Notes under the pieces: model-generated
What the model saw: only the letters and a program-made list of their open reading frames with translations
Database searches by the model: none
What the model was told of the DNA's origin: nothing
Assembly (NCBI RefSeq): GCF_000513295.1
Contig: NC_023065.1
Location: 1,488,001 to 1,552,000 of the forward strand
Direction of reading: 5' to 3'
Length of the DNA: 64,000 nucleotides
Origin: Magnetospirillum gryphiswaldense MSR-1 v2
GTDB taxonomy: Bacteria > Pseudomonadota > Alphaproteobacteria > Rhodospirillales > Magnetospirillaceae
Position numbers and translations under genes: made by a program
In this document: positions 1 through 64,000 of the stretch, piece by piece
How positions within the stretch are numbered: the first letter of the stretch is position 1
Layout: every line of letters begins with the position of its first letter

Positions 1-72
1 GCGCTCGACCCCCATCAGCAAACCGATGGCCAGGGCCAAGGCCAGACGCTCGAACAGTTCGGTGTGTTCCAT
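1..72 (-). CDS. MgtC/SapB or DUF4010-type membrane protein, N-terminal fragment
   Basis: Only the first 24 codons lie in the window, read on the minus strand from the ATG at 70-72; the gene runs off the left edge. The peptide has a short acidic N-terminus followed by a hydrophobic stretch ending in GLLMGVER, the signature with which MgtC/SapB and DUF4010 membrane proteins begin their first helix. A purine-rich GGGGACC lies just upstream as a possible ribosome binding site. It is divergent from the ferritin-like gene at 190. The family is an inference from a very short stretch. Confidence 0.55.
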   Translation of the reverse strand, partial: MEHTELFERLALALAIGLLMGVER

Positions 73-189
73 GCCCGGTCCCCGTGGCGGTTGATCGCTT
101 CTGTTTTCATTGTGGCTTGGCTGGTCGCATTTGCAACCCCGCAGCAATGCCCCCATATATCAGGGCGACGCCACCGGAGAATGCAGACG

Positions 190-657
190 ATGACGGAACT
201 GGCCCATTTCCTCGCTCACGCCTTGGCCCTGGAAAATCAGGCGAGCCAAAGATATGGCGAGCTTGCCCGCCATCTGGATCTGGTCGGAAACCACGATACG
301 GCGGCGCTGTTCGGCAAGATGGCCGATTTCTCGCGCATGCATGCCGACGAGATCAACACCATCGCCAAGCCGCATGCACCCTTGCCGGTGTTGCAGCCCT
401 GGCAATATGAATGGACCACCCCCGAACCGCCGGAAGTGGGCGATTCCAGCCTGGTCGGCACCACCACCTCGGTCAGACAGGCCTTGGGGCTGGCCATCGC
501 CAACGAGCGCCGCGGCTGGGAATATTATAATCACATCGCCGTCACCGCCACCGACGGCGAAACCCGGCGGCTGGCCCGCACCTTCGCCACCGAGGAAGCC
601 GAGCACGTGCTGACCTTGGAACGCTGGTTGACCGCCCTGCGCCCCAACATCGTCTAA
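190..657 (+). CDS. rubrerythrin/ferritin-like diiron protein
   Basis: A 155-residue soluble protein of four-helix ferritin-like type. Candidate iron ligands appear as Glu15 in helix 1, the HADEI segment around residues 51-55, the NERRGWEYY segment, and EEAEH near the C-terminus, spaced as in rubrerythrin-family proteins. There is no C-terminal rubredoxin domain, so it resembles the rubrerythrin-like proteins thought to act in peroxide or iron stress. The start at 190 is chosen because GGAGA at 176-180 is 9 bases upstream; the in-frame ATG at 181 abuts that site and the still longer reading from 64 would add an unrelated N-terminus. The substrate is not determinable from sequence. Confidence 0.75.
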   Translation: MTELAHFLAHALALENQASQRYGELARHLDLVGNHDTAALFGKMADFSRMHADEINTIAKPHAPLPVLQPWQYEWTTPEPPEVGDSSLVGTTTSVRQALGLAIANERRGWEYYNHIAVTATDGETRRLARTFATEEAEHVLTLERWLTALRPNIV

Positions 658-738
658 ATCCTTTATTTGGCCCTGACGATCGGCTCTGTTATGCTACCCG
701 TTGGTCGCGACCCATTCCGGGCCGCTATTTTTTTTGGG

Positions 739-2106
739 ATGCGCATGGTGCGGATTTGGCCGGGGCGGCTGCTGATCTGCCTGACGACCGCCATGATGTG
801 GTTGGGACTGGCCCTGCCGGCGCGGGCGGACGCCAGCATCAGCACCTTGCTGTCCAGCACGCTCAACGACCACAACATGGTCATGCTGTTGATCGAGCCC
901 GAAACCGGGGCGATCGTCGATGCCAATGATGCCGCCAGCCGCTTTTACGGCTACAACCTGCCGCAATTGCGCAGCATGAGCGTCCAGGATCTCAACACCC
1001 TGGGCCAGGACGAGGTGGCGGCGGAACGGCGCCGCGCCAAGGTGGAAAAGCGCAATTACTTCATTTTCCCGCACCGTCTGGCCAGTGGCGACCTGCGTAC
1101 GGTCGAGGTTTACTCCGCCCCCTTGCGCGATACCGGCGGTCGCACGCTGTTGCTGTCCATCGTCCACGACATCACCGGCAAGGCGGTGGCCGATGGCGAG
1201 CTTGCCGCCTATCGCATGCGGCTGGAGGAATTGGTCACCCGCCGCACCGCCGAGGCCACCCAGGCGCAAAGCCGCCTGCGTTTTTGGATGACCTTGGGTC
1301 TGGCCATGCAGACGGTGCTGATCGTCGCCCTGGTCATCGCCGTCATGCGGCGCCATTCGGCGTTGAAGGAAGTGGCGCACGAAGCCCATACCCGCCGCCG
1401 GGCCGAGGAAAAGCTGGCCATCGCCAACGCCGATCTTCAGCGTTTCGCCGAAATCGCCGCCCACCACCTGCAGGAACCGACCCGCCGCCTGATCGTGTTC
1501 TCGCAGCGTCTGAACAAGCTGCTGCCCAATCAGGCCAACGAGAACATCGCCTTTTCCCTCAGCACCATCGAGGAGCAGGCCGGCTATCTGCACGCCCTGG
1601 TGCGTGACGTCCAGGTCTATCTGGCCGCCGCCTCGCCCTTGGGGCCGATCACCGCCCTCGACCCGGCCCGCATGATCGAGCAGATCCGCAACGATCTGCG
1701 CGCCCGCTTCGCCGAACAGCAGGCCGAGTTGATTGTGGCGCCTCTGCCGACAATCCACATGGATACACCGCGCCTGCGCTATCTGCTCAACGCGCTGTTG
1801 GACAATTGCCTGCGCCACGCCCGCCCCGATACCCCACCGCGCATCGCCATCAGCGGCGAAACTCGCGATGGCCGCGCCATCTTGCGCATCGCCGACAACG
1901 GACCGGGTATTCCGGTCGATTTCCGCGCCCGCGTGTTGGAAGTTTTTGAACACCTGCACGCCCAGGCGGGCAGCCGCCCGGGAACCGGCTTGGGATTGGC
2001 GGTGGTCCGTCGTATCGTTACTAGTTGTGATGGTCATGTCGCCATCGAGGATTCTCCCTTGGGCGGCATTCAAATCGTTCTTGATCTGCCTGGAGAAGCA
2101 CCGTGA
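739..2106 (+). CDS. membrane PAS sensor histidine kinase
   Basis: A sensor kinase of about 455 residues. It has an N-terminal hydrophobic signal/anchor, a PAS domain (roughly residues 45-140, with the DANDAASRFYGY segment), a second membrane helix near 195-215, a dimerisation box with AAHHLQEP (phospho-acceptor probably His242), and a HATPase_c domain with DNCLRHA (N box), DNGPGIP (G1) and GTGLGLAVV (G2). The residue after the acceptor His is His, where Asp or Glu is normal in this family. It overlaps the response regulator by 4 bases (GTGA), so the two form a pair. The start is uncertain: ATG 739 or 745, or ATG 691; no strong ribosome binding site is seen. Confidence 0.85.
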   Translation: MRMVRIWPGRLLICLTTAMMWLGLALPARADASISTLLSSTLNDHNMVMLLIEPETGAIVDANDAASRFYGYNLPQLRSMSVQDLNTLGQDEVAAERRRAKVEKRNYFIFPHRLASGDLRTVEVYSAPLRDTGGRTLLLSIVHDITGKAVADGELAAYRMRLEELVTRRTAEATQAQSRLRFWMTLGLAMQTVLIVALVIAVMRRHSALKEVAHEAHTRRRAEEKLAIANADLQRFAEIAAHHLQEPTRRLIVFSQRLNKLLPNQANENIAFSLSTIEEQAGYLHALVRDVQVYLAAASPLGPITALDPARMIEQIRNDLRARFAEQQAELIVAPLPTIHMDTPRLRYLLNALLDNCLRHARPDTPPRIAISGETRDGRAILRIADNGPGIPVDFRARVLEVFEHLHAQAGSRPGTGLGLAVVRRIVTSCDGHVAIEDSPLGGIQIVLDLPGEAP

Positions 2107-2549
2107 CCGGTCATATCGACACCCATTTCCATATCCTGCTGGTCGAGGATTCCCAGGTCGATGCCCATCTGACCCGCGCCGCCCTGGAAGAAAACCGCTT
2201 TGCCGTGTCCATGCATCACGTCACCGACGGCATTGAGGCGCTGGATTATCTGCGCCAGCAGGGGCAAAACTTCACGGATGGCCTGCGCCCGGACCTGATC
2301 CTGCTGGACCTGAACATGCCACGCATGAACGGGCGCGAGTTTCTGACCGCCATGAAGGCCGATCCCAATCTGTCGGATATCCCGGTGGTGATCCTCACCA
2401 CCTCGGACGTGGAACAGGACGTCATCGCCTCGTACAAGCTGGGTGCCGCCGGCTATGTCACCAAGCCGGTGGACCTGGAGCAGTTCATCCACGCCATCAA
2501 TCAGTTGGGCAATTACTGGTTCAAGCTGGTCCGGGTGCCGCATTCCTGA
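2103..2549 (+). CDS. CheY-like response regulator, Rcp1 type
   Basis: A single receiver domain of 148 residues with no output domain. The acidic pocket is VEDSQVD near the N-terminus, the phospho-acceptor is Asp69 in LILLDLNMP, the switch Thr is in ILTTSD, and the Lys is in VTKPVD. The extended loop (YLRQQG...) and the helix ending in FKLVRVP match the Rcp1-like single-domain regulators that partner PAS/phytochrome-type kinases. It starts with GTG overlapping the kinase stop codon, which indicates translational coupling and a dedicated pair. Its 3' end overlaps the convergent SemiSWEET gene by 37 bases. Confidence 0.9.
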   Translation: MTGHIDTHFHILLVEDSQVDAHLTRAALEENRFAVSMHHVTDGIEALDYLRQQGQNFTDGLRPDLILLDLNMPRMNGREFLTAMKADPNLSDIPVVILTTSDVEQDVIASYKLGAAGYVTKPVDLEQFIHAINQLGNYWFKLVRVPHS

Positions 2550-2815
2550 TCGGCGTCGCGGTGACGATTGGACAGCTTGACCCATAGGATGGTGGCGGCC
2601 AGGACCAAGGTGACGGCATTGGCCACGATCACCGGCCACGCCCCCAGCATCAGTCCATAGACCAGCCACAGCGCCACGCCCGCGCAGAACAACAGCCACA
2701 TGGCGGTGGAAATGTCGCGGGTCTGGCGGGTCTTCAAAGTCTTGACCACCTGCGGGACGAAGGCCAAAGTGGTCAGACCACCAGCAATGGCGCCAATATA
2801 ATCCTGCATATCCAT
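2513..2815 (-). CDS. SemiSWEET-type (PQ-loop) sugar transporter
   Basis: A 100-residue protein with three predicted membrane helices forming one triple-helix bundle, as in bacterial SemiSWEETs, which dimerise to transport sugars. The PQ motif sits in helix 1 (LAFVPQVVKTLKT), followed by the TRDIS segment typical of the family and an Asn in helix 3 (VANAVTL). The length is standard. An internal start at 2809 (MQDYI) is possible. Its last 12 codons overlap the end of the response regulator gene on the other strand. Confidence 0.88.
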   Translation of the reverse strand: MDMQDYIGAIAGGLTTLAFVPQVVKTLKTRQTRDISTAMWLLFCAGVALWLVYGLMLGAWPVIVANAVTLVLAATILWVKLSNRHRDADQECGTRTSLNQ

Positions 2816-2847
2816 TGCCCCCGAGCCGATGGTTTTGGAATAACACC

Positions 2848-3207
2848 ATGAGCATTCTTGGTTCTATCACGGTTTTGCTGGCGTGCCAGTTGGCCGGCGA
2901 GACCATCGCCAAGCTTTTCTCGCTGCCGGTCCCCGGCCCGGTGATCGGCATGGCCATCTTATTCGTCGGTCTGCTCATCCGTCGCGGCTTGCCCGCCGAG
3001 TTGGACAAAAGCGCCGCTTTCCTGTTGTCGCATATGTCGCTTTTGTTCATTCCCGCCGGCACCGGGGTGGTGGTGCATGCCAAGCTGATCGCGGCGGAAT
3101 GGCTGCCCATTTCCACCGCGCTGCTGTTGGGGACGGCCATCACCATCGCCGTCACCGGCCTGACCATGGCGGCATTGTTGAAGTTGCGCGGCAGGGCCAA
3201 GCCATGA
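2848..3207 (+). CDS. CidA/LrgA family holin-like membrane protein
   Basis: A 119-residue integral membrane protein with four hydrophobic helices. The PVPGPVIGM segment after helix 1 and the late FIPAGTG segment are the conserved LrgA/CidA signatures. Families of this type influence murein hydrolase activity, cell lysis and export of small organic acids at the plasma membrane. It overlaps the next gene by 4 bases (ATGA), giving the standard lrgA-lrgB order. ATG 2848 is taken because the hydrophobic segment starts directly after it. Confidence 0.9.
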   Translation: MSILGSITVLLACQLAGETIAKLFSLPVPGPVIGMAILFVGLLIRRGLPAELDKSAAFLLSHMSLLFIPAGTGVVVHAKLIAAEWLPISTALLLGTAITIAVTGLTMAALLKLRGRAKP

Positions 3208-3914
3208 CCGCGCTGTGGACCCATCTGCACAGCAATCCGCTGACCTGGCTGACCTTGACCCTGGTGGTGTATCAGGCGGCGCACTGGCTGTGGCGACGCT
3301 CTGGCATGATGCCGCTGCTGAACCCGGTCTTGCTGTCCATCGCCGCCTTGTCGACTGTCCTGACCGTGGCCGGCATCGATTACGCCCGCTATTTCTCCGG
3401 CGCCCAGATCATTCATTTTCTCCTCGGCCCGGCCACCGTGGCGCTGGCCATTCCGCTTTACAAGCAGTTGAACCGGCTGCGGCAATCATTCCTGGCCCTG
3501 CTGGTCGGATTGCTGGCGGGATCGGTTGCGGCCATCCTGGCGTCGTTGGCCTTGGGCTGGGCCTTGGGGGCGTCGCGGCAAACCATCATGTCGCTAGCGC
3601 CGAAATCGGCAACCTCGCCCATCGCCATGGGTATCGCCGAACAGATCGGCGGCCTGCCGTCGCTGACCGCCGTGTTGGCCATCCTGACCGGCATCATCGG
3701 AGCGGTGGGCGGTGGCTGGCTGATGGACCGCCTGCGCATCACCGACGACCGCGCCCGCGGCGTCGCCATGGGCACCGCCTCACATGGGATCGGTACCGCC
3801 CGAGCCTTGCAGATGGGGGAAGTGACCGGAGCGTTTTCCGGCTTGGCCATGGGCCTGAACGGCATCGCCACCGCGTTGCTGGCGCCCATCCTGGTCAAGT
3901 GGCTGATGGGGTGA
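3204..3914 (+). CDS. LrgB/CidB family membrane protein
   Basis: A polytopic membrane protein of 236 residues, the LrgB partner of the upstream LrgA. Family landmarks include IIHFLLGPATVALAIPLY in the middle, SLAPKSATSPIAMGI, and GTASHGIGTARAL followed by a final hydrophobic helix. LrgA and LrgB act together in lysis control or organic acid export. The ATG overlaps the lrgA stop codon, so translation is coupled. The stop codon is followed 7 bases later by a dispersed repeat shared with two other convergent gene junctions in the window. Confidence 0.9.
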   Translation: MTALWTHLHSNPLTWLTLTLVVYQAAHWLWRRSGMMPLLNPVLLSIAALSTVLTVAGIDYARYFSGAQIIHFLLGPATVALAIPLYKQLNRLRQSFLALLVGLLAGSVAAILASLALGWALGASRQTIMSLAPKSATSPIAMGIAEQIGGLPSLTAVLAILTGIIGAVGGGWLMDRLRITDDRARGVAMGTASHGIGTARALQMGEVTGAFSGLAMGLNGIATALLAPILVKWLMG

Positions 3915-3920
3915 GTTGGC

Positions 3921-4072
3921 CGTGAAAAAGTCCCTCGGCTTTGCCTCGGTGTACTTTTCCCCGATTTGGATCGGGAAAACCCGTGCTCAAGCAAGCTTTC
4001 CGCGCGGGTTTCAGTCTTTCTCCCGCCTTTGCCCGGCAAAGGCGGTAAAACGTAAAAGCGAAAAATAGGCGG
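3921..4072. repeat. dispersed convergent-junction repeat, copy 1
   Basis: First of three related noncoding repeats (others at 15803 and 19104). Shared blocks are CGTGAAAAAGTCC, GGTGTACTTTTCCCCGATTT, GGAAAACCCGTGC, CTTTCCGCGCGGGTTT and AAAGCGAAAAATAGGCG. The AAACCCGTGC and GCGCGGGTTT blocks form a hairpin with one G-U pair, and AAAAGT/ACTTTT another. This copy carries about 40 extra bases before the last block. It lies between the convergent lrgB and fumarase genes and probably acts in transcription termination. Confidence 0.75.
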
Positions 4073-4113
4073 AAGGCGCCACCCCAGGCCTATTTTCTCC
4101 TTTTAAACCAACG

Positions 4114-4150
4114 GGGAAAAGCCCTTCGAACGAAACGAAGGACTTTTCCC
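4114..4150. terminator. hairpin downstream of fumarase
   Basis: Arms GGGAAAAGCCCTTCG (4114-4128) and CGAAGGACTTTTCCC (4136-4150) pair over 15 positions with one mismatch and a 7-base loop. It begins 17 bases beyond the fumarase stop codon on the minus strand. There is no long U tract, so strength is uncertain. Confidence 0.6.
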
Positions 4151-4166
4151 TGGGTAACAATACCGA

Positions 4167-5783
<1,617 letters not shown>

Positions 5784-5909
5784 GGCTTTCTTGCGTCCTC
5801 GGGCCGGCGTGGAAACGGGTGGGCACACCCCACCCCCGACGGGTAGGCGTGTCGCCCTTCGTCAAACACCTTTTTCAGTCATGCGTCAAGTATTGGACGC
5901 GCGCTGGCT

Positions 5910-6401
5910 TTACTTCTTGCGGAAAGCATCCAGGGCGATGACCTTGCCCTCGGCATCGGCGGGGATGTCGGTTACCGGTGTGGCGGCGGTTTCCTCGGCC
6001 TCGGCCTCAACCGCCTCGCCCTCAGCCTCATCGTCGTCATCGCCGTCCATGGCCTGGAATTGCAGGCCGAACTTGGCCGACGGATCGGCGAAACCGGTCA
6101 CCGCCGCGAACGGCACGATCAGGGTTTCCGACTTGCCGGAGAACGACAGGGTGACGCGGAAGAAGGTCTCGTCGACCTCGAGCCCCCAGAACTGATGCTG
6201 GAGGACGATGGTCATCTCCTCGGGGTGGCGGGCAAGGATGTGGTCGCCCATGCCGATTCCGGGAAAGCGGGTGCGGAAGGTGATATAGAAATGGTGATCA
6301 CCGAACAGACCGTCGCGCGCGGTGATCGTCAGGGCTTCGCGCACCACGCCGCGCAGGGCGTCTTCCACCATTTTATCGTAACGCAGCGTGTCTTCGCTCA
6401 T
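5910..6401 (-). CDS. sspB: SspB-type ClpXP adaptor (alphaproteobacterial)
   Basis: A 163-residue protein. The first 110 residues form the SspB fold (with FYITFRTRFPG, HPEEMTIVLQHQFWGLEV and ETLIVPFAAVTGFADPS), which binds ssrA-tagged substrates. A long acidic low-complexity linker follows, and a short C-terminal segment VIALDAFRKK corresponds to the ClpX-docking tail. In known relatives SspB tethers tagged proteins to ClpX and speeds their degradation. The gene lies directly downstream of the tmRNA gene on the same strand, so the tag-encoding RNA and its adaptor are neighbours. Confidence 0.9.
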   Translation of the reverse strand: MSEDTLRYDKMVEDALRGVVREALTITARDGLFGDHHFYITFRTRFPGIGMGDHILARHPEEMTIVLQHQFWGLEVDETFFRVTLSFSGKSETLIVPFAAVTGFADPSAKFGLQFQAMDGDDDDEAEGEAVEAEAEETAATPVTDIPADAEGKVIALDAFRKK

Positions 6402-6435
6402 GGACCCTCAGTCCCGCACCGGCCAAACAGTAAGT

Positions 6436-6713
6436 GGGGGGAGTTCTGTTGCCCGGTTCCCCCCGGACCGCGCTTACGGATTACGCCGCAGCGGCAAGTT
6501 CAACGTTGTCGTTGGCACTTGTGAGATTTAGCCCGATAACGGTGGTACCATGCCGAGCACAAGCCAAGTCTTTACTACCCGCGTCGATCCTATTTCGCCC
6601 CCAATCGTCCGATCGTAACCTCGGATGGTTTGGTGGAGGCGCCGGGTACCGCCCCCGGGTCCGCAAGGCCTATTCCACAAGACGTTTAGCGCCATAGCCG
6701 GGCGAACCCGGCA
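6436..6713 (-). ncRNA. ssrA: permuted two-piece tmRNA
   Basis: Minus-strand gene with permuted order. The acceptor piece comes first (about 6713 to 6631) and includes a perfect GCCGGG-UUCG-CCCGGC hairpin at 6697-6712, a T-arm-like hairpin and a 3' end CGCCUCC-A-CCA at 6641-6631. About 28 bases are presumably removed. The coding piece starts at 6602 with GGGGGCGAAAUAGGAUCGAC. Its first seven bases pair with CGCCUCC, with a G-U at the third pair, the alanyl-tRNA synthetase identity element. AAGAC in the coding piece can pair with GUCUU in the acceptor piece. A GGGGGGA/TCCCCCC hairpin (6436-6464) closes the 3' side. Outer ends are approximate. Confidence 0.92.
6481..6516 (-). other. tmRNA proteolysis tag reading frame
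   Basis: Resume codon GCC followed by codons for ANDNVELAAAA and a TAA stop. The ANDN start is the alphaproteobacterial tag signature bound by SspB, and the AAAA end is a ClpX/ClpP-type degron. Confidence 0.92.
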
Positions 6714-6777
6714 AAACCAATATAGTGCAGCGCGGCGACAAGCGCCACCCCTCGCGTGCGACAATCGGGTGGAAGTG

Positions 6778-7653
6778 TCAGGCCTCGGACGCCTCGAGCG
6801 AACGGACGATGTGTTCGGCCAGCAATGCCGCCGCCTTGGACGGCGTTCCCGGCGCCCGGTACAGGGCGATCTCGGTGTCAGCCAGTTCGGGCAAGCCACG
6901 TTCCGGCCCGACCATGACCAGACCGGGAGCCACGGTTTCCTTGGCCAGCACGGTAAAACCCAACCCGGCCCGCACCGCCGCCTGCACCCCGGCCAGGCTG
7001 GGGCTGGTATAGACGACACGCCAGCGCCGCCCGCTTTGTTCCAGGGCGGCCAAAGCACGGCGGCGGTAGATATCGGGACTGGGAGCCAGGACCAGCGGGA
7101 TGGATTGATCATCGTCCAGACGCAGCCGTTCCGGCCCGACCCAAACCAGGGGCTCGCGCCAGACGTTGATGCCGCCGGACGGACCTTGCGGCTCGCGCTT
7201 GCACAATATCAGATCGTATTGGCCCTTGGCGAAACCGTCCAACAGGTTGGCGGTGAAGTCGCAATTGACCTCGAGCGCCACCTGGGGATGGACGCGGGCG
7301 AAGCGTGACAACACGTCGGGCAGATGCAGGGTGGCGAAATCCTCGGGCGTGCCCAGCCGCACGGTGCCGCCGATATCCGGCTCCAGCAGGCGGATGCGGG
7401 CGGCATCGGCCAAGTCCAGCATCTGCCGGGCCATGGGCAACAGAATCTCGCCGGTGGCGGACAGGGCCAGTTGGCGACGGTCCCGCACGAACACGCGTTG
7501 GCCCAGGCCGTCTTCCAGACGGCGAATGTGGATGCTGACCGTCGACTGGGTCAGGTCCAGGCGGGCGGCGGCACGGGTGAAGCCACCGGCCTCGACCACG
7601 GTGACGAAAGTACGCAGCAAATCCAGGTCGAAGGGGGGCAGCGGCCTGGGCAT
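6778..7653 (-). CDS. LysR-family transcriptional regulator linked to sbtAB
   Basis: A 291-residue LysR regulator. The winged helix-turn-helix is at residues about 8-65 (DLLRTFVTVVEAGGFTRAAA, then LTQSTVSIHIRRLE), followed by a two-lobed effector-binding domain with GTPEDFA and CDFTANLLDGF. Its ATG shares one base with the sbtB stop codon (TGATG), so it is the third gene of the sbtA-sbtB-lysR operon. By analogy with CbbR/CmpR-type regulators it may control inorganic carbon uptake, possibly via the repeated half-sites at 8971-9009; that role is an inference. The start at 7653 is set by alignment of the DNA-binding domain. Confidence 0.88.
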   Translation of the reverse strand: MPRPLPPFDLDLLRTFVTVVEAGGFTRAAARLDLTQSTVSIHIRRLEDGLGQRVFVRDRRQLALSATGEILLPMARQMLDLADAARIRLLEPDIGGTVRLGTPEDFATLHLPDVLSRFARVHPQVALEVNCDFTANLLDGFAKGQYDLILCKREPQGPSGGINVWREPLVWVGPERLRLDDDQSIPLVLAPSPDIYRRRALAALEQSGRRWRVVYTSPSLAGVQAAVRAGLGFTVLAKETVAPGLVMVGPERGLPELADTEIALYRAPGTPSKAAALLAEHIVRSLEASEA

Positions 7654-7946
7654 CAGGGCACCCAGGCGTCGCAGATGAAAATGAACAAGGCATAGCCGGG
7701 GGCGAAGCGTTCCTTGACCCTGAGCGCCAAGGCCTCGGCCCGGACAGGGGCGCAGACCACGTCGACGCGAATGCTGGCCGATGCGTCCCAACTGCCGGAG
7801 CGGCGGCCCCGCGTTCCCCGTCCGCGCACGTCGGCAATGGTATAGCCGTCGATGCCCATGGCCTCGATTTCCCGCAGCAGCAGCGTTTCCACCGCCGCCT
7901 CGGTGACGATGCTGACCAGTTTGGCCGGCCCCTCCTCGGCGGTCAT
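7653..7946 (-). CDS. SbtB-like PII-family regulator
   Basis: A 97-residue PII-like protein. It has the beta-alpha-beta ferredoxin-like layout (KLVSIVTEAAVETLLLREIE, then GYTIADVRGRGTRG with a short T-loop, then VDVVCAPVRAEALALRVKER). It lies directly behind an SbtA-type bicarbonate permease, the arrangement known from cyanobacterial sbtA-sbtB, where SbtB trimers bind adenyl nucleotides and inhibit SbtA. ATG 7946 is preferred over ATG 7952: GGAG stands 7 bases before 7946 but only 1 base from 7952. No C-terminal redox cysteine pair is seen. Confidence 0.82.
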   Translation of the reverse strand: MTAEEGPAKLVSIVTEAAVETLLLREIEAMGIDGYTIADVRGRGTRGRRSGSWDASASIRVDVVCAPVRAEALALRVKERFAPGYALFIFICDAWVP

Positions 7947-8896
7947 CACCATACTCCTTTCATCATTTGCGCCCGCTCGGCCATCCAATGATACAGCGGG
8001 ATGCCGAGGACGATATTGAACGGAAACGTCACCCCCAGGGAAGTGGCCAGCGAAAAGGCCGGCTTGGCCTCGGGCACCACCAGGCGGAAGGCGGCGGGGG
8101 CGGCGATGTACGAGGCGCTGGCCGCCATGGTCGCCAGCAGCACGGTGCCGCCCAACGACAAGCCCAGGCCCAGGGCGACCATGGTTCCCACCACCGCGCC
8201 GATAAGCGGCATGGCCATGCCGAAGCCCAGCAGGAACAGGCCCTGCCGCAACAACCCGCCCACATGACCGGCGGCGATCAGTCCCATTTCCAGCAGGAAC
8301 AGGGCCAGCACGCCCTTGAACAGATCGAAGAACAGGGGCTTGATCGACTGCACCCCATCCTCGCCGGCGACCCAGCCCACCAGCAGACCGCCGACCAGAA
8401 GCACCATGCTTTTGCCGCACAACACCTCGTGCAACATGCGGCCCCAGGCCTGTTGCCGCCCCAATCCCTTGGCCAGCAGCACGCCGATGATGATGGCGGG
8501 AATTTCCAAGACCACCACGAACAGGGGCATGTGCTGCTCGAAGCCGATCTGGCGATAGGTCAGATAGGCCGCCGCCACAGCGAAGGTACCGACGCTGACC
8601 GAGCCGTAATGGGCGGCGATGGCGGCGGCGTCAACGCGGGAAAACCGCCCCAGACCGCGTAGCAACGGAAAGGCCAGCAAGGTCAGCACGATGCCCATGA
8701 CGGTCACCGCCGCTATTTGCGGCATCAGGTCCAAGGCCGGCTGGCGGGCCAGTTCGACGCCGCCCTTCAGGCCGATGGACAGCAGCAAAATCATGCTGAC
8801 CAGCTCGTAGACCGGCGCCGGCAGACGCAGTTCCGACCGCATCAGGCCGGCGGCGACGCCGAGGACGAAGAACAGGATGACCGGATCGATGGCCAT
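7946..8896 (-). CDS. sbtA: SbtA-type sodium-dependent bicarbonate permease
   Basis: A 316-residue membrane protein with about ten helices in two inverted halves, as in the SbtA (DUF897) family. Recognisable pieces are LSIGLKGGVELA in helix 2, AAHYGSVSVGTFAVAAAYL, and in the second half LLEMGLIAAGH and MAASASYIAAPAA. Cyanobacterial SbtA carries out high-affinity HCO3-/Na+ symport; the substrate here is inferred from family and from the adjacent SbtB. The family length is usually 310-380, so this is full. It is the first gene of sbtA-sbtB-lysR. A triple palindrome lies upstream at 8967-9009. Confidence 0.87.
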   Translation of the reverse strand: MAIDPVILFFVLGVAAGLMRSELRLPAPVYELVSMILLLSIGLKGGVELARQPALDLMPQIAAVTVMGIVLTLLAFPLLRGLGRFSRVDAAAIAAHYGSVSVGTFAVAAAYLTYRQIGFEQHMPLFVVVLEIPAIIIGVLLAKGLGRQQAWGRMLHEVLCGKSMVLLVGGLLVGWVAGEDGVQSIKPLFFDLFKGVLALFLLEMGLIAAGHVGGLLRQGLFLLGFGMAMPLIGAVVGTMVALGLGLSLGGTVLLATMAASASYIAAPAAFRLVVPEAKPAFSLATSLGVTFPFNIVLGIPLYHWMAERAQMMKGVW

Positions 8897-8966
8897 GGCA
8901 CCACCCCCATGGACCGCCGGACCATTCCGGCGTCGGGGCGGACCCTAGCAATCGCGGAGTGCGGAA

Positions 8967-9009
8967 GAAACTCAATGGATTAAATAAAAGCCATTGAGTT
9001 TCTCAATGG
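8967..9009. promoter_or_regulatory. triple inverted-repeat element upstream of sbtA
   Basis: Three copies of CTCAATGG in alternating orientation: direct at 8971-8978, inverted at 8991-8998, direct at 9002-9009. GAAACTCAATGG and CCATTGAGTTTC are perfect 12-base arms around an AT-only-plus-one-G spacer. On the minus strand the first two copies make an 8-bp stem with loop AAA followed by CTTTTATTT, which looks like a terminator for the upstream gene. The middle copy can pair with either neighbour. LysR operator and attenuator readings are both possible. Confidence 0.6.
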
Positions 9010-9013
9010 AAAC

Positions 9014-10576
9014 CTACCCCCTGGGCACCGTCCGGTACAACTGGAAGCCACGCCCCTCGGCGACGAAGGCCAAGTCATCGGGATCGGGATTGGCGGCACC
9101 GGGATCGGTGTACAGGATCATGACGAAATCATAATGGCCGGGCCAAAAATCCCAGAAGCGGGCGCCGCCAGGGGTGGAATCCTCGGCGGTGGCGATCAAT
9201 TGACTGACCCGAGGCGGTGAACCGTCCTCACGGTCGACCAGATCGGCATGGCTGGGATGGATGTTGAGGATTTGCTTACCCGGCACCGAAAAGATGGTTG
9301 AAACCAGGGCATCGCGGGTGAGCACCGCGATCAGCGGCGCATGACTTAGCGCCTGGGTCAAGGCCGGGGTGACCGTCGGCGCGTCGGCCTCGGCCACCAG
9401 CACGGTGCTGCCCATGGGCATGGCCGACACCGCCAAGCTCATGTCATCGGTGACCTGGGCCAGATCCCGCCAATTGACCACCACCTCGGTGACCCGAGCC
9501 AGCGTCAGACCGCACAGGCACAGGTAGAACACCCGGCGAGAAAACCGCCCGCTCAGGTCCGGCGTCAGAAAGCCCAGCACCAGGAAAAACAGCGCCACCG
9601 GCAGTCGCTGATCGGCGATCCACGAGCCGAACAACTGACGCGGCATCAGCAGAAACACCAAGGCGCCCAGGCACAACAGCGTCAAGCCGGCGGGATGCAG
9701 CCCCAAGGCGCCCCGACGCCCCAGCCACAGGCCAGCGCCGATGATGATGCCGGCAAACAGCATGTCGACGCTGTCGCGATACAATTCCACCGCCAGATAC
9801 AGACCTTCCAGCTTGCCGCGCGATTCCCACAGCATTTCATGCGACAGCCCCAAGGTGGGGCTGGCCAGGATCAGCGGCACGACCGGCAGAAACGGCAGGC
9901 CGAAGGCGGCCAGATCGGCCAGCAGCGGGCCGACGGTCAAATCACGACGCCGCCACAGCCGCCAAGCCTCGAAAGCCAGCAAGGTCATGCCATAAAGGCA
10001 GACGGCGAACAGGTGGCACAGGAACAAGGTCAGGACCACGACCAGCGACACCGCGCCACGCAGCCAGGGCGAGCGGTCGCGCAAGGCGATCCACAAGGCC
10101 ACGCCCCACAGGGCGATGCCGGTGCCCAGCAGATAATTGACCAGCCCATACAGGAAGATGCCGTTATAGACCAACGGGAAAGCCAGCAGGGGCCACGGTG
10201 AAAACCGCCCCCATAAGGCCCGGTGAATGGCCATGGGACCGGTCACCAGCAGCCCCACCATCAACAGCAGAAAGGCCTGACCGGCGTGCAGCACCCCCAT
10301 CTCGTGCACCAGCGGCGGCACCAGCACATCCATGATCAGATTGGGGATGACGGCCCAGCGGACTTCATAGAAACCAGCCAGAATGGGATTGCCGCCCATC
10401 TCCGCCATCACATACATACGGGCCAGATGGTTGACGTAATCCGTCAACGGCGGCAACGGGTCCGACAGAATCGGCGCCGCCACCAGAACCAGCAGGATGG
10501 TGAAGGACAGAGCAAAGGCCCGCCCCCGGGTCAAGTGCCCAAGCGCGGGGTGCAAGACGGTCAGGGCACGCAGCAT
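9014..10576 (-). CDS. polytopic membrane protein, GT-C/PMT-like, function unknown
   Basis: A 520-residue protein with about ten to twelve membrane helices over residues 20-380 and a soluble C-terminal domain of about 130 residues. The early LSDPLPPLTDYVNHLARMYV segment, with acidic residues in the first extracytoplasmic loop, resembles GT-C glycosyltransferases of the dolichyl-phosphate mannosyltransferase class. This is a weak similarity in layout only; no sugar donor site is identifiable. Start ATG 10576 gives a plausible cytoplasmic N-terminus before helix 1. It sits alone between mrp and the sbtAB operon, all on the minus strand, and is probably followed by the hairpin at 8991-9009. Confidence 0.7.
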   Translation of the reverse strand: MLRALTVLHPALGHLTRGRAFALSFTILLVLVAAPILSDPLPPLTDYVNHLARMYVMAEMGGNPILAGFYEVRWAVIPNLIMDVLVPPLVHEMGVLHAGQAFLLLMVGLLVTGPMAIHRALWGRFSPWPLLAFPLVYNGIFLYGLVNYLLGTGIALWGVALWIALRDRSPWLRGAVSLVVVLTLFLCHLFAVCLYGMTLLAFEAWRLWRRRDLTVGPLLADLAAFGLPFLPVVPLILASPTLGLSHEMLWESRGKLEGLYLAVELYRDSVDMLFAGIIIGAGLWLGRRGALGLHPAGLTLLCLGALVFLLMPRQLFGSWIADQRLPVALFFLVLGFLTPDLSGRFSRRVFYLCLCGLTLARVTEVVVNWRDLAQVTDDMSLAVSAMPMGSTVLVAEADAPTVTPALTQALSHAPLIAVLTRDALVSTIFSVPGKQILNIHPSHADLVDREDGSPPRVSQLIATAEDSTPGGARFWDFWPGHYDFVMILYTDPGAANPDPDDLAFVAEGRGFQLYRTVPRG

Positions 10577-10671
10577 TCAGCTTTCCCAGGGCAGAAGACA
10601 GGCCGAAAGATTGGCAAGGCGGAGCCGGGCAGGCGCGCAAACGCCGTGTCCGGCATCCCCTTAAGGTGGGC

Positions 10672-11790
10672 TTATTGGAAGCTGATCTTCGGCCCCTTCT
10701 TGGCGCCGCTTTGGATCAGTTGCACCTTGTCCCACACCTTCTTGGCGATATCGCGATAGGCCTTGGCGTGCGAGCTGGACGGCTTGGACACGACGATGGG
10801 CTCGCCACGATCGGCGGTTTCACGGATGACGATATCCAACGGCACTTCGCCCAAGAAGTCGCACGACAGCTTGGCCGCTTCCGCCTTGGCGCCGCCATGG
10901 CCGAAGATATGGGCCTCGTCGCCGCATTTCGGGCAGATGTAATAGGACATGTTCTCGATGATCCCCAGCACCGGGATATCCACCTTGCGGAACATGTTGA
11001 GCCCCTTCCGGGCATCGAGCAGGGCGATGTCCTGGGGGGTGGAGACGATGACGGCGCCGGTCAGCGGCAAATTCTGGCTGATGGTCAATTGGGTGTCACC
11101 GGTGCCCGGCGGCATGTCGATGACCATCACGTCCAGCTCGCCCCACTGGACGTCGCGCAGCAATTGCTGGATGGCGCCCATGACCATGGGGCCGCGCCAG
11201 ATGATCGGGCTGTCCTCGGGCACCAGGAAGCCGATGGACATGCACTTGACGCCATAGCTTTCCATGGGCAGCAGGGTCTGACCGTCAGGGCTGACCGGCT
11301 CGCCCTCGATGCCCAGCATGCGCGGCATGGAGGGGCCGTAGATGTCGGCGTCGAACAGGCCGACCTTCAGGCCCTGCTGCGACAGCGCCATGGCCAGATT
11401 GGTGGCGGTGGTCGACTTGCCGACACCACCCTTGCCCGAGGCCACGGCGATGATCGCCTTGACGTCGGGCAGCAACGGGCGTTCCGCCCCCTGCTGGCCA
11501 TGACCATGATCGTGACCGCCCTTGGGGCCACCATGGACGTGGCGTTCGGCGGTCAGCACCGCCGACACGGTCAGCACGCCGGCCAGATCGTGCACCGCCT
11601 TTTCGGCGGCCTTGCGCAAGGGCTCCAGCTTGGGGCCGCGCTCGGGCTCGACCTCGATGGCGAAGGTCACGTGACCGTCCTTGACCACCACACCCGACAC
11701 CATGCCCAACGACACGATATCCGCTCCCTTGTCGGGATCGACGATTGTCTTCAGCGCCTCAATAACCTGGCTTTCGGAGATCACGGCCAT
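10672..11790 (-). CDS. mrp: Mrp/ApbC family iron-sulfur carrier ATPase
   Basis: A 372-residue P-loop protein with an N-terminal MIP18/DUF59 domain (residues about 1-80), a His/Gly-rich linker (HGGPKGGHDHGHG) and a Mrp/NBP35 ATPase domain. The deviant Walker A is SGKGGVGKST near residue 118. Further motifs are FDADIYGPS, DMPPGTGDTQL, and the CPKC pair that binds a transferable Fe-S cluster. Mrp proteins help load Fe-S clusters in the cytoplasm. Length and domain order are standard. It is divergent from hflK, with a 228-base space between the two starts. Confidence 0.93.
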   Translation of the reverse strand: MAVISESQVIEALKTIVDPDKGADIVSLGMVSGVVVKDGHVTFAIEVEPERGPKLEPLRKAAEKAVHDLAGVLTVSAVLTAERHVHGGPKGGHDHGHGQQGAERPLLPDVKAIIAVASGKGGVGKSTTATNLAMALSQQGLKVGLFDADIYGPSMPRMLGIEGEPVSPDGQTLLPMESYGVKCMSIGFLVPEDSPIIWRGPMVMGAIQQLLRDVQWGELDVMVIDMPPGTGDTQLTISQNLPLTGAVIVSTPQDIALLDARKGLNMFRKVDIPVLGIIENMSYYICPKCGDEAHIFGHGGAKAEAAKLSCDFLGEVPLDIVIRETADRGEPIVVSKPSSSHAKAYRDIAKKVWDKVQLIQSGAKKGPKISFQ

Positions 11791-12018
11791 GAACGTCCTC
11801 TTTGTTTGTTGCAGTGCGATAGGGCGAGCCGGTGCACAATAGTTTACTCATATAAGCAGCCGCCTTGACTTTGGAAAGCCCCCCAAGCGCGCTGCCTTGA
11901 ATCATGTCATTGTTGCTCCATATGGGCACAAACCCGCCCCGCTCGCCAGCGTGCGTTGCGCCGGGCGGATGGGTGGCCTATAAGGCCAGGAACGACGATT
12001 GAACCAAGAGGAACGCGC

Positions 12019-13173
12019 ATGCCTTGGAATTCCGGTGGAAACGGTGGCGGCCCCTGGGGCGGCGGTGGCGGTAGCGGCGGCAATGGCGGCGGCGGCAATA
12101 GCGGTGGCCCGTGGGGCCGTGGCCCCGGCAACGGCGGCGGCAACAACAACGGCCCCGACATTGAAGACTTGATCCGCCGCAGCCAGGACAAGCTGCGCAG
12201 GGCCATGCCCGGCGGCGCCGGCCTGGGCAATCTGGGCGGCAAGGGCTTGCTGCTGCTGGTGGCGCTGGGCGTCGCCGGCTGGGCGGCGACCGGCATCTAT
12301 CGGGTTCAGCCCGACCAGCAGGGCGTGGTCCTGCGCTTCGGCCAGTGGGTCGACACCACCGAGCCGGGCCTGCGCTATCACCTGCCTTATCCCATGGAAA
12401 GCGTGCTGCTGCCGCAGGTGACCAAGATCAACCAGCTGCAATTGGGCTTCCGCGCCGTCGGCGATTCGCGCTTCGAGCGCAATTCGGGCCGCGATGTGCC
12501 GGAGGAAAGCCGCATGCTGACCGGCGACGAAAACATCGTCGAGGCCGATTTCACCGTGTTCTGGCAGATCAAGGACGCCGGCAAGTACCTGTTCAACATC
12601 CGCGACCCCGAAGGCACGGTCAAGGTCGCCGCCGAAAGCGCCATGCGCGACATGATCGGCCGCAACCCCATCCAGGCGGCTTTGTCCGACAAGCGCCAGC
12701 CCATCGCCGATGCCGCCAAGGTGGAATTGCAGCGCCTGCTCGATTCCTATGACGCCGGCATCCTGATCACCCAGGTGCAGTTGCAGAAGGTGGAGCCGCC
12801 GGCGGCGGTCATCGACGCCTTCAACGACGTCCAGCGCGCCCGTGCCGACCAGGAACGCGCCCGCAACGAATCGGAAGCCTATCGCAACGACATCATCCCC
12901 CGCGCCCGCGGCGAGGCGGAAAAGATGGTCCAGGACGCCGAAGCCTATAAGGAACAGGTGCTCAACCAGGCCCAGGGTCAGACCAAGCGCTTCATGGCGC
13001 TTTTCGACGCCTGGAAGCAATCGCCCGAGGTCACCGAGCGCCGCCTGTACCTGGAAACCATGGAAGACGTGATGAAGGGATCGCACAAGATCATCATCGA
13101 CCAATCCAAGAACGGCCAGGGCGTGGTGCCCTATCTGCCGCTCAACGACCTGAAGAAGGGAGCCGCCCAATGA
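12019..13173 (+). CDS. hflK: HflK, membrane protease modulator
   Basis: A 384-residue SPFH/band-7 protein. It has a very glycine-rich N-terminal cytoplasmic tail (residues 5-45, runs of GG and NGG), one membrane helix near 75-95, the band-7 domain (YRVQPDQQGVVLRFG) and a coiled-coil rich in Ala/Glu/Arg toward the C-terminus. HflK and HflC form a large periplasm-exposed assembly around the FtsH protease. The start at 12019 has AAGAGGA 5-12 bases upstream. It overlaps hflC by 4 bases (ATGA). Confidence 0.93.
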   Translation: MPWNSGGNGGGPWGGGGGSGGNGGGGNSGGPWGRGPGNGGGNNNGPDIEDLIRRSQDKLRRAMPGGAGLGNLGGKGLLLLVALGVAGWAATGIYRVQPDQQGVVLRFGQWVDTTEPGLRYHLPYPMESVLLPQVTKINQLQLGFRAVGDSRFERNSGRDVPEESRMLTGDENIVEADFTVFWQIKDAGKYLFNIRDPEGTVKVAAESAMRDMIGRNPIQAALSDKRQPIADAAKVELQRLLDSYDAGILITQVQLQKVEPPAAVIDAFNDVQRARADQERARNESEAYRNDIIPRARGEAEKMVQDAEAYKEQVLNQAQGQTKRFMALFDAWKQSPEVTERRLYLETMEDVMKGSHKIIIDQSKNGQGVVPYLPLNDLKKGAAQ

Positions 13174-14036
13174 ACCCGCGTTCGCTGCCCTTCATCGCCG
13201 CCATCATCGGCGGCCTGCTGATCGTCGCCGGCTCGTCCCTTTACGTGGTCAATCAGGCCGAACAGGCCCTGGTGCTGCGCCTGGGCGCCCACCGTGCCAC
13301 CATCAAGGAGCCGGGCCTGCACTTCAAGGTTCCGTTCATCGAGGACGTGGTGCGCTATGATCTGCGCCTGCTGCCCTTGGACCCGCCGGCGGAAGAAATC
13401 ATCCTGGGCGATTCCAAGCGTATCGTCGTCGATACCTTCGCCCGCTACCGCATCGAAGACCCGCTCAAGTTCTATCAGGCGCTGAAGAACGAGACCAACG
13501 CGCGGGGCCAGATGTCGCAGGTGGTGTCGTCGGCCATGCGCCGGGTGATGGGTCAGGTGATGCTGCCGTCGCTGTTGTCGGACGAACGCACCCGCATCAT
13601 GGAAGATATCCTGCGCGAGGTCAGCGAACGCTCCGCCGCCTACGGCATCGTCGTCGCCGACGTACGTATCCGCCGCGCCGATCTGCCGGAAGAAACCAGC
13701 CAGTCCATCTACGACCGCATGAAGTCGGAACGCGAGCGTCAGGCCAAGGAACTGCGCGCCCAGGGTTACGAATGGGGTCAGCAGATTCGTGCCCGCGCCG
13801 ACCGTGAAAAGACGGTCATCCTGGCCGAGGCCGAACGTCAGGCCAATTTCCTGCGCGCCAAGGGCGACGTCGAATCGTCGCGCATCTTCAACGAAGCCTA
13901 CGGCAAGGATGCCCGCTTCTATAAGTTCTACCGCTCGCTCGAAGCCTATCGCACGGCGCTGACCAAGGACACCACCATGGTTCTGTCGCCCAACAGCGAG
14001 TTCTTCGACATCTTCAACGGCCCCAACCGCCGTTGA
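13170..14036 (+). CDS. hflC: HflC, membrane protease modulator
   Basis: A 288-residue SPFH protein with an N-terminal membrane helix, the band-7 domain (VNQAEQALVLRLGAH, then VDTFARYRIEDP), and a coiled-coil with DRMKSERERQAKELRAQGYE and the ADREKTVILAEAERQA segment typical of HflC. It partners HflK in controlling FtsH. Translation is coupled to hflK upstream and to the DUF2065 gene downstream, whose TTG start overlaps its stop codon. Confidence 0.94.
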   Translation: MNPRSLPFIAAIIGGLLIVAGSSLYVVNQAEQALVLRLGAHRATIKEPGLHFKVPFIEDVVRYDLRLLPLDPPAEEIILGDSKRIVVDTFARYRIEDPLKFYQALKNETNARGQMSQVVSSAMRRVMGQVMLPSLLSDERTRIMEDILREVSERSAAYGIVVADVRIRRADLPEETSQSIYDRMKSERERQAKELRAQGYEWGQQIRARADREKTVILAEAERQANFLRAKGDVESSRIFNEAYGKDARFYKFYRSLEAYRTALTKDTTMVLSPNSEFFDIFNGPNRR

Positions 14037-14233
14037 CCGAGTTCCTGACCGCCCTGTGTCTGGCCGTGGCCATCGAGGGAATCGCCTATGCGGCGTTCCC
14101 CGATGCCATGCGCCGGACCATGGCGAAAATCGCGCTGATGCCCTCTGGCTCCTTGCGCCGTATCGGCCTGGGGGCGGCCATAATCGCCATCGGCGGGTTG
14201 TGGCTGCTGCGATCCGCCTTGATAACGCCATAG
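14033..14233 (+). CDS. DUF2065 small membrane protein
   Basis: A 66-residue protein with two hydrophobic helices separated by a short basic loop (MRRTMAKIALMP, LRRIGLGAA), matching DUF2065/YjeT. YjeT-type genes are commonly next to hflKC; the function is unknown. It starts at TTG 14033, overlapping the hflC stop codon by 4 bases, so the rare start codon is supported by coupling. Missing this gene would leave an unexplained gap before degP. Confidence 0.8.
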   Translation: MTEFLTALCLAVAIEGIAYAAFPDAMRRTMAKIALMPSGSLRRIGLGAAIIAIGGLWLLRSALITP

Positions 14234-14289
14234 TTTCCTATAAACGTTAGTGTCGAGCGCGTTCCTTTTCACTGAGGAGGGTTCCTTTG

Positions 14290-15768
14290 GTGCCCAATCC
14301 CATGACAGTTTCCCGCCGGTTGATGGTTTGCGCCGTCACCGCCGCGGCCATTTTCGCCCAAGCCGCCGCCGCCACCGCGCGCGAAGCGCCCGGCAGCTTC
14401 GCCGATCTGGCGGAAAAGCTGCTGCCGGCGGTGGTCAACATCTCGACCACCCAGACCATCAAGAACCCCGAGCGCATCCCCGAGATGCCGCAATTCCCGC
14501 CCGGTTCGCCGTTCGAGGATTTCTTCAAGGAATTCATGGAACGTCAGGCGCGCCCCGACGCGGCGCCCAAGCGCGCCACCTCGCTGGGTTCGGGCTTCGT
14601 CATCGATGCCGCCGGCTATGTGGTCACCAACAACCACGTCATCGCCGACGCTGACGAAATCACCGTCACCCTGCATGACGACACCACCCACAAGGCGACG
14701 CTGATCGGACGCGATTCCAAGACCGATCTGGCGGTCCTCAAGATCGATCCGGGCAAGAAGACGTTGACGGCGGTGCCGTTCGGCAATTCCGACCAGTCGC
14801 GCATCGGCGATTGGGTGCTGGCCATCGGCAATCCCTTCGGCCTGGGCGGCACGGTCACCGCCGGTATCGTCTCGGCCCGGGCGCGCGACATCAATGCCGG
14901 TCCCTATGACGATTTCATCCAGACCGACGCCTCCATCAACCGAGGCAATTCGGGTGGACCGTTGTTCAATTCCGCCGGCGAGGTGGTGGGCATCAACACC
15001 GCCATCTTCTCGCCCTCGGGCGGCTCCATCGGTATCGGCTTCGCCATTCCCTCGACCCTGGCCAAGCCGGTGATCGACGACCTCAAGCAATTCGGTCGCA
15101 CCCGGCGCGGCTGGCTGGGCGTGCGCATCCAGTCGCTGGACCCGGAACTGGCCGAATCCATGGGCCTGACCGAATCCAAGGGCGCCCTGGTCGCGTCCGT
15201 CAATGCCGGCGGCCCGGCGGCCAAGGCCAATCTGAAGCCCGGCGACGTCATCTTGAAGTTTGACGGCCGCGACATCACCGAAATGCGCAAATTGCCCCGC
15301 ATCGTCGCCGAAACCGCCATCGGCAAGAAGGCGCCGGTGGAAATCTGGCGCGACGGCAAGCGCGTCATCGTCGACGTGGCGGTGGGCGAATTGCCGGAAG
15401 AGCCGGAGGAAGTGGCCAGCAAGTCACCGGAAAAGCCGCAGACCCAGGCTCAGGGCCAGGTCATCGCCGGTACCGGCCTGACCGTGTCGGCGCTCAACCC
15501 GGCCTTGCGTGAACGCTTCGGCCTGGAAGAGGACACCGCCGGCTTGGTGGTGACCGAGGTCAAGGACGGCCCGGCGGCGGAAAAGGGCATGAAGCCCGGC
15601 GACGTCATCATCGAAGCCGGCAACAAGCCGGTGCGCAACCCCGCCGATCTGACCAAGGCGGTGGAAGCGGCGAAGGCGTCGAGCCAGAAGTTCCTGCTGT
15701 TGCGGGTGGAAAACCCGCAGGCGCTGCGTTACGTGGCGCTGCCGCTGAGTGACGGCAAGAAGAAGTAA
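14290..15768 (+). CDS. degP: DegP/HtrA-family periplasmic serine endoprotease
   Basis: About 492 residues. It has a signal peptide (RRLMVCAVTAAAIFAQAAAATA), a trypsin-like domain with the triad His116 (NNHVIAD), Asp146 (KTDLAVL) and Ser221 (NRGNSGGP), then two PDZ domains (about residues 265-355 and 390-485). It degrades or refolds damaged periplasmic proteins. The start is decided by AGGAGG at 14274-14279: GTG 14290 is 10 bases and TTG 14287 is 7 bases away, while ATG 14302 is 22 bases away. It closes the hflK-hflC-DUF2065 gene run. A GC-rich hairpin follows at 15775. Confidence 0.92.
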   Translation: MPNPMTVSRRLMVCAVTAAAIFAQAAAATAREAPGSFADLAEKLLPAVVNISTTQTIKNPERIPEMPQFPPGSPFEDFFKEFMERQARPDAAPKRATSLGSGFVIDAAGYVVTNNHVIADADEITVTLHDDTTHKATLIGRDSKTDLAVLKIDPGKKTLTAVPFGNSDQSRIGDWVLAIGNPFGLGGTVTAGIVSARARDINAGPYDDFIQTDASINRGNSGGPLFNSAGEVVGINTAIFSPSGGSIGIGFAIPSTLAKPVIDDLKQFGRTRRGWLGVRIQSLDPELAESMGLTESKGALVASVNAGGPAAKANLKPGDVILKFDGRDITEMRKLPRIVAETAIGKKAPVEIWRDGKRVIVDVAVGELPEEPEEVASKSPEKPQTQAQGQVIAGTGLTVSALNPALRERFGLEEDTAGLVVTEVKDGPAAEKGMKPGDVIIEAGNKPVRNPADLTKAVEAAKASSQKFLLLRVENPQALRYVALPLSDGKKK

Positions 15769-15774
15769 GCGAAA

Positions 15775-15796
15775 AAGGGGGGCTTCGGCCCCCCTT
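15775..15796 (+). terminator. degP hairpin terminator
   Basis: AAGGGGGGC and GCCCCCCTT pair perfectly over 9 bases around a TTCG loop, 6 bases after the degP stop codon. Only a short T run follows (TTG), so termination may need the downstream repeat as well. Confidence 0.7.
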
Positions 15797-15802
15797 GTCA
15801 TC

Positions 15803-15922
15803 CGTGAAAAAGTCCGCAGGTTTCGCCCCGGTGTACTTTTCCCCGATTTGAATAAGGAAAACCCGTGCGGGAAGCGAACTTTCCGCGCGGGTTTGCTTTT
15901 TTCAAAAGCGAAAAATAGGCGC
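15803..15922. repeat. dispersed convergent-junction repeat, copy 2
   Basis: Second copy of the repeat at 3921. It keeps CGTGAAAAAGTCC, GGTGTACTTTTCCCCGATTT, GGAAAACCCGTGC, CTTTCCGCGCGGGTTT and AAAAGCGAAAAATAGGCG, with differences in the loop parts. It lies between the convergent degP and prpE genes. Confidence 0.75.
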
Positions 15923-15967
15923 AGGGGCGGCATGCCCACCCTTCCAAGGTTCGACACGCAAAAAAAT

Positions 15968-15993
15968 ACGGGGGGCCGAAGCCCCCCGTTTTT
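15968..15993. terminator. bidirectional terminator between degP and prpE
   Basis: ACGGGGGGC (15968-15976) pairs with GCCCCCCGT (15981-15989) around CGAA. A T run follows on the plus strand and TATTTTTTT on the minus strand, so it can stop transcription both ways. It begins 22 bases past the prpE stop codon. Confidence 0.85.
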
Positions 15994-16014
15994 ATTCGAA
16001 CACCGTGACGATGA

Positions 16015-17928
16015 TTATTCCACCGCCTCGGTGCGGGCCTTGGAATAACCGATGCTTTGCAGGCTCTCGTCGATTTCTTCCAAGATGGCCGGATCGTCGA
16101 TGGTCGCCGGCATCTTGAAATCCTGGTTGTCGGCGATCTTCTGCATGGTGCCGCGCAGGATCTTGCCGGAACGGGTCTTGGGCAGACGCTTGACCACGGT
16201 GCAGCTCTTGAAGGCGGCGACCGGGCCGATGACTTCGCGCACCAGCTTGACCACTTCCTTGATGACGTCGTCATCCGCCTTGGTGACGCCGGCCTTCAGG
16301 CAGATGAAGCCCAGCGGCAACTGCCCCTTCAACTGGTCGGCGACGCCGATGACGGCGCATTCGGCCACATCCGGGTGGCTGGCCAGCACTTCTTCCATCT
16401 GGCCGGTGGACAGACGGTGACCGGCGACGTTGATGATGTCGTCGGTACGGCTCATGACATAGACATAGCCGTCTTCATCGATCATGCCGGCATCGGCGGT
16501 CTTGTAGAAACCGGGATATTCGGCCATGTACGATTCGAAGAAGCGCTGCTCGGCATTCCACAGGGTGTAGAAGGTGCCGGGGGGCAACGGCAGCTTGACC
16601 ACCAGCGAACCGGTCTGGCCGGGCTTGCACTGGTGATGGCCTTCGTCCAGCACCTGCAAATCCCAGCCCGGAGCGGCCTTGGTCGGCGAGCCGGGCTTGA
16701 CCGGGAATTCGTGCAGGCCCAGGCAATTGGCGGCGATGGCCCAGCCGGTCTCGGTCTGCCACCAGTGATCGACCACCGGAACCTTCAGATTGGTCTGCGC
16801 CCACTTGATGGTATCGGGGTCGGACCGCTCGCCGGCCAGGAACAGCGCCTTCAGGCTGCTCATGTCATACTTCTGCAAAAGCTCGGCGTTGGGGTCTTCG
16901 CGCTTGATGGCGCGGAAGGCGGTGGGCGCGGTGAACAGCGCGGTGATCTTGTGCTGGCTGATGACGCGCCAGAAGGCGCCGGCATCGGGGGTGCCCACCG
17001 GCTTGCCTTCATAGACCACGGTGGTGGCGCCGTGCAGCAAGGGCGCATAGCAGATGTAGGAGTGGCCGACCACCCAACCCACGTCGGACGCGGCCCAGAA
17101 CACCTGGCCCGGCTCGATGTTGTAGACGTTCTTCATGGTCCACTTCAGCGCCACCATGTGGCCGCCATTGTCGCGGACCACGCCCTTGGGCTGACCGGTG
17201 GTGCCCGAGGTGTACAGGATATAAAGCGGGTCGGTGGCGGCGACGGTCACGCATTCGGCCGGGGCGGCCTTGTCGGCCTCGCTCCAGTCCACGTCGCGAC
17301 CGGCGACCATGGCGGCGGCCACTTGCGGGCGCTGCAAAACGACGGTATGGGCCGGCTTGTGATCGGCCAGATCGATGGCATGATCCAGCAGCGGCTTATA
17401 GGGAATGACGCGGGCGGTTTCGATGCCGCACGAAGCCGAGACGATCACCTTGGGCTGGGCGTCGTTGATACGGGTGGCCAATTCGTTCGAGGCGAAGCCG
17501 CCGAACACCACCGAATGCACCGCGCCCAGACGGGCGCAGGCCAGCATGGCCACCACCGCTTCCGGCACCATGGGCATGTAGACGAGGACGCGATCGCCCT
17601 TGTCCACGCCCAGACCGCGCAGCAAGCCGGCGAACTTGGACACCTGATCCTTCAGCTCGGCATAGGTGATGGTACGGACGGTATCGGTGACCGGGCTGTC
17701 ATAAATGATGGCGGCCTGAGTGCCGCGACCGTCTTCGACGTGCCGATCGACGGCGTTGTAGCAGGTATTGACCTCGCCACCGGTGAACCAACGATAGAAC
17801 GGCTTGCGCGAATCATCCAGAACCTTGTCCCAGGTCTTGTTCCAGTGAATGTCCTTGGCGGCATCAGCCCAGAATCCCTCGGGATCCTTCAGCGAGCGCT
17901 CGTAAGCCTGTTGATACGCATTGGTCAT
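16015..17928 (-). CDS. prpE: propionate--CoA ligase (acetyl-CoA synthetase family)
   Basis: A 637-residue AMP-forming acyl-CoA synthetase. The P-loop YTSGTTGQPKG, HWWQTETGW, YKTADAGMIDEDGY and the C-terminal acetylation-site motif LPKTRSGKILRG are all present. The VVRDNGGH stretch after the P-loop favours PrpE (propionyl-CoA synthetase) over Acs, although acetate use cannot be excluded. The conserved Lys in TRSGK is the known acetylation/catalytic residue. It is a single gene with a bidirectional terminator downstream at 15968. The 289 bases upstream (17929-18217) hold no recognisable gene apart from the terminator at 18163. Confidence 0.9.
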   Translation of the reverse strand: MTNAYQQAYERSLKDPEGFWADAAKDIHWNKTWDKVLDDSRKPFYRWFTGGEVNTCYNAVDRHVEDGRGTQAAIIYDSPVTDTVRTITYAELKDQVSKFAGLLRGLGVDKGDRVLVYMPMVPEAVVAMLACARLGAVHSVVFGGFASNELATRINDAQPKVIVSASCGIETARVIPYKPLLDHAIDLADHKPAHTVVLQRPQVAAAMVAGRDVDWSEADKAAPAECVTVAATDPLYILYTSGTTGQPKGVVRDNGGHMVALKWTMKNVYNIEPGQVFWAASDVGWVVGHSYICYAPLLHGATTVVYEGKPVGTPDAGAFWRVISQHKITALFTAPTAFRAIKREDPNAELLQKYDMSSLKALFLAGERSDPDTIKWAQTNLKVPVVDHWWQTETGWAIAANCLGLHEFPVKPGSPTKAAPGWDLQVLDEGHHQCKPGQTGSLVVKLPLPPGTFYTLWNAEQRFFESYMAEYPGFYKTADAGMIDEDGYVYVMSRTDDIINVAGHRLSTGQMEEVLASHPDVAECAVIGVADQLKGQLPLGFICLKAGVTKADDDVIKEVVKLVREVIGPVAAFKSCTVVKRLPKTRSGKILRGTMQKIADNQDFKMPATIDDPAILEEIDESLQSIGYSKARTEAVE

Positions 17929-18162
17929 TGGTGCCGTTCCCTCTGCTTTAACGAACTATCCTCGTGGTTGGGGTCCAGCCCCTCCCTTCGAGGCGGCAAA
18001 GATGCACCAGACGCGAAATTTTTGCAAAGGCACATTGAGAGTAAGTGCAACAGAACCCCACTTATTTCCGCTGCAACGCCACAATATGTCGTCTTAACCC
18101 AGGAATTCATCACCGGAATGCGGAAATAAAATAACCTGCAATCGCAAACTAAAAACGCAAAA

Positions 18163-18191
18163 GCACCCGCCGGGCCATGCCCGGCAGGTGC
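18163..18191 (-). terminator. terminator of the DUF465 gene
   Basis: GCACCCGCCGGGC (18163-18175) pairs with GCCCGGCAGGTGC (18179-18191) over 13 positions with one G-U. Reading on the minus strand, TTTTGCGTTTTT follows. Confidence 0.85.
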
Positions 18192-18217
18192 CTTGAACAG
18201 CTTACGATTCCTGACGA

Positions 18218-18394
18218 TCAATGCGGACTGGCGCTACTAAAGCGCGTCAACTCGTCCTTGATGCGCAGTTTCTGGCGCTTCATATCATTGATCTGGCCTT
18301 CATTGGGAAAGGGACGGCGCGCTTCCGCTCGGATGGCGGAATCAAGCGCGGCATGGCGGACTTTCAAAGACTCGATCCGGTCCTGAAGGCTCAT
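18218..18394 (-). CDS. DUF465 (YdcH-like) small protein
   Basis: A 58-residue, highly charged, helical protein. It matches DUF465: SLQDRIESLKVRHAALDSAI, then INDMKRQKLRIKDEL, forming a predicted helical hairpin or coiled-coil. Function is unknown in the family. ATG 18394 is supported by GGGAGG six bases upstream; the longer frame to 18460 lacks such a site. A strong terminator follows. A second member of the family is at 20451. Confidence 0.85.
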   Translation of the reverse strand: MSLQDRIESLKVRHAALDSAIRAEARRPFPNEGQINDMKRQKLRIKDELTRFSSASPH

Positions 18395-18531
18395 TACAAT
18401 CCTCCCTGCATATGGGCTAAGGTGGATAGGGTAAGACAGCGGACCAAGCCTTGTCAGCAAAAAAATCGTGCTTTATGCCGTATTGCAGGCGCGAAGACAA
18501 CCCCTATTTCGATCCATTGGGAGAAAGTTTG

Positions 18532-19098
18532 ATGAACGTACATCCGCCCCGTCTGGTGGTCGGCATCAGCGGCGCCTCGGGCATCGTCTATGGCATCCAG
18601 GCCTTACGGGTATTGCGACGCCTGGGGGTGGAAACCCATCTGGTGGTCAGCAAGGCGGCGGAAATCACCTTGGCCCACGAAACCGACATGAAGGTGGCCG
18701 AACTGCGCGCCCTGGCCGATCATTGCCACCGGGCCGAGGATATCGCCGCCGCCCCCGCTTCCGGCTCGTTCCGCACCCTGGGCATGTTGGTGGCGCCGTG
18801 TTCCATCCGCTCCATGAGCGAGATCGCCAGCGGCGTCACCACCTCGCTTCTGACCCGCGCCGCCGACGTCGCCTTGAAGGAACGCCGCCGGCTGGTGCTG
18901 ATGGTGCGTGAATCCCCCCTGCACGCCGGGCATCTGCGCACCATGCTGCAACTGGCGGAAATGGGCGCGGTGATCGCCCCTCCCCTGCCCGCCTTTTACG
19001 CCAAGCCGCAAAGCCTGGACGACATGGTGGCGCACAGCGTTGGGCGGGCGCTGGATCTGTTCGGCCTGGATGCCGGCATCAATCGCTGGGGGGAATAG
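18532..19098 (+). CDS. ubiX: UbiX-family flavin prenyltransferase
   Basis: A 188-residue Rossmann-like flavoprotein. GISGASGIVYG binds the FMN phosphate. VSKAAEIT, the PCSIRSMSEIASG segment and LVLMVRESPLHAGHLRTML are the family's conserved stretches. UbiX prenylates FMN to make the cofactor of UbiD-type decarboxylases, in ubiquinone or aromatic acid metabolism. No ubiD is present in this window. The start at 18532 is preceded by GGGAGAAAG. A TTGTCA-17-TATGCC pair near 18452-18480 may be its promoter. The stop codon is followed at once by a dispersed repeat. Confidence 0.9.
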   Translation: MNVHPPRLVVGISGASGIVYGIQALRVLRRLGVETHLVVSKAAEITLAHETDMKVAELRALADHCHRAEDIAAAPASGSFRTLGMLVAPCSIRSMSEIASGVTTSLLTRAADVALKERRRLVLMVRESPLHAGHLRTMLQLAEMGAVIAPPLPAFYAKPQSLDDMVAHSVGRALDLFGLDAGINRWGE

Positions 19099-19103
19099 TC
19101 GTC

Positions 19104-19222
19104 CGTGAAAAAGTCCCTCGGCTTTGCCTCGGTGTACTTTTCCCCGATTTGAATAGGGAAAACCCGTGCTCAAGCAAGCTTTCCGCGCGGGTTTGCTTCT
19201 TTTCGAAATGCGGAAAAAGGTG
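19104..19222. repeat. dispersed convergent-junction repeat, copy 3
   Basis: Third copy, nearly identical to copy 1 over its first 90 bases, including CTCAAGCAAGCTTTCCGCG. The last block is diverged (AAATGCGGAAAAAGG). It lies 5 bases past the ubiX stop codon and 35 bases from the convergent phosphofructokinase stop codon. Confidence 0.75.
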
Positions 19223-19257
19223 CGGGAGCGCCGATGGCCCCCCCCGCCGACGCCGAA

Positions 19258-20352
19258 TTACGCCTTCATCTCGCCGATATAGATGCCCAGGCCCCGCGCC
19301 GTATGGGCGATGGTGCCGAAGGGGTCGACGGCGCGGGTGATGCCGGCGATTTCCGACAACGGCACGTCGACCACCTGGCCATGCTGCCAGGCGACCATGC
19401 GGTCCATCTTGCCCTGGGCGATCAGGTCGACGGCGTGGACACCGAAGGCCGAGGCGACCAGACGGTCGCGCATGCCCGGAGTGCCGCCGCGCTGCACATG
19501 ACCCAGCACGGTGACGCGGGTTTCCGCCTCGATCATCTTGCCCAGGCGGGCGGCCAGATATTGGCCGATGCCGCCGTAACGGAACTCGCCATCGGCCTGC
19601 ACCTGGGTCACCGGCAGGCCGGTTTCGGTCTTGCAGCCCTCGGCCACCACGACCAAGGCGTGGTTGCGGCCCTCGTGGTTGACCTCGGCCAGCTTGGCGA
19701 CGATGCCTTCCAAGGAATAAGGGATTTCCGGGATCAAGATGACGTCGGCACCACCGCCGATGCCCGAGGAAAGCGCGATATGGCCGACGTCGCGGCCCAT
19801 CAGTTCCAGGATCATGACACGGTGATGGCTGGCGGCGGTGGGGGCCAGCCGGTCGATGGCCTCGGTCGCCACGCCCAAGGCGGTGACATAGCCGATGGCA
19901 TAGTCGGTGTGGGCGACGTCGTTGTCGATGGTCTTGGGGATGCCGACCATGGGCACGCCGCCTTGCTTGCACAGCTTGTTCAAGATGCGCATGGAGCCGT
20001 CGCCGCCGATGACGATCAGCGCATCCAGGCCCAGTTCCTTATAGCCCTCGACGAATTCCGCCGAGCGGTCCTTGGTGGTGCCGTCGGGCATGGGATAGGC
20101 GAAGGGGTCGCCCTTGTTGATGGTGCCCAAGATGGTGCCGCCCATGCGCAACATCTCGCCCGAGGCCACCGACAGGTCGAATTCGCAATAATCCAAAGGC
20201 CGGTTCATCAGCCCCAGGCTGCCGTCGCGGATACCGAACACCCGCCAGCCATAGCCCCGGATGGCGCGATGGACAACGGCACGCAGGGCCGCGTTCAGGC
20301 CGGCGCAATCGCCGCCGCTGGTCAAAATGCCGATACGCTTGGACTTGCTCAT
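19258..20352 (-). CDS. 6-phosphofructokinase (PfkA family)
   Basis: A 364-residue phosphofructokinase catalysing fructose 6-phosphate phosphorylation in glycolysis. Motifs are ILTSGGDCAGLNA at the N-terminus, VIGGDGSMR, the catalytic PKTIDNDV, and QRGGTPGMRDR. The donor site is mixed: GGDGS (Gly, as in ATP enzymes) together with PKTIDND (Lys, as in PPi enzymes). Enzymes with this pairing in the group III subfamily are ATP-dependent, so ATP is the likely donor, but this is not certain. The start at 20352 (MSKSKRIG) follows GGGGTG; an upstream ATG at 20370 is possible. Confidence 0.88.
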   Translation of the reverse strand: MSKSKRIGILTSGGDCAGLNAALRAVVHRAIRGYGWRVFGIRDGSLGLMNRPLDYCEFDLSVASGEMLRMGGTILGTINKGDPFAYPMPDGTTKDRSAEFVEGYKELGLDALIVIGGDGSMRILNKLCKQGGVPMVGIPKTIDNDVAHTDYAIGYVTALGVATEAIDRLAPTAASHHRVMILELMGRDVGHIALSSGIGGGADVILIPEIPYSLEGIVAKLAEVNHEGRNHALVVVAEGCKTETGLPVTQVQADGEFRYGGIGQYLAARLGKMIEAETRVTVLGHVQRGGTPGMRDRLVASAFGVHAVDLIAQGKMDRMVAWQHGQVVDVPLSEIAGITRAVDPFGTIAHTARGLGIYIGEMKA

Positions 20353-20450
20353 AGGACACCCCGCAATGTTCATGACCTTACCCATACCGTTTCACGCCAA
20401 GTTCTGCTAGTGTCAACGACGCTTCAGACTGCAAGTGTCGCCAATTCATA

Positions 20451-20657
20451 ATGATCGACGAAAACATCGAAGAAATCCGGCGCCAATTGGCGGAACTGAT
20501 GACCGAACATCGTGATCTTAACGATGTCATCGACCGTATCGCCGTCGATCCCCTGCAGAACCAGTTACAGTTGCAGCGGCTGAAAAAACGCAAGCTGGCG
20601 CTCAAGGATCAGATCGCCAAGCTGGAAAACCAGATGATTCCCGACATCATCGCCTGA
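20451..20657 (+). CDS. DUF465 (YdcH-like) small protein, second copy
   Basis: A 68-residue charged helical protein with the DUF465 pattern: IRRQLAELMTEHRDLNDVID, then LQLQRLKKRKLALKDQIAKLE. It is a diverged paralogue of the 18218 gene, on the opposite strand with the phosphofructokinase gene between. Function is unknown. It is divergent from pfk, with about 100 bases between the starts, and is followed 37 bases later by the MFS transporter gene, with which it may be cotranscribed. Confidence 0.83.
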   Translation: MIDENIEEIRRQLAELMTEHRDLNDVIDRIAVDPLQNQLQLQRLKKRKLALKDQIAKLENQMIPDIIA

Positions 20658-20694
20658 ACAGACAGCGGCGAAGCCCTTTCGCCCAGGACATCCC

Positions 20695-21873
20695 ATGCCG
20701 GCGCCATCGCGACTGATTGTCATTATCCTGGGCATTTTCACTGCCCTGGCCCCCCTGGCCATCGACATGTATCTGCCGGCACTGCCGCAGATGCAGACCG
20801 ATTTCGCCGCCAGTTCCACCCAGGTGCAGATTACCTTGGCCGCCTTTCTCGCCGGTTTCGCCCTGGGGCCGGCGCTGTACGGCCCCATTTCCGACGGTTG
20901 GGGCCGTAAGGGGCCGCTTTATGCCGGCCTGATCATCCACACCCTGTCGTCCCTGGCCTGCATGATGGCGCCGTCGGTGGAAATCTTCACCATCGCCCGC
21001 TTCTTTCAGGCCATCGGTGCCTGCTCCGGCGGCGTCATCGGTCGCGCCATGGTGCGCGACCTCTACCCGCCGCAAGAGACCCACCGCGTCTATGCCACGC
21101 TGATGCTGGTGATGGGCGCCGCCCCCATCATCGCCCCACTGGCCGGCGCCTGGTTGATCAATCTGCTGGGCTGGCGCTCGATTTTCGCCACCCAGGCGAT
21201 CATGGGCGGGCTATGCCTGGTGCTGCTGCATCACTGGCTGGCGGAAAGCCACCCGCCGCATCTGCGCCGGCGTTCCGGCTTCATCGGCGCCCTGGTCGCC
21301 TATGGCCGGCTGTTGGCCGACCGTTCGTTCATGGCCTATGCCCTGGCCGGCAGTTTCGGCATGGCCGGATTGTTCACATACATTTCGGGCTCGCCCTTCG
21401 TGCTGATCCAGTACCACAACCTGCCGCTGGAGCAATTCAGCTGGGTCTTCGCCGCCAACGCCTTCGGCTTCATCATCGCCGGCCAGATCAACGGCCGGGT
21501 GCTGCATGGACTGGACCGCCACAAGGTGCTGGCGGTGGCGCAATGGGCGCAACTGGCCCTGGCCGCCATGCTGGCGGCGGTGGCCGCCAGCGATTTCGCC
21601 GGCGTGATCGGGTTGTCGGTGGCGCTGTTCGCCACCATCGCCTGCATGGGCTTCATCGCCCCCAATTCCTCGGTACTGGTCATGGCCCCTCGGGGTGGCG
21701 CCATCGCCGGCACCGCTTCCGCCCTGATGGGCATGCTGCAATTCACCATCGGCGCCGCCGCCTCGGCCCTGGTCGGCCTGCTGCATGCTCATTCCGCCCT
21801 GCCCATGGCAATGGTGATGCTGGGCTTCGCCGTTCTCGGGCCGTTATCGCTGAAACTGCTGCCGAAGGGATAG
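20695..21873 (+). CDS. Bcr/CflA-family MFS drug exporter
   Basis: A 392-residue membrane protein with 12 predicted helices. IDMYLPALPQM in the first loop and the loop 2-3 motif GPISDGWGRKGPLYAG are the Bcr/CflA signatures. RFFQAIGACSGGVIGRAMVRDLY is the typical helix 4 to 5 stretch. Members export drugs or small molecules by proton antiport, and the substrate cannot be read from sequence. It is convergent with the GGDEF-like gene, with 8 bases between the stop codons. Confidence 0.88.
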   Translation: MPAPSRLIVIILGIFTALAPLAIDMYLPALPQMQTDFAASSTQVQITLAAFLAGFALGPALYGPISDGWGRKGPLYAGLIIHTLSSLACMMAPSVEIFTIARFFQAIGACSGGVIGRAMVRDLYPPQETHRVYATLMLVMGAAPIIAPLAGAWLINLLGWRSIFATQAIMGGLCLVLLHHWLAESHPPHLRRRSGFIGALVAYGRLLADRSFMAYALAGSFGMAGLFTYISGSPFVLIQYHNLPLEQFSWVFAANAFGFIIAGQINGRVLHGLDRHKVLAVAQWAQLALAAMLAAVAASDFAGVIGLSVALFATIACMGFIAPNSSVLVMAPRGGAIAGTASALMGMLQFTIGAAASALVGLLHAHSALPMAMVMLGFAVLGPLSLKLLPKG

Positions 21874-21881
21874 GGGCGCTC

Positions 21882-22613
21882 TCAGCCCATGCCGCGGCGA
21901 TGGCGGTCGGCAGCGGCGACCACCTGTTCCGCCCCCTCGCCGGCACCAAGCACATGCAAGCCCCAAGCCGGCTGCAACGGGATACGCTGGCCCAACCAGG
22001 TAAAGGGCGGCTCGGCCATGTGGCCGACGATTTCATCCAATTTGTCACGCGCATGGCCGTAATCCGAGCCGGGCAACAAAATGGCGAAGTCCGACCCGCC
22101 CAGGCAGCCGACCATGTCGGTGGTGCGCAGGGCGCCGATGACGGTGGCGCAGATATGGCGCAACGCCCCTTCGCCGGCGGCTAGACCGTGCAATTGCCTA
22201 AGCGCCTCAACCCCAGCCACCTGCAACAGGGCGACCACACCACGCCCGCCACTGCCCAGATAGGCATCCAACTCACGCATGAAGGCGCGTCGGGTCAGGC
22301 AGGGAACGACGGAATGGCGGTCGGATTGCTGTTCCAGCCAGGTCTGGCGACGGTTGGATTGCTCGGCCTTCCAGCGCAACCGCTCGAGTTCGGCCAAAAG
22401 CGGCTGCAAGGCATCCAGGATTTCAGGGGTCAGCCGATCCGCCGGCAGCCCCAGGACCAGGGCCGCGTCCGATGCCGTGTGCGCGGGGGATTTGACCGGG
22501 TTTTCATAGGCATGGGGCGGCAAATGGCGACGCTGGCCGTCATACCCGTCCCGCGCGTATTCGTGAATATCCCTGGTTCGCGACACTTTTTCTGTGCGGT
22601 ACTCGTCGCCCAT
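21882..22613 (-). CDS. degenerate GGDEF-domain protein
   Basis: A 243-residue protein. The first 110 residues are charged with no recognised domain. Residues about 115-240 follow the GGDEF fold (LTRRAFMRELDAYL, VALLQVAGVEALRQLHG, ICATVIGALRTTDMVGCLGGSDFAILLPG). The active-site loop reads LGGSDF in place of GGDEF, so a metal/catalytic Glu is missing, and the RxxD inhibitory site is not evident. It probably lacks diguanylate cyclase activity and may be a sensor or binding domain. No membrane segment. Divergent from purE. Confidence 0.72.
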   Translation of the reverse strand: MGDEYRTEKVSRTRDIHEYARDGYDGQRRHLPPHAYENPVKSPAHTASDAALVLGLPADRLTPEILDALQPLLAELERLRWKAEQSNRRQTWLEQQSDRHSVVPCLTRRAFMRELDAYLGSGGRGVVALLQVAGVEALRQLHGLAAGEGALRHICATVIGALRTTDMVGCLGGSDFAILLPGSDYGHARDKLDEIVGHMAEPPFTWLGQRIPLQPAWGLHVLGAGEGAEQVVAAADRHRRGMG

Positions 22614-22671
22614 GGCGCCCCCCGGTGTTCTTCCGGTTCAAGCGCGAAGTGTAGCACAAGCAAAGCAATGC

Positions 22672-22699
22672 TTGCACGGTTTACGCCGATTTCTATAAT
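22672..22699 (+). promoter_or_regulatory. sigma-70-type promoter of purE
   Basis: TTGCAC (22672-22677), a 16-base spacer, and a perfect TATAAT (22694-22699), leaving a leader of about 20 bases before the purE start at 22727. Confidence 0.75.
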
Positions 22700-22726
22700 C
22701 CGTCCCTTTCCTGGCCCGGAAAGTAA

Positions 22727-23248
22727 ATGGATATGAGCCCAAGCACCCCCGTCATCGGCATCATCATGGGTAGCCAATCCGATTGGGAGACCATGCGCCA
22801 CGCCGTAGAAGTGCTGGTGGACCTCGGCGTTTCCTACGAAACCCGCGTGGTATCCGCCCATCGCACGCCCAAGCGGCTGTACGACTATGCCACCGGGGCC
22901 AAGGCTCGCGGTCTCAAGGTCATCATCGCCGGTGCCGGCGGCGCTGCCCACCTGCCGGGCATGGCCGCCGCCATGACCACCTTGCCGGTGCTCGGCGTGC
23001 CGGTGGAAAGCCGGGTGCTGAAGGGTGTCGACAGCTTGCATTCCATCGTTCAGATGCCCGGCGGCGTGCCGGTGGGTACCTTGGCCATCGGCAAGGCCGG
23101 AGCCACCAATGCCGGCCTGCTGGCGGCGTCGATCATCGCCCTGATGGACCCGGGCCTGGCCCAGCGGCTGGAAGACTGGCGCACCCGCCAAACCGAATCG
23201 GTGGCGGAAATGCCCGTCGATGCCGACAACCCGCATCTGGTCGTCTGA
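22727..23248 (+). CDS. purE: N5-carboxyaminoimidazole ribonucleotide mutase
   Basis: A 173-residue class I PurE converting N5-CAIR to CAIR in purine synthesis. [13 protein letters not shown] is the N-terminal substrate loop, SAHRTP carries the catalytic His, and [12 protein letters not shown] closes the site. It is directly upstream of purK with 4 bases between stop and start, so they form an operon served by the promoter at 22672. ATG 22733 is an alternative start two codons downstream. Confidence 0.95.
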
Positions 23249-23252
23249 GATC

Positions 23253-24332
23253 ATGAACACCCCCCTGCCCCCCGGCGGCACCATCGGTATCATCGGCGGC
23301 GGCCAATTGGGCCGCATGGCCGCCCTGGCCGCCGCCCGCCTGGGCTATCGCGTCCACGTCTTCACCCCGGAAGTCGACAGCCCGACCGAGCAGGTGGCGG
23401 CCACCGCCACCATCGCCGGCTATGACGACATGAAGGCGCTGGAAGCCTTCGCCCGCGCCGTCGATGTCGTCACCTTCGAGTTCGAGAACATTCCGGCGGC
23501 TTCGGTGCGGCTGCTGACTTCGCTGGTGCCGGTGCGTCCGTCGTGGAAAGTGCTGGAAGTGGCCCAAGACCGCATCAGCGAAAAGCGCTTCTTCAACGGC
23601 ATCGGCATCGCCACCGCGCCGTGGGCGGAAATCAATTCCGCCGCCGATCTGAAGGCCGGGGTCGAACGCATCGGTCGTCCGGCGGTGCTGAAGACCACGC
23701 GGTTGGGCTATGACGGCAAGGGCCAGGTCAAGATCACCGCCAAGACCGACCTGGATCAGGCCTGGGCCAGCATGGACGGCGCCACCGCGGTGCTGGAAGG
23801 CTTCATCGACTTCGCCGGCGAGGTGTCGGTGATCGTCGCCCGTGGTCTCGACGGGGGGTGCGCCACCTTCGATCCGGCCTGGAACGTCCATACCAACCAC
23901 ATCCTCGACACCACCACCATCCCCGCCCCCATTTCCCAGCCCCTGGCCGAGCGTGCCATCCAAGTGGCGCTGAAGGCGGCTGAGGCGCTGGATCTGGTCG
24001 GCTTGCTGGCGGTGGAGATGTTCGTCACCAAAGCGGGCGACGTTCTGGTCAACGAAATGGCGCCCAGGCCGCACAATTCCGGCCATTGGACCATGGATGC
24101 CTGCGTCACCGACCAGTTCGAGCAATTCATCCGCGCCGTCTGCGGTCTGCCGCTGGGCAGCCCCGACCGTCATTCCGACGCGGTGATGACCAATCTGATC
24201 GGTTCGGACGTGGACAAATGGCTCGACTTCCTGAAAGAGCCGGGGGCCAAGCTGCATCTTTACGGCAAGGCCGAGGCGCGCTCGGGCCGCAAGATGGGCC
24301 ATGTCACCCGAATCCGCCCGCGCCAAGGCTGA
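23253..24332 (+). CDS. purK: N5-carboxyaminoimidazole ribonucleotide synthase
   Basis: A 359-residue ATP-grasp enzyme carboxylating AIR to N5-CAIR with bicarbonate and ATP. GIIGGGQLGRM near the N-terminus, KTTRLGYDGKGQ, EGFIDFAGEVSVIVAR and NEMAPRPHNSGHWT are the family signatures. It works in sequence with PurE upstream. Length is typical. The start at 23253 follows TCTGAGATC, and the longer frame overlaps purE. Confidence 0.95.
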   Translation: MNTPLPPGGTIGIIGGGQLGRMAALAAARLGYRVHVFTPEVDSPTEQVAATATIAGYDDMKALEAFARAVDVVTFEFENIPAASVRLLTSLVPVRPSWKVLEVAQDRISEKRFFNGIGIATAPWAEINSAADLKAGVERIGRPAVLKTTRLGYDGKGQVKITAKTDLDQAWASMDGATAVLEGFIDFAGEVSVIVARGLDGGCATFDPAWNVHTNHILDTTTIPAPISQPLAERAIQVALKAAEALDLVGLLAVEMFVTKAGDVLVNEMAPRPHNSGHWTMDACVTDQFEQFIRAVCGLPLGSPDRHSDAVMTNLIGSDVDKWLDFLKEPGAKLHLYGKAEARSGRKMGHVTRIRPRQG

Positions 24333-24434
24333 AACAACCATTTCCCGATTGACGCCCCTATGCCCGATACGGGATTTTGCTGATGCCGTGTCATAAGGCG
24401 GCCATGCAAAAAGCATAATGGGAGATACGTCACC

Positions 24435-24869
24435 ATGTCGTCGCGCCTGATCAAGGACGTCATCAAGAACCAGTCCATCGTCGCCCTGCCCCATACCGCC
24501 ACCGTACGTGAAGCGGCACAGGAAATGGCCAAGCGCCGCATCGGCGCCATCGTCATCGTCGATGACGGTAAGCTGATGGGCATCTTCACCGAACGCGACG
24601 GCCTGTTCCGCGTCCTGGCCGAGGGCCGCGACCCGGAAAACACCACCCTTGATCAGGTGATGACCGGCAAGTTGTCGACCATCGCCCCCGACCGTCCGCT
24701 GCTGCACGCGCTGCACATCATGCATGATAACGGCTTCAGGCACATGCCGGTGGTCCAAGGCGGCAAGCCGGTGGGCATGTTGTCCATCCGCGACGCGCTG
24801 GATTACGAACTGGTTCATTTCGTCAAAGAGATTGAAAAGAAGGAAGCTTTGACCGAGATCATTCGCTGA
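24435..24869 (+). CDS. tandem CBS-domain protein
   Basis: A 144-residue protein made of one CBS pair: the first domain includes RIGAIVIVDDGKLMGIFTERD, the second HIMHDNGFRHMPVVQGGKPVGMLSIRD. CBS pairs bind adenine nucleotides and usually regulate a partner; none is fused here. GGGAGAT is about 9 bases upstream of ATG 24435. It sits alone between purK and the DedA gene on the same strand. The function is not determinable. Confidence 0.87.
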   Translation: MSSRLIKDVIKNQSIVALPHTATVREAAQEMAKRRIGAIVIVDDGKLMGIFTERDGLFRVLAEGRDPENTTLDQVMTGKLSTIAPDRPLLHALHIMHDNGFRHMPVVQGGKPVGMLSIRDALDYELVHFVKEIEKKEALTEIIR

Positions 24870-24976
24870 GGCGGCCTGGGGTCCGTTACAATTGGGCGAC
24901 CTCCCCAGTTGTCCATTGACGCGGGCCCCGCCATGCCGGATGTATAGGTCCACATACCCAAGGATGATGGTTGCCG

Positions 24977-25708
24977 ATGTCGTCTAACACCCGCCGTGTT
25001 TTGCTCGCCCTTGGCGCCTTGGTTTTGGTGGGGGGGATCGTTGCCCTGGGGGTGGTGCTCGGTCGTATCGGCTCGCCCAGCGAGGTCTTGGACCTGATCC
25101 TCACCGAATACAGCTACCTGCTGTATCCGACCATCCTGATCTGGACCTTCGTCGAAGGCGAAACGGTGGTGCTGATTGCCGGCATCATCGCCTCGGAAGG
25201 CAGTTACAACATCAACGTCGAACTGATCGCCCTGGCCGCCTTTTCCGGCAGCTTCGCCGGCGACCAGCTTTACTATTACATCGGTCGCCGCTATGGCACG
25301 CCGCTGTTGAACCGCTGGCCGACCATGGGCAGCAAGATCGACTGGGCGTTTGAACTGGTCAAGACCCACCCGACCCTGTTCATCCTGTCGTTCCGCTTCA
25401 TCTACGGCGTGCGCAACATCGCCCCCTTCGTCATCGGCATCGCCGGAGTACCACGGCTGCGTTATGCCATGCTCAACGCCATCGCCGCCCTGATCTGGGC
25501 CCACAGCTTCGCCTGGGGCGGCTATTTCCTCGGCCGCGTGCTGGAAGACTGGCTGGGCGACCACAAATGGAAGATCCTGGGGTTCTTCGTCCTCGTCATC
25601 GCTGCGGTCGCCGTTTACGGCTATCTGGGACAGAAGAAGCGACTGAAGGCCATCGAGGCCAAGGAAGCCGCCGATGGCGTCTGCGACGTACCGCAGCGGT
25701 CGGACTGA
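24977..25708 (+). CDS. DedA-family membrane protein
   Basis: A 243-residue inner membrane protein of the DedA/SNARE-associated family. Segments are FVEGETVVLIAGIIA, AFSGSFAGDQLYYYIGRRYG, and RFIYGVRNIAPFVIGIAG with the conserved acidic and basic residues. DedA proteins act as undecaprenyl-phosphate or phospholipid flippases in several bacteria. ATG 24977 is used; a TTG two codons earlier is less likely. The stop codon abuts the end of the convergent lytic transglycosylase gene directly, so the two transcripts must overlap. Confidence 0.9.
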   Translation: MSSNTRRVLLALGALVLVGGIVALGVVLGRIGSPSEVLDLILTEYSYLLYPTILIWTFVEGETVVLIAGIIASEGSYNINVELIALAAFSGSFAGDQLYYYIGRRYGTPLLNRWPTMGSKIDWAFELVKTHPTLFILSFRFIYGVRNIAPFVIGIAGVPRLRYAMLNAIAALIWAHSFAWGGYFLGRVLEDWLGDHKWKILGFFVLVIAAVAVYGYLGQKKRLKAIEAKEAADGVCDVPQRSD

Positions 25709-26524
25709 TCAGTACCCGTCCAACGACAATCCTTTGGCCCGGCGCACCTCGACCATACGGGCGCGACGCATCTGGTATTCGGACATGCGGGCCTGGCGAT
25801 AGGCGGCGGCGATCAGCCTGGCCTCGTCCTGAACGGTGGATTGCTGATCACGCCAAGCCTTGCGCTGCTCCTCGACCCGAGCGTTGGACGGCACCGGCCC
25901 CGGCCCCTTTCCCGGCTTGATGGACGGCAATTGTGGCTGCGGACGGGAGGCCAGGGCGGCCATCTGGGTGCCGGCACCGTCCCACACCTTCATCAGCCGC
26001 TCGCGATAGGCGGCGGCCAGATGCGGGGTCTGACTATGATAATAGGACGCCGCCGTCACCCAATTGTCGGTGGCACCGAACAATCCCTTCAGGAAGCGGG
26101 CGGCATAGCCCACATTGGCCACCGGCTCGAACGCCTCGTCCAGCGAGGTGAAGGCGGTGGGGTGGTACATCAGATTGATCTGCATGCAGCCGACATCGAT
26201 GCTTTTGACGCCCTTGGACTGCAAGCGCCGCACCTCGGCAATGGCTTCCCCCTTGGTGGGGAAATATTTGCCCTGCCCCTGCGAGGTCACCGTCCACGGC
26301 CAGGCAAGGGTTGCCTTGTAGTCACGGTCGTAACGCCCCGATTCGACCACCGAGATGGAATTGAGCAGACGGGCGGGAATACCGTAGAGGCGCTCGTTCT
26401 TGCCGGCTTCCTCGGCGCATTGGGCCTCGGGCGGCAGGGACGGTGCGGCCTGGGCGGCCTGGGACAGCGCGCACGCGGCCAGCATCGCCATCCCCATCGC
26501 CACCATTTGCCGTTTTACGCCCAT
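25709..26524 (-). CDS. secreted lytic transglycosylase (SLT domain)
   Basis: A 271-residue periplasmic protein with an N-terminal signal peptide ending AAQA. The SLT fold follows, with catalytic Glu in ISVVESGRYD, then SIDVGCMQINLMYHP and NVGYAARFLKGLF. A Pro-rich linker and a charged helical C-terminus of about 80 residues follow, without a recognised binding domain. It cleaves murein glycan strands. It is flanked by the small RNA candidate upstream and converges with dedA. Confidence 0.88.
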   Translation of the reverse strand: MGVKRQMVAMGMAMLAACALSQAAQAAPSLPPEAQCAEEAGKNERLYGIPARLLNSISVVESGRYDRDYKATLAWPWTVTSQGQGKYFPTKGEAIAEVRRLQSKGVKSIDVGCMQINLMYHPTAFTSLDEAFEPVANVGYAARFLKGLFGATDNWVTAASYYHSQTPHLAAAYRERLMKVWDGAGTQMAALASRPQPQLPSIKPGKGPGPVPSNARVEEQRKAWRDQQSTVQDEARLIAAAYRQARMSEYQMRRARMVEVRRAKGLSLDGY

Positions 26525-26690
26525 TTCATCGACCTTGCGGAATGATCCAACGCCCGCAATCCATGCATACGTCGTGCCACTATTGGATTCATCGCAATCA
26601 CCGGAACGACATGCCTGGAATGCGTTGATGCAAAATCAAGCAATTCCGTACCTTTAACACCTTTCTGCCAATTCGGGGGGCATTTTCCGC

Positions 26691-26719
26691 TTGCGCGAAG
26701 GCGGCGAACCCCTTAATTA
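26691..26719 (+). promoter_or_regulatory. candidate promoter of the small RNA
   Basis: TTGCGC (26691-26696), a 17-base spacer and TAATTA (26714-26719) precede the predicted small RNA. The -10 element is weak, so this is tentative. Confidence 0.4.
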
Positions 26720-26725
26720 TTGCAC

Positions 26726-26824
26726 TGCAACAAACGGAAAGTCTTCTGACCTATTCCCTTGTTGCCTTTCTTGGACGTTTCCTCCCTAAACTTGAGCCCC
26801 AGCTTCGTGCTGGGGCTTTTTTTT
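26726..26824 (+). ncRNA. predicted small RNA with CCUCC region and strong terminator
   Basis: Three parts in order: a 5' hairpin closed by GCAACAA (26727-26733) and TTGTTGC (26759-26765); a pyrimidine-rich single-stranded stretch containing TTTCCTCCCT, complementary to ribosome binding sites; and an intrinsic terminator AGCCCCAGC-TTCGT-GCTGGGGCT (26795-26817) with eight Ts. No plus-strand gene lies upstream within 980 bases, so the terminator must end an RNA that starts here. It resembles alphaproteobacterial sRNAs with CCUCC loops. Target and exact 5' end are unknown. Confidence 0.6.
26785..26798 (+). repeat. 14-bp direct repeat, left copy (possible attL)
   Basis: CCTAAACTTGAGCC, identical to 29221-29234. 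It lies inside the small RNA, at the base of its terminator. The pair flanks a 2.4-kb patch with an integrase fragment. Confidence 0.55.
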
Positions 26825-27093
26825 GGCGGATTTTCTAGGGTTAGCGCATTTATGTGCGATAGCTAATTTACGGCAGAATGTAATCTCAGATTGCTAGTTG
26901 CTGCACGGATTCTTGTTTTGTTTCTTTTTGCGCCTGCGGTCACAAATGGCGATCAACATTGGTCTTGGCTGCAAGAAGCCTAACGAGGTGGGTGAAATGT
27001 AAGCAAGCCACTTTTTAGCAGAATGCTTATAAGCGCGAAGATGTCGTAATCTGTCTGTTAGGCTTTAACCTGAACATGGTTTCATAGCTTCCC
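26825..27093. other. AT-rich noncoding stretch
   Basis: No coding frame or RNA gene is recognised. It is visibly richer in A and T than the neighbouring genes. A 9-bp inverted repeat, AAGCCTAAC (26976-26984) and GTTAGGCTT (27057-27065), is separated by 72 bases. Foreign origin is likely. Confidence 0.5.
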
Positions 27094-27723
27094 TCAGAAT
27101 AATTCTATCTCCCCTTTCTCCATGTCTCGGCGCAGATTGAAATGGATTGGGTCGCGACCGACATTCACTCCGATTTGGACATCTGGCACCGTAAGCGCCA
27201 AGGCACGCCCGAAGTCCATCAGGAACTTCGCCTTCTGTCCTTGGACATAGGCGCTTTGCGGCGATCCTACGGTCACTGTGAAGTGGCTTGCCTTCTCCTC
27301 GGAATGGTCTGACTGCCGCAACAAGCCTTGCTGAAAAAGGGAAAGAATCTGCGAAACCTCAGACCCTTCAAGGCTGAATTCCTCGCTGGTTGCCGCATAA
27401 TCAAGAAAACCGTCGCAGGAAGGAGCATCCCCCTCAGGAACGGCAAAAGCCATCGCCCACTCCCCGAATTCGCGCTCAGCGATTTGCTTCTGCGATAACA
27501 AGCGGATGTTGGTATGACGGTCATCCCTCATGATAGCTCCCATAACCGCCTCAACTGCCGCATCCGGGCCCTCCAGAACCTGTAGGAATGAACTATCGTC
27601 ATACAGGAGAAACCCCGTAATATTCAGTTGCTCATTCTTTTCTCTGGCCTTCTCAAGAAGTTCTGTTAATTCGCTATTTGTCATGCGCTTGGCTTCAGCA
27701 CTGGCATATATTATTTGAATCAT
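27094..27723 (-). CDS. BLUF-domain blue-light sensor
   Basis: A 209-residue protein. Residues 1-95 are a BLUF domain binding FAD; all photocycle residues are present: Tyr6, Asn34, Gln48, Trp89 and Met91 in EWAMAF. The remaining 110 residues, with SHFTVTVGSPQSAYVQG and VGRDPIHFNLRRDM, match no domain I recognise. It thus has an unknown output rather than EAL or cyclase. Its codon use looks less GC-biased than its neighbours, and it lies between the 14-bp direct repeats with an IS element and a broken integrase, which suggests horizontal acquisition. AGGA is about 9 bases upstream of ATG. Confidence 0.9.
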   Translation of the reverse strand: MIQIIYASAEAKRMTNSELTELLEKAREKNEQLNITGFLLYDDSSFLQVLEGPDAAVEAVMGAIMRDDRHTNIRLLSQKQIAEREFGEWAMAFAVPEGDAPSCDGFLDYAATSEEFSLEGSEVSQILSLFQQGLLRQSDHSEEKASHFTVTVGSPQSAYVQGQKAKFLMDFGRALALTVPDVQIGVNVGRDPIHFNLRRDMEKGEIELF

Positions 27724-27910
27724 TCCATGATATCCTAATATACACCCCGAACCGCCCTGAGAAGCAGGCCCTTCACTTTATGGCCAATATTCCACAGCCC
27801 GCAAGCATGCTTTAGAGCGGTTTCACGCCGAGCGGAATCGGTAGAGGATTCCCCCTGAGGTCATTTTGTGATTCAACATCTTCGGTAACAACGCTCCCGA
27901 GGATGATGCG

Positions 27911-28872
27911 ATGACGTGGCGCTCAGGGCAGTCCTATTCTCAGGACTTGCGCGATAGAGTTTTGGCGGCTGTGGACAGCGGCATGAGCGCCTACGAGGTG
28001 GCGCCGCTGTTCCGGGTGAGCGTTTCGTACATCTACAAGGCCCAAGGCCGCCGCCGGGCCACCGGCGAGACGACGGTGAAGCCACGGCCTGGGCGGCCAG
28101 GACAGAAGCTGGCGGCTCACCTTGAGGCGTTGCAGGCGCAGATCAAGGTCGAGCCCGATGCCACGCTGGCTGAGTTGCGCGCCTGGGTTCTGGCCGAATT
28201 GGGCGTGTCGATCAGCGTCGGCGGCCTGTGGAACACGCTTGAGCGGCTCGACCTCAGTCTGAAAAAAAGAGTGCGCATGCTGCCGAGCAGGAACGTCCCG
28301 ACGTAGCCGAAGGACGCATCGCCTGGCGAGCCGAGCAGCCGGCGCTGGACCCAACCCGCTTGGTCTTCCTTGATGAAACCGGGGCATCGACCAACATGAC
28401 CCGGCGCTACGGACGGGCGCCGCGCGGTCAGCGGCTGCTGGCTGCGGTGCCGCACGGTCATTGGAAAATGACCACCTTCGTCGGGGCGCTCCGGCATGAC
28501 GGAATCTCCGCCCCCTTCGTCATCGACAAGGCGATGAATGGCGCGATCTTCCTGGCCTATGTCGAGCAGGTCCTGGCTCCGACCTTGCGGCCCGGCGACA
28601 TCGTCGTAATGGACAATCTGCCCGCCCACAAGGTGGCAGGGGTCAAGCAACTCATCGAAGCCCGAGGGGCCACCCTGCGGTATCTGCCGCCCTACTCCCC
28701 AGACCTCAATCCCATCGAGCTCGCCTTCGCCAAGCTCAAGAGCCTGCTGCGAAAGGCGCAAGCCCGCACCATCAACACCTTATGGGACGTGATCGGAAAA
28801 CTCATCGACCTGTTTCCGCCCGAGGAATGCGCCAATTTCTTCGCCCACGACGGATATGGACGCTCGATGTGA
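27911..28872 (+). CDS. IS630-family transposase, frameshifted
   Basis: Two overlapping frames make one transposase. Frame one (27911-28306) holds the helix-turn-helix half ([31 protein letters not shown]). Frame two (to 28872) holds the DDE catalytic half with [19 protein letters not shown] and [13 protein letters not shown]. They join at seven As (28262-28268): a -1 shift there gives a continuous family sequence running [15 protein letters not shown] into the DDE part. The run of As suggests programmed slippage, although a decay mutation is not excluded. The DDE residues are intact, so the element could still be active. Confidence 0.85.
28262..28268 (+). other. A7 frameshift site in the transposase
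   Basis: CTG-AAA-AAA-AGA in frame one becomes AAA-AAG-AGT after a -1 shift, joining the two halves of the transposase. Confidence 0.65.
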
Positions 28873-28879
28873 AAATGCT

Positions 28880-29095
28880 CTAAGTGTCGCCTCCGAAACG
28901 AGGGCGCCTGCGGAACTCATCGTTGTAGGCATGCAGCACACTGGGCAAGGCTTCGAGAGCATCCGCACGGTCTGCCGTTCCCAACGCCTTATTGATGAAG
29001 GTTTTCGGGTAATGCGACCAGAGATCGAGCGAGATTTTGCGGAAGAAGTAGTACCGTCCATCCTCGAACAGCAGATATCTGACCTTATTCGCCAT
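28880..29095 (-). pseudogene. tyrosine recombinase (integrase) N-terminal remnant
   Basis: Seventy-one codons from ATG 29095. MANKVRYLLFEDGRYYFFRK is the DUF6538-type N-terminus of phage/island integrases. The frame ends at a TAG formed by the last base of the IS630 element and its TA target duplication, so truncation by that insertion is directly visible. The rest of the gene is not found on the other side of the element, where only about 90 bases separate it from the BLUF gene, so a deletion also occurred. Confidence 0.75.
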
Positions 29096-29220
29096 TCGGC
29101 ACCGCCCGTATATCTGTGACGAGGAAAGCGCCTCTAACTTCACGAAGTATACGGAGAAAGTGTCAGAAGACGAGGTAAATCAAGGCGTTCAGATGGTTCA
29201 CCGCTGTTTTCCGAGGCCTG

Positions 29221-29234
29221 CCTAAACTTGAGCC
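29221..29234 (+). repeat. 14-bp direct repeat, right copy (possible attR)
   Basis: CCTAAACTTGAGCC, identical to 26785-26798, and like it directly followed by a terminator-type hairpin. It lies about 125 bases upstream of the integrase remnant start. Confidence 0.55.
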
Positions 29235-29257
29235 TGCACTTCGGTACAGGCTTTTTT
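29231..29257 (+). terminator. intrinsic terminator with no upstream gene
   Basis: AGCCTG (29231-29236) pairs with CAGGCT (29247-29252) followed by six Ts. No plus-strand gene ends nearby. It looks like a diverged copy of the small RNA terminator at 26795, possibly its displaced original 3' end. Confidence 0.65.
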
Positions 29258-29331
29258 AGCTGGAATCAGGGGGGGATGGAATAATCCCCCCTCTGAGGTG
29301 TGCCCATTGCAACGGCCATCGCACCGGTGAA

Positions 29332-30312
29332 TTACCGCCCTTTCCGCTCCTTCTCCACCTTGCGCCAAGTGCCGACATTCCGGTTGTGCTCATCCAGGCT
29401 TTTGGCGAAGGCGTGGCCGCCGCTGCCATCGGCGACGAAATACAGCGCGTCGGTCCTGGCCGGGTTCAACACCGCCTCCAGGCTGGCGCGACCGGGATTG
29501 GCGATGGCGGTTTTGGGCAGACGGTCGATGACATAGGTGTTCCAAGCATGCGGCTTTTCCAGGTCGGCACGGGTCAAGGGGCGGTCCAACACCCCCATGC
29601 CCTCGGAGAGGCCGTAAATGACCGTCGGGTCCGATTGCAGGCGCATGCCCAGGCGCAGGCGGTTGATGAACACCCCCGCCACCATGGGCCGCTCGGCCTT
29701 CAACCCGGTTTCACGCTCGACCACCGAGGCCAGGATCAGCGCCTCTTCCGGCGATTTCAGCGGCAGATCGGCTGCGCGTTTCGCCCACAACTCGTCCAGA
29801 GTCTGGCGCATGGATTTTTCCATGCGCGCCACCAGCTCGGCCCGGTCGTCGTCGCGCGACAACACCCAGGTTTCCGGCAGCAGCCAGCCTTCCGCCGGCA
29901 TTTTGGTCACCTTGCCGGCCAGGAAATCGGCTTGATCAAGCTCGGCCAGAATCTGACGCACGGTCAGGCCCTCGGCAATGGTCAGCTTGTGTTTGACGGT
30001 GCGGCCCTCGGCGATCATGCGCATGGCTTCCTCGGCGCTGATCCGGGCCGGGAATTCGTATTCACCCGCCTTCAACACCACCTGACGCAGGCGGGTGCCG
30101 ATCATGAAGCTGAAGCGGTCGGGCACCACCTTGTTGGCTTCCAGCCGCCGGGCGATGGCCTCCAGCCCCGCCCCCTTGGGGATGACGATGGTGATCGGCT
30201 CAGCCAATGGACCGGGGCCGGTGAACCGGCGATGGCCTTCCAGGGCGGCCCAGGTGCCGACGGCAATGGCGAGGACCGCCAGGACGGCAATCAGCTTGGC
30301 GATAAGGCGCAT
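29332..30312 (-). CDS. mltG: endolytic murein transglycosylase
   Basis: A 326-residue YceG/MltG protein with an N-terminal membrane anchor (LIAKLIAVLAVLAIAVG), a LysM-like part and the catalytic YceG domain with the Glu in ASVVERETG and MVAGVFINRLRLGM, LQSDPTVIYG. It cuts nascent glycan strands, ending peptidoglycan chain growth. ATG 30312 is chosen because GGGGAT lies 6-10 bases upstream; an ATG at 30324 and a TTG at 30333 lack one. It is last in fabD-fabG-acpP-fabF-mltG. Confidence 0.92.
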   Translation of the reverse strand: MRLIAKLIAVLAVLAIAVGTWAALEGHRRFTGPGPLAEPITIVIPKGAGLEAIARRLEANKVVPDRFSFMIGTRLRQVVLKAGEYEFPARISAEEAMRMIAEGRTVKHKLTIAEGLTVRQILAELDQADFLAGKVTKMPAEGWLLPETWVLSRDDDRAELVARMEKSMRQTLDELWAKRAADLPLKSPEEALILASVVERETGLKAERPMVAGVFINRLRLGMRLQSDPTVIYGLSEGMGVLDRPLTRADLEKPHAWNTYVIDRLPKTAIANPGRASLEAVLNPARTDALYFVADGSGGHAFAKSLDEHNRNVGTWRKVEKERKGR

Positions 30313-30386
30313 GAATATCCCCATAAACGACAAAGGCCCCCATGCCTGAACACGGGAGCCTTCGTTACGTCAACCCAAGCGCCCGG

Positions 30387-31646
30387 TTACGACGGGGCGC
30401 CCTTGAAGATGACCGAGGCGTTGGTGCCGCCGAAGCCGAACGAGTTGGACATGGCCACCCGGATTTCGCGCTTCTTGGCCACCTTGGCCACCAGATCGAT
30501 GTCGCAGCCCTCGTCCGGGTTATCCAGGTTGAGGGTCGGCGGTGCCACCTGATCGCGCAGGGCCAGCAGGCAGAAGATGGCTTCCACCGCGCCGGCGGCG
30601 CCCAGCAGATGGCCGATGGCCGACTTGGTCGAACTCATGGACACGGTTTCGATGGCGCTGCCGAACAGGCGCTTGACCGCGCCCAGTTCGATGACGTCAC
30701 CCATGGTGGCGGTGCCGTGGGCATTGATGTAATCCACGTCGCCGGGGGTCAGGCCGGCACGATCCAGCGCCGCCTTCATCGCCCGGTAGGCACCGTTACC
30801 GTCTTCCGCCGGGGCGGTGATGTGGTGGGCGTCGCCCGACATGCCGTAGCCGATGACTTCGCCGTAAATCTTGGCGCCACGGGCACGGGCGTGCTCCAGC
30901 TCTTCCAGAACCACCACACCGGCGCCTTCGCCCATGACGAAGCCGTCACGATCCTTATCCCACGGACGCGACGCCTTGGTCGGCTCGTCGTTGCGGGCGG
31001 TGGACAAGGCCTTGCAGGCGGCGAAGCCGGCCACGCCCAGGCGGGTCACGGCGGCTTCGGTGCCGCCGGCCACCATCACTTCGGCATCGCCGAACATGAT
31101 CAGGCGGGCGGCATCACCAATGGCATGGGCACCGGTGGCGCAAGCGGTCACCACGGCGTGGTTGGGGCCCTTGAAACCATATTTGATGGAAACGTGGCCG
31201 GAGACCAGATTGATCAGGGCCGAAGGAATGAAGAAGGGACTGACCCGGCGCGGACCGGATTCCCGCAGGACCAGGGCACCTTCGGCAATGGCCGGCAAAC
31301 CGCCGATGCCGGAGCCGATCATCACGCCGGTGCGTTCCTGACCTTCGTCATCGGTGGGCTTCCAGCCGGAATCCTCGATGGCTTCCATGGCGGCGGCCAG
31401 ACCATAGACGATGAAATCGTCCATGCGGCGACGTTCCTTGGCCGGAGCGACCTTGTCCAGATCCAGTTCACCTTCGCCGGTCCCGCGCGGAATGACGCCG
31501 GCGATCTTGGCGGGAAGGTCCGACACCTCGAAATGTTCGATGGCGCGAATACCGGAATCGCCGGCGATGAGGCGCTTCCAGTTGTGTTCGGCACCGCAGC
31601 CCAGCGGACTGACAATACCAATGCCGGTGACGACGACACGTCTCAT
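30387..31646 (-). CDS. fabF: beta-ketoacyl-ACP synthase II
   Basis: A 419-residue condensing enzyme elongating fatty acids. The active-site Cys is in VTACATGAHAIG and the second His in KSAIGHLLGAAG. The first catalytic His loop reads NAHGTATMGD, one residue shorter than the common HGTSTPLGD, with Pro lost; surrounding residues are normal. GFGGTNAS is the C-terminal signature. It lies behind acpP with a hairpin between them, in the usual alphaproteobacterial order. Confidence 0.94.
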   Translation of the reverse strand: MRRVVVTGIGIVSPLGCGAEHNWKRLIAGDSGIRAIEHFEVSDLPAKIAGVIPRGTGEGELDLDKVAPAKERRRMDDFIVYGLAAAMEAIEDSGWKPTDDEGQERTGVMIGSGIGGLPAIAEGALVLRESGPRRVSPFFIPSALINLVSGHVSIKYGFKGPNHAVVTACATGAHAIGDAARLIMFGDAEVMVAGGTEAAVTRLGVAGFAACKALSTARNDEPTKASRPWDKDRDGFVMGEGAGVVVLEELEHARARGAKIYGEVIGYGMSGDAHHITAPAEDGNGAYRAMKAALDRAGLTPGDVDYINAHGTATMGDVIELGAVKRLFGSAIETVSMSSTKSAIGHLLGAAGAVEAIFCLLALRDQVAPPTLNLDNPDEGCDIDLVAKVAKKREIRVAMSNSFGFGGTNASVIFKGAPS

Positions 31647-31676
31647 GCGGATGGTCCCGTTGCAGTACTTAGAGAA

Positions 31677-31710
31677 AGGGCGCCGGTCCCATTGCGGGAG
31701 TCGGCGCCCT
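31677..31710 (-). terminator. hairpin between acpP and fabF (partial terminator)
   Basis: AGGGCGCCG (31677-31685) and CGGCGCCCT (31702-31710) pair, with an inner GGTCCC/GGGAGT part. It lacks a U run, so it may lower fabF expression relative to acpP or stabilise the acpP message. Confidence 0.5.
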
Positions 31711-31721
31711 TGAAACCCGTA

Positions 31722-31955
31722 TTACGCGGCCTTCGAGATGAAGTCGATCGCGTCCTTGACGGTCAAAATCTTTTCAGCGGCGTCATCGGGGATTTCGCAG
31801 CCGAATTCTTCTTCAAAGGCCATGACCAGCTCGACGGTGTCGAGGCTGTCGGCGCCCAGGTCATCGATGAAGCTGGCGTTCTCGGTCACCTTGGCTTCTT
31901 CAACGCCCAGATGCTCAACGACAATCTTCTTAACCCGCTCGGCGACGTCGCTCAT
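31722..31955 (-). CDS. acpP: acyl carrier protein
   Basis: A 77-residue acidic helical protein. The 4'-phosphopantetheine is carried by the Ser in [14 protein letters not shown] (residue 37). It shuttles acyl chains between the fatty acid synthesis enzymes. Start ATG 31955 gives the standard length; it is separated from fabG by about 160 bases containing possible promoter sequence and the GCTGTTG/CAACAGC inverted repeat just after fabG. Confidence 0.96.
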
Positions 31956-32115
31956 GTGAATTCCCTCAAGGTGTAGTGCCATTTGGTGAAACTTGCGCCC
32001 GCCCCGTAAGACTGAAAGCCCCTTGGCGGCGGAAAGTGGCCCGTACCTAGCACACTTTTTCTGGCTTGGCCAGCACTGGAAACACAAGCTGTTGAAACTT
32101 GTTGGGCCAACAGCC

Positions 32116-32853
32116 CTAGATCATCGCCATGCCGCCATTGACGTGCAGGGTCTGACCGGTGACGTAAGCCGCCTCGTTCGAGGCCAGATACAGCACCGCC
32201 GCCGCGATCTCGTCGGCCGAACCCATGCGGCCGGCGGGAATCTGGGTGTTGATGCGGGCCTTCTGCTCGTCATTCAACTCGTCGGTCATGGCGGTGGCGA
32301 TGAAGCCCGGAGCCACGGCGTTGACGGTGACGTTGCGGCTGGCCACTTCCTGGGCCAGCGACTTGGTCATGCCGATCATACCGGCCTTGGAGGCGCAGTA
32401 ATTGACCTGACCGGGATTGCCGGTGACGCCGACGATGGAGGTGATGTTGATGATACGGCCCGAACGGCGCTTCATCATACCCTTGATGGCGGCGCGGCAC
32501 AGACGGAAGGCGGCGGTCAGGTTGACATTGATCACCGAATCCCAGTCCTCGTCCTTCATGCGCAGGACCAGCCCGTCCTTGGTGATGCCGGCATTGTTGA
32601 CCAGGATGTCCAGGCCGCCCAGGGCCGCCTCGGCATCCTTGGCCAGTTGCTCGACTTCCTCGGGCTTGGACAGGTTGGCGGGCAGCACGTGGACGCGCTC
32701 ACCCAACTCGGCGGCCAGGGTGTCCAGCGCCTCGCGCCTGGTGCCATGGATGGCGACCGTGGCGCCGGCCTGATGCAGGGCCTTGGCGATGGCGCCGCCG
32801 ATGCCGCCCGAGGCACCGGTGACAAGGGCGGTCTTGCCGGTAAGATCGAACAT
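32116..32853 (-). CDS. fabG: 3-oxoacyl-ACP reductase
   Basis: A 245-residue short-chain dehydrogenase. It has the NADP-binding [16 protein letters not shown] at the end of strand 4, the catalytic Ser in NITSIVG, and YCASK with Tyr and Lys. [16 protein letters not shown] is the FabG-type substrate loop. It reduces 3-oxoacyl-ACP with NADPH. Position between fabD and acpP supports the FabG assignment over other SDRs. Start 32853 (MFDLTGK) is the family start. Confidence 0.95.
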
Positions 32854-32875
32854 GTGGTTCCCCCTATCGAAGTGA

Positions 32876-33817
32876 TTAAAGCGAAGCCAGGAAGGCGTCG
32901 ATATCAGCCGGGTTGCCGACGGCAAGGCCCGACAATTCCTTGTCGATGCGCTTGGCCAGCCCCGACAGCACCTTGCCGGCGCCCAGCTCGACCAATTGGC
33001 TGACCCCCTGCTCCTTCATATAAAGCACACCCTCGCGCCAACGCACGGTACCGGTGACTTGCTTGACCAGCAGATCGCGGATGACTTCCGGGTCGGTGAC
33101 GGCGGAGGCCACCACGTTGGCCACCAGCGGCACTTTGGGCGCGTTCATGGTGACGTTGGACAGCGCCTCGGCCATGGCGTCGGCGGCGGGCTGCATCAGG
33201 GCGCAATGGAAGGGCGCGGATACCGGCAACAGCACGGCGCGCTTGATGCCCTTTTCCGCCGCGATCTTCATGGCGCGTTCCACCGCTTCCTTGTGACCCG
33301 ACACCACCACCTGACCGGCGCCGTTGTCGTTGGCGGCTTCGCACACCTGACCCTCGGCGGCCAGGGCGGCGATTTCCTTGGCCTGTTCATACTCGCTGCC
33401 CAGCAGCGCGGCCATGGCGCCGACACCCACCGGCACCGCCTTTTGCATGCTTTGGCCGCGCAATTTCAACAGCCGCGCCGTATCGGCCAGACTGAAAGTG
33501 CCGACAGCGGCCAGGGCCGAATATTCGCCCAAGGAATGGCCGGCAACGAAGCTGGCGGTCTTGGCCAGATCCATCTTGCCCTGGCCTTCCAGCACGCGGA
33601 CCACCGCCACCGACATGGCCATCAGCGCCGGCTGGGCGTTTTCGGTCAGGGTCAGGGTGTCTTCCGGGCCTTCGAACATCAGCTTGGACAGGTTCTGCGA
33701 CAGCGCCTCGTCCACTTCCTGGAAAACGTGGCGGGCTTCGGCGAAGGCTTCGGCCAGTTCGCGGCCCATGCCGACCGCCTGGGAACCTTGGCCGGGGAAG
33801 ACGAACGCACGCGACAT
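32876..33817 (-). CDS. fabD: malonyl-CoA:ACP transacylase
   Basis: A 313-residue transacylase. The nucleophile Ser is in VAGHSLGEYSAL, the oxyanion stretch is FPGQGSQAVGMG, and the catalytic His is in VSAPFHCALM. It moves malonyl groups from CoA to ACP and heads the fabD-fabG-acpP-fabF-mltG run, 22 bases before fabG. A GGAGGGAT run stands upstream of ATG 33817. Confidence 0.95.
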   Translation of the reverse strand: MSRAFVFPGQGSQAVGMGRELAEAFAEARHVFQEVDEALSQNLSKLMFEGPEDTLTLTENAQPALMAMSVAVVRVLEGQGKMDLAKTASFVAGHSLGEYSALAAVGTFSLADTARLLKLRGQSMQKAVPVGVGAMAALLGSEYEQAKEIAALAAEGQVCEAANDNGAGQVVVSGHKEAVERAMKIAAEKGIKRAVLLPVSAPFHCALMQPAADAMAEALSNVTMNAPKVPLVANVVASAVTDPEVIRDLLVKQVTGTVRWREGVLYMKEQGVSQLVELGAGKVLSGLAKRIDKELSGLAVGNPADIDAFLASL

Positions 33818-33989
33818 GATATCCCTCCGTCGGGGGTGAAATTAACGTGGCGGTGAGGAAAGGCATGAAGGGGGGCGCTGTCAAGGGCGGCGTTACTTCC
33901 ATTGCGCTCCATCATCACCTTAAGGTTATATTGCATGCGACACTGTTTGCCCTCATGGTTCGCCCCCACCCGCGCTGGAGCCTTACCCC

Positions 33990-34415
33990 GTGCCCCCGGT
34001 TCTATGGACAGAAACGTATAGTATCGGCCACACCGCCATCGACCACCATCACCGCGAACTGGTCGAATGCCTGGTCGCCGTGCAAACGGCCATCGATGTC
34101 CAAGCCAGCATGGCGGAAATCCTGGGCCGCTTTGATTTCTGGCTCGACGCCTTCGCCTGCCATGCCCAGATCGAGGAGCGGCTGATGGACCGCCTGACCC
34201 TGCCGCCGGGCAGTGCTCACCGGGAAATCCATTGTGCCGAGCACGGCGATTTCCTGCACGAGGCCATGGCGCTGAGGACACGCATGAAAACCGGCCACTG
34301 CCCTTCGTCCATCATTGAAAATCTCGGCCTCAGCCTGATCGGATTTGACCTGATCCGCCGCGATTTCGAGATGATCGGCCACCTGCTGCACGAGGGCCAG
34401 CTGGAAATCGGTTAG
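33990..34415 (+). CDS. bacteriohemerythrin-like protein
   Basis: A 141-residue helical protein with an opening (TETYSIGHTAIDHHHREL), CHAQIEERLM and HCAEHGDFL typical of hemerythrins, which bind oxygen at a diiron site. The last helix reads LIRRDFEMIGHLL rather than the usual HIxxxD, so one His ligand position is altered and oxygen binding is uncertain. The start is GTG 33990, about 10 bases after GGAG. It lies alone, divergent from fabD. Confidence 0.78.
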   Translation: MPPVLWTETYSIGHTAIDHHHRELVECLVAVQTAIDVQASMAEILGRFDFWLDAFACHAQIEERLMDRLTLPPGSAHREIHCAEHGDFLHEAMALRTRMKTGHCPSSIIENLGLSLIGFDLIRRDFEMIGHLLHEGQLEIG

Positions 34416-34431
34416 GACATTCCGGCATTTC

Positions 34432-34459
34432 TTGCATCGCTTATGTTTTCGTGTATATT
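34432..34459 (+). promoter_or_regulatory. promoter of the rpsF operon
   Basis: TTGCAT (34432-34437), 16-base spacer, TATATT (34454-34459). Transcription would begin near 34466, giving a leader of about 100 bases before rpsF. Confidence 0.7.
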
Positions 34460-34465
34460 CCCCGC

Positions 34466-34566
34466 CTCCTACCCCCTTGCCGGTCAGCCAGTGAAGGCTG
34501 GACGGCTATGCCCGCGTCCTCATGGTGGGGGCGAGTGGGAAGAGAAAAGCCAGAAGGGATTATTGA
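34466..34566 (+). promoter_or_regulatory. structured leader of the rpsF operon
   Basis: Two hairpins can form: CCGGTCAGCC with GGCTGGACGG, and GCCC with GGGC near 34511-34535. In many bacteria the leader of this operon carries a motif bound by the S6:S18 dimer for autoregulation. A match to that motif is inferred, not shown. Confidence 0.4.
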
Positions 34567-35001
34567 ATGCCTTTTTATGAATGCGTGATTCTCGCGCGTC
34601 AGGAAGTTTCGGCCCCGCAGGTCGAAACCCTGATCGACGAGATGGCCGGTGTGTTGGCCCAGGGCGGCGGTACCGTCGCCAAGAAGGAATTCTGGGGCCT
34701 GCGCAACATCGCCTACCGGGTCAAGAAGAACCGTAAGGCGCACTACGTTCTGCTGAACCTGGATTCCCCCTCGGCCGCGGTCAAGGAAATGGAACGCCAG
34801 ATGTCGCTGAACGAAGACGTTCTGCGCGTCCTTACCGTTCGCGTCGACGAGTTGGAAGAAGGCCCGTCGGCCATGATGCAGGCCAAGAACAGCCGTGACG
34901 AACGTCCGCGCCGCGAAGATCGTGGCTTTGGCGACCGTGGCCCGCGTGAAGATCGCGGCCCGCGTGAAGATCGTCCCCGCCGTTCCGAGGGAGGTGAATA
35001 A
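34567..35001 (+). CDS. rpsF: 30S ribosomal protein S6
   Basis: A 144-residue protein. Residues 1-95 are the S6 fold ([35 protein letters not shown]). An added C-terminal tail of about 45 residues is rich in Arg, Asp and Glu, with the repeated GDRGPRED and RGPRED units. S6 pairs with S18 in the 30S platform. The stop codon overlaps the rpsR start (TAATG). AGAAGGGA lies upstream of the ATG. Confidence 0.95.
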
Positions 35002-35273
35002 TGAGCGAAGTCAAGACCGAGCGTCCGCGCCCGACGGCCACCGCCGGCGCCCGCCGTCCGTTCTTCCGTCGCCGCAAGACCTGCCCGTTCTCGGGTGAGG
35101 GTGCGCCGAAGATCGACTACAAGGACACCAAGCTGCTGAGCCGCTTCATTTCCGAGCGCGGCAAGATCGTGCCGAGCCGCATCACCGCGGTGTCGGCCAA
35201 GAAGCAGCGCGAACTGGCCCAGGCCATCAAGCGCGCCCGCTTCTTGGGTCTGCTGCCCTACGTGGTGAAGTAA
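35001..35273 (+). CDS. rpsR: 30S ribosomal protein S18
   Basis: A 90-residue basic protein. [15 protein letters not shown] and [25 protein letters not shown] are the S18 signature, ending in [10 protein letters not shown]. It binds 16S RNA together with S6. Only one Cys of the zinc-type motif is present. It shares one base with rpsF and precedes the DUF2232 gene. Confidence 0.96.
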
Positions 35274-35289
35274 GCAGCTTGTCTTGCCG

Positions 35290-36228
35290 ATGATTCGGCA
35301 ACTCGGCCTTGGGCTGGCGGCGGGATTGCTGAGTGCGCTCCTGTTCCTGTCGCTGGTGAAAGGCATCGCGTTAGGGTTTGTACTGTCCTATGTGGCGCCT
35401 TTACCGCTGATGATGGCGGGACTGGCGCTGGGCATGGGCGCCTCGGTGACCGCTGGTCTGGTCGGCGCGGTGGTGGTGGCTTTGGGGTTTGGCGGCATGT
35501 CCGCTCTGTCCTTTCTGGCCGCAGCCGCGCTGCCTGCCCTGGTGGTGACGAACCGGGCCTTGTTGTGGCGCCAGCCGCAGGATGGTCCGACCGAGTGGTA
35601 CCCGCCGGGTCTGATCCTGGCATGGCTGACCGCCGCCGTGTTGGCGCTGATGTGTATCAGCGCGATCCTGGTGGCGGGGCACCCCGAGGGGGTCAAGGGC
35701 TGGGTGACCGAGACGATCGGTCGCACACTTGATCTGCTGGCCACCGAATTGCCGCCCAACGAGCGGCCTAAGGTGGCCGGGTGGTGGTCGTCGTTCTTCC
35801 CCGCCATGGTGTGCGCATCATGGTTGGTGATGATCGTCGCCAATGCCACCGGGGCGCAAGGCGTGCTGGTCAGGCTTGGCCGCAACCGCCGGCCGTCGCC
35901 GGTCTATCGGCAGCTTTGGCTGCCCGATTGGCTGGCTGTGCTGATGGTGGTGGCGGCGTTGGCATCCCAGGTACTCGGCGGCGACGTCGGCTATGTGGGC
36001 GGCAACGTGGCCTTGGTGGTGCTGATCCCATTCATGTTCTTGGGATTGGCGGCCATTCATGGCTTCGCCGCGGGCAAGCCCCAGGCAAGGTTCATCCTTG
36101 CCGCGACATACGGGTTGCTGGCCCTGGTATTCGTGTGGACGGCCCTGGCCGTCGCCATACTGGGGATGGTGAGATTCTGGACGATGAGGTTCCGCCGCGG
36201 CAATAGCGGCGGCGGTATGGAGGGTTAA
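35290..36228 (+). CDS. DUF2232 (YybS-like) membrane protein
   Basis: A 312-residue membrane protein with about eight helices. The pattern of an N-terminal helical bundle, a loop carrying [12 protein letters not shown], and [15 protein letters not shown] followed by the [13 protein letters not shown] stretch matches the DUF2232 family, whose genes often lie beside rplI or rpsR. Function is unknown. ATG 35290 is preferred to TTG 35284. Its stop is one base before the rplI start, so it is part of the ribosomal protein operon. Confidence 0.8.
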
Positions 36229-36229
36229 G

Positions 36230-36796
36230 ATGGAAGTCATCCTGCTCGAAAGGATCGAGAAGCTCGGTCAGATGGGCGACGTGGTCAAGGTCAAGCCTGG
36301 CTTCGCCCGCAATTTTCTGCTGCCTCAGAAGAAGGCGCTGCGCGCCAACAAGGGCAACCTTGCCTTCTTCGAACAGCAGCGTGTTCAGCTTGAGGCTCTG
36401 AACCTCAAGCGCCGTGACGAAGCCCAGGCCGTCGCCGTCAAGATGGACGGTCTGTCGGTGCTGATGGTTCGTCAGGCCGGTGAAGGTGGTCAGCTGTACG
36501 GTTCGGTTTCTGGCCGTGACGTCGCCGACGCCATCAAGGAAGCCGGCTACACGGTGGAACGCCGCCAGGTCAACCTGGACAGCCCGATCAAGACCCTGGG
36601 TTCGTACCCGGTCCGCGTCTCGCTGCACCCGGAAGTCTCGGTGACCGTGACCATCACCGTCGCCCGCTCGCAGGAAGAGGCCGAGCGCGCCGCTGCCGCT
36701 GCGGCTGCCGCCGTCGTTGAAGCCGAAGCTGAAGAAGCCGAAGTCGAAGACGTGGTGGAAGAAGAAGAGATCGCCGAGGACGTGGAAGAGGCCTAA
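36230..36796 (+). CDS. rplI: 50S ribosomal protein L9
   Basis: A 188-residue L9. The N-terminal rRNA-binding domain has [17 protein letters not shown] and [16 protein letters not shown]; a long helix and the C-terminal domain ([16 protein letters not shown]) follow. The last 45 residues are an extra Ala/Glu-rich acidic tail not found in most L9 proteins. L9 helps keep reading frame. It ends the rpsF-rpsR-DUF2232-rplI operon with the strong hairpin at 36827. Confidence 0.95.
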
Positions 36797-36826
36797 GCCC
36801 TTTCCCAGCCGAAGTGTTTTGCCGCC

Positions 36827-36856
36827 GGGCGGCGGACGGGAAACCGTCCGCCGCCC
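36827..36856 (+). terminator. rplI operon terminator hairpin
   Basis: GGGCGGCGGACGG (36827-36839) pairs perfectly with CCGTCCGCCGCCC (36844-36856) around a GAAA tetraloop. The following T run is weak (GTGCCGTTTC). Confidence 0.75.
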
Positions 36857-36950
36857 GTGCCGTTTCATTAGACTAATACCAAAGACTAGGTTTCCCCTTC
36901 GCCTGCGACGCGCCACCATGTGGCCGGGCGTCTACCGGAGCGCGAAACCC

Positions 36951-38162
36951 ATGTCCCTTCTCGATCTGCTGTTTTCCAATCTGATCAACGAAGGATCGCT
37001 GGCGGTCATCGACAGTTCCGGCACCAGGCGCCAATATGGCGACGGCTCGGCCCCGGTGGCGGTGGCCCGCATCCTTGATGCCAAGACTGAACGCCGCATC
37101 GTCCTGGCCCCCGATTACCACCTGCTGGAATCCTATACCGACGGCACGCTGGTGATGGAGGAAGGCAGCTTCCACGACTTTTTGGACGTCTGCTGCGCCA
37201 ATGTCGCCGGCGGCGGCTTCAACCCGGCGCACAAAATCTATCAGGCCATGGGGCGCGCCTTCTTGTTCTGGCAACGCTGGAACCCGGTGCATCTGGCGCA
37301 TAAGCGGGTCTCGCACCATTACGACCTGCACGAAAACCTGTTCCGCCTGTTTCTTGACGACGACCTGCAATATTCCTGCGCCTATTTCCACTCGCCTGAA
37401 GACAGCCTGGAACAGGCGCAAGTGGCGAAAAAGCGCCATATCATCGCCAAGCTCGACATCAAGGACGGCCAATCGGTGCTGGATATCGGCTGCGGCTGGG
37501 GCGGCATGGCGCTGTCCATCGCTCGGGCCGCCGACGTCACGGTCCTGGGGGTGACCCTGTCGAAGGAACAGCTGGAGGTGGCGCGGCGCCGGGCCGAACA
37601 GGCCGGCCTGGCCGACCGCGTGCGGTTTGAATTGCTGGATTACCGCAAGCTCAAGGACAAATTCGACCGCATCGTCAGCGTCGGCATGTTCGAACATGTG
37701 GGGCCGCCGCATTACCGCCAGTATTTCCGCAAGGTGCGCGACCTGCTGACCGAGGACGGCGTCGCCCTGGTCCATTCGGTCGGCGAGTTCGATTACGGTT
37801 CTTCCAATCCGTGGATACAGCGTCACATCTTCCCCGGTTCCTACACGCCGTCCTTGGGTCAGGTGTTGCCGGCGGTGGAAAAGGCCCGGCTATGGACCAC
37901 CGACGTGGAGGTGCTGCGCGTCCATTACGCCGAAACCCTGAAGGCTTGGCGCGATCGCTTCACCGAACATCGGGCCGAAGCGGCGGCACTGTACGATGAA
38001 CGCTTTTGCCGCATGTGGGAGGCCTATCTGTCCGCCTGCGAAATCGGCTTCCGCCGCATGTCGCTGATGGTGTTCCAGATTCAGTTGACCAAGCACCGCT
38101 ATGCCCTGCCCTTCACCCGCGACTACATGTTCGAACGGGAAAAAGACCACCAATCCGACTAA
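36951..38162 (+). CDS. cyclopropane-fatty-acyl-phospholipid synthase family methyltransferase
   Basis: A 403-residue SAM-dependent enzyme. It has an N-terminal lipid-binding part, then YDLHENLFRLFLDDDLQYSCAYF, the SAM motif LDIGCGWGGMALSIA, and the catalytic stretch SVGMFEHVGPPHYRQYF. FPGSYTPSL and the DVEVLRVHYAETL segment complete the CfaS pattern. It methylenates unsaturated acyl chains in membrane phospholipids. ATG 36951 has GGAG 9 bases upstream; an in-frame ATG at 36918 is possible. Confidence 0.9.
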   Translation: MSLLDLLFSNLINEGSLAVIDSSGTRRQYGDGSAPVAVARILDAKTERRIVLAPDYHLLESYTDGTLVMEEGSFHDFLDVCCANVAGGGFNPAHKIYQAMGRAFLFWQRWNPVHLAHKRVSHHYDLHENLFRLFLDDDLQYSCAYFHSPEDSLEQAQVAKKRHIIAKLDIKDGQSVLDIGCGWGGMALSIARAADVTVLGVTLSKEQLEVARRRAEQAGLADRVRFELLDYRKLKDKFDRIVSVGMFEHVGPPHYRQYFRKVRDLLTEDGVALVHSVGEFDYGSSNPWIQRHIFPGSYTPSLGQVLPAVEKARLWTTDVEVLRVHYAETLKAWRDRFTEHRAEAAALYDERFCRMWEAYLSACEIGFRRMSLMVFQIQLTKHRYALPFTRDYMFEREKDHQSD

Positions 38163-38227
38163 AGTATCCGGTGCCGACCGGGCGGGGCGACGCTATCTTT
38201 AATGATAGCGGAAACAAGGACAATCAT

Positions 38228-39388
38228 ATGACCGCCCCCGTCGTCTATTCTGATCGCGCTGCCTTCGAGCACCTGCTGCAACAGGTTCTGCACGACGACC
38301 AGGATGGCAGTTTCGGGCGCCTGCATATCGTCCGTATCTCCCCCGTCGGCGCCGATGACGATGAGTGGCATCGCCTGTTGCCCAAGGCCATGGCTATCGC
38401 CGAGAACATCCTGCATCACCGTCTGGGCGCCACCGATTCGTGCCTGCGGCTGGCCGAAGGCCGTTTCATGCTGCTGTTTCCGACCCTGAGCGCAATCGAG
38501 GGTCGCCTGCGCGCGACCGCCATAGCCACGGAAATCCGCCAGCACCTGACCGGCAGCCAGTCCCACGGCGTCGAGGTGGCGACCGAGGTTCTGCCGCTTT
38601 CCACCTTGCGCCATACCAAGGCCCCGGCCAGCGTCGAGACCATGCACAAGGCGATGGAGCACAGCCACCACCCGTCCATTTCGCTCAGCATTGAATATCA
38701 GCCGGTGTGGGACATGCCGCGTCAGGCGATCATCGGCAGCCGGGCGCGGGCACGGCGTGATTTCGGCGGCCAGACCATGTGGGAACGCGCCGTCATGTTC
38801 GGCGGCGAGGAAGACCCCATGGCGGTGGACGTCAACCGCCATCTGGCCCATGCCGGCGCCGCCTTCCGCCCCGATCGCGGTTTGCTGTTCCTGCCGGTGG
38901 TGGTCAACACCCACACCCTGTCGCATGGCAAGGGAATCGAAGACTTTCTCGACACCATCTGTCACCCCGGCGGCGGCAAGCTGGTGCTGGAACTGGCCGG
39001 GGCGGTGGCCAATCTCAGCCGCCCGACGCTGCGGGCGGTGATCGGCGCCATCCGTGCCCGCGGTTGTGCCGTGGCCATCCGGGTGGTGCCCGAGGCCGAG
39101 ACCGCCCGCTTCCTGCGCGAGTGCGGCGCCGAATATCTGTGCCTGAACCAGTTACAGGCGCAACTGGCCGGCTTCACCCCGTCGGCCATCCACGCCCTTT
39201 ACACCCTGGTCGCCCACGACGTCGGTGAATTGGGGTTTCAACTGGCCCTGTGGAACGCCACCAACCCCGAAGACATCAAACGTGCCGCCAGCCTGGGCTT
39301 TACCCTGTTCAGCGGCGCCCCGGTGGGGGTGACGACGAAAAGCACGGCCACTTTGAAGACCCTGCCCGTACCCGCAATCTTTGCCTGA
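38228..39388 (+). CDS. degenerate EAL-domain protein
   Basis: A 386-residue protein without membrane helices. Residues about 1-150 resemble a divergent GGDEF-like fold (DSCLRLAEGRFMLLFPTL). From about 155 the sequence follows the EAL barrel (LSIEYQPVWDMPRQAIIGSRARARRDF, LVLELAGAVANLS, GEL-like end). The EAL triad itself is replaced by SRA, and the later Glu, Asn and Lys catalytic positions cannot be found. It therefore probably does not hydrolyse cyclic-di-GMP and may bind it or a protein. It lies between cfa and dnaB on the plus strand. Confidence 0.68.
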   Translation: MTAPVVYSDRAAFEHLLQQVLHDDQDGSFGRLHIVRISPVGADDDEWHRLLPKAMAIAENILHHRLGATDSCLRLAEGRFMLLFPTLSAIEGRLRATAIATEIRQHLTGSQSHGVEVATEVLPLSTLRHTKAPASVETMHKAMEHSHHPSISLSIEYQPVWDMPRQAIIGSRARARRDFGGQTMWERAVMFGGEEDPMAVDVNRHLAHAGAAFRPDRGLLFLPVVVNTHTLSHGKGIEDFLDTICHPGGGKLVLELAGAVANLSRPTLRAVIGAIRARGCAVAIRVVPEAETARFLRECGAEYLCLNQLQAQLAGFTPSAIHALYTLVAHDVGELGFQLALWNATNPEDIKRAASLGFTLFSGAPVGVTTKSTATLKTLPVPAIFA

Positions 39389-39415
39389 CCGTCGTCTTCT
39401 GCTAGGGTTCGGGCC

Positions 39416-40909
39416 ATGTCGAACCCAGAAGAAACCATCACCTTCCGCACGCCGCCGCACAATTATGAAGCGGAGCAGGCGCTGTTGGGCGCCATCTTGC
39501 TCAACAACCGCACCTTTGAACGGGTGTCGGAATATCTGCGGCCCGAACATTTCGCCGATCCCACCCATGGCCGCGTCTTCGCCGCCTGCGCCAAGCTGAT
39601 CGAACGCGGCCAGATCGCCAATCCGGTGACCCTGACCACCTATTTCCAGCATGACGGCGGCCTGGAGGAGTTGGGCGGCACCCCCTATCTGGCGCAATTG
39701 GCCAATGCGGTGGTGTCGATCATCGACGCCGAGGATTACGCCAAGCTGATCCACGACCTGCATCTTAGGCGCGAGTTGATCGAGCTGGGCGAGACCATGG
39801 TCAATCAGGCCCACGCCCCCAAGATCGACGAGCCGGCCATGGACCAGATCGGGCGGGCCGAGGCGCAGTTGTATGAATTGGCCACCACCGGCCAGACCGA
39901 GGGCGGTTTCGAAACCTTCGGCCAAGTGCTGGTGGAGGCGGTCAAGCAAGCCGAATCGGCGCATAAGCGCCAGGGCAAGCTGTCGGGTGTGCCTACCGGC
40001 CTGATCGACCTGGACAAGAAACTGGGCGGCCTGCATCCATCGGATCTGCTGATCCTGGCCGGGCGCCCGTCCATGGGCAAGACCTCGCTGGCCACCAACA
40101 TCGCCTATAACGCCGCCAAGGCCTATCGCGAGGAAGTGGACGCGCTGGGCAACAAGAAGGCCGCCGATGGCGGCGTTGTCGCCTTCTTCTCGCTGGAAAT
40201 GTCGTCGGAACAGCTGGCCACCCGTATCCTGGCCGAGGCGGCGGAAATCCAAAGCCACAAAATCCGCCAAGGCGAGATGTCCAACGACGAGTTCGAACGT
40301 CTGGTGGTCGCCGCCCAGGAACTGCACCGCCTGCCGCTTCACATCGACGACACCCCCGCGCTCAGCATTTCCGCCGTGCGCACCCGGGCGCGACGCCTCA
40401 AGCGCCAGCAAGGCCTGCACCTGATCGTGGTCGATTACCTGCAATTGCTGCGCGGCTCGGGGGCGACCGCCGAAAGCCGCGTGCAGGAAGTGTCGGAAAT
40501 CACCCGTGGCCTGAAAGCCCTGGCCAAGGAACTGGATTTGCCGGTGATCGCCCTGTCGCAGCTGTCGCGCGCGGTGGAACAGCGTGAAGACAAGCGCCCG
40601 CAATTGTCGGATCTGCGTGAATCGGGCTCGATCGAACAGGACGCCGACGTGGTGATGTTCGTGTTCCGCGAACAATATTACCTAGAACGGGCCGAGCCGG
40701 GCCAACGCCCGGACGAAACCCCGGAAAAGTTCAACGAGCGCCACGCCAAATGGCAGGAGCGCTGCGAAGAGGTGTGGAACACCGCCGAAGTCATCATCGC
40801 CAAGCAGCGTCATGGCCCGGTCGGCACCGTGCGTCTGGCCTTCCAGGGCGAATTCACCAAGTTCGGCAATCTGATGACCAACGATCATTACGAAGAACCG
40901 GGGTATTGA
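39416..40909 (+). CDS. dnaB: replicative DNA helicase
   Basis: A 497-residue hexameric helicase. The N-terminal domain begins PPHNYEAEQALLGAILLNN; the RecA-like domain has Walker A AGRPSMGKTSLA, VAFFSLEMSSEQL, Walker B LIVVDYLQLL, and ALSQLSRAVEQRED with the arginine finger region later. It unwinds DNA at the replication fork. Its stop overlaps the alr start by one base (TGATG). No intein or insertion is seen. Confidence 0.96.
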   Translation: MSNPEETITFRTPPHNYEAEQALLGAILLNNRTFERVSEYLRPEHFADPTHGRVFAACAKLIERGQIANPVTLTTYFQHDGGLEELGGTPYLAQLANAVVSIIDAEDYAKLIHDLHLRRELIELGETMVNQAHAPKIDEPAMDQIGRAEAQLYELATTGQTEGGFETFGQVLVEAVKQAESAHKRQGKLSGVPTGLIDLDKKLGGLHPSDLLILAGRPSMGKTSLATNIAYNAAKAYREEVDALGNKKAADGGVVAFFSLEMSSEQLATRILAEAAEIQSHKIRQGEMSNDEFERLVVAAQELHRLPLHIDDTPALSISAVRTRARRLKRQQGLHLIVVDYLQLLRGSGATAESRVQEVSEITRGLKALAKELDLPVIALSQLSRAVEQREDKRPQLSDLRESGSIEQDADVVMFVFREQYYLERAEPGQRPDETPEKFNERHAKWQERCEEVWNTAEVIIAKQRHGPVGTVRLAFQGEFTKFGNLMTNDHYEEPGY

Positions 40910-42018
40910 TGACCGCCCACGACCGTGCCACCGGCATTCTGTCCATCGATCTCGACGCCATCGCCGACAACTGGCGCACCCTGGCGGCGCACGCCCCCAA
41001 TGCCGAGGCCGCCGGGGTGGTCAAGGCCGATGGTTATGGTCTGGGCGCGGCACCGGTGGCGCGGGCCTTGCGCAAGGCCGGGTGCACCACCTTCTTCGTC
41101 GCCACCATCGACGAAGGCATCAGCCTGCGCCCGCATGTGAACGACGCCCGCATCCTGGTGCTGGGCGGGGTGTTACCGGGCACCGGCGCCGATTTCATCG
41201 GCCATCAACTGATCCCGGTACTCAACAGCCCGGAACAGATCGGCCTGTGGTCGGGCTTCGCCGCCGCCGGCGGTCGCCCCCTGCCCGCCGCCATCCACAT
41301 GGACAGCGGCATGAACCGCCTGGGCCTGGACGAAACGGCGGTGGAGCTGCTGGCCGCCGATAACCGCCGCCTGGACGGCATCCAGCCCGTTCTGGTCATG
41401 AGCCACATGGCCTGCGCCGACGAACGCGACCACGCCATGAACCGTCAGCAACTGGACCGCTTCACCGTGTTGGCCGACCGGTTGGGGGTAAGCGCGCCGC
41501 GATCGCTGGCGGCCAGTTCCACCATTTTCCTGGGTGCGGATTATCATTTCGACCTGATCCGTCCAGGAGCAGGGCTTTACGGCATCAACCCCATGCCGGA
41601 CAGCCCCAATCCGTTGCGTCAGACCGTCCGTTTGCACGGAAAAATCCTGCAAGTCCGCGACGTTGACACCCCCCAGACCGTTGGCTATGGTGCCAGCCAT
41701 CGGTTCAAATCCAAGGGCCGGGTCGCCACCATCGCCTGCGGTTACGCCGATGGCTTGTTCCGGTCCTTGGGCAATCGCGGCTTTGGTGTCATCGGGGGGG
41801 TAAAAGTGCCGGTCGTAGGCCGCATTTCCATGGATTTGATCACCCTCGACGTCAGCGCCGTGGCGCCTGCGCACGTGCATGCCGGCGCCCTGGTGGAACT
41901 GATCGGCCCCGACCACGACGTCGACGCCCTGGCCGCCGAGGCCGGCACCATCGGCTATGAAATCCTGACAAGTCTGGGCAGGCGTTACCTGCGCGACTAC
42001 AGCGGAGGAAATACCTGA
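40909..42018 (+). CDS. alr: alanine racemase
   Basis: A 369-residue PLP enzyme making D-alanine for peptidoglycan. The PLP Lys is in GVVKADGYGLGA, the catalytic Tyr in VGYGASHR, and RPGAGLYGINP and GRISMDLITLDV are further signatures. It is coupled to dnaB upstream (one shared base) and mlaE downstream (one shared base, TGATG), an alphaproteobacterial arrangement. Confidence 0.95.
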   Translation: MTAHDRATGILSIDLDAIADNWRTLAAHAPNAEAAGVVKADGYGLGAAPVARALRKAGCTTFFVATIDEGISLRPHVNDARILVLGGVLPGTGADFIGHQLIPVLNSPEQIGLWSGFAAAGGRPLPAAIHMDSGMNRLGLDETAVELLAADNRRLDGIQPVLVMSHMACADERDHAMNRQQLDRFTVLADRLGVSAPRSLAASSTIFLGADYHFDLIRPGAGLYGINPMPDSPNPLRQTVRLHGKILQVRDVDTPQTVGYGASHRFKSKGRVATIACGYADGLFRSLGNRGFGVIGGVKVPVVGRISMDLITLDVSAVAPAHVHAGALVELIGPDHDVDALAAEAGTIGYEILTSLGRRYLRDYSGGNT

Positions 42019-42791
42019 TGGACTTCGTGGCGGCCATCGGCCGGATTTTCCTGGCCTTTCTGTCCCATGTGGGCCGGCTGTCGGCCTTTGCCGGCACCGC
42101 CTTGTCGCATGTGGTCCGCCCGCCGTTTTATCCGCGCCTGACCCTGCGGGCCATGGTCGAGATCGGCTATTACTCGTTGCCGGTGGTCGGCCTGACCGCC
42201 GTGTTCACCGGCATGGTGCTGGCGCTGCAATCCTATTCCGGCTTTTCCCGCTTCGCCGCCGAAAGCGCGGTGGCCACCGTGGTGGTGCTGTCGGTAACGC
42301 GCGAACTGGCCCCGGTGCTGGCCGGGCTGATGGTGGCCGGGCGCATCGGCGCCTCGATGGCGGCGGAGATCGGCACCATGCGGGTGACCGAGCAGATCGA
42401 CGCGCTGACCACCTTGTCCACCAACCCGTTCAAGTATCTGGTGGCGCCGCGGCTGCTGGCCGGCCTGCTGATGGTGCCCTGCCTGGTGCTGGTGGCCGAC
42501 ATCATCGGCGTCTTCGGCGGCTATATCGTCGGCGTCTACAAGCTGGGCTTCAACCCGTCCACCTATCTGGCGCGGACCTGGGAATTCCTGGAGCCGCTGG
42601 ACGTCATTTCCGGCCTGACCAAGGCGGCGGTGTTCGGCTTCATCATTTCGCTGATGGGCTGCTATCACGGCTATTATTCCCGTGGCGGCGCCCAGGGCGT
42701 GGGCGCGGCGACCACCAATTCGGTGGTGTCGGCGGCCATCATGATTCTGATCTTCAACTACGTCATCACCGCCCTTTATTTCGGGAAATGA
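42018..42791 (+). CDS. mlaE: MlaE-type phospholipid ABC transporter permease
   Basis: A 257-residue membrane protein with about six helices. The MlaE signature includes FTGMVLALQSY, TRELAPVLAGLMVAGRIGASMAAEIGTM in two stretches, VTEQIDAL, and the end SRGGAQGVGAATTNSVV. It is the permease of the ABC system that moves phospholipids between membranes to keep outer membrane asymmetry. The substrate-binding MlaD is not next to it in this window. Confidence 0.92.
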   Translation: MDFVAAIGRIFLAFLSHVGRLSAFAGTALSHVVRPPFYPRLTLRAMVEIGYYSLPVVGLTAVFTGMVLALQSYSGFSRFAAESAVATVVVLSVTRELAPVLAGLMVAGRIGASMAAEIGTMRVTEQIDALTTLSTNPFKYLVAPRLLAGLLMVPCLVLVADIIGVFGGYIVGVYKLGFNPSTYLARTWEFLEPLDVISGLTKAAVFGFIISLMGCYHGYYSRGGAQGVGAATTNSVVSAAIMILIFNYVITALYFGK

Positions 42792-42793
42792 GC

Positions 42794-43567
42794 ATGACCG
42801 CGCCGGCCAAAATCGTCCTTTCCGACGTGCACAAATCCTTTGGCAAGAAGGTGGTGCTGGACGGTGCCGACCTGTCCATCGCCCAGGGCGAATCGGTGGT
42901 GATCATCGGCGGCTCGGGCACCGGCAAGTCGGTGCTGCTGAAATCCATCCTGGGTATCTTGCGGCCGGAAAAGGGCTCGATCAAGGTGGATGGCCAGGAA
43001 GTCATCGGCATGGGCGCCAAGGCCCGTGACCGCATGATGCTGAAATTCGGCATGCTGTTCCAGGGCGCCGCCTTGTTCGATTCGTTGAAGGTGTGGCAGA
43101 ACGTCGCCTTCGGCCTGATCCAGGGCCGTGGCATGGAGCGCGAACAGGCCCATGCCATCGCCATCGAAAAACTGGCCCAGGTAGGACTGGCCGAATCGGC
43201 CGGGGAATTGTTTCCGGCCGAGTTGTCGGGCGGCATGCAAAAGCGCGTGGCCCTGGCCCGCGCCATCGCCACCAGCCCGGAAATCATCTTCTTCGACGAA
43301 CCCACCACCGGGCTGGACCCGATCATGGCCGACGTCATCAACGACCTGATCGTCAAGTGCACCAAGGAACTGGGGGCGACGACGCTGTCCATCACCCACG
43401 ACATGGCCTCGGCCCGCAAGATCGCCGACCGTATCGCCATGCTGTATAAGGGCCGCCTGATCTGGGTGGGACCGGCCAAGGACATCGACCATTCCGGCAA
43501 CGAATTCGTCGATCAGTTCATCCACGGTCGCGCGGACGGCCCGATCAAGATGGAACTGCGCGCCTAG
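42794..43567 (+). CDS. mlaF: MlaF-type phospholipid ABC transporter ATPase
   Basis: A 257-residue ABC ATPase. Walker A is GGSGTGKSVLLK, signature LSGGMQKR, Walker B IIFFDEPTTGLDP, switch His ITHDM. LFQGAALFDSLKVWQN is the MlaF-type Q-loop. It powers MlaE. ATG 42794 has GGGAA 6 bases upstream, while ATG 42788, which overlaps the mlaE stop, abuts that site; either start is possible. The operon ends here. Confidence 0.93.
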   Translation: MTAPAKIVLSDVHKSFGKKVVLDGADLSIAQGESVVIIGGSGTGKSVLLKSILGILRPEKGSIKVDGQEVIGMGAKARDRMMLKFGMLFQGAALFDSLKVWQNVAFGLIQGRGMEREQAHAIAIEKLAQVGLAESAGELFPAELSGGMQKRVALARAIATSPEIIFFDEPTTGLDPIMADVINDLIVKCTKELGATTLSITHDMASARKIADRIAMLYKGRLIWVGPAKDIDHSGNEFVDQFIHGRADGPIKMELRA

Positions 43568-43660
43568 TCCCGGCCTGGACGCAAGTGCCCTAAAAGATCG
43601 CAGCATTTGCGACCTAAGCATCATCGCCGAAACCGAATCGCGCGTGATATCCTTACTGGC

Positions 43661-44404
43661 ATGATGACTATTACCATCCGCCTATCCGCCATCATCCTGG
43701 CATTGGTTCTGCTGTCCCCCGTTGCGTCGGCCGCCGACACGCCGCTCAGCCTGACCACCGGCATGCGGGAACCGTGGACGACCGAGCATCGGGACGGCTT
43801 TACCGACCTGCTGATCGAAGCCCTGGCCAAGCGCACCGGCGTAGCCATGACCTTAAGCGTCAATCCCGCCGCCGCCCGCGCCATCAGCTTGACCAATGAC
43901 GGCATCGACGACGGATTGGCGGCGCGGATCGGCGGCTTGGAAAAGGACTATCCCAATCTGGTGCAGGTGCCGGAACCCATCTTCGTCAACGACTTCGTTG
44001 CCTGTACCAATGCCGCCACGCCGCTGATCAGGACTTGGGCCGACCTGGCGCCGTTTTCCGTTGCCCATATCATCGGCTGGCAAATCTTCGAACGTAATTT
44101 GCCGAGTGTGCGCGAACTGACCACCTCGCGCGATTCACGCCAATTGGTGCAATTGCTGCAAAACGCCCGCGCCGACATCATCTTGCATGAACGCTGGCAG
44201 GCATTGTGGCAGGCGCGTCAATTGAACCATTCCCTCACGGTGCAGGAACCACCCCTGGCCCAGGTTCCCATGTACCTGTACCTGCATAAGCGCCACGCTG
44301 CCCTGGTCCCGATCCTCAGCGCCGAATTGGTGGCGATGAAGGCCGATGGCAGCCACAAAAGCCTGCAGGACAAGGCCTTTTCCCACATCCTTCCAGATCG
44401 CTGA
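43661..44404 (+). CDS. periplasmic solute-binding protein, family 3-like
   Basis: A 247-residue protein with a signal peptide (residues 1-24, ending ASA) and the type 3 solute-binding fold: MREPWTTEHRDGFTDLLIEAL, then RADIILHERWQALWQAR. No transporter genes accompany it; instead a sensor kinase follows after 2 bases. Such pairs usually act as ligand sensors rather than uptake systems, so it may present a small molecule to that kinase. The ligand is unknown. The start is ATG 43661 or 43664; no strong ribosome binding site is seen. Confidence 0.75.
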   Translation: MMTITIRLSAIILALVLLSPVASAADTPLSLTTGMREPWTTEHRDGFTDLLIEALAKRTGVAMTLSVNPAAARAISLTNDGIDDGLAARIGGLEKDYPNLVQVPEPIFVNDFVACTNAATPLIRTWADLAPFSVAHIIGWQIFERNLPSVRELTTSRDSRQLVQLLQNARADIILHERWQALWQARQLNHSLTVQEPPLAQVPMYLYLHKRHAALVPILSAELVAMKADGSHKSLQDKAFSHILPDR

Positions 44405-44406
44405 CC

Positions 44407-46314
44407 ATGTCATCCGCCTTCATCATGCGCCGCCCCCATGGGGTGATCGGGCGTTTGCTGCGGCGGGTGATCTTGGCCGGCGGTATCGCCGCCCTGATCC
44501 TGACATCGGCGCTTTTGTACCTGGAATACCGCCGCGACCTCGGCGTGTTGATGGACCGGCTGACCCAGATCGAAAGCAGCACCCTGCCCAGCATCGCTGA
44601 AAACGTCTGGCTGGAAGACCGCGAGCGGTTGGAACTGGTGTTCAAGGGCCTGCTGCAATTGCCCGGCATGGCTCAGGTGGAACTGTTGGACGCCCAGGGC
44701 GGCACGGTCCTGCGCATGGGGCAGGCGCCCGACCATGCCATCGTCCAGGTGTTCGCGCTGACACGCCCGTACAATGACCGGCTCATGGATCTGGGGCAAT
44801 TGCGGGTCAGCGCCACCACCGCACCGCTTCACCGGCGTACACTGGAACGCCTGTGGGGCATCCTGGCCGCCAATCTGGCGCTGATCGTGGTCTTGGTCGC
44901 GGCCATCTATGCGCTGACCCATCAATCGGTGATCCGGCCCCTGCGGCTGATCGCTCTTTACGCCGAAGAACTTGGCCGCCAGGGGCCGATGGCAACCCCT
45001 GAACAGGATTTGGGTCAGTTCCACAGCGGTGATGAAATGTGGGAACTGGTGCGTACGCTGAACCTGATGCGGCAGGAATTGGCACGCGGTCATCAGGAGC
45101 TTGCCGCCAACGAACAACGCTTGCGCATCCTGTTTTCCGCCTCGCCGGTGTCGTTGTGGGAAGAAGATTTTTCCGCCGTCGCCGCCGCCTTGGAAAAGCA
45201 TCGGCCCAACATCGACGACATCGACGCGTGGATGCAGGCCAATCCGACGGAAGTCCTGGCCTTGGCCGACATGGTGCGGGTGATCGACGTCAACGACGCC
45301 ACCATCAGCATGCACCACGCCCGCAGCCGGGAAGAATTGCTGCGCCGCCTGCCGCTGATCTTCACCCCGGAATCGCTGCCGGCGTTCCAGGCCCAATTGC
45401 GGGCCTTGTGGATGGGGGAGACGACCCTGACCACCGATACCGTGGTCCGCACCCTGGACGGCCAGCTTCGCCAAATTCTGTTGCGCTGGAAGGTGGCCAC
45501 CGGGGACGAGCAGACCCTGAACCGGGTGATCGTGTCGCAAGAAGACATCACCGAGCGCAAGGCCTGGGCCAATCAATTGGAAGACGCCCTGGCCCGCCTG
45601 CGCGCCAGCAACGCCGAACTGGAAAGGGTGACCTTCGTCACCGCCCACGATTTGCTGGAACCCATGCGCGCGGTGATCAGCTTCAGCCAGTTGATCGAAC
45701 GCCATGTCCGGGCCAGCGGCACACCGTCGACCGAACTGAGCGACGACCTGTCCTATCTTCAGGCCGCCGCCTTGCGCATGAAGCTGCAGATCGAAGGCAT
45801 GAACCGCTATGCCTCGATCTGTCAGGAACAGGTGGTCATGCAGCTCATGCCCCTGTCATTGGCGGTAAACGATGCTTTGCAAAAAGTATCGCTGCCAGAC
45901 GATATCGTACTGGATATCGGCGAATTGCCCGAGATCATCGGCAATCGCCGCCAATTGGCCGATCTGTTTTTTCAGCTTATCGAAAACAGCGTCAAATTTC
46001 GCGGCGGGGACAAACTGCACATCTCCATCGCCGCCCTGCAAGTGCGCGAGGGCTGGCGGGTAACGGTCAGCGACAACGGCATCGGCATCGATCCGGCGTT
46101 TTCCCAATCGCTGTTCGACCTGTTCCGTCGTCTGCACGGCCCCGGTCAGTATTCCGGCGTCGGCATCGGTCTGGCCTTGTGCCGCAAGATCATGGAACGT
46201 CATGACGGCCACATCGCCTTTGATTCCGGTTATTACCCCGGCGCCCGTCTGGTCCTAACCTTCCCCACCGCGCCGCTCGCCACTCCACTTGCCACTCCGG
46301 GGCCCGCGCTCTAG
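44407..46314 (+). CDS. membrane sensor histidine kinase with HAMP and PAS
   Basis: A 635-residue kinase with one membrane helix at about 20-42, a periplasmic domain (45-155), a second helix (160-180), HAMP (185-235), a PAS-like domain (235-385), a dimerisation box with acceptor His414 in TAHDLLEPMR, and a HATPase_c domain (FFQLIENSVKF, SDNGIGIDP, GVGIGLALCRKI). It is translated just after the solute-binding protein gene, which may act as its periplasmic sensor. No response regulator is adjacent. Confidence 0.88.
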   Translation: MSSAFIMRRPHGVIGRLLRRVILAGGIAALILTSALLYLEYRRDLGVLMDRLTQIESSTLPSIAENVWLEDRERLELVFKGLLQLPGMAQVELLDAQGGTVLRMGQAPDHAIVQVFALTRPYNDRLMDLGQLRVSATTAPLHRRTLERLWGILAANLALIVVLVAAIYALTHQSVIRPLRLIALYAEELGRQGPMATPEQDLGQFHSGDEMWELVRTLNLMRQELARGHQELAANEQRLRILFSASPVSLWEEDFSAVAAALEKHRPNIDDIDAWMQANPTEVLALADMVRVIDVNDATISMHHARSREELLRRLPLIFTPESLPAFQAQLRALWMGETTLTTDTVVRTLDGQLRQILLRWKVATGDEQTLNRVIVSQEDITERKAWANQLEDALARLRASNAELERVTFVTAHDLLEPMRAVISFSQLIERHVRASGTPSTELSDDLSYLQAAALRMKLQIEGMNRYASICQEQVVMQLMPLSLAVNDALQKVSLPDDIVLDIGELPEIIGNRRQLADLFFQLIENSVKFRGGDKLHISIAALQVREGWRVTVSDNGIGIDPAFSQSLFDLFRRLHGPGQYSGVGIGLALCRKIMERHDGHIAFDSGYYPGARLVLTFPTAPLATPLATPGPAL

Positions 46315-46347
46315 GATCGCGCCCAATCCGCGCTATAGGACCGCCCC

Positions 46348-47721
46348 ATGTCCAAATCATCCGCCCGCTTCGTCTGCCAGGAATGCGGCGCCGTCACCGT
46401 CAAATGGGCAGGCAAATGCGAAACCTGCGGCGCCTGGAATTCCATCGCCGAGGAAGCCCCGCGCGAGAATGCGCCCAAGGGCTTGGGCGGCAAGGCCGGA
46501 CGCAAGATCGAATTCGTCGGCCTGGAAGGTCAGGCCGCCCCGGTGCCGCGACTGATGACCGGCATCGGCGAGTTGGACCGGGTGGCCGGCGGCGGGCTGG
46601 TGCCCGGCTCGGCCCTGCTGGTCGGCGGCGATCCCGGCATCGGCAAATCGACGCTGCTGACCCAGGCGGCGGCCCAGCTTTCGGCCAAGCATGCGGTGGT
46701 CTATATCTCGGGCGAAGAGGCGGTCGATCAGGTGCGCCTGCGCGCCCGGCGCATGGGGTTGGCCCATGCCCCGGTGCAACTGGCCGCCGCCACGTCCTTG
46801 CGCGATATCGTCTCGACCCTGGATGTGGCCGACGCCCCCGCCGTGGTGGTCATCGATTCCATCCAGACCATGTTCGCCGACACGGTGGAATCGGCACCGG
46901 GTACCGTCACCCAGGTGCGCACCTGCGCCCACGAGCTGATCCGTCTGGCCAAACGGCGCGGCTTCGTCCTGTTCCTGGTCGGCCACGTCACCAAGGAAGG
47001 CACCATCGCCGGCCCCCGCGTGCTGGAACACATGGTCGACACCGTGCTTTATTTCGAGGGCGAGCGCGGCCACCAGTTCCGCATCCTGCGCGCCGTCAAG
47101 AACCGCTTCGGCGCCACCGACGAAATCGGCGTGTTCGAGATGACCGATGCCGGACTGGCGGAAGTGCTGAACCCGTCGGCGCTGTTTTTGGCCGAACGGC
47201 GCGGTAATGTCTCGGGTTCCTGCGTCTTCGCCGGCATCGAGGGGACGCGGCCCATGCTGGTGGAAATCCAGGCCCTGGTCGCCCCCAGCACCCTGTCTTC
47301 GCCCCGGCGCGCCGTGGTCGGCTGGGATACCAGCCGCCTCGCCATGGTGCTGGCGGTGCTCGATGCCCGTTGCGGACTTGCTTTGTCGGGCAATGACGTT
47401 TATTTGAACGTCGCAGGCGGCTTGCGTATCGCCGAACCCGCCGCCGATCTGGCGGTGGCCGCCGCCCTGGTCTCGTCGGCCAGCGATATCCCGGTTCCCG
47501 CCGACATGGTGGTGTTCGGGGAGATCGGACTTTCGGGCGAGGTTCGCGCCGTGGCGCAGACCGAGCTGCGCCTGAAGGAAGCGGCGAAACTTGGCTTCGC
47601 GCAGGGGCTGGTGCCCGCGATGCCGAGAAAGGGCAAAGGTCCGGTGGCCACGGGGGCACTGGGCATTCGCCCGTTAGGGCACCTGCAGGATTTGTTGGGG
47701 CTGTTCCGCCCCGCCTCGTGA
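46348..47721 (+). CDS. radA: DNA repair protein RadA
   Basis: A 457-residue RecA-like branch-migration protein. A four-Cys zinc finger opens it (CQECG, CETCGAW); Walker A is GGDPGIGKSTLL, the KNRFGATDEIG motif is typical of RadA, and the C-terminal Lon-like domain has GLSGEVRAV. It processes recombination intermediates. It lies 22 bases upstream of cvpA on the same strand. Confidence 0.95.
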   Translation: MSKSSARFVCQECGAVTVKWAGKCETCGAWNSIAEEAPRENAPKGLGGKAGRKIEFVGLEGQAAPVPRLMTGIGELDRVAGGGLVPGSALLVGGDPGIGKSTLLTQAAAQLSAKHAVVYISGEEAVDQVRLRARRMGLAHAPVQLAAATSLRDIVSTLDVADAPAVVVIDSIQTMFADTVESAPGTVTQVRTCAHELIRLAKRRGFVLFLVGHVTKEGTIAGPRVLEHMVDTVLYFEGERGHQFRILRAVKNRFGATDEIGVFEMTDAGLAEVLNPSALFLAERRGNVSGSCVFAGIEGTRPMLVEIQALVAPSTLSSPRRAVVGWDTSRLAMVLAVLDARCGLALSGNDVYLNVAGGLRIAEPAADLAVAAALVSSASDIPVPADMVVFGEIGLSGEVRAVAQTELRLKEAAKLGFAQGLVPAMPRKGKGPVATGALGIRPLGHLQDLLGLFRPAS

Positions 47722-47743
47722 CGACAACAGAGCCGAATCCCCA

Positions 47744-48427
47744 ATGGGCAATCTTTCCATCACTGCCGTCGATATCGTGGTGGCCGTCGTTTTGCTGGGG
47801 TCCGCCGGCTTCGCCTTCATGCGTGGTTTCGTCCACGAGGTGTTGGCCATCGCCGCCTGGGTCGGCGCCGCCCTGGCCGCCCTTTACGGCTTCCAATACG
47901 TCCAGCCGCTGGCCCGGCAATATATCGGCAGCGCCCTGGTCGCCGACATCGCCGCCGGCGCCGCCTTGTTCCTGGTCACCCTTCTGGTGCTGTCCATGAT
48001 CACCAAGGCCGCCGCCGACCGGGTGCGCCGCAGCGCGCTGAACAGCGTCGATTCGTCCTTGGGTTTCGCATTCGGTCTGGTCAGGGGTGCACTTTTGGTC
48101 AGCCTTGCCCATCTATTGATCACCATGATCACTGAAACCCCGCCGTCCTGGCTGGCCGAGGCCCGAAGCTATCCCTGGCTGGAACGCGGCGCGACCATGC
48201 TGCGGGCCTTGGCCCCCGACAATTTCGGCACCACCCAGGGCCAAGCCCGGCAGATGTCGAAGGAGGCCCAGGATTTGATGCAGGCGGAACAGACGTTGCG
48301 CAAATACATTGCCCCGCAGCCGGCGGCCCCGGCGGCGAAAGAGGTCGAGACGGGCGCCAAGCCCGCACAAGGGTACGACAAGGAAAGCAGAAGCCAACTG
48401 GATCGCCTGATCCAGGCCAATCAATGA
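47744..48427 (+). CDS. cvpA: CvpA-family membrane protein
   Basis: A 227-residue protein with four membrane helices in the first 135 residues (AVDIVVAVVLLGSAGFAFMRGF, LVTLLVLSMITKAAADRVRR) and a hydrophilic, Ala/Pro-rich tail. CvpA is required for colicin V production in E. coli and is commonly found just upstream of purF, as here; its role is unclear. It overlaps purF by 4 bases (ATGA). Confidence 0.9.
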   Translation: MGNLSITAVDIVVAVVLLGSAGFAFMRGFVHEVLAIAAWVGAALAALYGFQYVQPLARQYIGSALVADIAAGAALFLVTLLVLSMITKAAADRVRRSALNSVDSSLGFAFGLVRGALLVSLAHLLITMITETPPSWLAEARSYPWLERGATMLRALAPDNFGTTQGQARQMSKEAQDLMQAEQTLRKYIAPQPAAPAAKEVETGAKPAQGYDKESRSQLDRLIQANQ

Positions 48428-49908
48428 TTACAGCGGCGAGAACCGGCATGTTGACCACCAATCCTTTCGACGACGATCACCTGCGCGAAGAATGCGGGGT
48501 GTTCGGCATCTATGGCCACCCCGAGGCGGCGGCTCTGACCGCCCTGGGTCTGCACGCCCTGCAGCATCGCGGTCAGGAAGCGGCGGGCATCGTGGCCCAT
48601 GACGGCGACGTCTTCCATAACCACCGCGACCTGGGCCATGTCGAGGATTGCTTCGGCTCCGAATCCATCATCCGCAAGCTCAAGGGCGCGGCGGCCGTCG
48701 GCCATGTGCGTTATTCCACCACCGGCGAAACCTTGCTGCGCAATGTTCAGCCGCTGTTCGCCGAGATGGAGTTCGGTGGTCTGGCCCTGGCCCATAACGG
48801 CAACCTGACCAACACCAACGTGCTGCGCCGCTCGCTGGTCAAGCGCGGCTGCCTGTTCCAAAGCACCACCGACACCGAGGTGATCATCCATCTGATCGCC
48901 ATCAGTCTGTACACCAGCGTCGAGGACCGCCTGATCGACGCGCTGCGCCAGATCGAGGGCGCCTATTCGCTGACCTGCCTGACCAAGGACGGGGTGATGG
49001 GCGTGCGTGACCCGCTGGGCATCCGCCCGCTGGTGCTGGGCAAGCTGGACGGGGCGTGGTGTCTGGCCTCGGAAACCTGCGCCTTCGACATCATCGGCGC
49101 CGAATTCGTCCGTGACGTCGAACCGGGCGAAATCGTGGTCATCAGCGCCACCGGCCTGCGCTCGCTCAAGCCGTTCGCCATCAAGCAGCGCCGCTTCTGC
49201 ATCTTCGAGTACATCTATTTCGCCCGTCCCGATTCCATCATGGAAGGGACCAGCGTCTATGATGTCCGCAAGCGCATCGGCGCCCAATTGGCGCGCGAAA
49301 GCGCGGTGGATGCCGATGTCATCATCCCGGTGCCCGATTCCGGCGTGCCCGCCGCCATCGGTTATGCCGCCCAGGCCGGCATTCCGTTCGAGTTGGGCAT
49401 CATCCGCAACCATTATGTCGGCCGCACCTTCATCCAGCCCACCGACCGCACCCGCCATGTGGGCGTCAAGATGAAGCACAATCCCAACCGCCATGCCATC
49501 GAAGGCAAGCGGGTGGTGCTGGTCGACGATTCCATCGTGCGCGGCACCACCAGCCGCAAGATCGTGGAAATGGTGCGTCAGGCCGGGGCCAGCGAAGTGC
49601 ACATGCGCATTTCGTCGCCGCCGACCAACCATTGCTGCTATTTCGGCATCGACACGCCGGAACGGGAAAAGCTGCTGGCGGCGCGCTATGACGTGGACGG
49701 CATGGCCAAGCTGATCGGGGTCGATTCGCTGGCCTTCATCTCGCTCGACGGCCTGTACAAGGCGGTGGGCGAGGAAGCCCGCAACCCGGCGGCGCCGCAA
49801 TATTGCGATGCCTGCTTCACCGGCGATTATCCGATCATGCCCACCGATTATGCCGATCAGTTGTCCGATCCCAAGCAACTTTCCCTGCTGGGCGAGGCGG
49901 GGAAATGA
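48424..49908 (+). CDS. purF: amidophosphoribosyltransferase
   Basis: A 494-residue enzyme committing PRPP and glutamine to purine synthesis. The N-terminal nucleophile Cys is in EECGVFGIYG, preceded by a propeptide. The glutaminase half includes RYSTTGETLLRNVQP, and the PRPP site is VVLVDDSIVRGTTS. Start ATG 48424 overlaps cvpA; ATG 48448 is a shorter alternative with no better ribosome binding site. No Fe-S-type Cys tail is evident. Overlaps the following SDR gene by 4 bases. Confidence 0.95.
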   Translation: MITAARTGMLTTNPFDDDHLREECGVFGIYGHPEAAALTALGLHALQHRGQEAAGIVAHDGDVFHNHRDLGHVEDCFGSESIIRKLKGAAAVGHVRYSTTGETLLRNVQPLFAEMEFGGLALAHNGNLTNTNVLRRSLVKRGCLFQSTTDTEVIIHLIAISLYTSVEDRLIDALRQIEGAYSLTCLTKDGVMGVRDPLGIRPLVLGKLDGAWCLASETCAFDIIGAEFVRDVEPGEIVVISATGLRSLKPFAIKQRRFCIFEYIYFARPDSIMEGTSVYDVRKRIGAQLARESAVDADVIIPVPDSGVPAAIGYAAQAGIPFELGIIRNHYVGRTFIQPTDRTRHVGVKMKHNPNRHAIEGKRVVLVDDSIVRGTTSRKIVEMVRQAGASEVHMRISSPPTNHCCYFGIDTPEREKLLAARYDVDGMAKLIGVDSLAFISLDGLYKAVGEEARNPAAPQYCDACFTGDYPIMPTDYADQLSDPKQLSLLGEAGK

Positions 49909-50621
49909 GTAATCGTCTGCAAGGCCGCGTCGCCCTGGTGACCGGGGCGTCGCGCGGCATCGGTCGTGCCGTGGCCAAGCGTTTCGCCGCCGAAGGGGCC
50001 GAAGTCATCTGCGTCGCCCGCACCCAGGGCGCGCTTGAGGAACTGGATGACGAAATCGCCAATGCCGGGGGCAAGGCGGTGCTGTGCCCGCTGAACCTGC
50101 GCGAATTCGACAAGATCGATCAGGTCGCCGCCGCCCTTTATCAGCGTTTCGGACGCCTGGATATCCTGGTCGGCAATGCCGGCGACATCGGCGGCGGACT
50201 GGCCCCCATCGGCCATGTTGACCAAAAGCACTTCCAGGAAGCCTTCGACGTCAACGTCACCGCCAATTACCGCCTGATCCGCGCTTTCGCGCCGCTCTTG
50301 AAAGCGTCGGACCATGGCCGCGCCGTTTTCGTCACCTCGGACGTGGCGCAGGCCAACATGCCCTATTGGGGCGTCTATGCCGCCGGCAAGGCGGCGCTTG
50401 AATCCATCGTCCTGACCTGGGCGGCGGAAATCGCCAATATCTCCAACATCAAGGCCAATCTGATCGATCCCGGTGCGGTGGCCACCCGCATGCGCACCAT
50501 CGCTTTCCCCGGCGAGGATGCCGCAACCTTGGCGCAACCCGACGACGTGGCCGGTGCTTTCGTCGATCTGGCGGAAGTGGCCTGCCAACACCACGGACAA
50601 ATCATTCGCCTCGGTCGATAA
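49905..50621 (+). CDS. short-chain dehydrogenase/reductase
   Basis: A 238-residue SDR with cofactor motif TGASRGIGRAVA, NAG in strand 4, catalytic Ser in FVTSDVAQ and YAAGK. Arg after the glycine motif suggests NADPH. The substrate is unknown. Position directly after purF with a 4-base overlap is common in Rhodospirillales-like genomes, but no purine role is implied. Confidence 0.87.
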   Translation: MSNRLQGRVALVTGASRGIGRAVAKRFAAEGAEVICVARTQGALEELDDEIANAGGKAVLCPLNLREFDKIDQVAAALYQRFGRLDILVGNAGDIGGGLAPIGHVDQKHFQEAFDVNVTANYRLIRAFAPLLKASDHGRAVFVTSDVAQANMPYWGVYAAGKAALESIVLTWAAEIANISNIKANLIDPGAVATRMRTIAFPGEDAATLAQPDDVAGAFVDLAEVACQHHGQIIRLGR

Positions 50622-50807
50622 ATAGGTCGTACGCCTGATTGACCTGTGCGTCACTGCGGGAGATCATGGCCAAACATACGACGGCACTTGCACCATCCGA
50701 TCAGGTGGGGTAAGCCGAATGGGTGGGGGAAAATCGCCGACGGCGGCGGCAACGTGGGGACAGAGTCGCGGCCGGCGGTAACGTCCAGAAGGGCGATAGA
50801 GGGCGGG

Positions 50808-52082
50808 ATGAGCCAACAACCGCGTGACAACAAAACGTTTGAAACCAAGGTTTCAAACCTGATCAACGCCACCCGGCACCTGGAAGTGCCGCAGATCCTG
50901 CTTTTGCGCCGCTTGACCATGGCCGACCCGGAAAGCCTGAAATGGGCGAACATCCGCGAATTGGACGTGGTTTTTTCCGTGATTCTGGGCAAGGCGGTGG
51001 AACGCCTTGGCGTCGACGCCCTGCGTCAGGCCCGCGACAAGAATTTCGAGACATTGCTGCCGCAGGACGTCAATCACCGCGATGAGGATTTGCGGGTTTT
51101 GACCGCGGTGGCCACACCGCTGCTGGGGCCGGCACCGCCGCAGGTGAGCGAGCAGGAATTGCTGCTGTCCAGGCTGTTGTCCATGGGGCCGGCGACGGCC
51201 AAGAAGCCCACCACCCGCCAGTCATCCACCATCAAAGAACCGCCGCCGTTGTTCGCCGCCCAGTTGGGGCCGGATTCCGAACGGCTGATGCCCGGCAGCG
51301 ACAACCGCATGACGCTGGATTCGGACGAAAAAACCTATACCGACTTCCCCACCTTGTTCGACGACGCCATCTGTTCCTATACCCGCAAGGTGCTGAGCCT
51401 GTTGCAGGTCAAGGGCGACATCAAGCCAGGCCGCCGCCCCTTCGCCATGGCCCCCGAATTCGCCGCCTGCTACGAGGAAGTGCTGCGCCGTTTCGTGCTG
51501 CCGCCCATGCGCTCGTCGCGCCATATCCAGCAATTGGGTATCAACTATAATTGGGCCGATGTCGGTGGCGGCAAGCTGATCGAAATCATCCAAGGCGGCG
51601 AAGTCAACAACCCGGTGCTGCATAATTGGGACAATCGCTGGGGCGCTTTCCGCACCGTCAAGGGCAAGAAGCCCAAGCCCGAGGACGACCCCTGGCCGCT
51701 GTTCCGCGAGGATGCCACCAAAAGCGGCTATTTGCCGCCGGACGAGGACAGCATCCGCCTGATGCAGGATATCGTTCGCTTCGAGACCGATTCCATCGCC
51801 AAGGCCTGGCGCGAGCTGGCACAGTTGTACGAACAGGAATTCACCCCCAATGCTCGCCAGGAACAGGCGCGCGAAGGGGCCTTCCGCGACGGACTGATGA
51901 AGTGGATCAGCAAGCTGCCCGAGGGCATCGGCGAATTGTTGGCGATCAAGGCCTATTATCTGTTCCCGCGGATCGACGGCACCTTCGTCCGTCGCCTGCT
52001 GACCAATTTCGGTCGCACCGACAATGAGCGGCGGCGGGCGGCACCGATACTCAATGATTTTATCCTGAACATGGGGGAATGA
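50808..52082 (+). CDS. uncharacterised protein, tandem paralogue A
   Basis: A 424-residue soluble, probably mostly helical protein in which I recognise no domain. It shares long conserved stretches with the next gene: LTMADPESLKWA near residue 41, the FDDAICSYTRK region, MRSSRHIQQLGINYNWADVG, LHNWDNRWGAF, DDPWPLF, ELAQLYEQEF, and GRTDNERRRAAPIL near the end. The section 105-170 is variable and low in structure. No signal peptide, membrane helix, Walker or metal motif is evident. ATG 50808 is taken because conservation with the paralogue starts soon after. Confidence 0.75.
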   Translation: MSQQPRDNKTFETKVSNLINATRHLEVPQILLLRRLTMADPESLKWANIRELDVVFSVILGKAVERLGVDALRQARDKNFETLLPQDVNHRDEDLRVLTAVATPLLGPAPPQVSEQELLLSRLLSMGPATAKKPTTRQSSTIKEPPPLFAAQLGPDSERLMPGSDNRMTLDSDEKTYTDFPTLFDDAICSYTRKVLSLLQVKGDIKPGRRPFAMAPEFAACYEEVLRRFVLPPMRSSRHIQQLGINYNWADVGGGKLIEIIQGGEVNNPVLHNWDNRWGAFRTVKGKKPKPEDDPWPLFREDATKSGYLPPDEDSIRLMQDIVRFETDSIAKAWRELAQLYEQEFTPNARQEQAREGAFRDGLMKWISKLPEGIGELLAIKAYYLFPRIDGTFVRRLLTNFGRTDNERRRAAPILNDFILNMGE

Positions 52083-52154
52083 CCCGTTTGCCTGCTACGG
52101 GGGCAACGGATACCTTTCCACCCGACGGATTGTGACAGGGGGATGACCGGGGGC

Positions 52155-53345
52155 ATGAGCACGGCAGGCGATGGCTTTGAAGCCAAGGTAGCCAATCTGG
52201 TGGCGGTGACCCAAAAGCTGGACGTGCAGCGCATCTTGCAGGTGCGCCGGCTGACCATGGCCGACCCGCAAAGCCTGAAATGGGCCAGCGCCCGCCAACT
52301 GGATCTGGTCTTCAACGTCATCCTGGCCAAGGCGCTGGAACGCACCGACATGGCCGAGATTCTGGCCGCCAGCACCCAGCATTTCGACCCCATGCTGCCG
52401 CCCGGCCCCGAGGATCAGGTGGACAAGGAACGTTGGCTGCTGTTTGACTTGGCCAAGCCCATCTTATCCGGTGCCAGCGCCAGCACCACCGAGACCACCG
52501 AAGCGGTAATGGACCAGATCGAAGCCGATGGCGACGATCATGGTGACGACGACGAATACAGTCCGCAAAGCTATGGCGATTTCGCCACCATGTTTGACGA
52601 CAGCATCTCGCGCTACGTCAAACGTACCTTGGCGGTGATCGCCGCCGGCGGCAACCGTCCGCATATCCCCCTGCCCTTCTATCTGGCGCCGCCGTTCGCC
52701 TCGTGTTACCTGCACGTTTTGCGCGACACCTTGTTGCCGGCCATGCGTTCGTCACGGCGCATGAAGGAACTGGCGGTGTCGCGCAACTGGACCGAGGCCG
52801 GGGCCGGGGGGCGGATCATCGGCATGATCCAGGCCGGCGGCAGCGACAATGCCATTTTGCACCATTGGGACAGCCGCTGGCAGGTGTTCCACCCCGAGCA
52901 CGTGATCAAGGGCAAGGACGGCAAGCCCAGGCCGCGCAAGGCCGAAGACGATCCCTGGCAATTGTTCCAAGATGACGCGGCCAAGCACGGCTACATCCCG
53001 CCCTATCCGTCTGACATCCCCATGTTGCAACGCATCGTCCGCCTGGATGGCGAGGTTTTGGCCGATGCCTGGGGGCAACTGGCGCAGATGTACGAACAGG
53101 AATTCCAGCCGAAAACTCGGGCCGAACAGGGCCGCGCCGGATCGTTCCGTGACGGCCTGCTGAAATTCATCGACAAGCTGGAATTCCATGGCGGCGATAT
53201 CCTGACCATCAAGGCGTTTTTCGACTGCCCCAAGGTCGACCGCCTGTTCATCAAGCAGATGATCCAAATCCTGGGCCGCACCGACAAGGAACGGATGATG
53301 CGGGCGCCGCTGTTGATCGGCTTTTACAACGATCTGCCGAAATAA
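52155..53345 (+). CDS. uncharacterised protein, tandem paralogue B
   Basis: A 396-residue relative of the upstream gene, starting 72 bases after it. Shared blocks are LTMADPQSLKWA, FDDSISRYVKR, MRSSRRMKELAVSRNWTEAG, LHHWDSRWQVF, DDPWQLF, QLAQMYEQEF and GRTDKERMMRAPLL. The variable section after residue 100 is very acidic (EADGDDHGDDDEY). ATG 52155 matches the paralogue start; ATG 52143 is possible. The gene is followed by the terminator at 53348. Confidence 0.75.
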   Translation: MSTAGDGFEAKVANLVAVTQKLDVQRILQVRRLTMADPQSLKWASARQLDLVFNVILAKALERTDMAEILAASTQHFDPMLPPGPEDQVDKERWLLFDLAKPILSGASASTTETTEAVMDQIEADGDDHGDDDEYSPQSYGDFATMFDDSISRYVKRTLAVIAAGGNRPHIPLPFYLAPPFASCYLHVLRDTLLPAMRSSRRMKELAVSRNWTEAGAGGRIIGMIQAGGSDNAILHHWDSRWQVFHPEHVIKGKDGKPRPRKAEDDPWQLFQDDAAKHGYIPPYPSDIPMLQRIVRLDGEVLADAWGQLAQMYEQEFQPKTRAEQGRAGSFRDGLLKFIDKLEFHGGDILTIKAFFDCPKVDRLFIKQMIQILGRTDKERMMRAPLLIGFYNDLPK

Positions 53346-53347
53346 CA

Positions 53348-53382
53348 CCAAGTCTTGACGAGTTTAACTCATCAAGACTTGG
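53348..53382. terminator. terminator hairpin after tandem paralogue B
   Basis: CCAAGTCTTGACGAG (53348-53362) and CTCATCAAGACTTGG (53368-53382) pair over 15 positions with one G-U/mismatch around TTTAA. It begins 2 bases after the stop codon. There is no T run. Confidence 0.65.
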
Positions 53383-53385
53383 TTA

Positions 53386-53482
53386 GGCGCAAAGCGCCGC
53401 GCGGCTTATGCCGCGTGAGGCAAGCATCCCGGAGGGATGCACCCGCCGCTTGAGGGCGCCGCTGATCGGCCTCGATCAGCGG
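53386..53482. repeat. cluster of four short hairpins
   Basis: In order: GGCGC-AAA-GCGCC (53386-53398), CGCGGC-TTAT-GCCGCG (53400-53415), GCATCCC-GGA-GGGATGC (53424-53440), CCGCTGATCG-GCCT-CGATCAGCGG (53459-53482). With the terminator before them this is five stem-loops in 135 bases between convergent genes. It looks like a palindromic repeat element. Confidence 0.6.
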
Positions 53483-53498
53483 GATATAGTATAGCGGT

Positions 53499-54296
53499 TC
53501 ACCGGAGCAGGTCGATAACCGGCCCATCCATGGGGCGAGCCAAAGGCCCGGATTGACCGGGGCTTTGCGCCCCCAGACGCACCGCCTCGGCGGTGAAATC
53601 GGCCACCGCCACCGCACCGCCCAGAAACCGCCCGCCGCCCATGCCGAAGGTGGCCACATGGATGGCCGCCAGGGTTGGCACCCCGGCCCGCCACACCAAC
53701 ACCGGGGCGCCGGAATCGCCCTTCACCGCGTCGCAATCATGGGTAAGCGCCCCTTCCGCCAATTTGCCGGTGACGCGGCAGCCCACATGGGCGGCGGGGA
53801 TATGCGCCTTGTCCTGACCATACCCCACCGTCACCAATCGATCGGCGGCATTGGGCGAGGTGCCCAGCCCGACCCAACCGACCTTTTCCCCCAACGGCTC
53901 GGCCAGAACCAGCAAGGCCCAATCCTTCGACGCCAGTTCCGCCGAATAGGGCAGATCGAAACGCCAGCCCGGGGCGATCAGGGTTTTCTCGACCGGGGCG
54001 AAGGCCAGATACTGGCCGCGATCATAGCCGGCAACGAAGCGTAATGACGACGCCGGCATGGGCTGGCGCGTCTTCTTGTTCCACAGGCAATGGGCGGCGG
54101 TCACCACCAGCCGGGGGCCGATCAGCATGCCGCTGCAATGCCCGCCCTGGCCGTTGTTCAGGCGCCCAACCGCGCTCCATGGATATTGACCGGCAACCAC
54201 CTCGACGCGGTCATCAGCGCCTTTGATACCGTTCAGATTGGCGGCCATGGCGATTGTCGGCAGCACCAACGCGATAACGACGACCCATGCCTTCAC
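53499..54296 (-). CDS. secreted trypsin-like serine protease
   Basis: A 265-residue protein with a signal peptide (VKAWVVVIALVLPTIAMA) and the S1 trypsin fold. The triad is the His in LVVTAAHCLW, the Asp in SKDWALLVLA and the Ser in KGDSGAPVL. A Cys pair (HCSG...AHC) supports the extracytoplasmic fold. GTG 54296 is supported by AGGA 7 bases upstream and by the overlap with the ELM1 stop (GTGA). It closes the ECH-ELM1-protease operon. Confidence 0.85.
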   Translation of the reverse strand: MKAWVVVIALVLPTIAMAANLNGIKGADDRVEVVAGQYPWSAVGRLNNGQGGHCSGMLIGPRLVVTAAHCLWNKKTRQPMPASSLRFVAGYDRGQYLAFAPVEKTLIAPGWRFDLPYSAELASKDWALLVLAEPLGEKVGWVGLGTSPNAADRLVTVGYGQDKAHIPAAHVGCRVTGKLAEGALTHDCDAVKGDSGAPVLVWRAGVPTLAAIHVATFGMGGGRFLGGAVAVADFTAEAVRLGAQSPGQSGPLARPMDGPVIDLLR

Positions 54297-55258
54297 GGCA
54301 ACATCCTTTCCACCATGGCGGCGATGTCGGCGGCGGCATTCAGGGGCGGATGGCGCCATGGTGCCACCTCCTGCCCCGCTTCCGGCAGCGGACGGGCATA
54401 GCCCTGGTCGTAAAGCTGCCGGTGCAGACGGGCGTGCTTGTCCACCACCCAGCCCGCCGGCGCATAGAGATAGACCGGGGCGGGGCTGGCGCAGGCCTCG
54501 CAGGCCATGGACACCGAATCCCCGGTTACCACCAGGATGTCGGCCAGGGCGAGAAAGCCGAAATAGGGATTGTCGCCACCCGCCGCCCAGGAATGGATGA
54601 AACGCGGCTCGACAACCGTGCCCAACAGCGCCGCTTCGGCCTGTGGGCTGGTGCGGCGACTGGTGGTGACCAGCAGCGACCCGCCCACCGCCAGGGCACC
54701 GGCCCGACGGCCCAGATCGGTGGCCATGGCGGGGGTGAACGGGCGCTTGCGGGTGTCGCCACCGACGATCACCGCCACCCACGGACGCGGCAAAGAGGCG
54801 AAGCGGTCGCGCCAAAGCTCGGCCGCCTCGGCCAGCTTGGCGGCGGTGACCCGGTGGGGCGCACCGGTGATGGGCAACACCCGCGCCCCGGCCAAGCCGC
54901 TATCGTCGTGGCGCGGCACGGCGATCAGATCGAAATCCCCGCGCCCGCCCGGACCGGGGTCCATGATCTGCACCAGCTTGGCCGCCGATTGCCGCTTGAT
55001 CCAGCGGGCGACCGGCGCGGTACGGCGACCGGCGGCGATGACCAGACGCGGCCAGGGCGCCGTCAGACCGGCCCGGCTGGCGGCGGCCACCCCCAGCAGG
55101 CTGGCGCCACGCAGGATGTTGGGCAGCCTTGCCCAGCCGTCATAGGCGATGGACTTGATGGTGAACGGACGGCCCAAGGCCTCGGCCACACCCAGGCACT
55201 GGCCCACATTGCCGGCACGGTCGTCGGCCAGCACCCAGATGTCGCCTTGATGGGTCAT
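54293..55258 (-). CDS. ELM1/GtrOC1-family (DUF1022) protein
   Basis: A 321-residue protein of the family that includes plant ELM1. The N-terminal half (IWVLADDRAGNVGQCLGVAEAL) and PWVAVIVGGDTRKRPF, with VTGDSVSMACEA, look like a two-domain GT-B-type fold. In bacteria its role is unknown; a glycosyltransferase-like activity is plausible. It overlaps the enoyl-CoA hydratase gene (4 bases) upstream and the protease gene downstream, so all three are coupled. Confidence 0.82.
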   Translation of the reverse strand: MTHQGDIWVLADDRAGNVGQCLGVAEALGRPFTIKSIAYDGWARLPNILRGASLLGVAAASRAGLTAPWPRLVIAAGRRTAPVARWIKRQSAAKLVQIMDPGPGGRGDFDLIAVPRHDDSGLAGARVLPITGAPHRVTAAKLAEAAELWRDRFASLPRPWVAVIVGGDTRKRPFTPAMATDLGRRAGALAVGGSLLVTTSRRTSPQAEAALLGTVVEPRFIHSWAAGGDNPYFGFLALADILVVTGDSVSMACEACASPAPVYLYAPAGWVVDKHARLHRQLYDQGYARPLPEAGQEVAPWRHPPLNAAADIAAMVERMLP

Positions 55259-56034
55259 TTGCCGGTAAAGACCGGCTTGCGCTTTTCCTTAAACGCCGCC
55301 TGACCCTCGCGGTAATCATTGGTGTCGAGGAAATCGTAGCACTCATCCAGTTCGGCGGCGGTGATCGGGGCCGGATCGGCCAGACGCTGCAACAGGCGCT
55401 TGTGCCAGCGATTGACCAAGGGCGCGCCGCCGGCCATGCGCTTGGCCGCCGCCAGCACCTCGCCTTCCAGCGCCTCGTCATCGTAGACGCGGTTGACCAG
55501 ACCCTTTTGCAAGGCTTCCTCGGCGTCGAAGATACGGGCTTCCAGCAAAATCTCGGCGGCCACCGCTGGGCCGGCGACGGCGCGGATGACGGCGATCTCC
55601 GGATAGGCCATCACCACCGAAATCTTGTTGATGGGCACGCCGAACTTGCCCGAACGCGCCGCCAGCCGCATGTCGCAGCAACAGGCCAGCTCCAGCCCGC
55701 CGCCGACGCACGGACCGTAAATCATGGCGATCACCGGCTGCGGACAGTTCTTCACCGCGCTCAAAGCGCCGCGCATGATGACGTCATAGGCCTTGGCCTG
55801 ATCGGCATTGGCGCGCAGGGTGTCGAATTCCTCGATATCGGCACCGGGGGCGAAAGCCTTGGTGCCGGCACCGCGCAAGACGATGGCGCGGACATCGCAT
55901 TCGGTGGACAAATCCAGGAAGGCTTCGGTCAGTTTCCGCCATACCGGCAGGTTCAACGCATTCATACGATCGGGGCGGTTGATGGTCACGGTGGCGATGG
56001 CGCCGTCGCGGCTGACCAGGATCTCGTCGGACAT
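55255..56034 (-). CDS. enoyl-CoA hydratase/isomerase family protein
   Basis: A 259-residue crotonase-fold enzyme. [11 protein letters not shown] forms the CoA oxyanion hole, and [21 protein letters not shown] carries the second. The usual catalytic Glu position of hydratases falls near [11 protein letters not shown], where a Glu is not obvious, so the reaction is uncertain. It is the first gene of the three-gene operon, divergent from pyrE. Confidence 0.86.
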
Positions 56035-56125
56035 TTCGCTTCCCTTGTTGTTTGCCGTCTTGCAGGAAGGGGCGATTGTGGCCTATAGAGCCCCAAGCCG
56101 ACAACCCAGTCGAAAGGCCGGACAC

Positions 56126-56815
56126 ATGCAAACCGCTTCCCGCACGCCCGAACACAAGAAGGCGGCCCTGACCACCGCCCGTATTTTGTTGGAGATCAAG
56201 GCCGTCAACTTCCGCCCGGAAGAGCCTTATACCCTGACCTCGGGCTGGGCCAGCCCGGTCTATGTGGATTGCCGCAAGGTCATCAGCTTCCCCCGCGCCC
56301 GCCAAAAGATCTGCGAGTTGGCCAGCAACGCCATCCTGCGCGAAGTGGGCTATGAAAGCTTCGACGCCGTCGCCGGCGGCGAAACCGCCGGCATCCCCTA
56401 TGCCGCCTGGATTTCCGATCGGCTGATGGTGCCCATGCTGTACGTGCGCAAGAAGCCCAAGGGCTTTGGCCGCAACGCCCAGATCGAGGGCGAGTTCGCC
56501 AATGGCGCCCGCGTGGTGCTGGTGGAAGACCTGGCGTCCGACGGCGCCTCCAAGGTCAATTTCTGCAACGCCCTGCGTGAAGCCGGGGCCGAAGTCAGCC
56601 ATGCCTTCGTCGTCTTCTTCTATGGTGTCTTCCCCGGCGCCCTGAAGGCGCTGAACGAGACCGGCGTCGAGCTGTCGTATCTGTGCAATTGGTGGGACGT
56701 CCTGGAAGTGGCCGAACAGGATGGCCTGTTCGACCGCAAGACCCTGGAAGCGGTACGCAGCTTCCTGCACGATCCGGTGCAATGGTCGAAGCTACACGGC
56801 GGTCGCGCCGAGTAA
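56126..56815 (+). CDS. pyrE: orotate phosphoribosyltransferase
   Basis: A 229-residue type I PRTase making OMP from orotate and [20 protein letters not shown] is the orotate loop region, [10 protein letters not shown] the flexible catalytic loop, and [14 protein letters not shown] the PRPP-binding motif. ATG 56126 is six bases past an AAAGG. It is followed by an intrinsic terminator at 56842. Confidence 0.93.
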
Positions 56816-56841
56816 AGCCGCCGATCCCTTTGATCGTCCGC

Positions 56842-56867
56842 AAACCCCGCCCTCACCGGCGGGGTTT
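56842..56867 (+). terminator. pyrE terminator
   Basis: AAACCCCGCC (56842-56851) pairs with GGCGGGGTTT (56858-56867), followed by GTTTTT. Confidence 0.88.
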
Positions 56868-56895
56868 GTTTTTGCCTGTCCCGTCGGAATCAAAA

Positions 56896-56916
56896 ACCCC
56901 CGCCGATGGCGGGGGT
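56896..56916 (-). terminator. terminator of the 56947 gene
   Basis: ACCCCCGCC (56896-56904) and GGCGGGGGT (56908-56916) form the stem. Reading on the minus strand, TTTTTG follows. Confidence 0.85.
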
Positions 56917-56946
56917 GAAGCGGTCCGATTATTCGGACGGGTGCTT

Positions 56947-57363
56947 TCAGGCCGCCTGGGCACGGCAGATATGGGCATCCAGGCGCTCCAGCAGCCACTG
57001 GCTGAATTCCGCCTTGGCATGGGTACGGCGATGCTGGCGCCAGGCGTTCAGCATGACGCTCATGACGCCATAGGCCGCCGACTGGGCGGCGAAGATACCG
57101 GCGAAGCGGCGATTGAGAGCGATGAAGTCGCTGGATTGCCCCTGAGCCACCGCCAGGGATTGATGGCGCAGCTCTTCGCGATGGCGCACCAGTTCCGGAC
57201 CATCGGCGAGAAAACCGATCACCCGCCACAATTCGCGGTTATAGGTCAGGGCATCGGCCATGCCGCCCAATTGCTCGGCCCGTTCCAGACGAGTCAGCCC
57301 AACTTCAAGGGCCACAGCCACTTCAACATCGACGCAGATGTCATTGCGCTGACCGATCGACAT
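56947..57363 (-). CDS. uncharacterised helical protein with FlaF-like motif
   Basis: A 138-residue all-helical protein. LTYNRELWRVIGFLADGPE resembles the NRxLW segment of the flagellin regulator FlaF, and LRHQSLAVAQ the following helix, but overall similarity is low and no other flagellar gene is near. ATG 57363 has GGAACG upstream; the longer frame is unlikely. It is flanked upstream by the inverted repeat at 57512. I do not assign a function. Confidence 0.6.
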   Translation of the reverse strand: MSIGQRNDICVDVEVAVALEVGLTRLERAEQLGGMADALTYNRELWRVIGFLADGPELVRHREELRHQSLAVAQGQSSDFIALNRRFAGIFAAQSAAYGVMSVMLNAWRQHRRTHAKAEFSQWLLERLDAHICRAQAA

Positions 57364-57511
57364 GGTTCGTTCCTTCCCAGACCATTTCCACTGCCCGATA
57401 CTCTTGACCGGTTGAGAACCAATATGCCGGGAATCAACCACGCCGCACAGATGCGCATGTGGATAGAGGGCCACCGCCATTACGACCAGAGACCCTACGC
57501 CCAGTAGGATA

Positions 57512-57537
57512 TAAACTACGCCTTTAGAAGTAGTTTA
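57512..57537. promoter_or_regulatory. inverted repeat upstream of the 56947 gene
   Basis: TAAACTAC (57512-57519) and GTAGTTTA (57530-57537) around a 10-base spacer, in an AT-rich stretch. It lies 14 bases beyond the GNAT stop codon and about 150 bases before the 57363 start, so it could be an operator or a weak terminator. Confidence 0.4.
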
Positions 57538-57551
57538 AAACAGCGCCGACA

Positions 57552-58139
57552 TTAAAAGTCGTCATGCCGGGGCAGTGGCGGGGCGGAACCGCCATCGGGC
57601 AGCGGGCGGTCGTCGTCACCCAGCACGCGGTGCATGATGACCACATCGACCCAGCGCCCGAATTTCAGCCCGACGCCGCGCAGCACGCCTTCCTGGCGAA
57701 AGCCCAAGGACCGGTGCAGACCGATGGACCCCTGATTGGCGGAATCGCCGATGACCGCGATCATGCGGCGATAGCCCAATTCGGTGCAGCGGTCGATCAA
57801 GGCCCCCAGCAGCGCCTTGCCGATGCCACGGCCTTGGACGAAGGGGGCGACATAGATGGAATCCTCGACCGTATAGCGATAAGCCGAGCGTGGACGCCAG
57901 GGCCCGGCATAGGTATAGCCCAACACCTCGCCGTCATCTTCGGCCACCAGATAGGGCAAGTTGCGATCGACCACGTCATCACGGCGCCGCCGCATCTCGG
58001 CGACCGACGGCACCTCTTCCTCGAACGAAGCGGCGCTGCGGGTGACATAATAGGCATAGATGGCCTGAACCTGATCCATATCGGCCGGTGTGGCCGGGCG
58101 CACCAGCACCGGCAAAGGGGATTGCACCGCCTTGCTCAT
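57552..58139 (-). CDS. GNAT N-acetyltransferase, phosphinothricin-acetyltransferase type
   Basis: A 195-residue GNAT protein. VRPATPADMDQVQAIYAYYV and SFEEEVPS are typical of the Pat/YncA subgroup; the acetyl-CoA loop is QGRGIGKALLGALI and the last strand SLGFRQEGVLRGVGLKFGRW. It acetylates small amines such as phosphinothricin or methionine derivatives in relatives. It overlaps the N-formylglutamate hydrolase gene by 4 bases (ATGA). Confidence 0.87.
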   Translation of the reverse strand: MSKAVQSPLPVLVRPATPADMDQVQAIYAYYVTRSAASFEEEVPSVAEMRRRRDDVVDRNLPYLVAEDDGEVLGYTYAGPWRPRSAYRYTVEDSIYVAPFVQGRGIGKALLGALIDRCTELGYRRMIAVIGDSANQGSIGLHRSLGFRQEGVLRGVGLKFGRWVDVVIMHRVLGDDDRPLPDGGSAPPLPRHDDF

Positions 58140-59023
58140 GGAAAGGCCTGCCGGCGGGTCAAATCGGCGATGGCCGCCACCACGCCGTCCAGATCTTCGG
58201 CCAGCGGGGCAAAGCCGATGGTACGGGTGTGATCGGCCTCGTTCATGTAAAGCGCACGGTTCAGTTCGATCTGCACGGCGTGGCACCCCTGGCGGGGCTG
58301 CCCGTAATGGCGGGTGGTGTAGCCGCCGGCATAAGGCGAATTGCGCACCACCCGATAGCCACGCCGGCGGAATGCATCCTCGATCACGGTGACGATGGGG
58401 CCGGCACAGGCGGCGCCGAAGCAATCGCCCAAGACCACGTCGGCGCCGACGACGGACCCGTCGCCCACATCGACCGGCGCCCCCGAACTGGGCATGGAAT
58501 GGCAATCCACCAACAATGCCCAGCCGAAACGGCGCTGCGTCGCCTCCAGCAGGCGGCGCAGCATGTGGTGATAGGGACGATAATAGCCGCCGATGCGGCG
58601 TTCGATTTCCGATGCCGGCAAACGCCCGGCATAAATATCGGCCCCCGACGCCACCACCTTGGGAATGGTGCCCAACCCGGCGGCAACCCGGGGGGACCGG
58701 GTATTGGCTCCCTCGGGCACCCGACCGGCGAACATGGATGGGTCAAGTTCGTAGGGTTCACGGTTGGGATCGCAAAAGGCGCGCGGAAACCGGGCAGCCA
58801 GCAACGGCGCCCCATGGCGCGGCGCGGCGGCGAACAATTCGTCGACGAAGGAATCCTCGGACCGGCGCAAGGCCCGTGCATCCAGGCGCGCGGCGGCGAT
58901 GAAATCGGGAGTATAGTCGCGGCCCGAATGGGGCGAGGAAAACACCACCGGCACCGTCTGCTCGGACGGAGCAAGGACGGTCAAAACCTGATCCAGGGCC
59001 GGCAAGGTGATGTTTTGATCCAT
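58136..59023 (-). CDS. N-formylglutamate amidohydrolase family protein
   Basis: A 295-residue metal-dependent hydrolase. VVFSSPHSGRDY, FCDPNREPYELD, LLVDCHSMPS and VQIELNRALYM carry the conserved His, Asp, Glu and Arg residues. In histidine degradation HutG-type enzymes release formate from N-formylglutamate; no other hut gene is present here, so the substrate may differ. It is the first gene of a two-gene operon with the acetyltransferase. Confidence 0.87.
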   Translation of the reverse strand: MDQNITLPALDQVLTVLAPSEQTVPVVFSSPHSGRDYTPDFIAAARLDARALRRSEDSFVDELFAAAPRHGAPLLAARFPRAFCDPNREPYELDPSMFAGRVPEGANTRSPRVAAGLGTIPKVVASGADIYAGRLPASEIERRIGGYYRPYHHMLRRLLEATQRRFGWALLVDCHSMPSSGAPVDVGDGSVVGADVVLGDCFGAACAGPIVTVIEDAFRRRGYRVVRNSPYAGGYTTRHYGQPRQGCHAVQIELNRALYMNEADHTRTIGFAPLAEDLDGVVAAIADLTRRQAFP

Positions 59024-59095
59024 GCAAACGGTTTAGCAGGTTGCACCCCATCTGTCACAGGGGGAGTGAAGTGAAAAAAAACCGAAACAGGGGGG

Positions 59096-59124
59096 TTGCC
59101 AACCCCATCAAAAGCCGTTAGAAG
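59096..59124 (+). promoter_or_regulatory. promoter of tRNA-Val
   Basis: TTGCCA (59096-59101), a 17-base spacer, and TAGAAG (59119-59124), about 33 bases upstream of the tRNA. Confidence 0.6.
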
Positions 59125-59156
59125 AACGGCCCTCAGCCACGAGCACCGTGACTGAC

Positions 59157-59231
<75 letters not shown>

Positions 59232-59233
59232 CC

Positions 59234-59261
59234 AAAGCCCCAGGGGAAACCCTGGGGCTTT
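59234..59261 (+). terminator. tRNA-Val terminator
   Basis: AAAGCCCCAGGG (59234-59245) pairs perfectly with CCCTGGGGCTTT (59250-59261) around GAAA. Confidence 0.85.
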
Positions 59262-59372
59262 GTCCGTTTCAGTCGGCCTTTGCCTGTGTTTTTACCGGCC
59301 TGGATTTGCTAAGGTTGTGCTCTTCTCCACATCTGGTATCCATCCGGTGAAGGACGCAGGGGGGGGGCGGCG

Positions 59373-60980
59373 TCAGGCGGCGACGGCGGAGGCCGGGTTG
59401 GCGTTCCGCCAGTTCCAGGGCAGGAGTTCGTCGATGCGGCTGGCGGGGTGACCCGCGATCCGTGCAAGGACATCGGCCAGCCAGGCTTGCGGATCGATGT
59501 CGTTCATCTTGGCTGTGACGATGAGGCTGTACATGGAGGCGGCACGCTGTCCACCGCGGTCGGACCCGGCGAAGAGCCAGGACTTCCGGCCGAGCGCGAT
59601 GCCACGAAGGGCGCGTTCGGCGGAATTGTTGGTCATGCAGACGCGGCCGTCGTCGAGGAAGCGGGTGAAGGCGGGCCAGCGTTTCAGCATGTAGTCCATG
59701 GCCTTGGCAAGATCGTTGCCTCGCGACAGACCGGCGCGCTTCTCCGTCAGCCATCGTTCCAGGTCGGCGACCAGGGGGGCGCTGAGCTCCTGGCGGATCG
59801 CCCGCCGCCGGTCGGCGTCCTGGCCGCTGATGGCGCGCTCGATCTCGAACAGGGCGTCGATGCGCCGGACCGCCTCCAGCGCCAGGGGCGAGATCACCGA
59901 GGCAGCCCGGCCCTCGGCCTTGCGGCGGGCATTGGCCGCCAGGTCGGCTAGGGCGAAGAACGGACGCCTCGCATGCGCCCAGCAGGCGGCCTCCAGGATT
60001 GGCCCGGGTTTTCGGTCGGGCAGGTAGAGTGCGCCATAGCCCCCATAGGCGTCCGCCTGGAGCAGCCCGGCATACCCAGCGAGATGGGCCTGGGGGTGTT
60101 CACCTCTCCGGTCGCGCGAATAGTAGAACATGGCCGCCGGTGGTGCCGGTCCGCCGAAGGGGCGGTCGTCGCGGACATAGACCCAACATCGGCCGGTGTC
60201 GGTCTTGCCCTTCGCCAGGACGGGCACCGTGGTGTCGTCGCCATGCAGACGCGCGGCGGCAAACACATGGGCCTCGATGCGCCGGATCAACGGCTCCAGG
60301 GCGGCGCAGCCGGCGCCCACCTGGTCGGCCAGCGTGGACAGGCTGAGCGGCACACCCTCCTTGGCATAGCGCTCGGCCTGGCGGTTCAGCGGCTGGTGCT
60401 GCCCGAACTTCTCGAACAGGATCATGGCCAGCAGGCTGGGGCCGGCCCAGCCGCGCGGGGTCACATGGAAGGGCGCCGGCGCCTGGCTGATCTTCTCGCA
60501 GTCCCGGCAGCTGAACTTCTCGCGGACCCGCTGGATGACCTTCCACTGGCGCGGGATCACCTCCAGGGTCTCGGTGACGTCCTCGCCGATCTTGCGCAGA
60601 CGGTCACCGCCGCAGCAGGAGCAGGCCGACGGAGCCGGCTCGACCACCCGCTCGCGCGGCAAATGCTCGGGAAACGGCTTGCGGGCAGGCCGGTTGCGGG
60701 TGAAGGCCGCCACGTTGGTGGTGCGCGCCGCGGCCTTCTCGGCGGTGATCTCGTCCTCGGTGGCCGCCGCCGCCAGTTCCTCGAACGCCAGCTCCATCTG
60801 GTCGATCAGGCGGGCCGAGCGTTCCGCCTGGGGGCCGTAGAGTTCGCGCTTCAGTTTCTCGATCTGCAGCTTCTGGTGCGCGATCAGCGCCTGGTCCTCG
60901 GCGGCCCTGGCGCGCGCGACCGCCAGCTCCGCCCTCAGGGCGTCGATGTCGTCTGTCGGGGTCTCGCGGCCGATTTCCAT
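59373..60980 (-). CDS. tnpC: IS66 transposase TnpC
   Basis: A 535-residue IS66-family transposase. An N-terminal coiled-coil with LKRELYGPQAERS is followed by a zinc-finger-like CSCCGGDRL and CRDC, and the DDE core with LHGDDTTVPVL, LQADAYGGYGALY and the late CMTNNSAERALRGI holding the Glu. The C-terminus WLADVLARIAGHPASRIDELLPWNW is family-typical. It is intact. Confidence 0.93.
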   Translation of the reverse strand: MEIGRETPTDDIDALRAELAVARARAAEDQALIAHQKLQIEKLKRELYGPQAERSARLIDQMELAFEELAAAATEDEITAEKAAARTTNVAAFTRNRPARKPFPEHLPRERVVEPAPSACSCCGGDRLRKIGEDVTETLEVIPRQWKVIQRVREKFSCRDCEKISQAPAPFHVTPRGWAGPSLLAMILFEKFGQHQPLNRQAERYAKEGVPLSLSTLADQVGAGCAALEPLIRRIEAHVFAAARLHGDDTTVPVLAKGKTDTGRCWVYVRDDRPFGGPAPPAAMFYYSRDRRGEHPQAHLAGYAGLLQADAYGGYGALYLPDRKPGPILEAACWAHARRPFFALADLAANARRKAEGRAASVISPLALEAVRRIDALFEIERAISGQDADRRRAIRQELSAPLVADLERWLTEKRAGLSRGNDLAKAMDYMLKRWPAFTRFLDDGRVCMTNNSAERALRGIALGRKSWLFAGSDRGGQRAASMYSLIVTAKMNDIDPQAWLADVLARIAGHPASRIDELLPWNWRNANPASAVAA

Positions 60981-61037
60981 GCCCCAATGGAATCATAAAA
61001 CCCGGCCGCTGACTCGCTAAAAATGTGGGTTTCCGCC

Positions 61038-61385
61038 CTATCCGGCACTTCGCGGGCGGAAGGTGTGGCGCGGGTTGCGCCAGTCGATCCCGTCGAGCAT
61101 GTAGGCCAGTTGGGCCGACGAGATCGCCACCACGCCGTCAGCCGGAGAGGGCCAGATGAACCGCCCCTTCTCCAGGCGCTTGGCGTACAGCGACATGCCC
61201 AGGCCGTCGTGCCAAAGGACCTTGATCAGATCCCCCCGAGCACCCCGGAAAACGAACAGGTCACCGGCGTGGGGATCGCGGCCGAGCGCCTCCTGCACCT
61301 GCAGCGCCAAGCCGTTCATGCCGCGCCGCATGTCCGTCCGCCCGACCGCCAGCCAGACCCGGACGCCCGTCGGAACCGGGATCAT
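61038..61385 (-). CDS. tnpB: IS66 Orf2 accessory protein TnpB
   Basis: A 115-residue protein with the IS66 Orf2 signature: VRVWLAVGRTDMRRGMNGLA, FVFRGARGDLIKVLWHDG, and KRLEKGRFIWP. It is needed for IS66 transposition with TnpA and TnpC. It overlaps tnpA by 4 bases (ATGA) and ends 57 bases before tnpC starts. Confidence 0.93.
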   Translation of the reverse strand: MIPVPTGVRVWLAVGRTDMRRGMNGLALQVQEALGRDPHAGDLFVFRGARGDLIKVLWHDGLGMSLYAKRLEKGRFIWPSPADGVVAISSAQLAYMLDGIDWRNPRHTFRPRSAG

Positions 61386-61747
61386 CGCCGCTCCAGCACG
61401 TCCAAGACCCGGCACAGCAGCTGGGCACCGACACCATCGCCGACACGGACACGGTAGCCACCAGCCAGATCGATCTCCACCACGCCGGCAGAAGAAGAGG
61501 CTTCCTTCCGCCCGGAGGCCGCCATGTCCTCGGCCACCACCACCGGCACCATATGGGCCGGCACCGTCTCGCCCTGTTGTCCCCCGAAACGCTTGCGCCA
61601 AGTGAAAACCTGATTGTCGTTGACCCCGTACCGCCGCGCCACCCCGGCCACAGAGGCCCCGGGCTCGTAGGTCGCCGCGACGATCTCCCGCTTCAGATCC
61701 TCAGGCCAAGAACGGTTCCGCCGCCGCCCGGTCGAGTTTCTGTCCAT
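61382..61747 (-). CDS. tnpA: IS66 accessory protein TnpA
   Basis: A 121-residue protein with a helix-turn-helix of the transposase-8 type: RSWPEDLKREIVAATYEPGA, GVARRYGVNDNQVFTWRKRF. The C-terminal part is basic and Val-rich. ATG 61747 is chosen; a TTG at 61786 would extend it by 13 residues. It is the first gene of the IS66 operon. Confidence 0.88.
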   Translation of the reverse strand: MDRNSTGRRRNRSWPEDLKREIVAATYEPGASVAGVARRYGVNDNQVFTWRKRFGGQQGETVPAHMVPVVVAEDMAASGRKEASSSAGVVEIDLAGGYRVRVGDGVGAQLLCRVLDVLERR

Positions 61748-61950
61748 AAATGAATCCGTGGACACTTCCGCCAACTTCAACGCCAATCAGGCGATCAGCT
61801 TCGCCGAAGCTCACCCGGCCGGGAAGGCGGTCCACGCCGGAGGGATACAATAAAAACGACGCCCATATGCATATGCCGTTATCGGCGCGCCTCGGCGAAG
61901 ATTTTGTGACTGAGGCCCCTGTCCCCGCAATTCCACGATGACGCAAAAAT

Positions 61951-62220
61951 AAAGGGGGGGAGCCTTGGGGTGCTCCCCCCCTTTGCTGCCTGCCGCCGGT
62001 TTCTTGGGGTTCGGGGACGAAACCGGCGGCGACAAGAATGGAGGAAGAACGTTTGGGGGCCGTTCTTCCTCCTGAAGTTTTCCGCTGCACTGGGGTTCGG
62101 GGACGTGACAGGCGGAAAACCCCATGGGCATCGGGGATGAGAGAGGCCCCGTTGGGGGACGGAACCTCTCTCGAACGCTTGTTTCCGGCTTTGGGGTTCG
62201 GGGACAGACGGAAACAAACG
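61951..62220. repeat. tandem array of six stem-loops with conserved G-rich loops
   Basis: Six hairpins. H0 61951-61984: 13-bp stem, loop CTTGGGGT. H1 61992-62030: 12 bp, loop TTGGGGTTCGGGGAC. H2 62040-62072: 12 bp, loop TTTGGGGGC. H3 62077-62120: 9 bp plus CAC/GTG, loop TGGGGTTCGGGGAC. H4 62139-62172: 8 bp plus CC/GG, loop GTTGGGGGAC. H5 62176-62220: 12 bp with one G-U, loop region TTTGGGGTTCGGGGAC. Stems differ in sequence; loops are conserved and alternate short (H0, H2, H4) and long (H1, H3, H5). No coding frame fits. The array ends 9 bases from the stop codon of the kinase at 62230. Strand and function are unknown. Confidence 0.8.
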
Positions 62221-62229
62221 ATGGAAATT

Positions 62230-63960
62230 CTATTCGGCGGCCTTCACCTCCCCGTCCACCACGGTCAGGCGCAACGGCTTGCGTCGGGGCAAGGAAAAGC
62301 TGAAGGTGCTGCCTTCGCCCAAAGTACTGTCCACCCAGACCTTGCCGCCCATGTGCTCGACCATGCGGCGCACGATGGCCAGACCGATGCCGGTGCCGCC
62401 GCCGTCGATACCTTCGAGACGGTGGAAAATTTCAAACAGCCGGATACGGTCGCGCGGATCGATGCCGGCACCGTTGTCGCGCACCGAAAACACCAGGCAA
62501 TCGCCTTCGCTGCGGGCACTGACATGGATCAGCGGCTTGCGACTTTCGCAGCGATAGCGGATGGAATTGTCCAAAAGCTGGGTGAAAATCTCGGCCAGCG
62601 CCCGTTCATCGACCAGGGCCGAAGGCAGCGGATCGACCACGATCGTGGCGCCGGTGCTGCGAATCTGGTCGGCGAGCCGATCCATGGCGGTGGACACGGC
62701 GGTGGACACCGCCACCTCGCCATCACAATCGGGAATTTGGTCGACGGCGACAAAGGCTTCCAGATCCTTCACCAGCTTGCGCATGCGCTGGGCGCCGTCA
62801 ACCACGTGGGCGACATAGCCGCGCCCCTCATCGTCTAGGGCCGAGGCCACGTGACTGGACAGCAACTGGGCATAGGCGACCACCCGGCGCAACGGTTCCT
62901 GAAGATCGTGGGCGGCGACCTCGGCGATACGTTCCAGATCGGCGACATAACGGCGCAAACGGACACGGCTGGCCAGCAATTCCGCTTTTTTCACCGCCAG
63001 ATCGGCAGCAATGCCTTCCTGCGCCCGGACCATGCGGTAAAGCGCGATCAGGGCGGCGCCCAAGGCCAAGGTCACAGCCGCGCCGATCAAGAGATGCCAC
63101 GTGACCGAACGGTCATAGACGGCCATGGCCTCGACCTTCGAACGACCGACCAAGACCGAAAGCGGCACATTGGGCAGCGGACGCAGGCTGCTGATGCGGT
63201 CGATACCGTCCAGCGGACCATTGCTTTCCAGCGTCGTCGCTTCCTGCCGGCGCACCGCTTCCAAGATGGCGCCGCCTTGCAGGCTTTTCCCCAGAAAGCC
63301 GCCACCGCCATGAGAGGCGACGCGAACCACACCGTCAGTACCGATGACGGCAATGGCACCGTTTTCACCCACATCAATGGAGCCGTAAATGTCGCCCAGA
63401 TAATTGGGATCAAGGGAAACCACCAACACACCGGCGAAATTGCCATGGCCGTCTTCAAGCCGGCGGGTCAACTGGATCGACCACTTGCCCGAAGCCCGGC
63501 CCAGCACCGGCTTGCTGATGAACAACTCGTCCTTGACAGCGGCTTTGTGGACGCGGAAATGCTCGCGGTCCGACAAATCCATGTGCGTAAATCCCGGCAC
63601 GTTGCTGTCGGCCAGCATACCGTCGGCATCGATGCGGGCGATCTGCACCGAAACCCGCTTCAGGATGACATTGTTGGCCACCGACCGATTGAGGTCGAAA
63701 CGATCGGGCGCCTGCTGAAACTCGGCCCGCAAATAAAGCAGGGTCTGGTCCAGGCCGGCTATGGTACGCTGAATGTGTTCGTCAAAGGCACGGGCCAGAT
63801 TGGCGGTGTCGGCACGGGTATCGGCCAGCACACGGGTGCGTTCCGAACTCAGGCTGGCATAGATGGCCACCCACACCATGACCAGCAGCGCCGCGCCAAA
63901 CCAAGCGACGGCCCGCGCTGCCCGCAATTTCACCGCGCCCACGGGGGTGGCGGCAATCAT
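62230..63960 (-). CDS. Cache-domain sensor histidine kinase
   Basis: A 576-residue kinase. An N-terminal membrane helix (16-40), a periplasmic double Cache-type sensor (40-285; DLSDREHFRVHK and FISKPVLGRASGKWSIQLTRR are typical), a second helix (about 290-312), a coiled-coil, the dimerisation box with acceptor His351 in AAHDLQEPLRR, and HATPase_c (FTQLLDNSIRYR, RDNGAGIDP, GTGIGLAIVRRM). ATG 63960 follows GGGGTGGCT; a GTG at 63966 is possible. No response regulator is adjacent. The hairpin array begins 9 bases past the stop codon, so it may be this gene's 3' untranslated region. Confidence 0.9.
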   Translation of the reverse strand: MIAATPVGAVKLRAARAVAWFGAALLVMVWVAIYASLSSERTRVLADTRADTANLARAFDEHIQRTIAGLDQTLLYLRAEFQQAPDRFDLNRSVANNVILKRVSVQIARIDADGMLADSNVPGFTHMDLSDREHFRVHKAAVKDELFISKPVLGRASGKWSIQLTRRLEDGHGNFAGVLVVSLDPNYLGDIYGSIDVGENGAIAVIGTDGVVRVASHGGGGFLGKSLQGGAILEAVRRQEATTLESNGPLDGIDRISSLRPLPNVPLSVLVGRSKVEAMAVYDRSVTWHLLIGAAVTLALGAALIALYRMVRAQEGIAADLAVKKAELLASRVRLRRYVADLERIAEVAAHDLQEPLRRVVAYAQLLSSHVASALDDEGRGYVAHVVDGAQRMRKLVKDLEAFVAVDQIPDCDGEVAVSTAVSTAMDRLADQIRSTGATIVVDPLPSALVDERALAEIFTQLLDNSIRYRCESRKPLIHVSARSEGDCLVFSVRDNGAGIDPRDRIRLFEIFHRLEGIDGGGTGIGLAIVRRMVEHMGGKVWVDSTLGEGSTFSFSLPRRKPLRLTVVDGEVKAAE

Positions 63961-64000
63961 AGCCACCCCCCCCGAGGACGCGAGGCCGCCGCCCTGGCCC

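Follow-up and report, generated by a model that had tools for sequence, protein, structure and literature searches.

The 6C/B11 RNA, one of the systems closest to the locus described here, is actinobacterial. Mycobacterial B11 was described as acting by means of a C-rich loop in its terminator (PMC12395582). The Xanthomonas RNA sX13 is reported to comprise three stable stems with apical loops of 4C or 5C, and its C-rich loops repress mRNAs with GGGG motifs, for which pairing with GGGG near translation starts was proposed (PMC3771888). In the alpha-r14 RNA NfeR1, three hairpins with stems of divergent sequence share a single ultraconserved loop motif, and this RNA was described to silence ntrBC and to feed back on a two-component system (PMC10746234). 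The CcsR1-4 RNAs of the CIN1 locus were reported to follow a protein gene one after another, with a terminator at the end (PMC10253847). The alpha-r14/cuckoo type is understood here as other papers define it, and not as in the cuckoo RNA paper itself. The locus compared with these systems is a tandem array of hairpins in a window of 64,000 nucleotides (the whole stretch of DNA that was analysed) from Magnetospirillum gryphiswaldense.

A tandem array of two alternating hairpin types

On the minus strand, read from 62220 to 61951, three two-hairpin modules stand end to end, placing six hairpins in 270 nt, and the array begins 9 nt past the stop codon of a same-strand histidine kinase gene. A preliminary description of this DNA had proposed six hairpins with retained pairing, differing stems and a recurring long loop, all of which were found at this place; since short and long loops alternate along the array, its reading as a two-hairpin module repeated three times was also borne out. 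The stem sequences are wholly different from one another. The long loop is GUCCCCGAACCCCA, the same 14-mer in L1, L2 and L3, and the short loops read CCCC(C)A on the minus strand. The features, in the 5′ to 3′ order of that strand, are the following.

62230 to 63966, minus strand: sensor histidine kinase gene (dCache_1_like, HisKA and HATPase_c; Pfam scan)
62176 to 62220, minus strand: hairpin L1, long C-rich loop, module 1 (predicted fold -16.8 kcal/mol; module 1 matched by model R1)
62139 to 62172, minus strand: hairpin S1, short C-rich loop, purine-rich outer 5′ arm, module 1 (14-bp stem, -24.0 kcal/mol)
62077 to 62120, minus strand: hairpin L2, long loop GUCCCCGAACCCCA, module 2 (-16.1 kcal/mol)
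62040 to 62072, minus strand: hairpin S2, loop GCCCCCAAA, purine-rich 5′ arm, module 2 (12-bp perfect stem, -20.5 kcal/mol)
61992 to 62030, minus strand: hairpin L3, long loop, module 3 (12-bp perfect stem, -23.3 kcal/mol)
61951 to 61984, minus strand: hairpin S3, short C-rich loop, module 3, terminator-like (13-bp perfect stem, -27.0 kcal/mol; AUUUUUG next)
61944 to 61950, minus strand: U-rich tail after S3 (from the sequence; 8 T in the 15 bases past the model match)

The last hairpin, S3, looks like a terminator in the M. gryphiswaldense genome. Over 25 loci, the number of T in the 15 bases past the model match ranged from 3 to 9, with AUUUUUG in the window, and the U-tract after the last hairpin was weak (3-4 T in 15 bases) in five of them. 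Two further elements were observed beyond the array. Shortly 3′ of S3, the loci L010, L011, L012 and L017 carry AGCTTCCTTGGCGGGAAGGCCCCACCCCC and a long G+C-rich hairpin, common to the genomes G004, G001, G003 and G010, and in G006 a COG3860 RNA motif (L186:5985-6038, 73.9 bits) is located about 690 nt 3′ of the array.

Folding, covariation and the strand under selection

The minus strand of 61940-62230 was predicted to fold at -149.1 kcal/mol, against -91.7 kcal/mol (sd 4.9) for 200 dinucleotide shuffles, none of which folded as well (z -11.8). For the plus strand, z was -3.9, again with 0/200 shuffles as good, and in the predicted fold the six hairpins do not all stay separate. The raw energy is unexceptional for such a G+C-rich window, 23 of 912 sampled windows folding as well as the array or better; the case for the array is its structure relative to composition, together with covariation, and not raw stability.

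Covariation was evaluated on an alignment of 61 modules made with R1, a covariance model of the long-short (L-S) module built from eight modules. A MAFFT alignment of 38 modules had misaligned the stems, and R1 came from the last of two later, smaller alignments. The R1 search at E up to 0.0002 gave these 61 modules from 24 loci, omitting the seven weakest of 68 matches (E 0.0016 to 0.056), six of them antisense to an array and one next to the array of L107. It includes the third modules, with altered long loops, of G008, G011 and G012, which are absent from the 38-module alignment. Identical rows were counted once in the covariation statistics, that is, 60 of the 61 modules. In this alignment, 95.8% of 1418 stem cells were paired, compared with 67.8% when partners were shuffled and 53-59% when they were slid; both-side changes were found in all 24 pairs (shuffled mean, 21.1), and the covariation score was 0.80 against 0.25. 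The alignment leans towards the R1 structure, a bias that the slid controls address, and these are the fairer yardstick, given an alignment fitted to the structure and the relatedness of the genomes.

The same 61 modules contain 122 G.U pairs on the minus strand against 12 A.C pairs, A.C being the wobble of the other strand, which points to the minus-strand RNA as the molecule under selection. That the array is a real folded RNA element under selection is strongly supported: the selection on a folded nucleic acid suggested earlier was upheld by the paired fraction against the shuffled and slid controls, and the wobble count directs it to RNA. A plus-strand reading, in which the loops are G-rich, was ruled out by the wobble count and the folding z values. 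The loops had been introduced as conserved and G-rich; their conservation stood, but on the selected minus strand they are C-rich, and in the predicted structure the C-rich motifs lie unpaired in apical loops. Thirteen of the 14 long-loop columns are conserved at 93-100% and the first at 62% (G), compared with 37-85% for most stem columns. The purine-rich left arms noted for the short-loop stems hold across the lineage, the 5′ arm of their outer eight pairs being 96% purine, against 38% in the long-loop stems. Judged from these sequences, this bias appears to be a constraint beyond pairing, for which the pairing of the loops would not account.

CsrB titrates CsrA through GGA loops, and the array had initially been considered a possible sponge of the CsrA type. 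This idea fails because the loops are C-rich on the RNA strand, the GGGGA form being found on the plus strand only, and because the genome gives no CsrA match (0/1 for the own genome, with a match in 3 of 14 control genomes searched likewise). A scaffold or decoy for a protein other than CsrA is possible and is considered below with the target searches.

Distribution of the array

The 13-mer GTCCCCGAACCCC has three occurrences in the own genome, all inside the array. It was matched 31 times in 13 genomes of the own genus, compared with two matches for the reversed control; outside the genus it gave nine matches against 22 for the control in 42 genomes, and the genomes with a match and with a control match were equally numerous (19/55 each). 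Because the bare 13-mer was no commoner than its control outside the genus, it is informative within the genus only, and the structure model carries the rest. With E up to 0.01, the refined model R2 had matches in 33 of the order's 317 genomes. Strong arrays were present in 29 of the 55 family genomes and nowhere else in the order, distributed as 13/13 in the own genus, 1/1 in genus g2, 14/17 in g7, 1/1 in g10 and 0/23 in the other family genomes, some of these family absences resting on the whole order having been searched. The covarying occurrences in related genomes, named beforehand as what to look for, were found in this way (61 modules at 24 loci; 29 genomes). Arrays of the own genus and of g2 have three modules, apart from that of G007 with two; those of g7 have two, and that of G021 has one.

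The other four R2-matching genomes of the order scored 28.2-37.5 bits, and the class and phylum draws, searched with stricter filters that lose weak matches, gave matches in 3/385 and 3/398 genomes besides the own one (27.9-29.2 bits), with one genome common to both. The non-family R2 matches other than that of G536 (27.9-32.4 bits) were treated as chance. In G536, from another family of the order, the 37.5-bit R2 match (L194:4800-5100) comprises different C-rich-loop hairpins (CUCCCCAUACCCCA) with a terminator-like end, and no EDEPVT motif occurs in the 10 kb examined; it may be a chance match or a remote relative. A pattern scan for two loops 72-100 nt apart, covering 84,980 species with one genome per species, yielded 77 stretches, with fold results listed for 76 (not for L123): two or more loop sites that fold at -20 kcal/mol or lower were present in 22 of these and lacking in the other 54. 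The records of the 22 structured stretches are titled Magnetospirillum, Paramagnetospirillum, Phaeospirillum, Rhodospirillaceae and Rhodospirillales, with Stygiobacter and Terasakiella records corresponding to the family genomes G005 and G049. A phage origin was rejected, as none of the eight viral stretches of the scan had two loop sites at -20 kcal/mol or lower; phage records gave no blastn match to the array. By these searches, the array appears confined to the Magnetospirillum-type lineage.

A hairpin substrate for a recombinase had also been suggested, and such a DNA substrate, whether of a recombinase or of a transposase, or else a mobile repeat of the REP type, would find some support in M. 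gryphiswaldense, where open reading frames that look IS66-like (59373-61786) adjoin the array. These frames, which we take to resemble an IS66-type transposase set, lie beyond the 3′ end of the array, and the close relative G005 has other sequence in their place. This explanation is hardly credible, given that each of the 29 array genomes holds a single strong locus at a fixed place, to which G018 adds one weak match (27.6 bits), and that the tolerance of G.U pairs is strand-specific.

The kinase and response regulator setting

A kinase match is located just 5′ of the array in 27 of the 29 array genomes, as judged from coordinates compared by eye, although the g7 kinases are alike only in their C-terminal kinase half (about residues 290-560). 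An OmpR-family response regulator gene is divergent from the kinase gene; in the three regulator proteins that were scanned, the best models were TorR and ArcA, with scores below their cut-offs. In the array-less g7 genomes G046, G047 and G050, the best kinase matches were weaker (E values of 3e-47 to 4e-50) than those of the remaining 14, which all reached 8e-75 or better.

The two remaining array genomes, G007 and G021, have no kinase between the regulator and the array, which still lies beside the TorR/ArcA-like regulator gene and retains two modules in the former and one in the latter. In G021, the match begins 134 nt from the regulator start and comprises one L-S module with AUUUCUUUU behind it; this module is overlapped by a mechanical open frame of 670 aa. 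These two genomes bear directly on the view that the array is a cis-acting 3′ untranslated region which stabilises and terminates the kinase mRNA and has no function in trans. Such a role would suit the 9-nt spacing from the kinase stop codon, the terminator-like end and the adjacency to the kinase in 27 of 29 genomes. Nevertheless, it is rather improbable, since G007 and G021 retain the array where the kinase is missing and a mere stabiliser would have no need of fixed loops.

Words resembling GTTYACA were seen by eye to be repeated in the divergent promoter region of most genomes shown, and the response regulator may bind them. Other structures were also observed around the kinase gene. A long hairpin precedes it (G000:C1 ~1551980-1552060; window 63980-64000, where the window end cuts it), with an inner GGGATGGGC (GCCGCCGCC...GGCGGCGGC), and is likewise seen in L184 and relatives; by eye, the GGGATGGGC stretch is present in 10 of 14 aligned sequences, including that of G007, where the kinase is missing. 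This hairpin gave no Rfam match at gathering score, only CC2171 at 18.7 bits, and is possibly a structured leader. In L092, L106, L107 and L011, the last kinase codons and the stop codon are enclosed in a hairpin, GGATCAGGAGGC...GCCGCCTGATCC, whose outer pairs vary by genome and which is not evident in the window.

Proposed function and the search for targets

We consider it somewhat more likely than not, on analogy with alpha-r14/NfeR1, sX13 or 6C, that the array acts as a multivalent minus-strand regulatory RNA whose C-rich loops pair with G-rich stretches of mRNAs. The array would probably share a transcript with the histidine kinase gene; in genomes that lack the kinase at this place, it would probably be transcribed on its own from the region next to the divergent TorR/ArcA-like regulator gene, and we infer that the response regulator controls its expression. 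The stems would serve to display the same C-rich loop sequences in single-stranded form, and these loops probably pair with G-rich sequence close to the ribosome binding sites of mRNAs encoded elsewhere; this pairing would be expected to lower the translation of the targets, and the repeated modules would offer several equivalent binding sites.

Several observations speak against this reading: the BjrC80 entry of the published transcriptome lacks a start site (PMC9549626), the U-tract behind the last hairpin is weak in five of 25 loci, an open frame spans the G021 module, and loop pairing does not account for the purine bias of the short-loop stems. The searches for complementary sequence count against it as well. 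Allowing at most one mismatch, GGGGTTCGGGGAC was located at three sites of the own genome beyond the array, against 12 for the reversed control, and no long complementary target was found; short C-tracts would be expected to give little specificity in a G+C-rich genome. Pairing of the long loop with the kinase's own leader, evaluated in 25 of the 27 kinase-linked genomes (G040 and G048 were left out), showed no gain over shuffled leaders (mean z +0.26), G037 alone standing out (z -2.3). The kinase leader of this genome (L026) contains GGTTCGGGGAC, which is exactly complementary to the long loop over 11 nt, a feature that does not recur as a pattern among the other 24 leaders. The T-arms of tRNAs offer 8 nt complementary to the loop (GGGGUUCG), and a T-arm-like pattern was found at three places in the own genome against none for the control, but this pairing was set aside because the T-arm is folded in the mature tRNA.

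The lack of a long complementary RNA target in the own genome is also what would be expected if the repeated C-rich loops served to titrate a C-rich-RNA-binding protein (KH, cold-shock or other). This multivalent protein decoy is the main rival to mRNA pairing: one loop repeated in tandem on divergent stems suits titration, and the 93-100% conservation of 13 of the 14 long-loop positions exceeds what a GGGG seed needs. The single module of G021 would make a weak sponge, however, and neither CsrA, which gives no match, nor any other candidate protein came to light, and we regard a decoy as fairly unlikely, if worth keeping in view.

Taking up again the preferred reading, pairing with mRNAs, a more specific form of it is put forward tentatively, as a possibility that we hold less likely than not to be right in full. 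The array could represent a lineage-restricted RNA family in which a near-invariant 13-nt loop, UCCCCGAACCCCA, is borne on freely changing stems in one to three L-S modules per locus, and which can outlive the kinase whose transcript carries it, serving a two-component system as a modular, multivalent output RNA. The polypurine 5′ and polypyrimidine 3′ arms of the short-loop hairpins could then open for strand invasion of Shine-Dalgarno sequences after a C-rich loop has nucleated the pairing. The locus also provides a natural experiment, in which one RNA loop is fixed while the surrounding stems drift, in bacteria of magnetosome research. Moreover, it is a repeated RNA element tied to a two-component system, and since genera differ in having one, two or three modules, multivalency can be tested directly.

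Comparison with known RNA families

For M. gryphiswaldense CP027526, the published annotation includes a 181-nt minus-strand BjrC80 sRNA at 43.4 bits, with no start sites among the data given for it (PMC9549626). The present locus scored 43.5 bits against BjrC80, likewise across 181 nt of the minus strand, and no other BjrC80 match was obtained in its genome at E up to 1. Considering the near-equal score, the same length and strand, and the sole match, the published entry is almost certainly the present array, the coordinates differing between the two (1,456,741 in the published listing and 1,549,947 here). The published label, almost certainly given to the array, is a sub-threshold assignment, at about half the curated cut-off of 80 bits. 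The reading of the array as a divergent member of BjrC80 (RF02354) draws on an E value of 8.8e-7 with all 162 model positions matched on the minus strand, and on scores of 41.5-44.1 bits in four array genomes (G000, G004, G005 and G011). It is nonetheless very unlikely: the cut-off was exceeded in 0/55 family and 0/289 class genomes, the match covers about two of the three modules, and only 4 of the 29 array genomes score above 40 bits although the others have the same loops (17.0 bits at the G003 array and, under strict filters, no match listed for the other 24). Membership was rejected on the score below cut-off and on the 25 array genomes without an array match above 40 bits; the likeness lies in a multi-hairpin RNA whose last hairpin is terminator-like. 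Elsewhere in the window, Rfam matches identified a suhB/mmgR sRNA (26757-26832, plus strand, 68.7 bits) and an alpha-type tmRNA (6433-6751, minus strand, 255.7 bits).

The 6C RNA (RF01066) was likewise rejected as a family for the array (25.2 bits, E 0.45, cut-off 47). The array resembles 6C/B11 in its adjacent hairpins with C-rich loops, but 6C/B11 has runs of six or more C and the array has CCCCGAACCCC; in the literature consulted, the papers containing CCCCGAACCCC concern, judged by titles, other matters. With sX13 it shares C-rich motifs in apical loops, which in the array belong to a predicted structure, whereas sX13 lies at the polA locus and its published account, as far as it was available, describes no repeated modules or long fixed loop (PMC3771888). 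Sponges of the CsrB/RsmZ type also repeat identical loops on varied stems, but those are GGA loops, in contrast to the C-rich loops of the array in a genome with no CsrA match.

The likeness to the alpha-r14/cuckoo type consists in an identical pyrimidine-rich unpaired motif repeated on differing stems, in alphaproteobacteria in both cases. The array differs in its loop motif, UCCCCGAACCCCA, the cuckoo motif CCUCCUCCC being found in 0/24 array spans; it also differs in its two alternating hairpin types and in being tied to a kinase/response-regulator locus, whereas the cuckoo type is tied to a DUF1127 gene. From these comparisons, the array appears to be a further, little-studied form of an sRNA type already known, in which a single loop motif recurs on stems of differing sequence.
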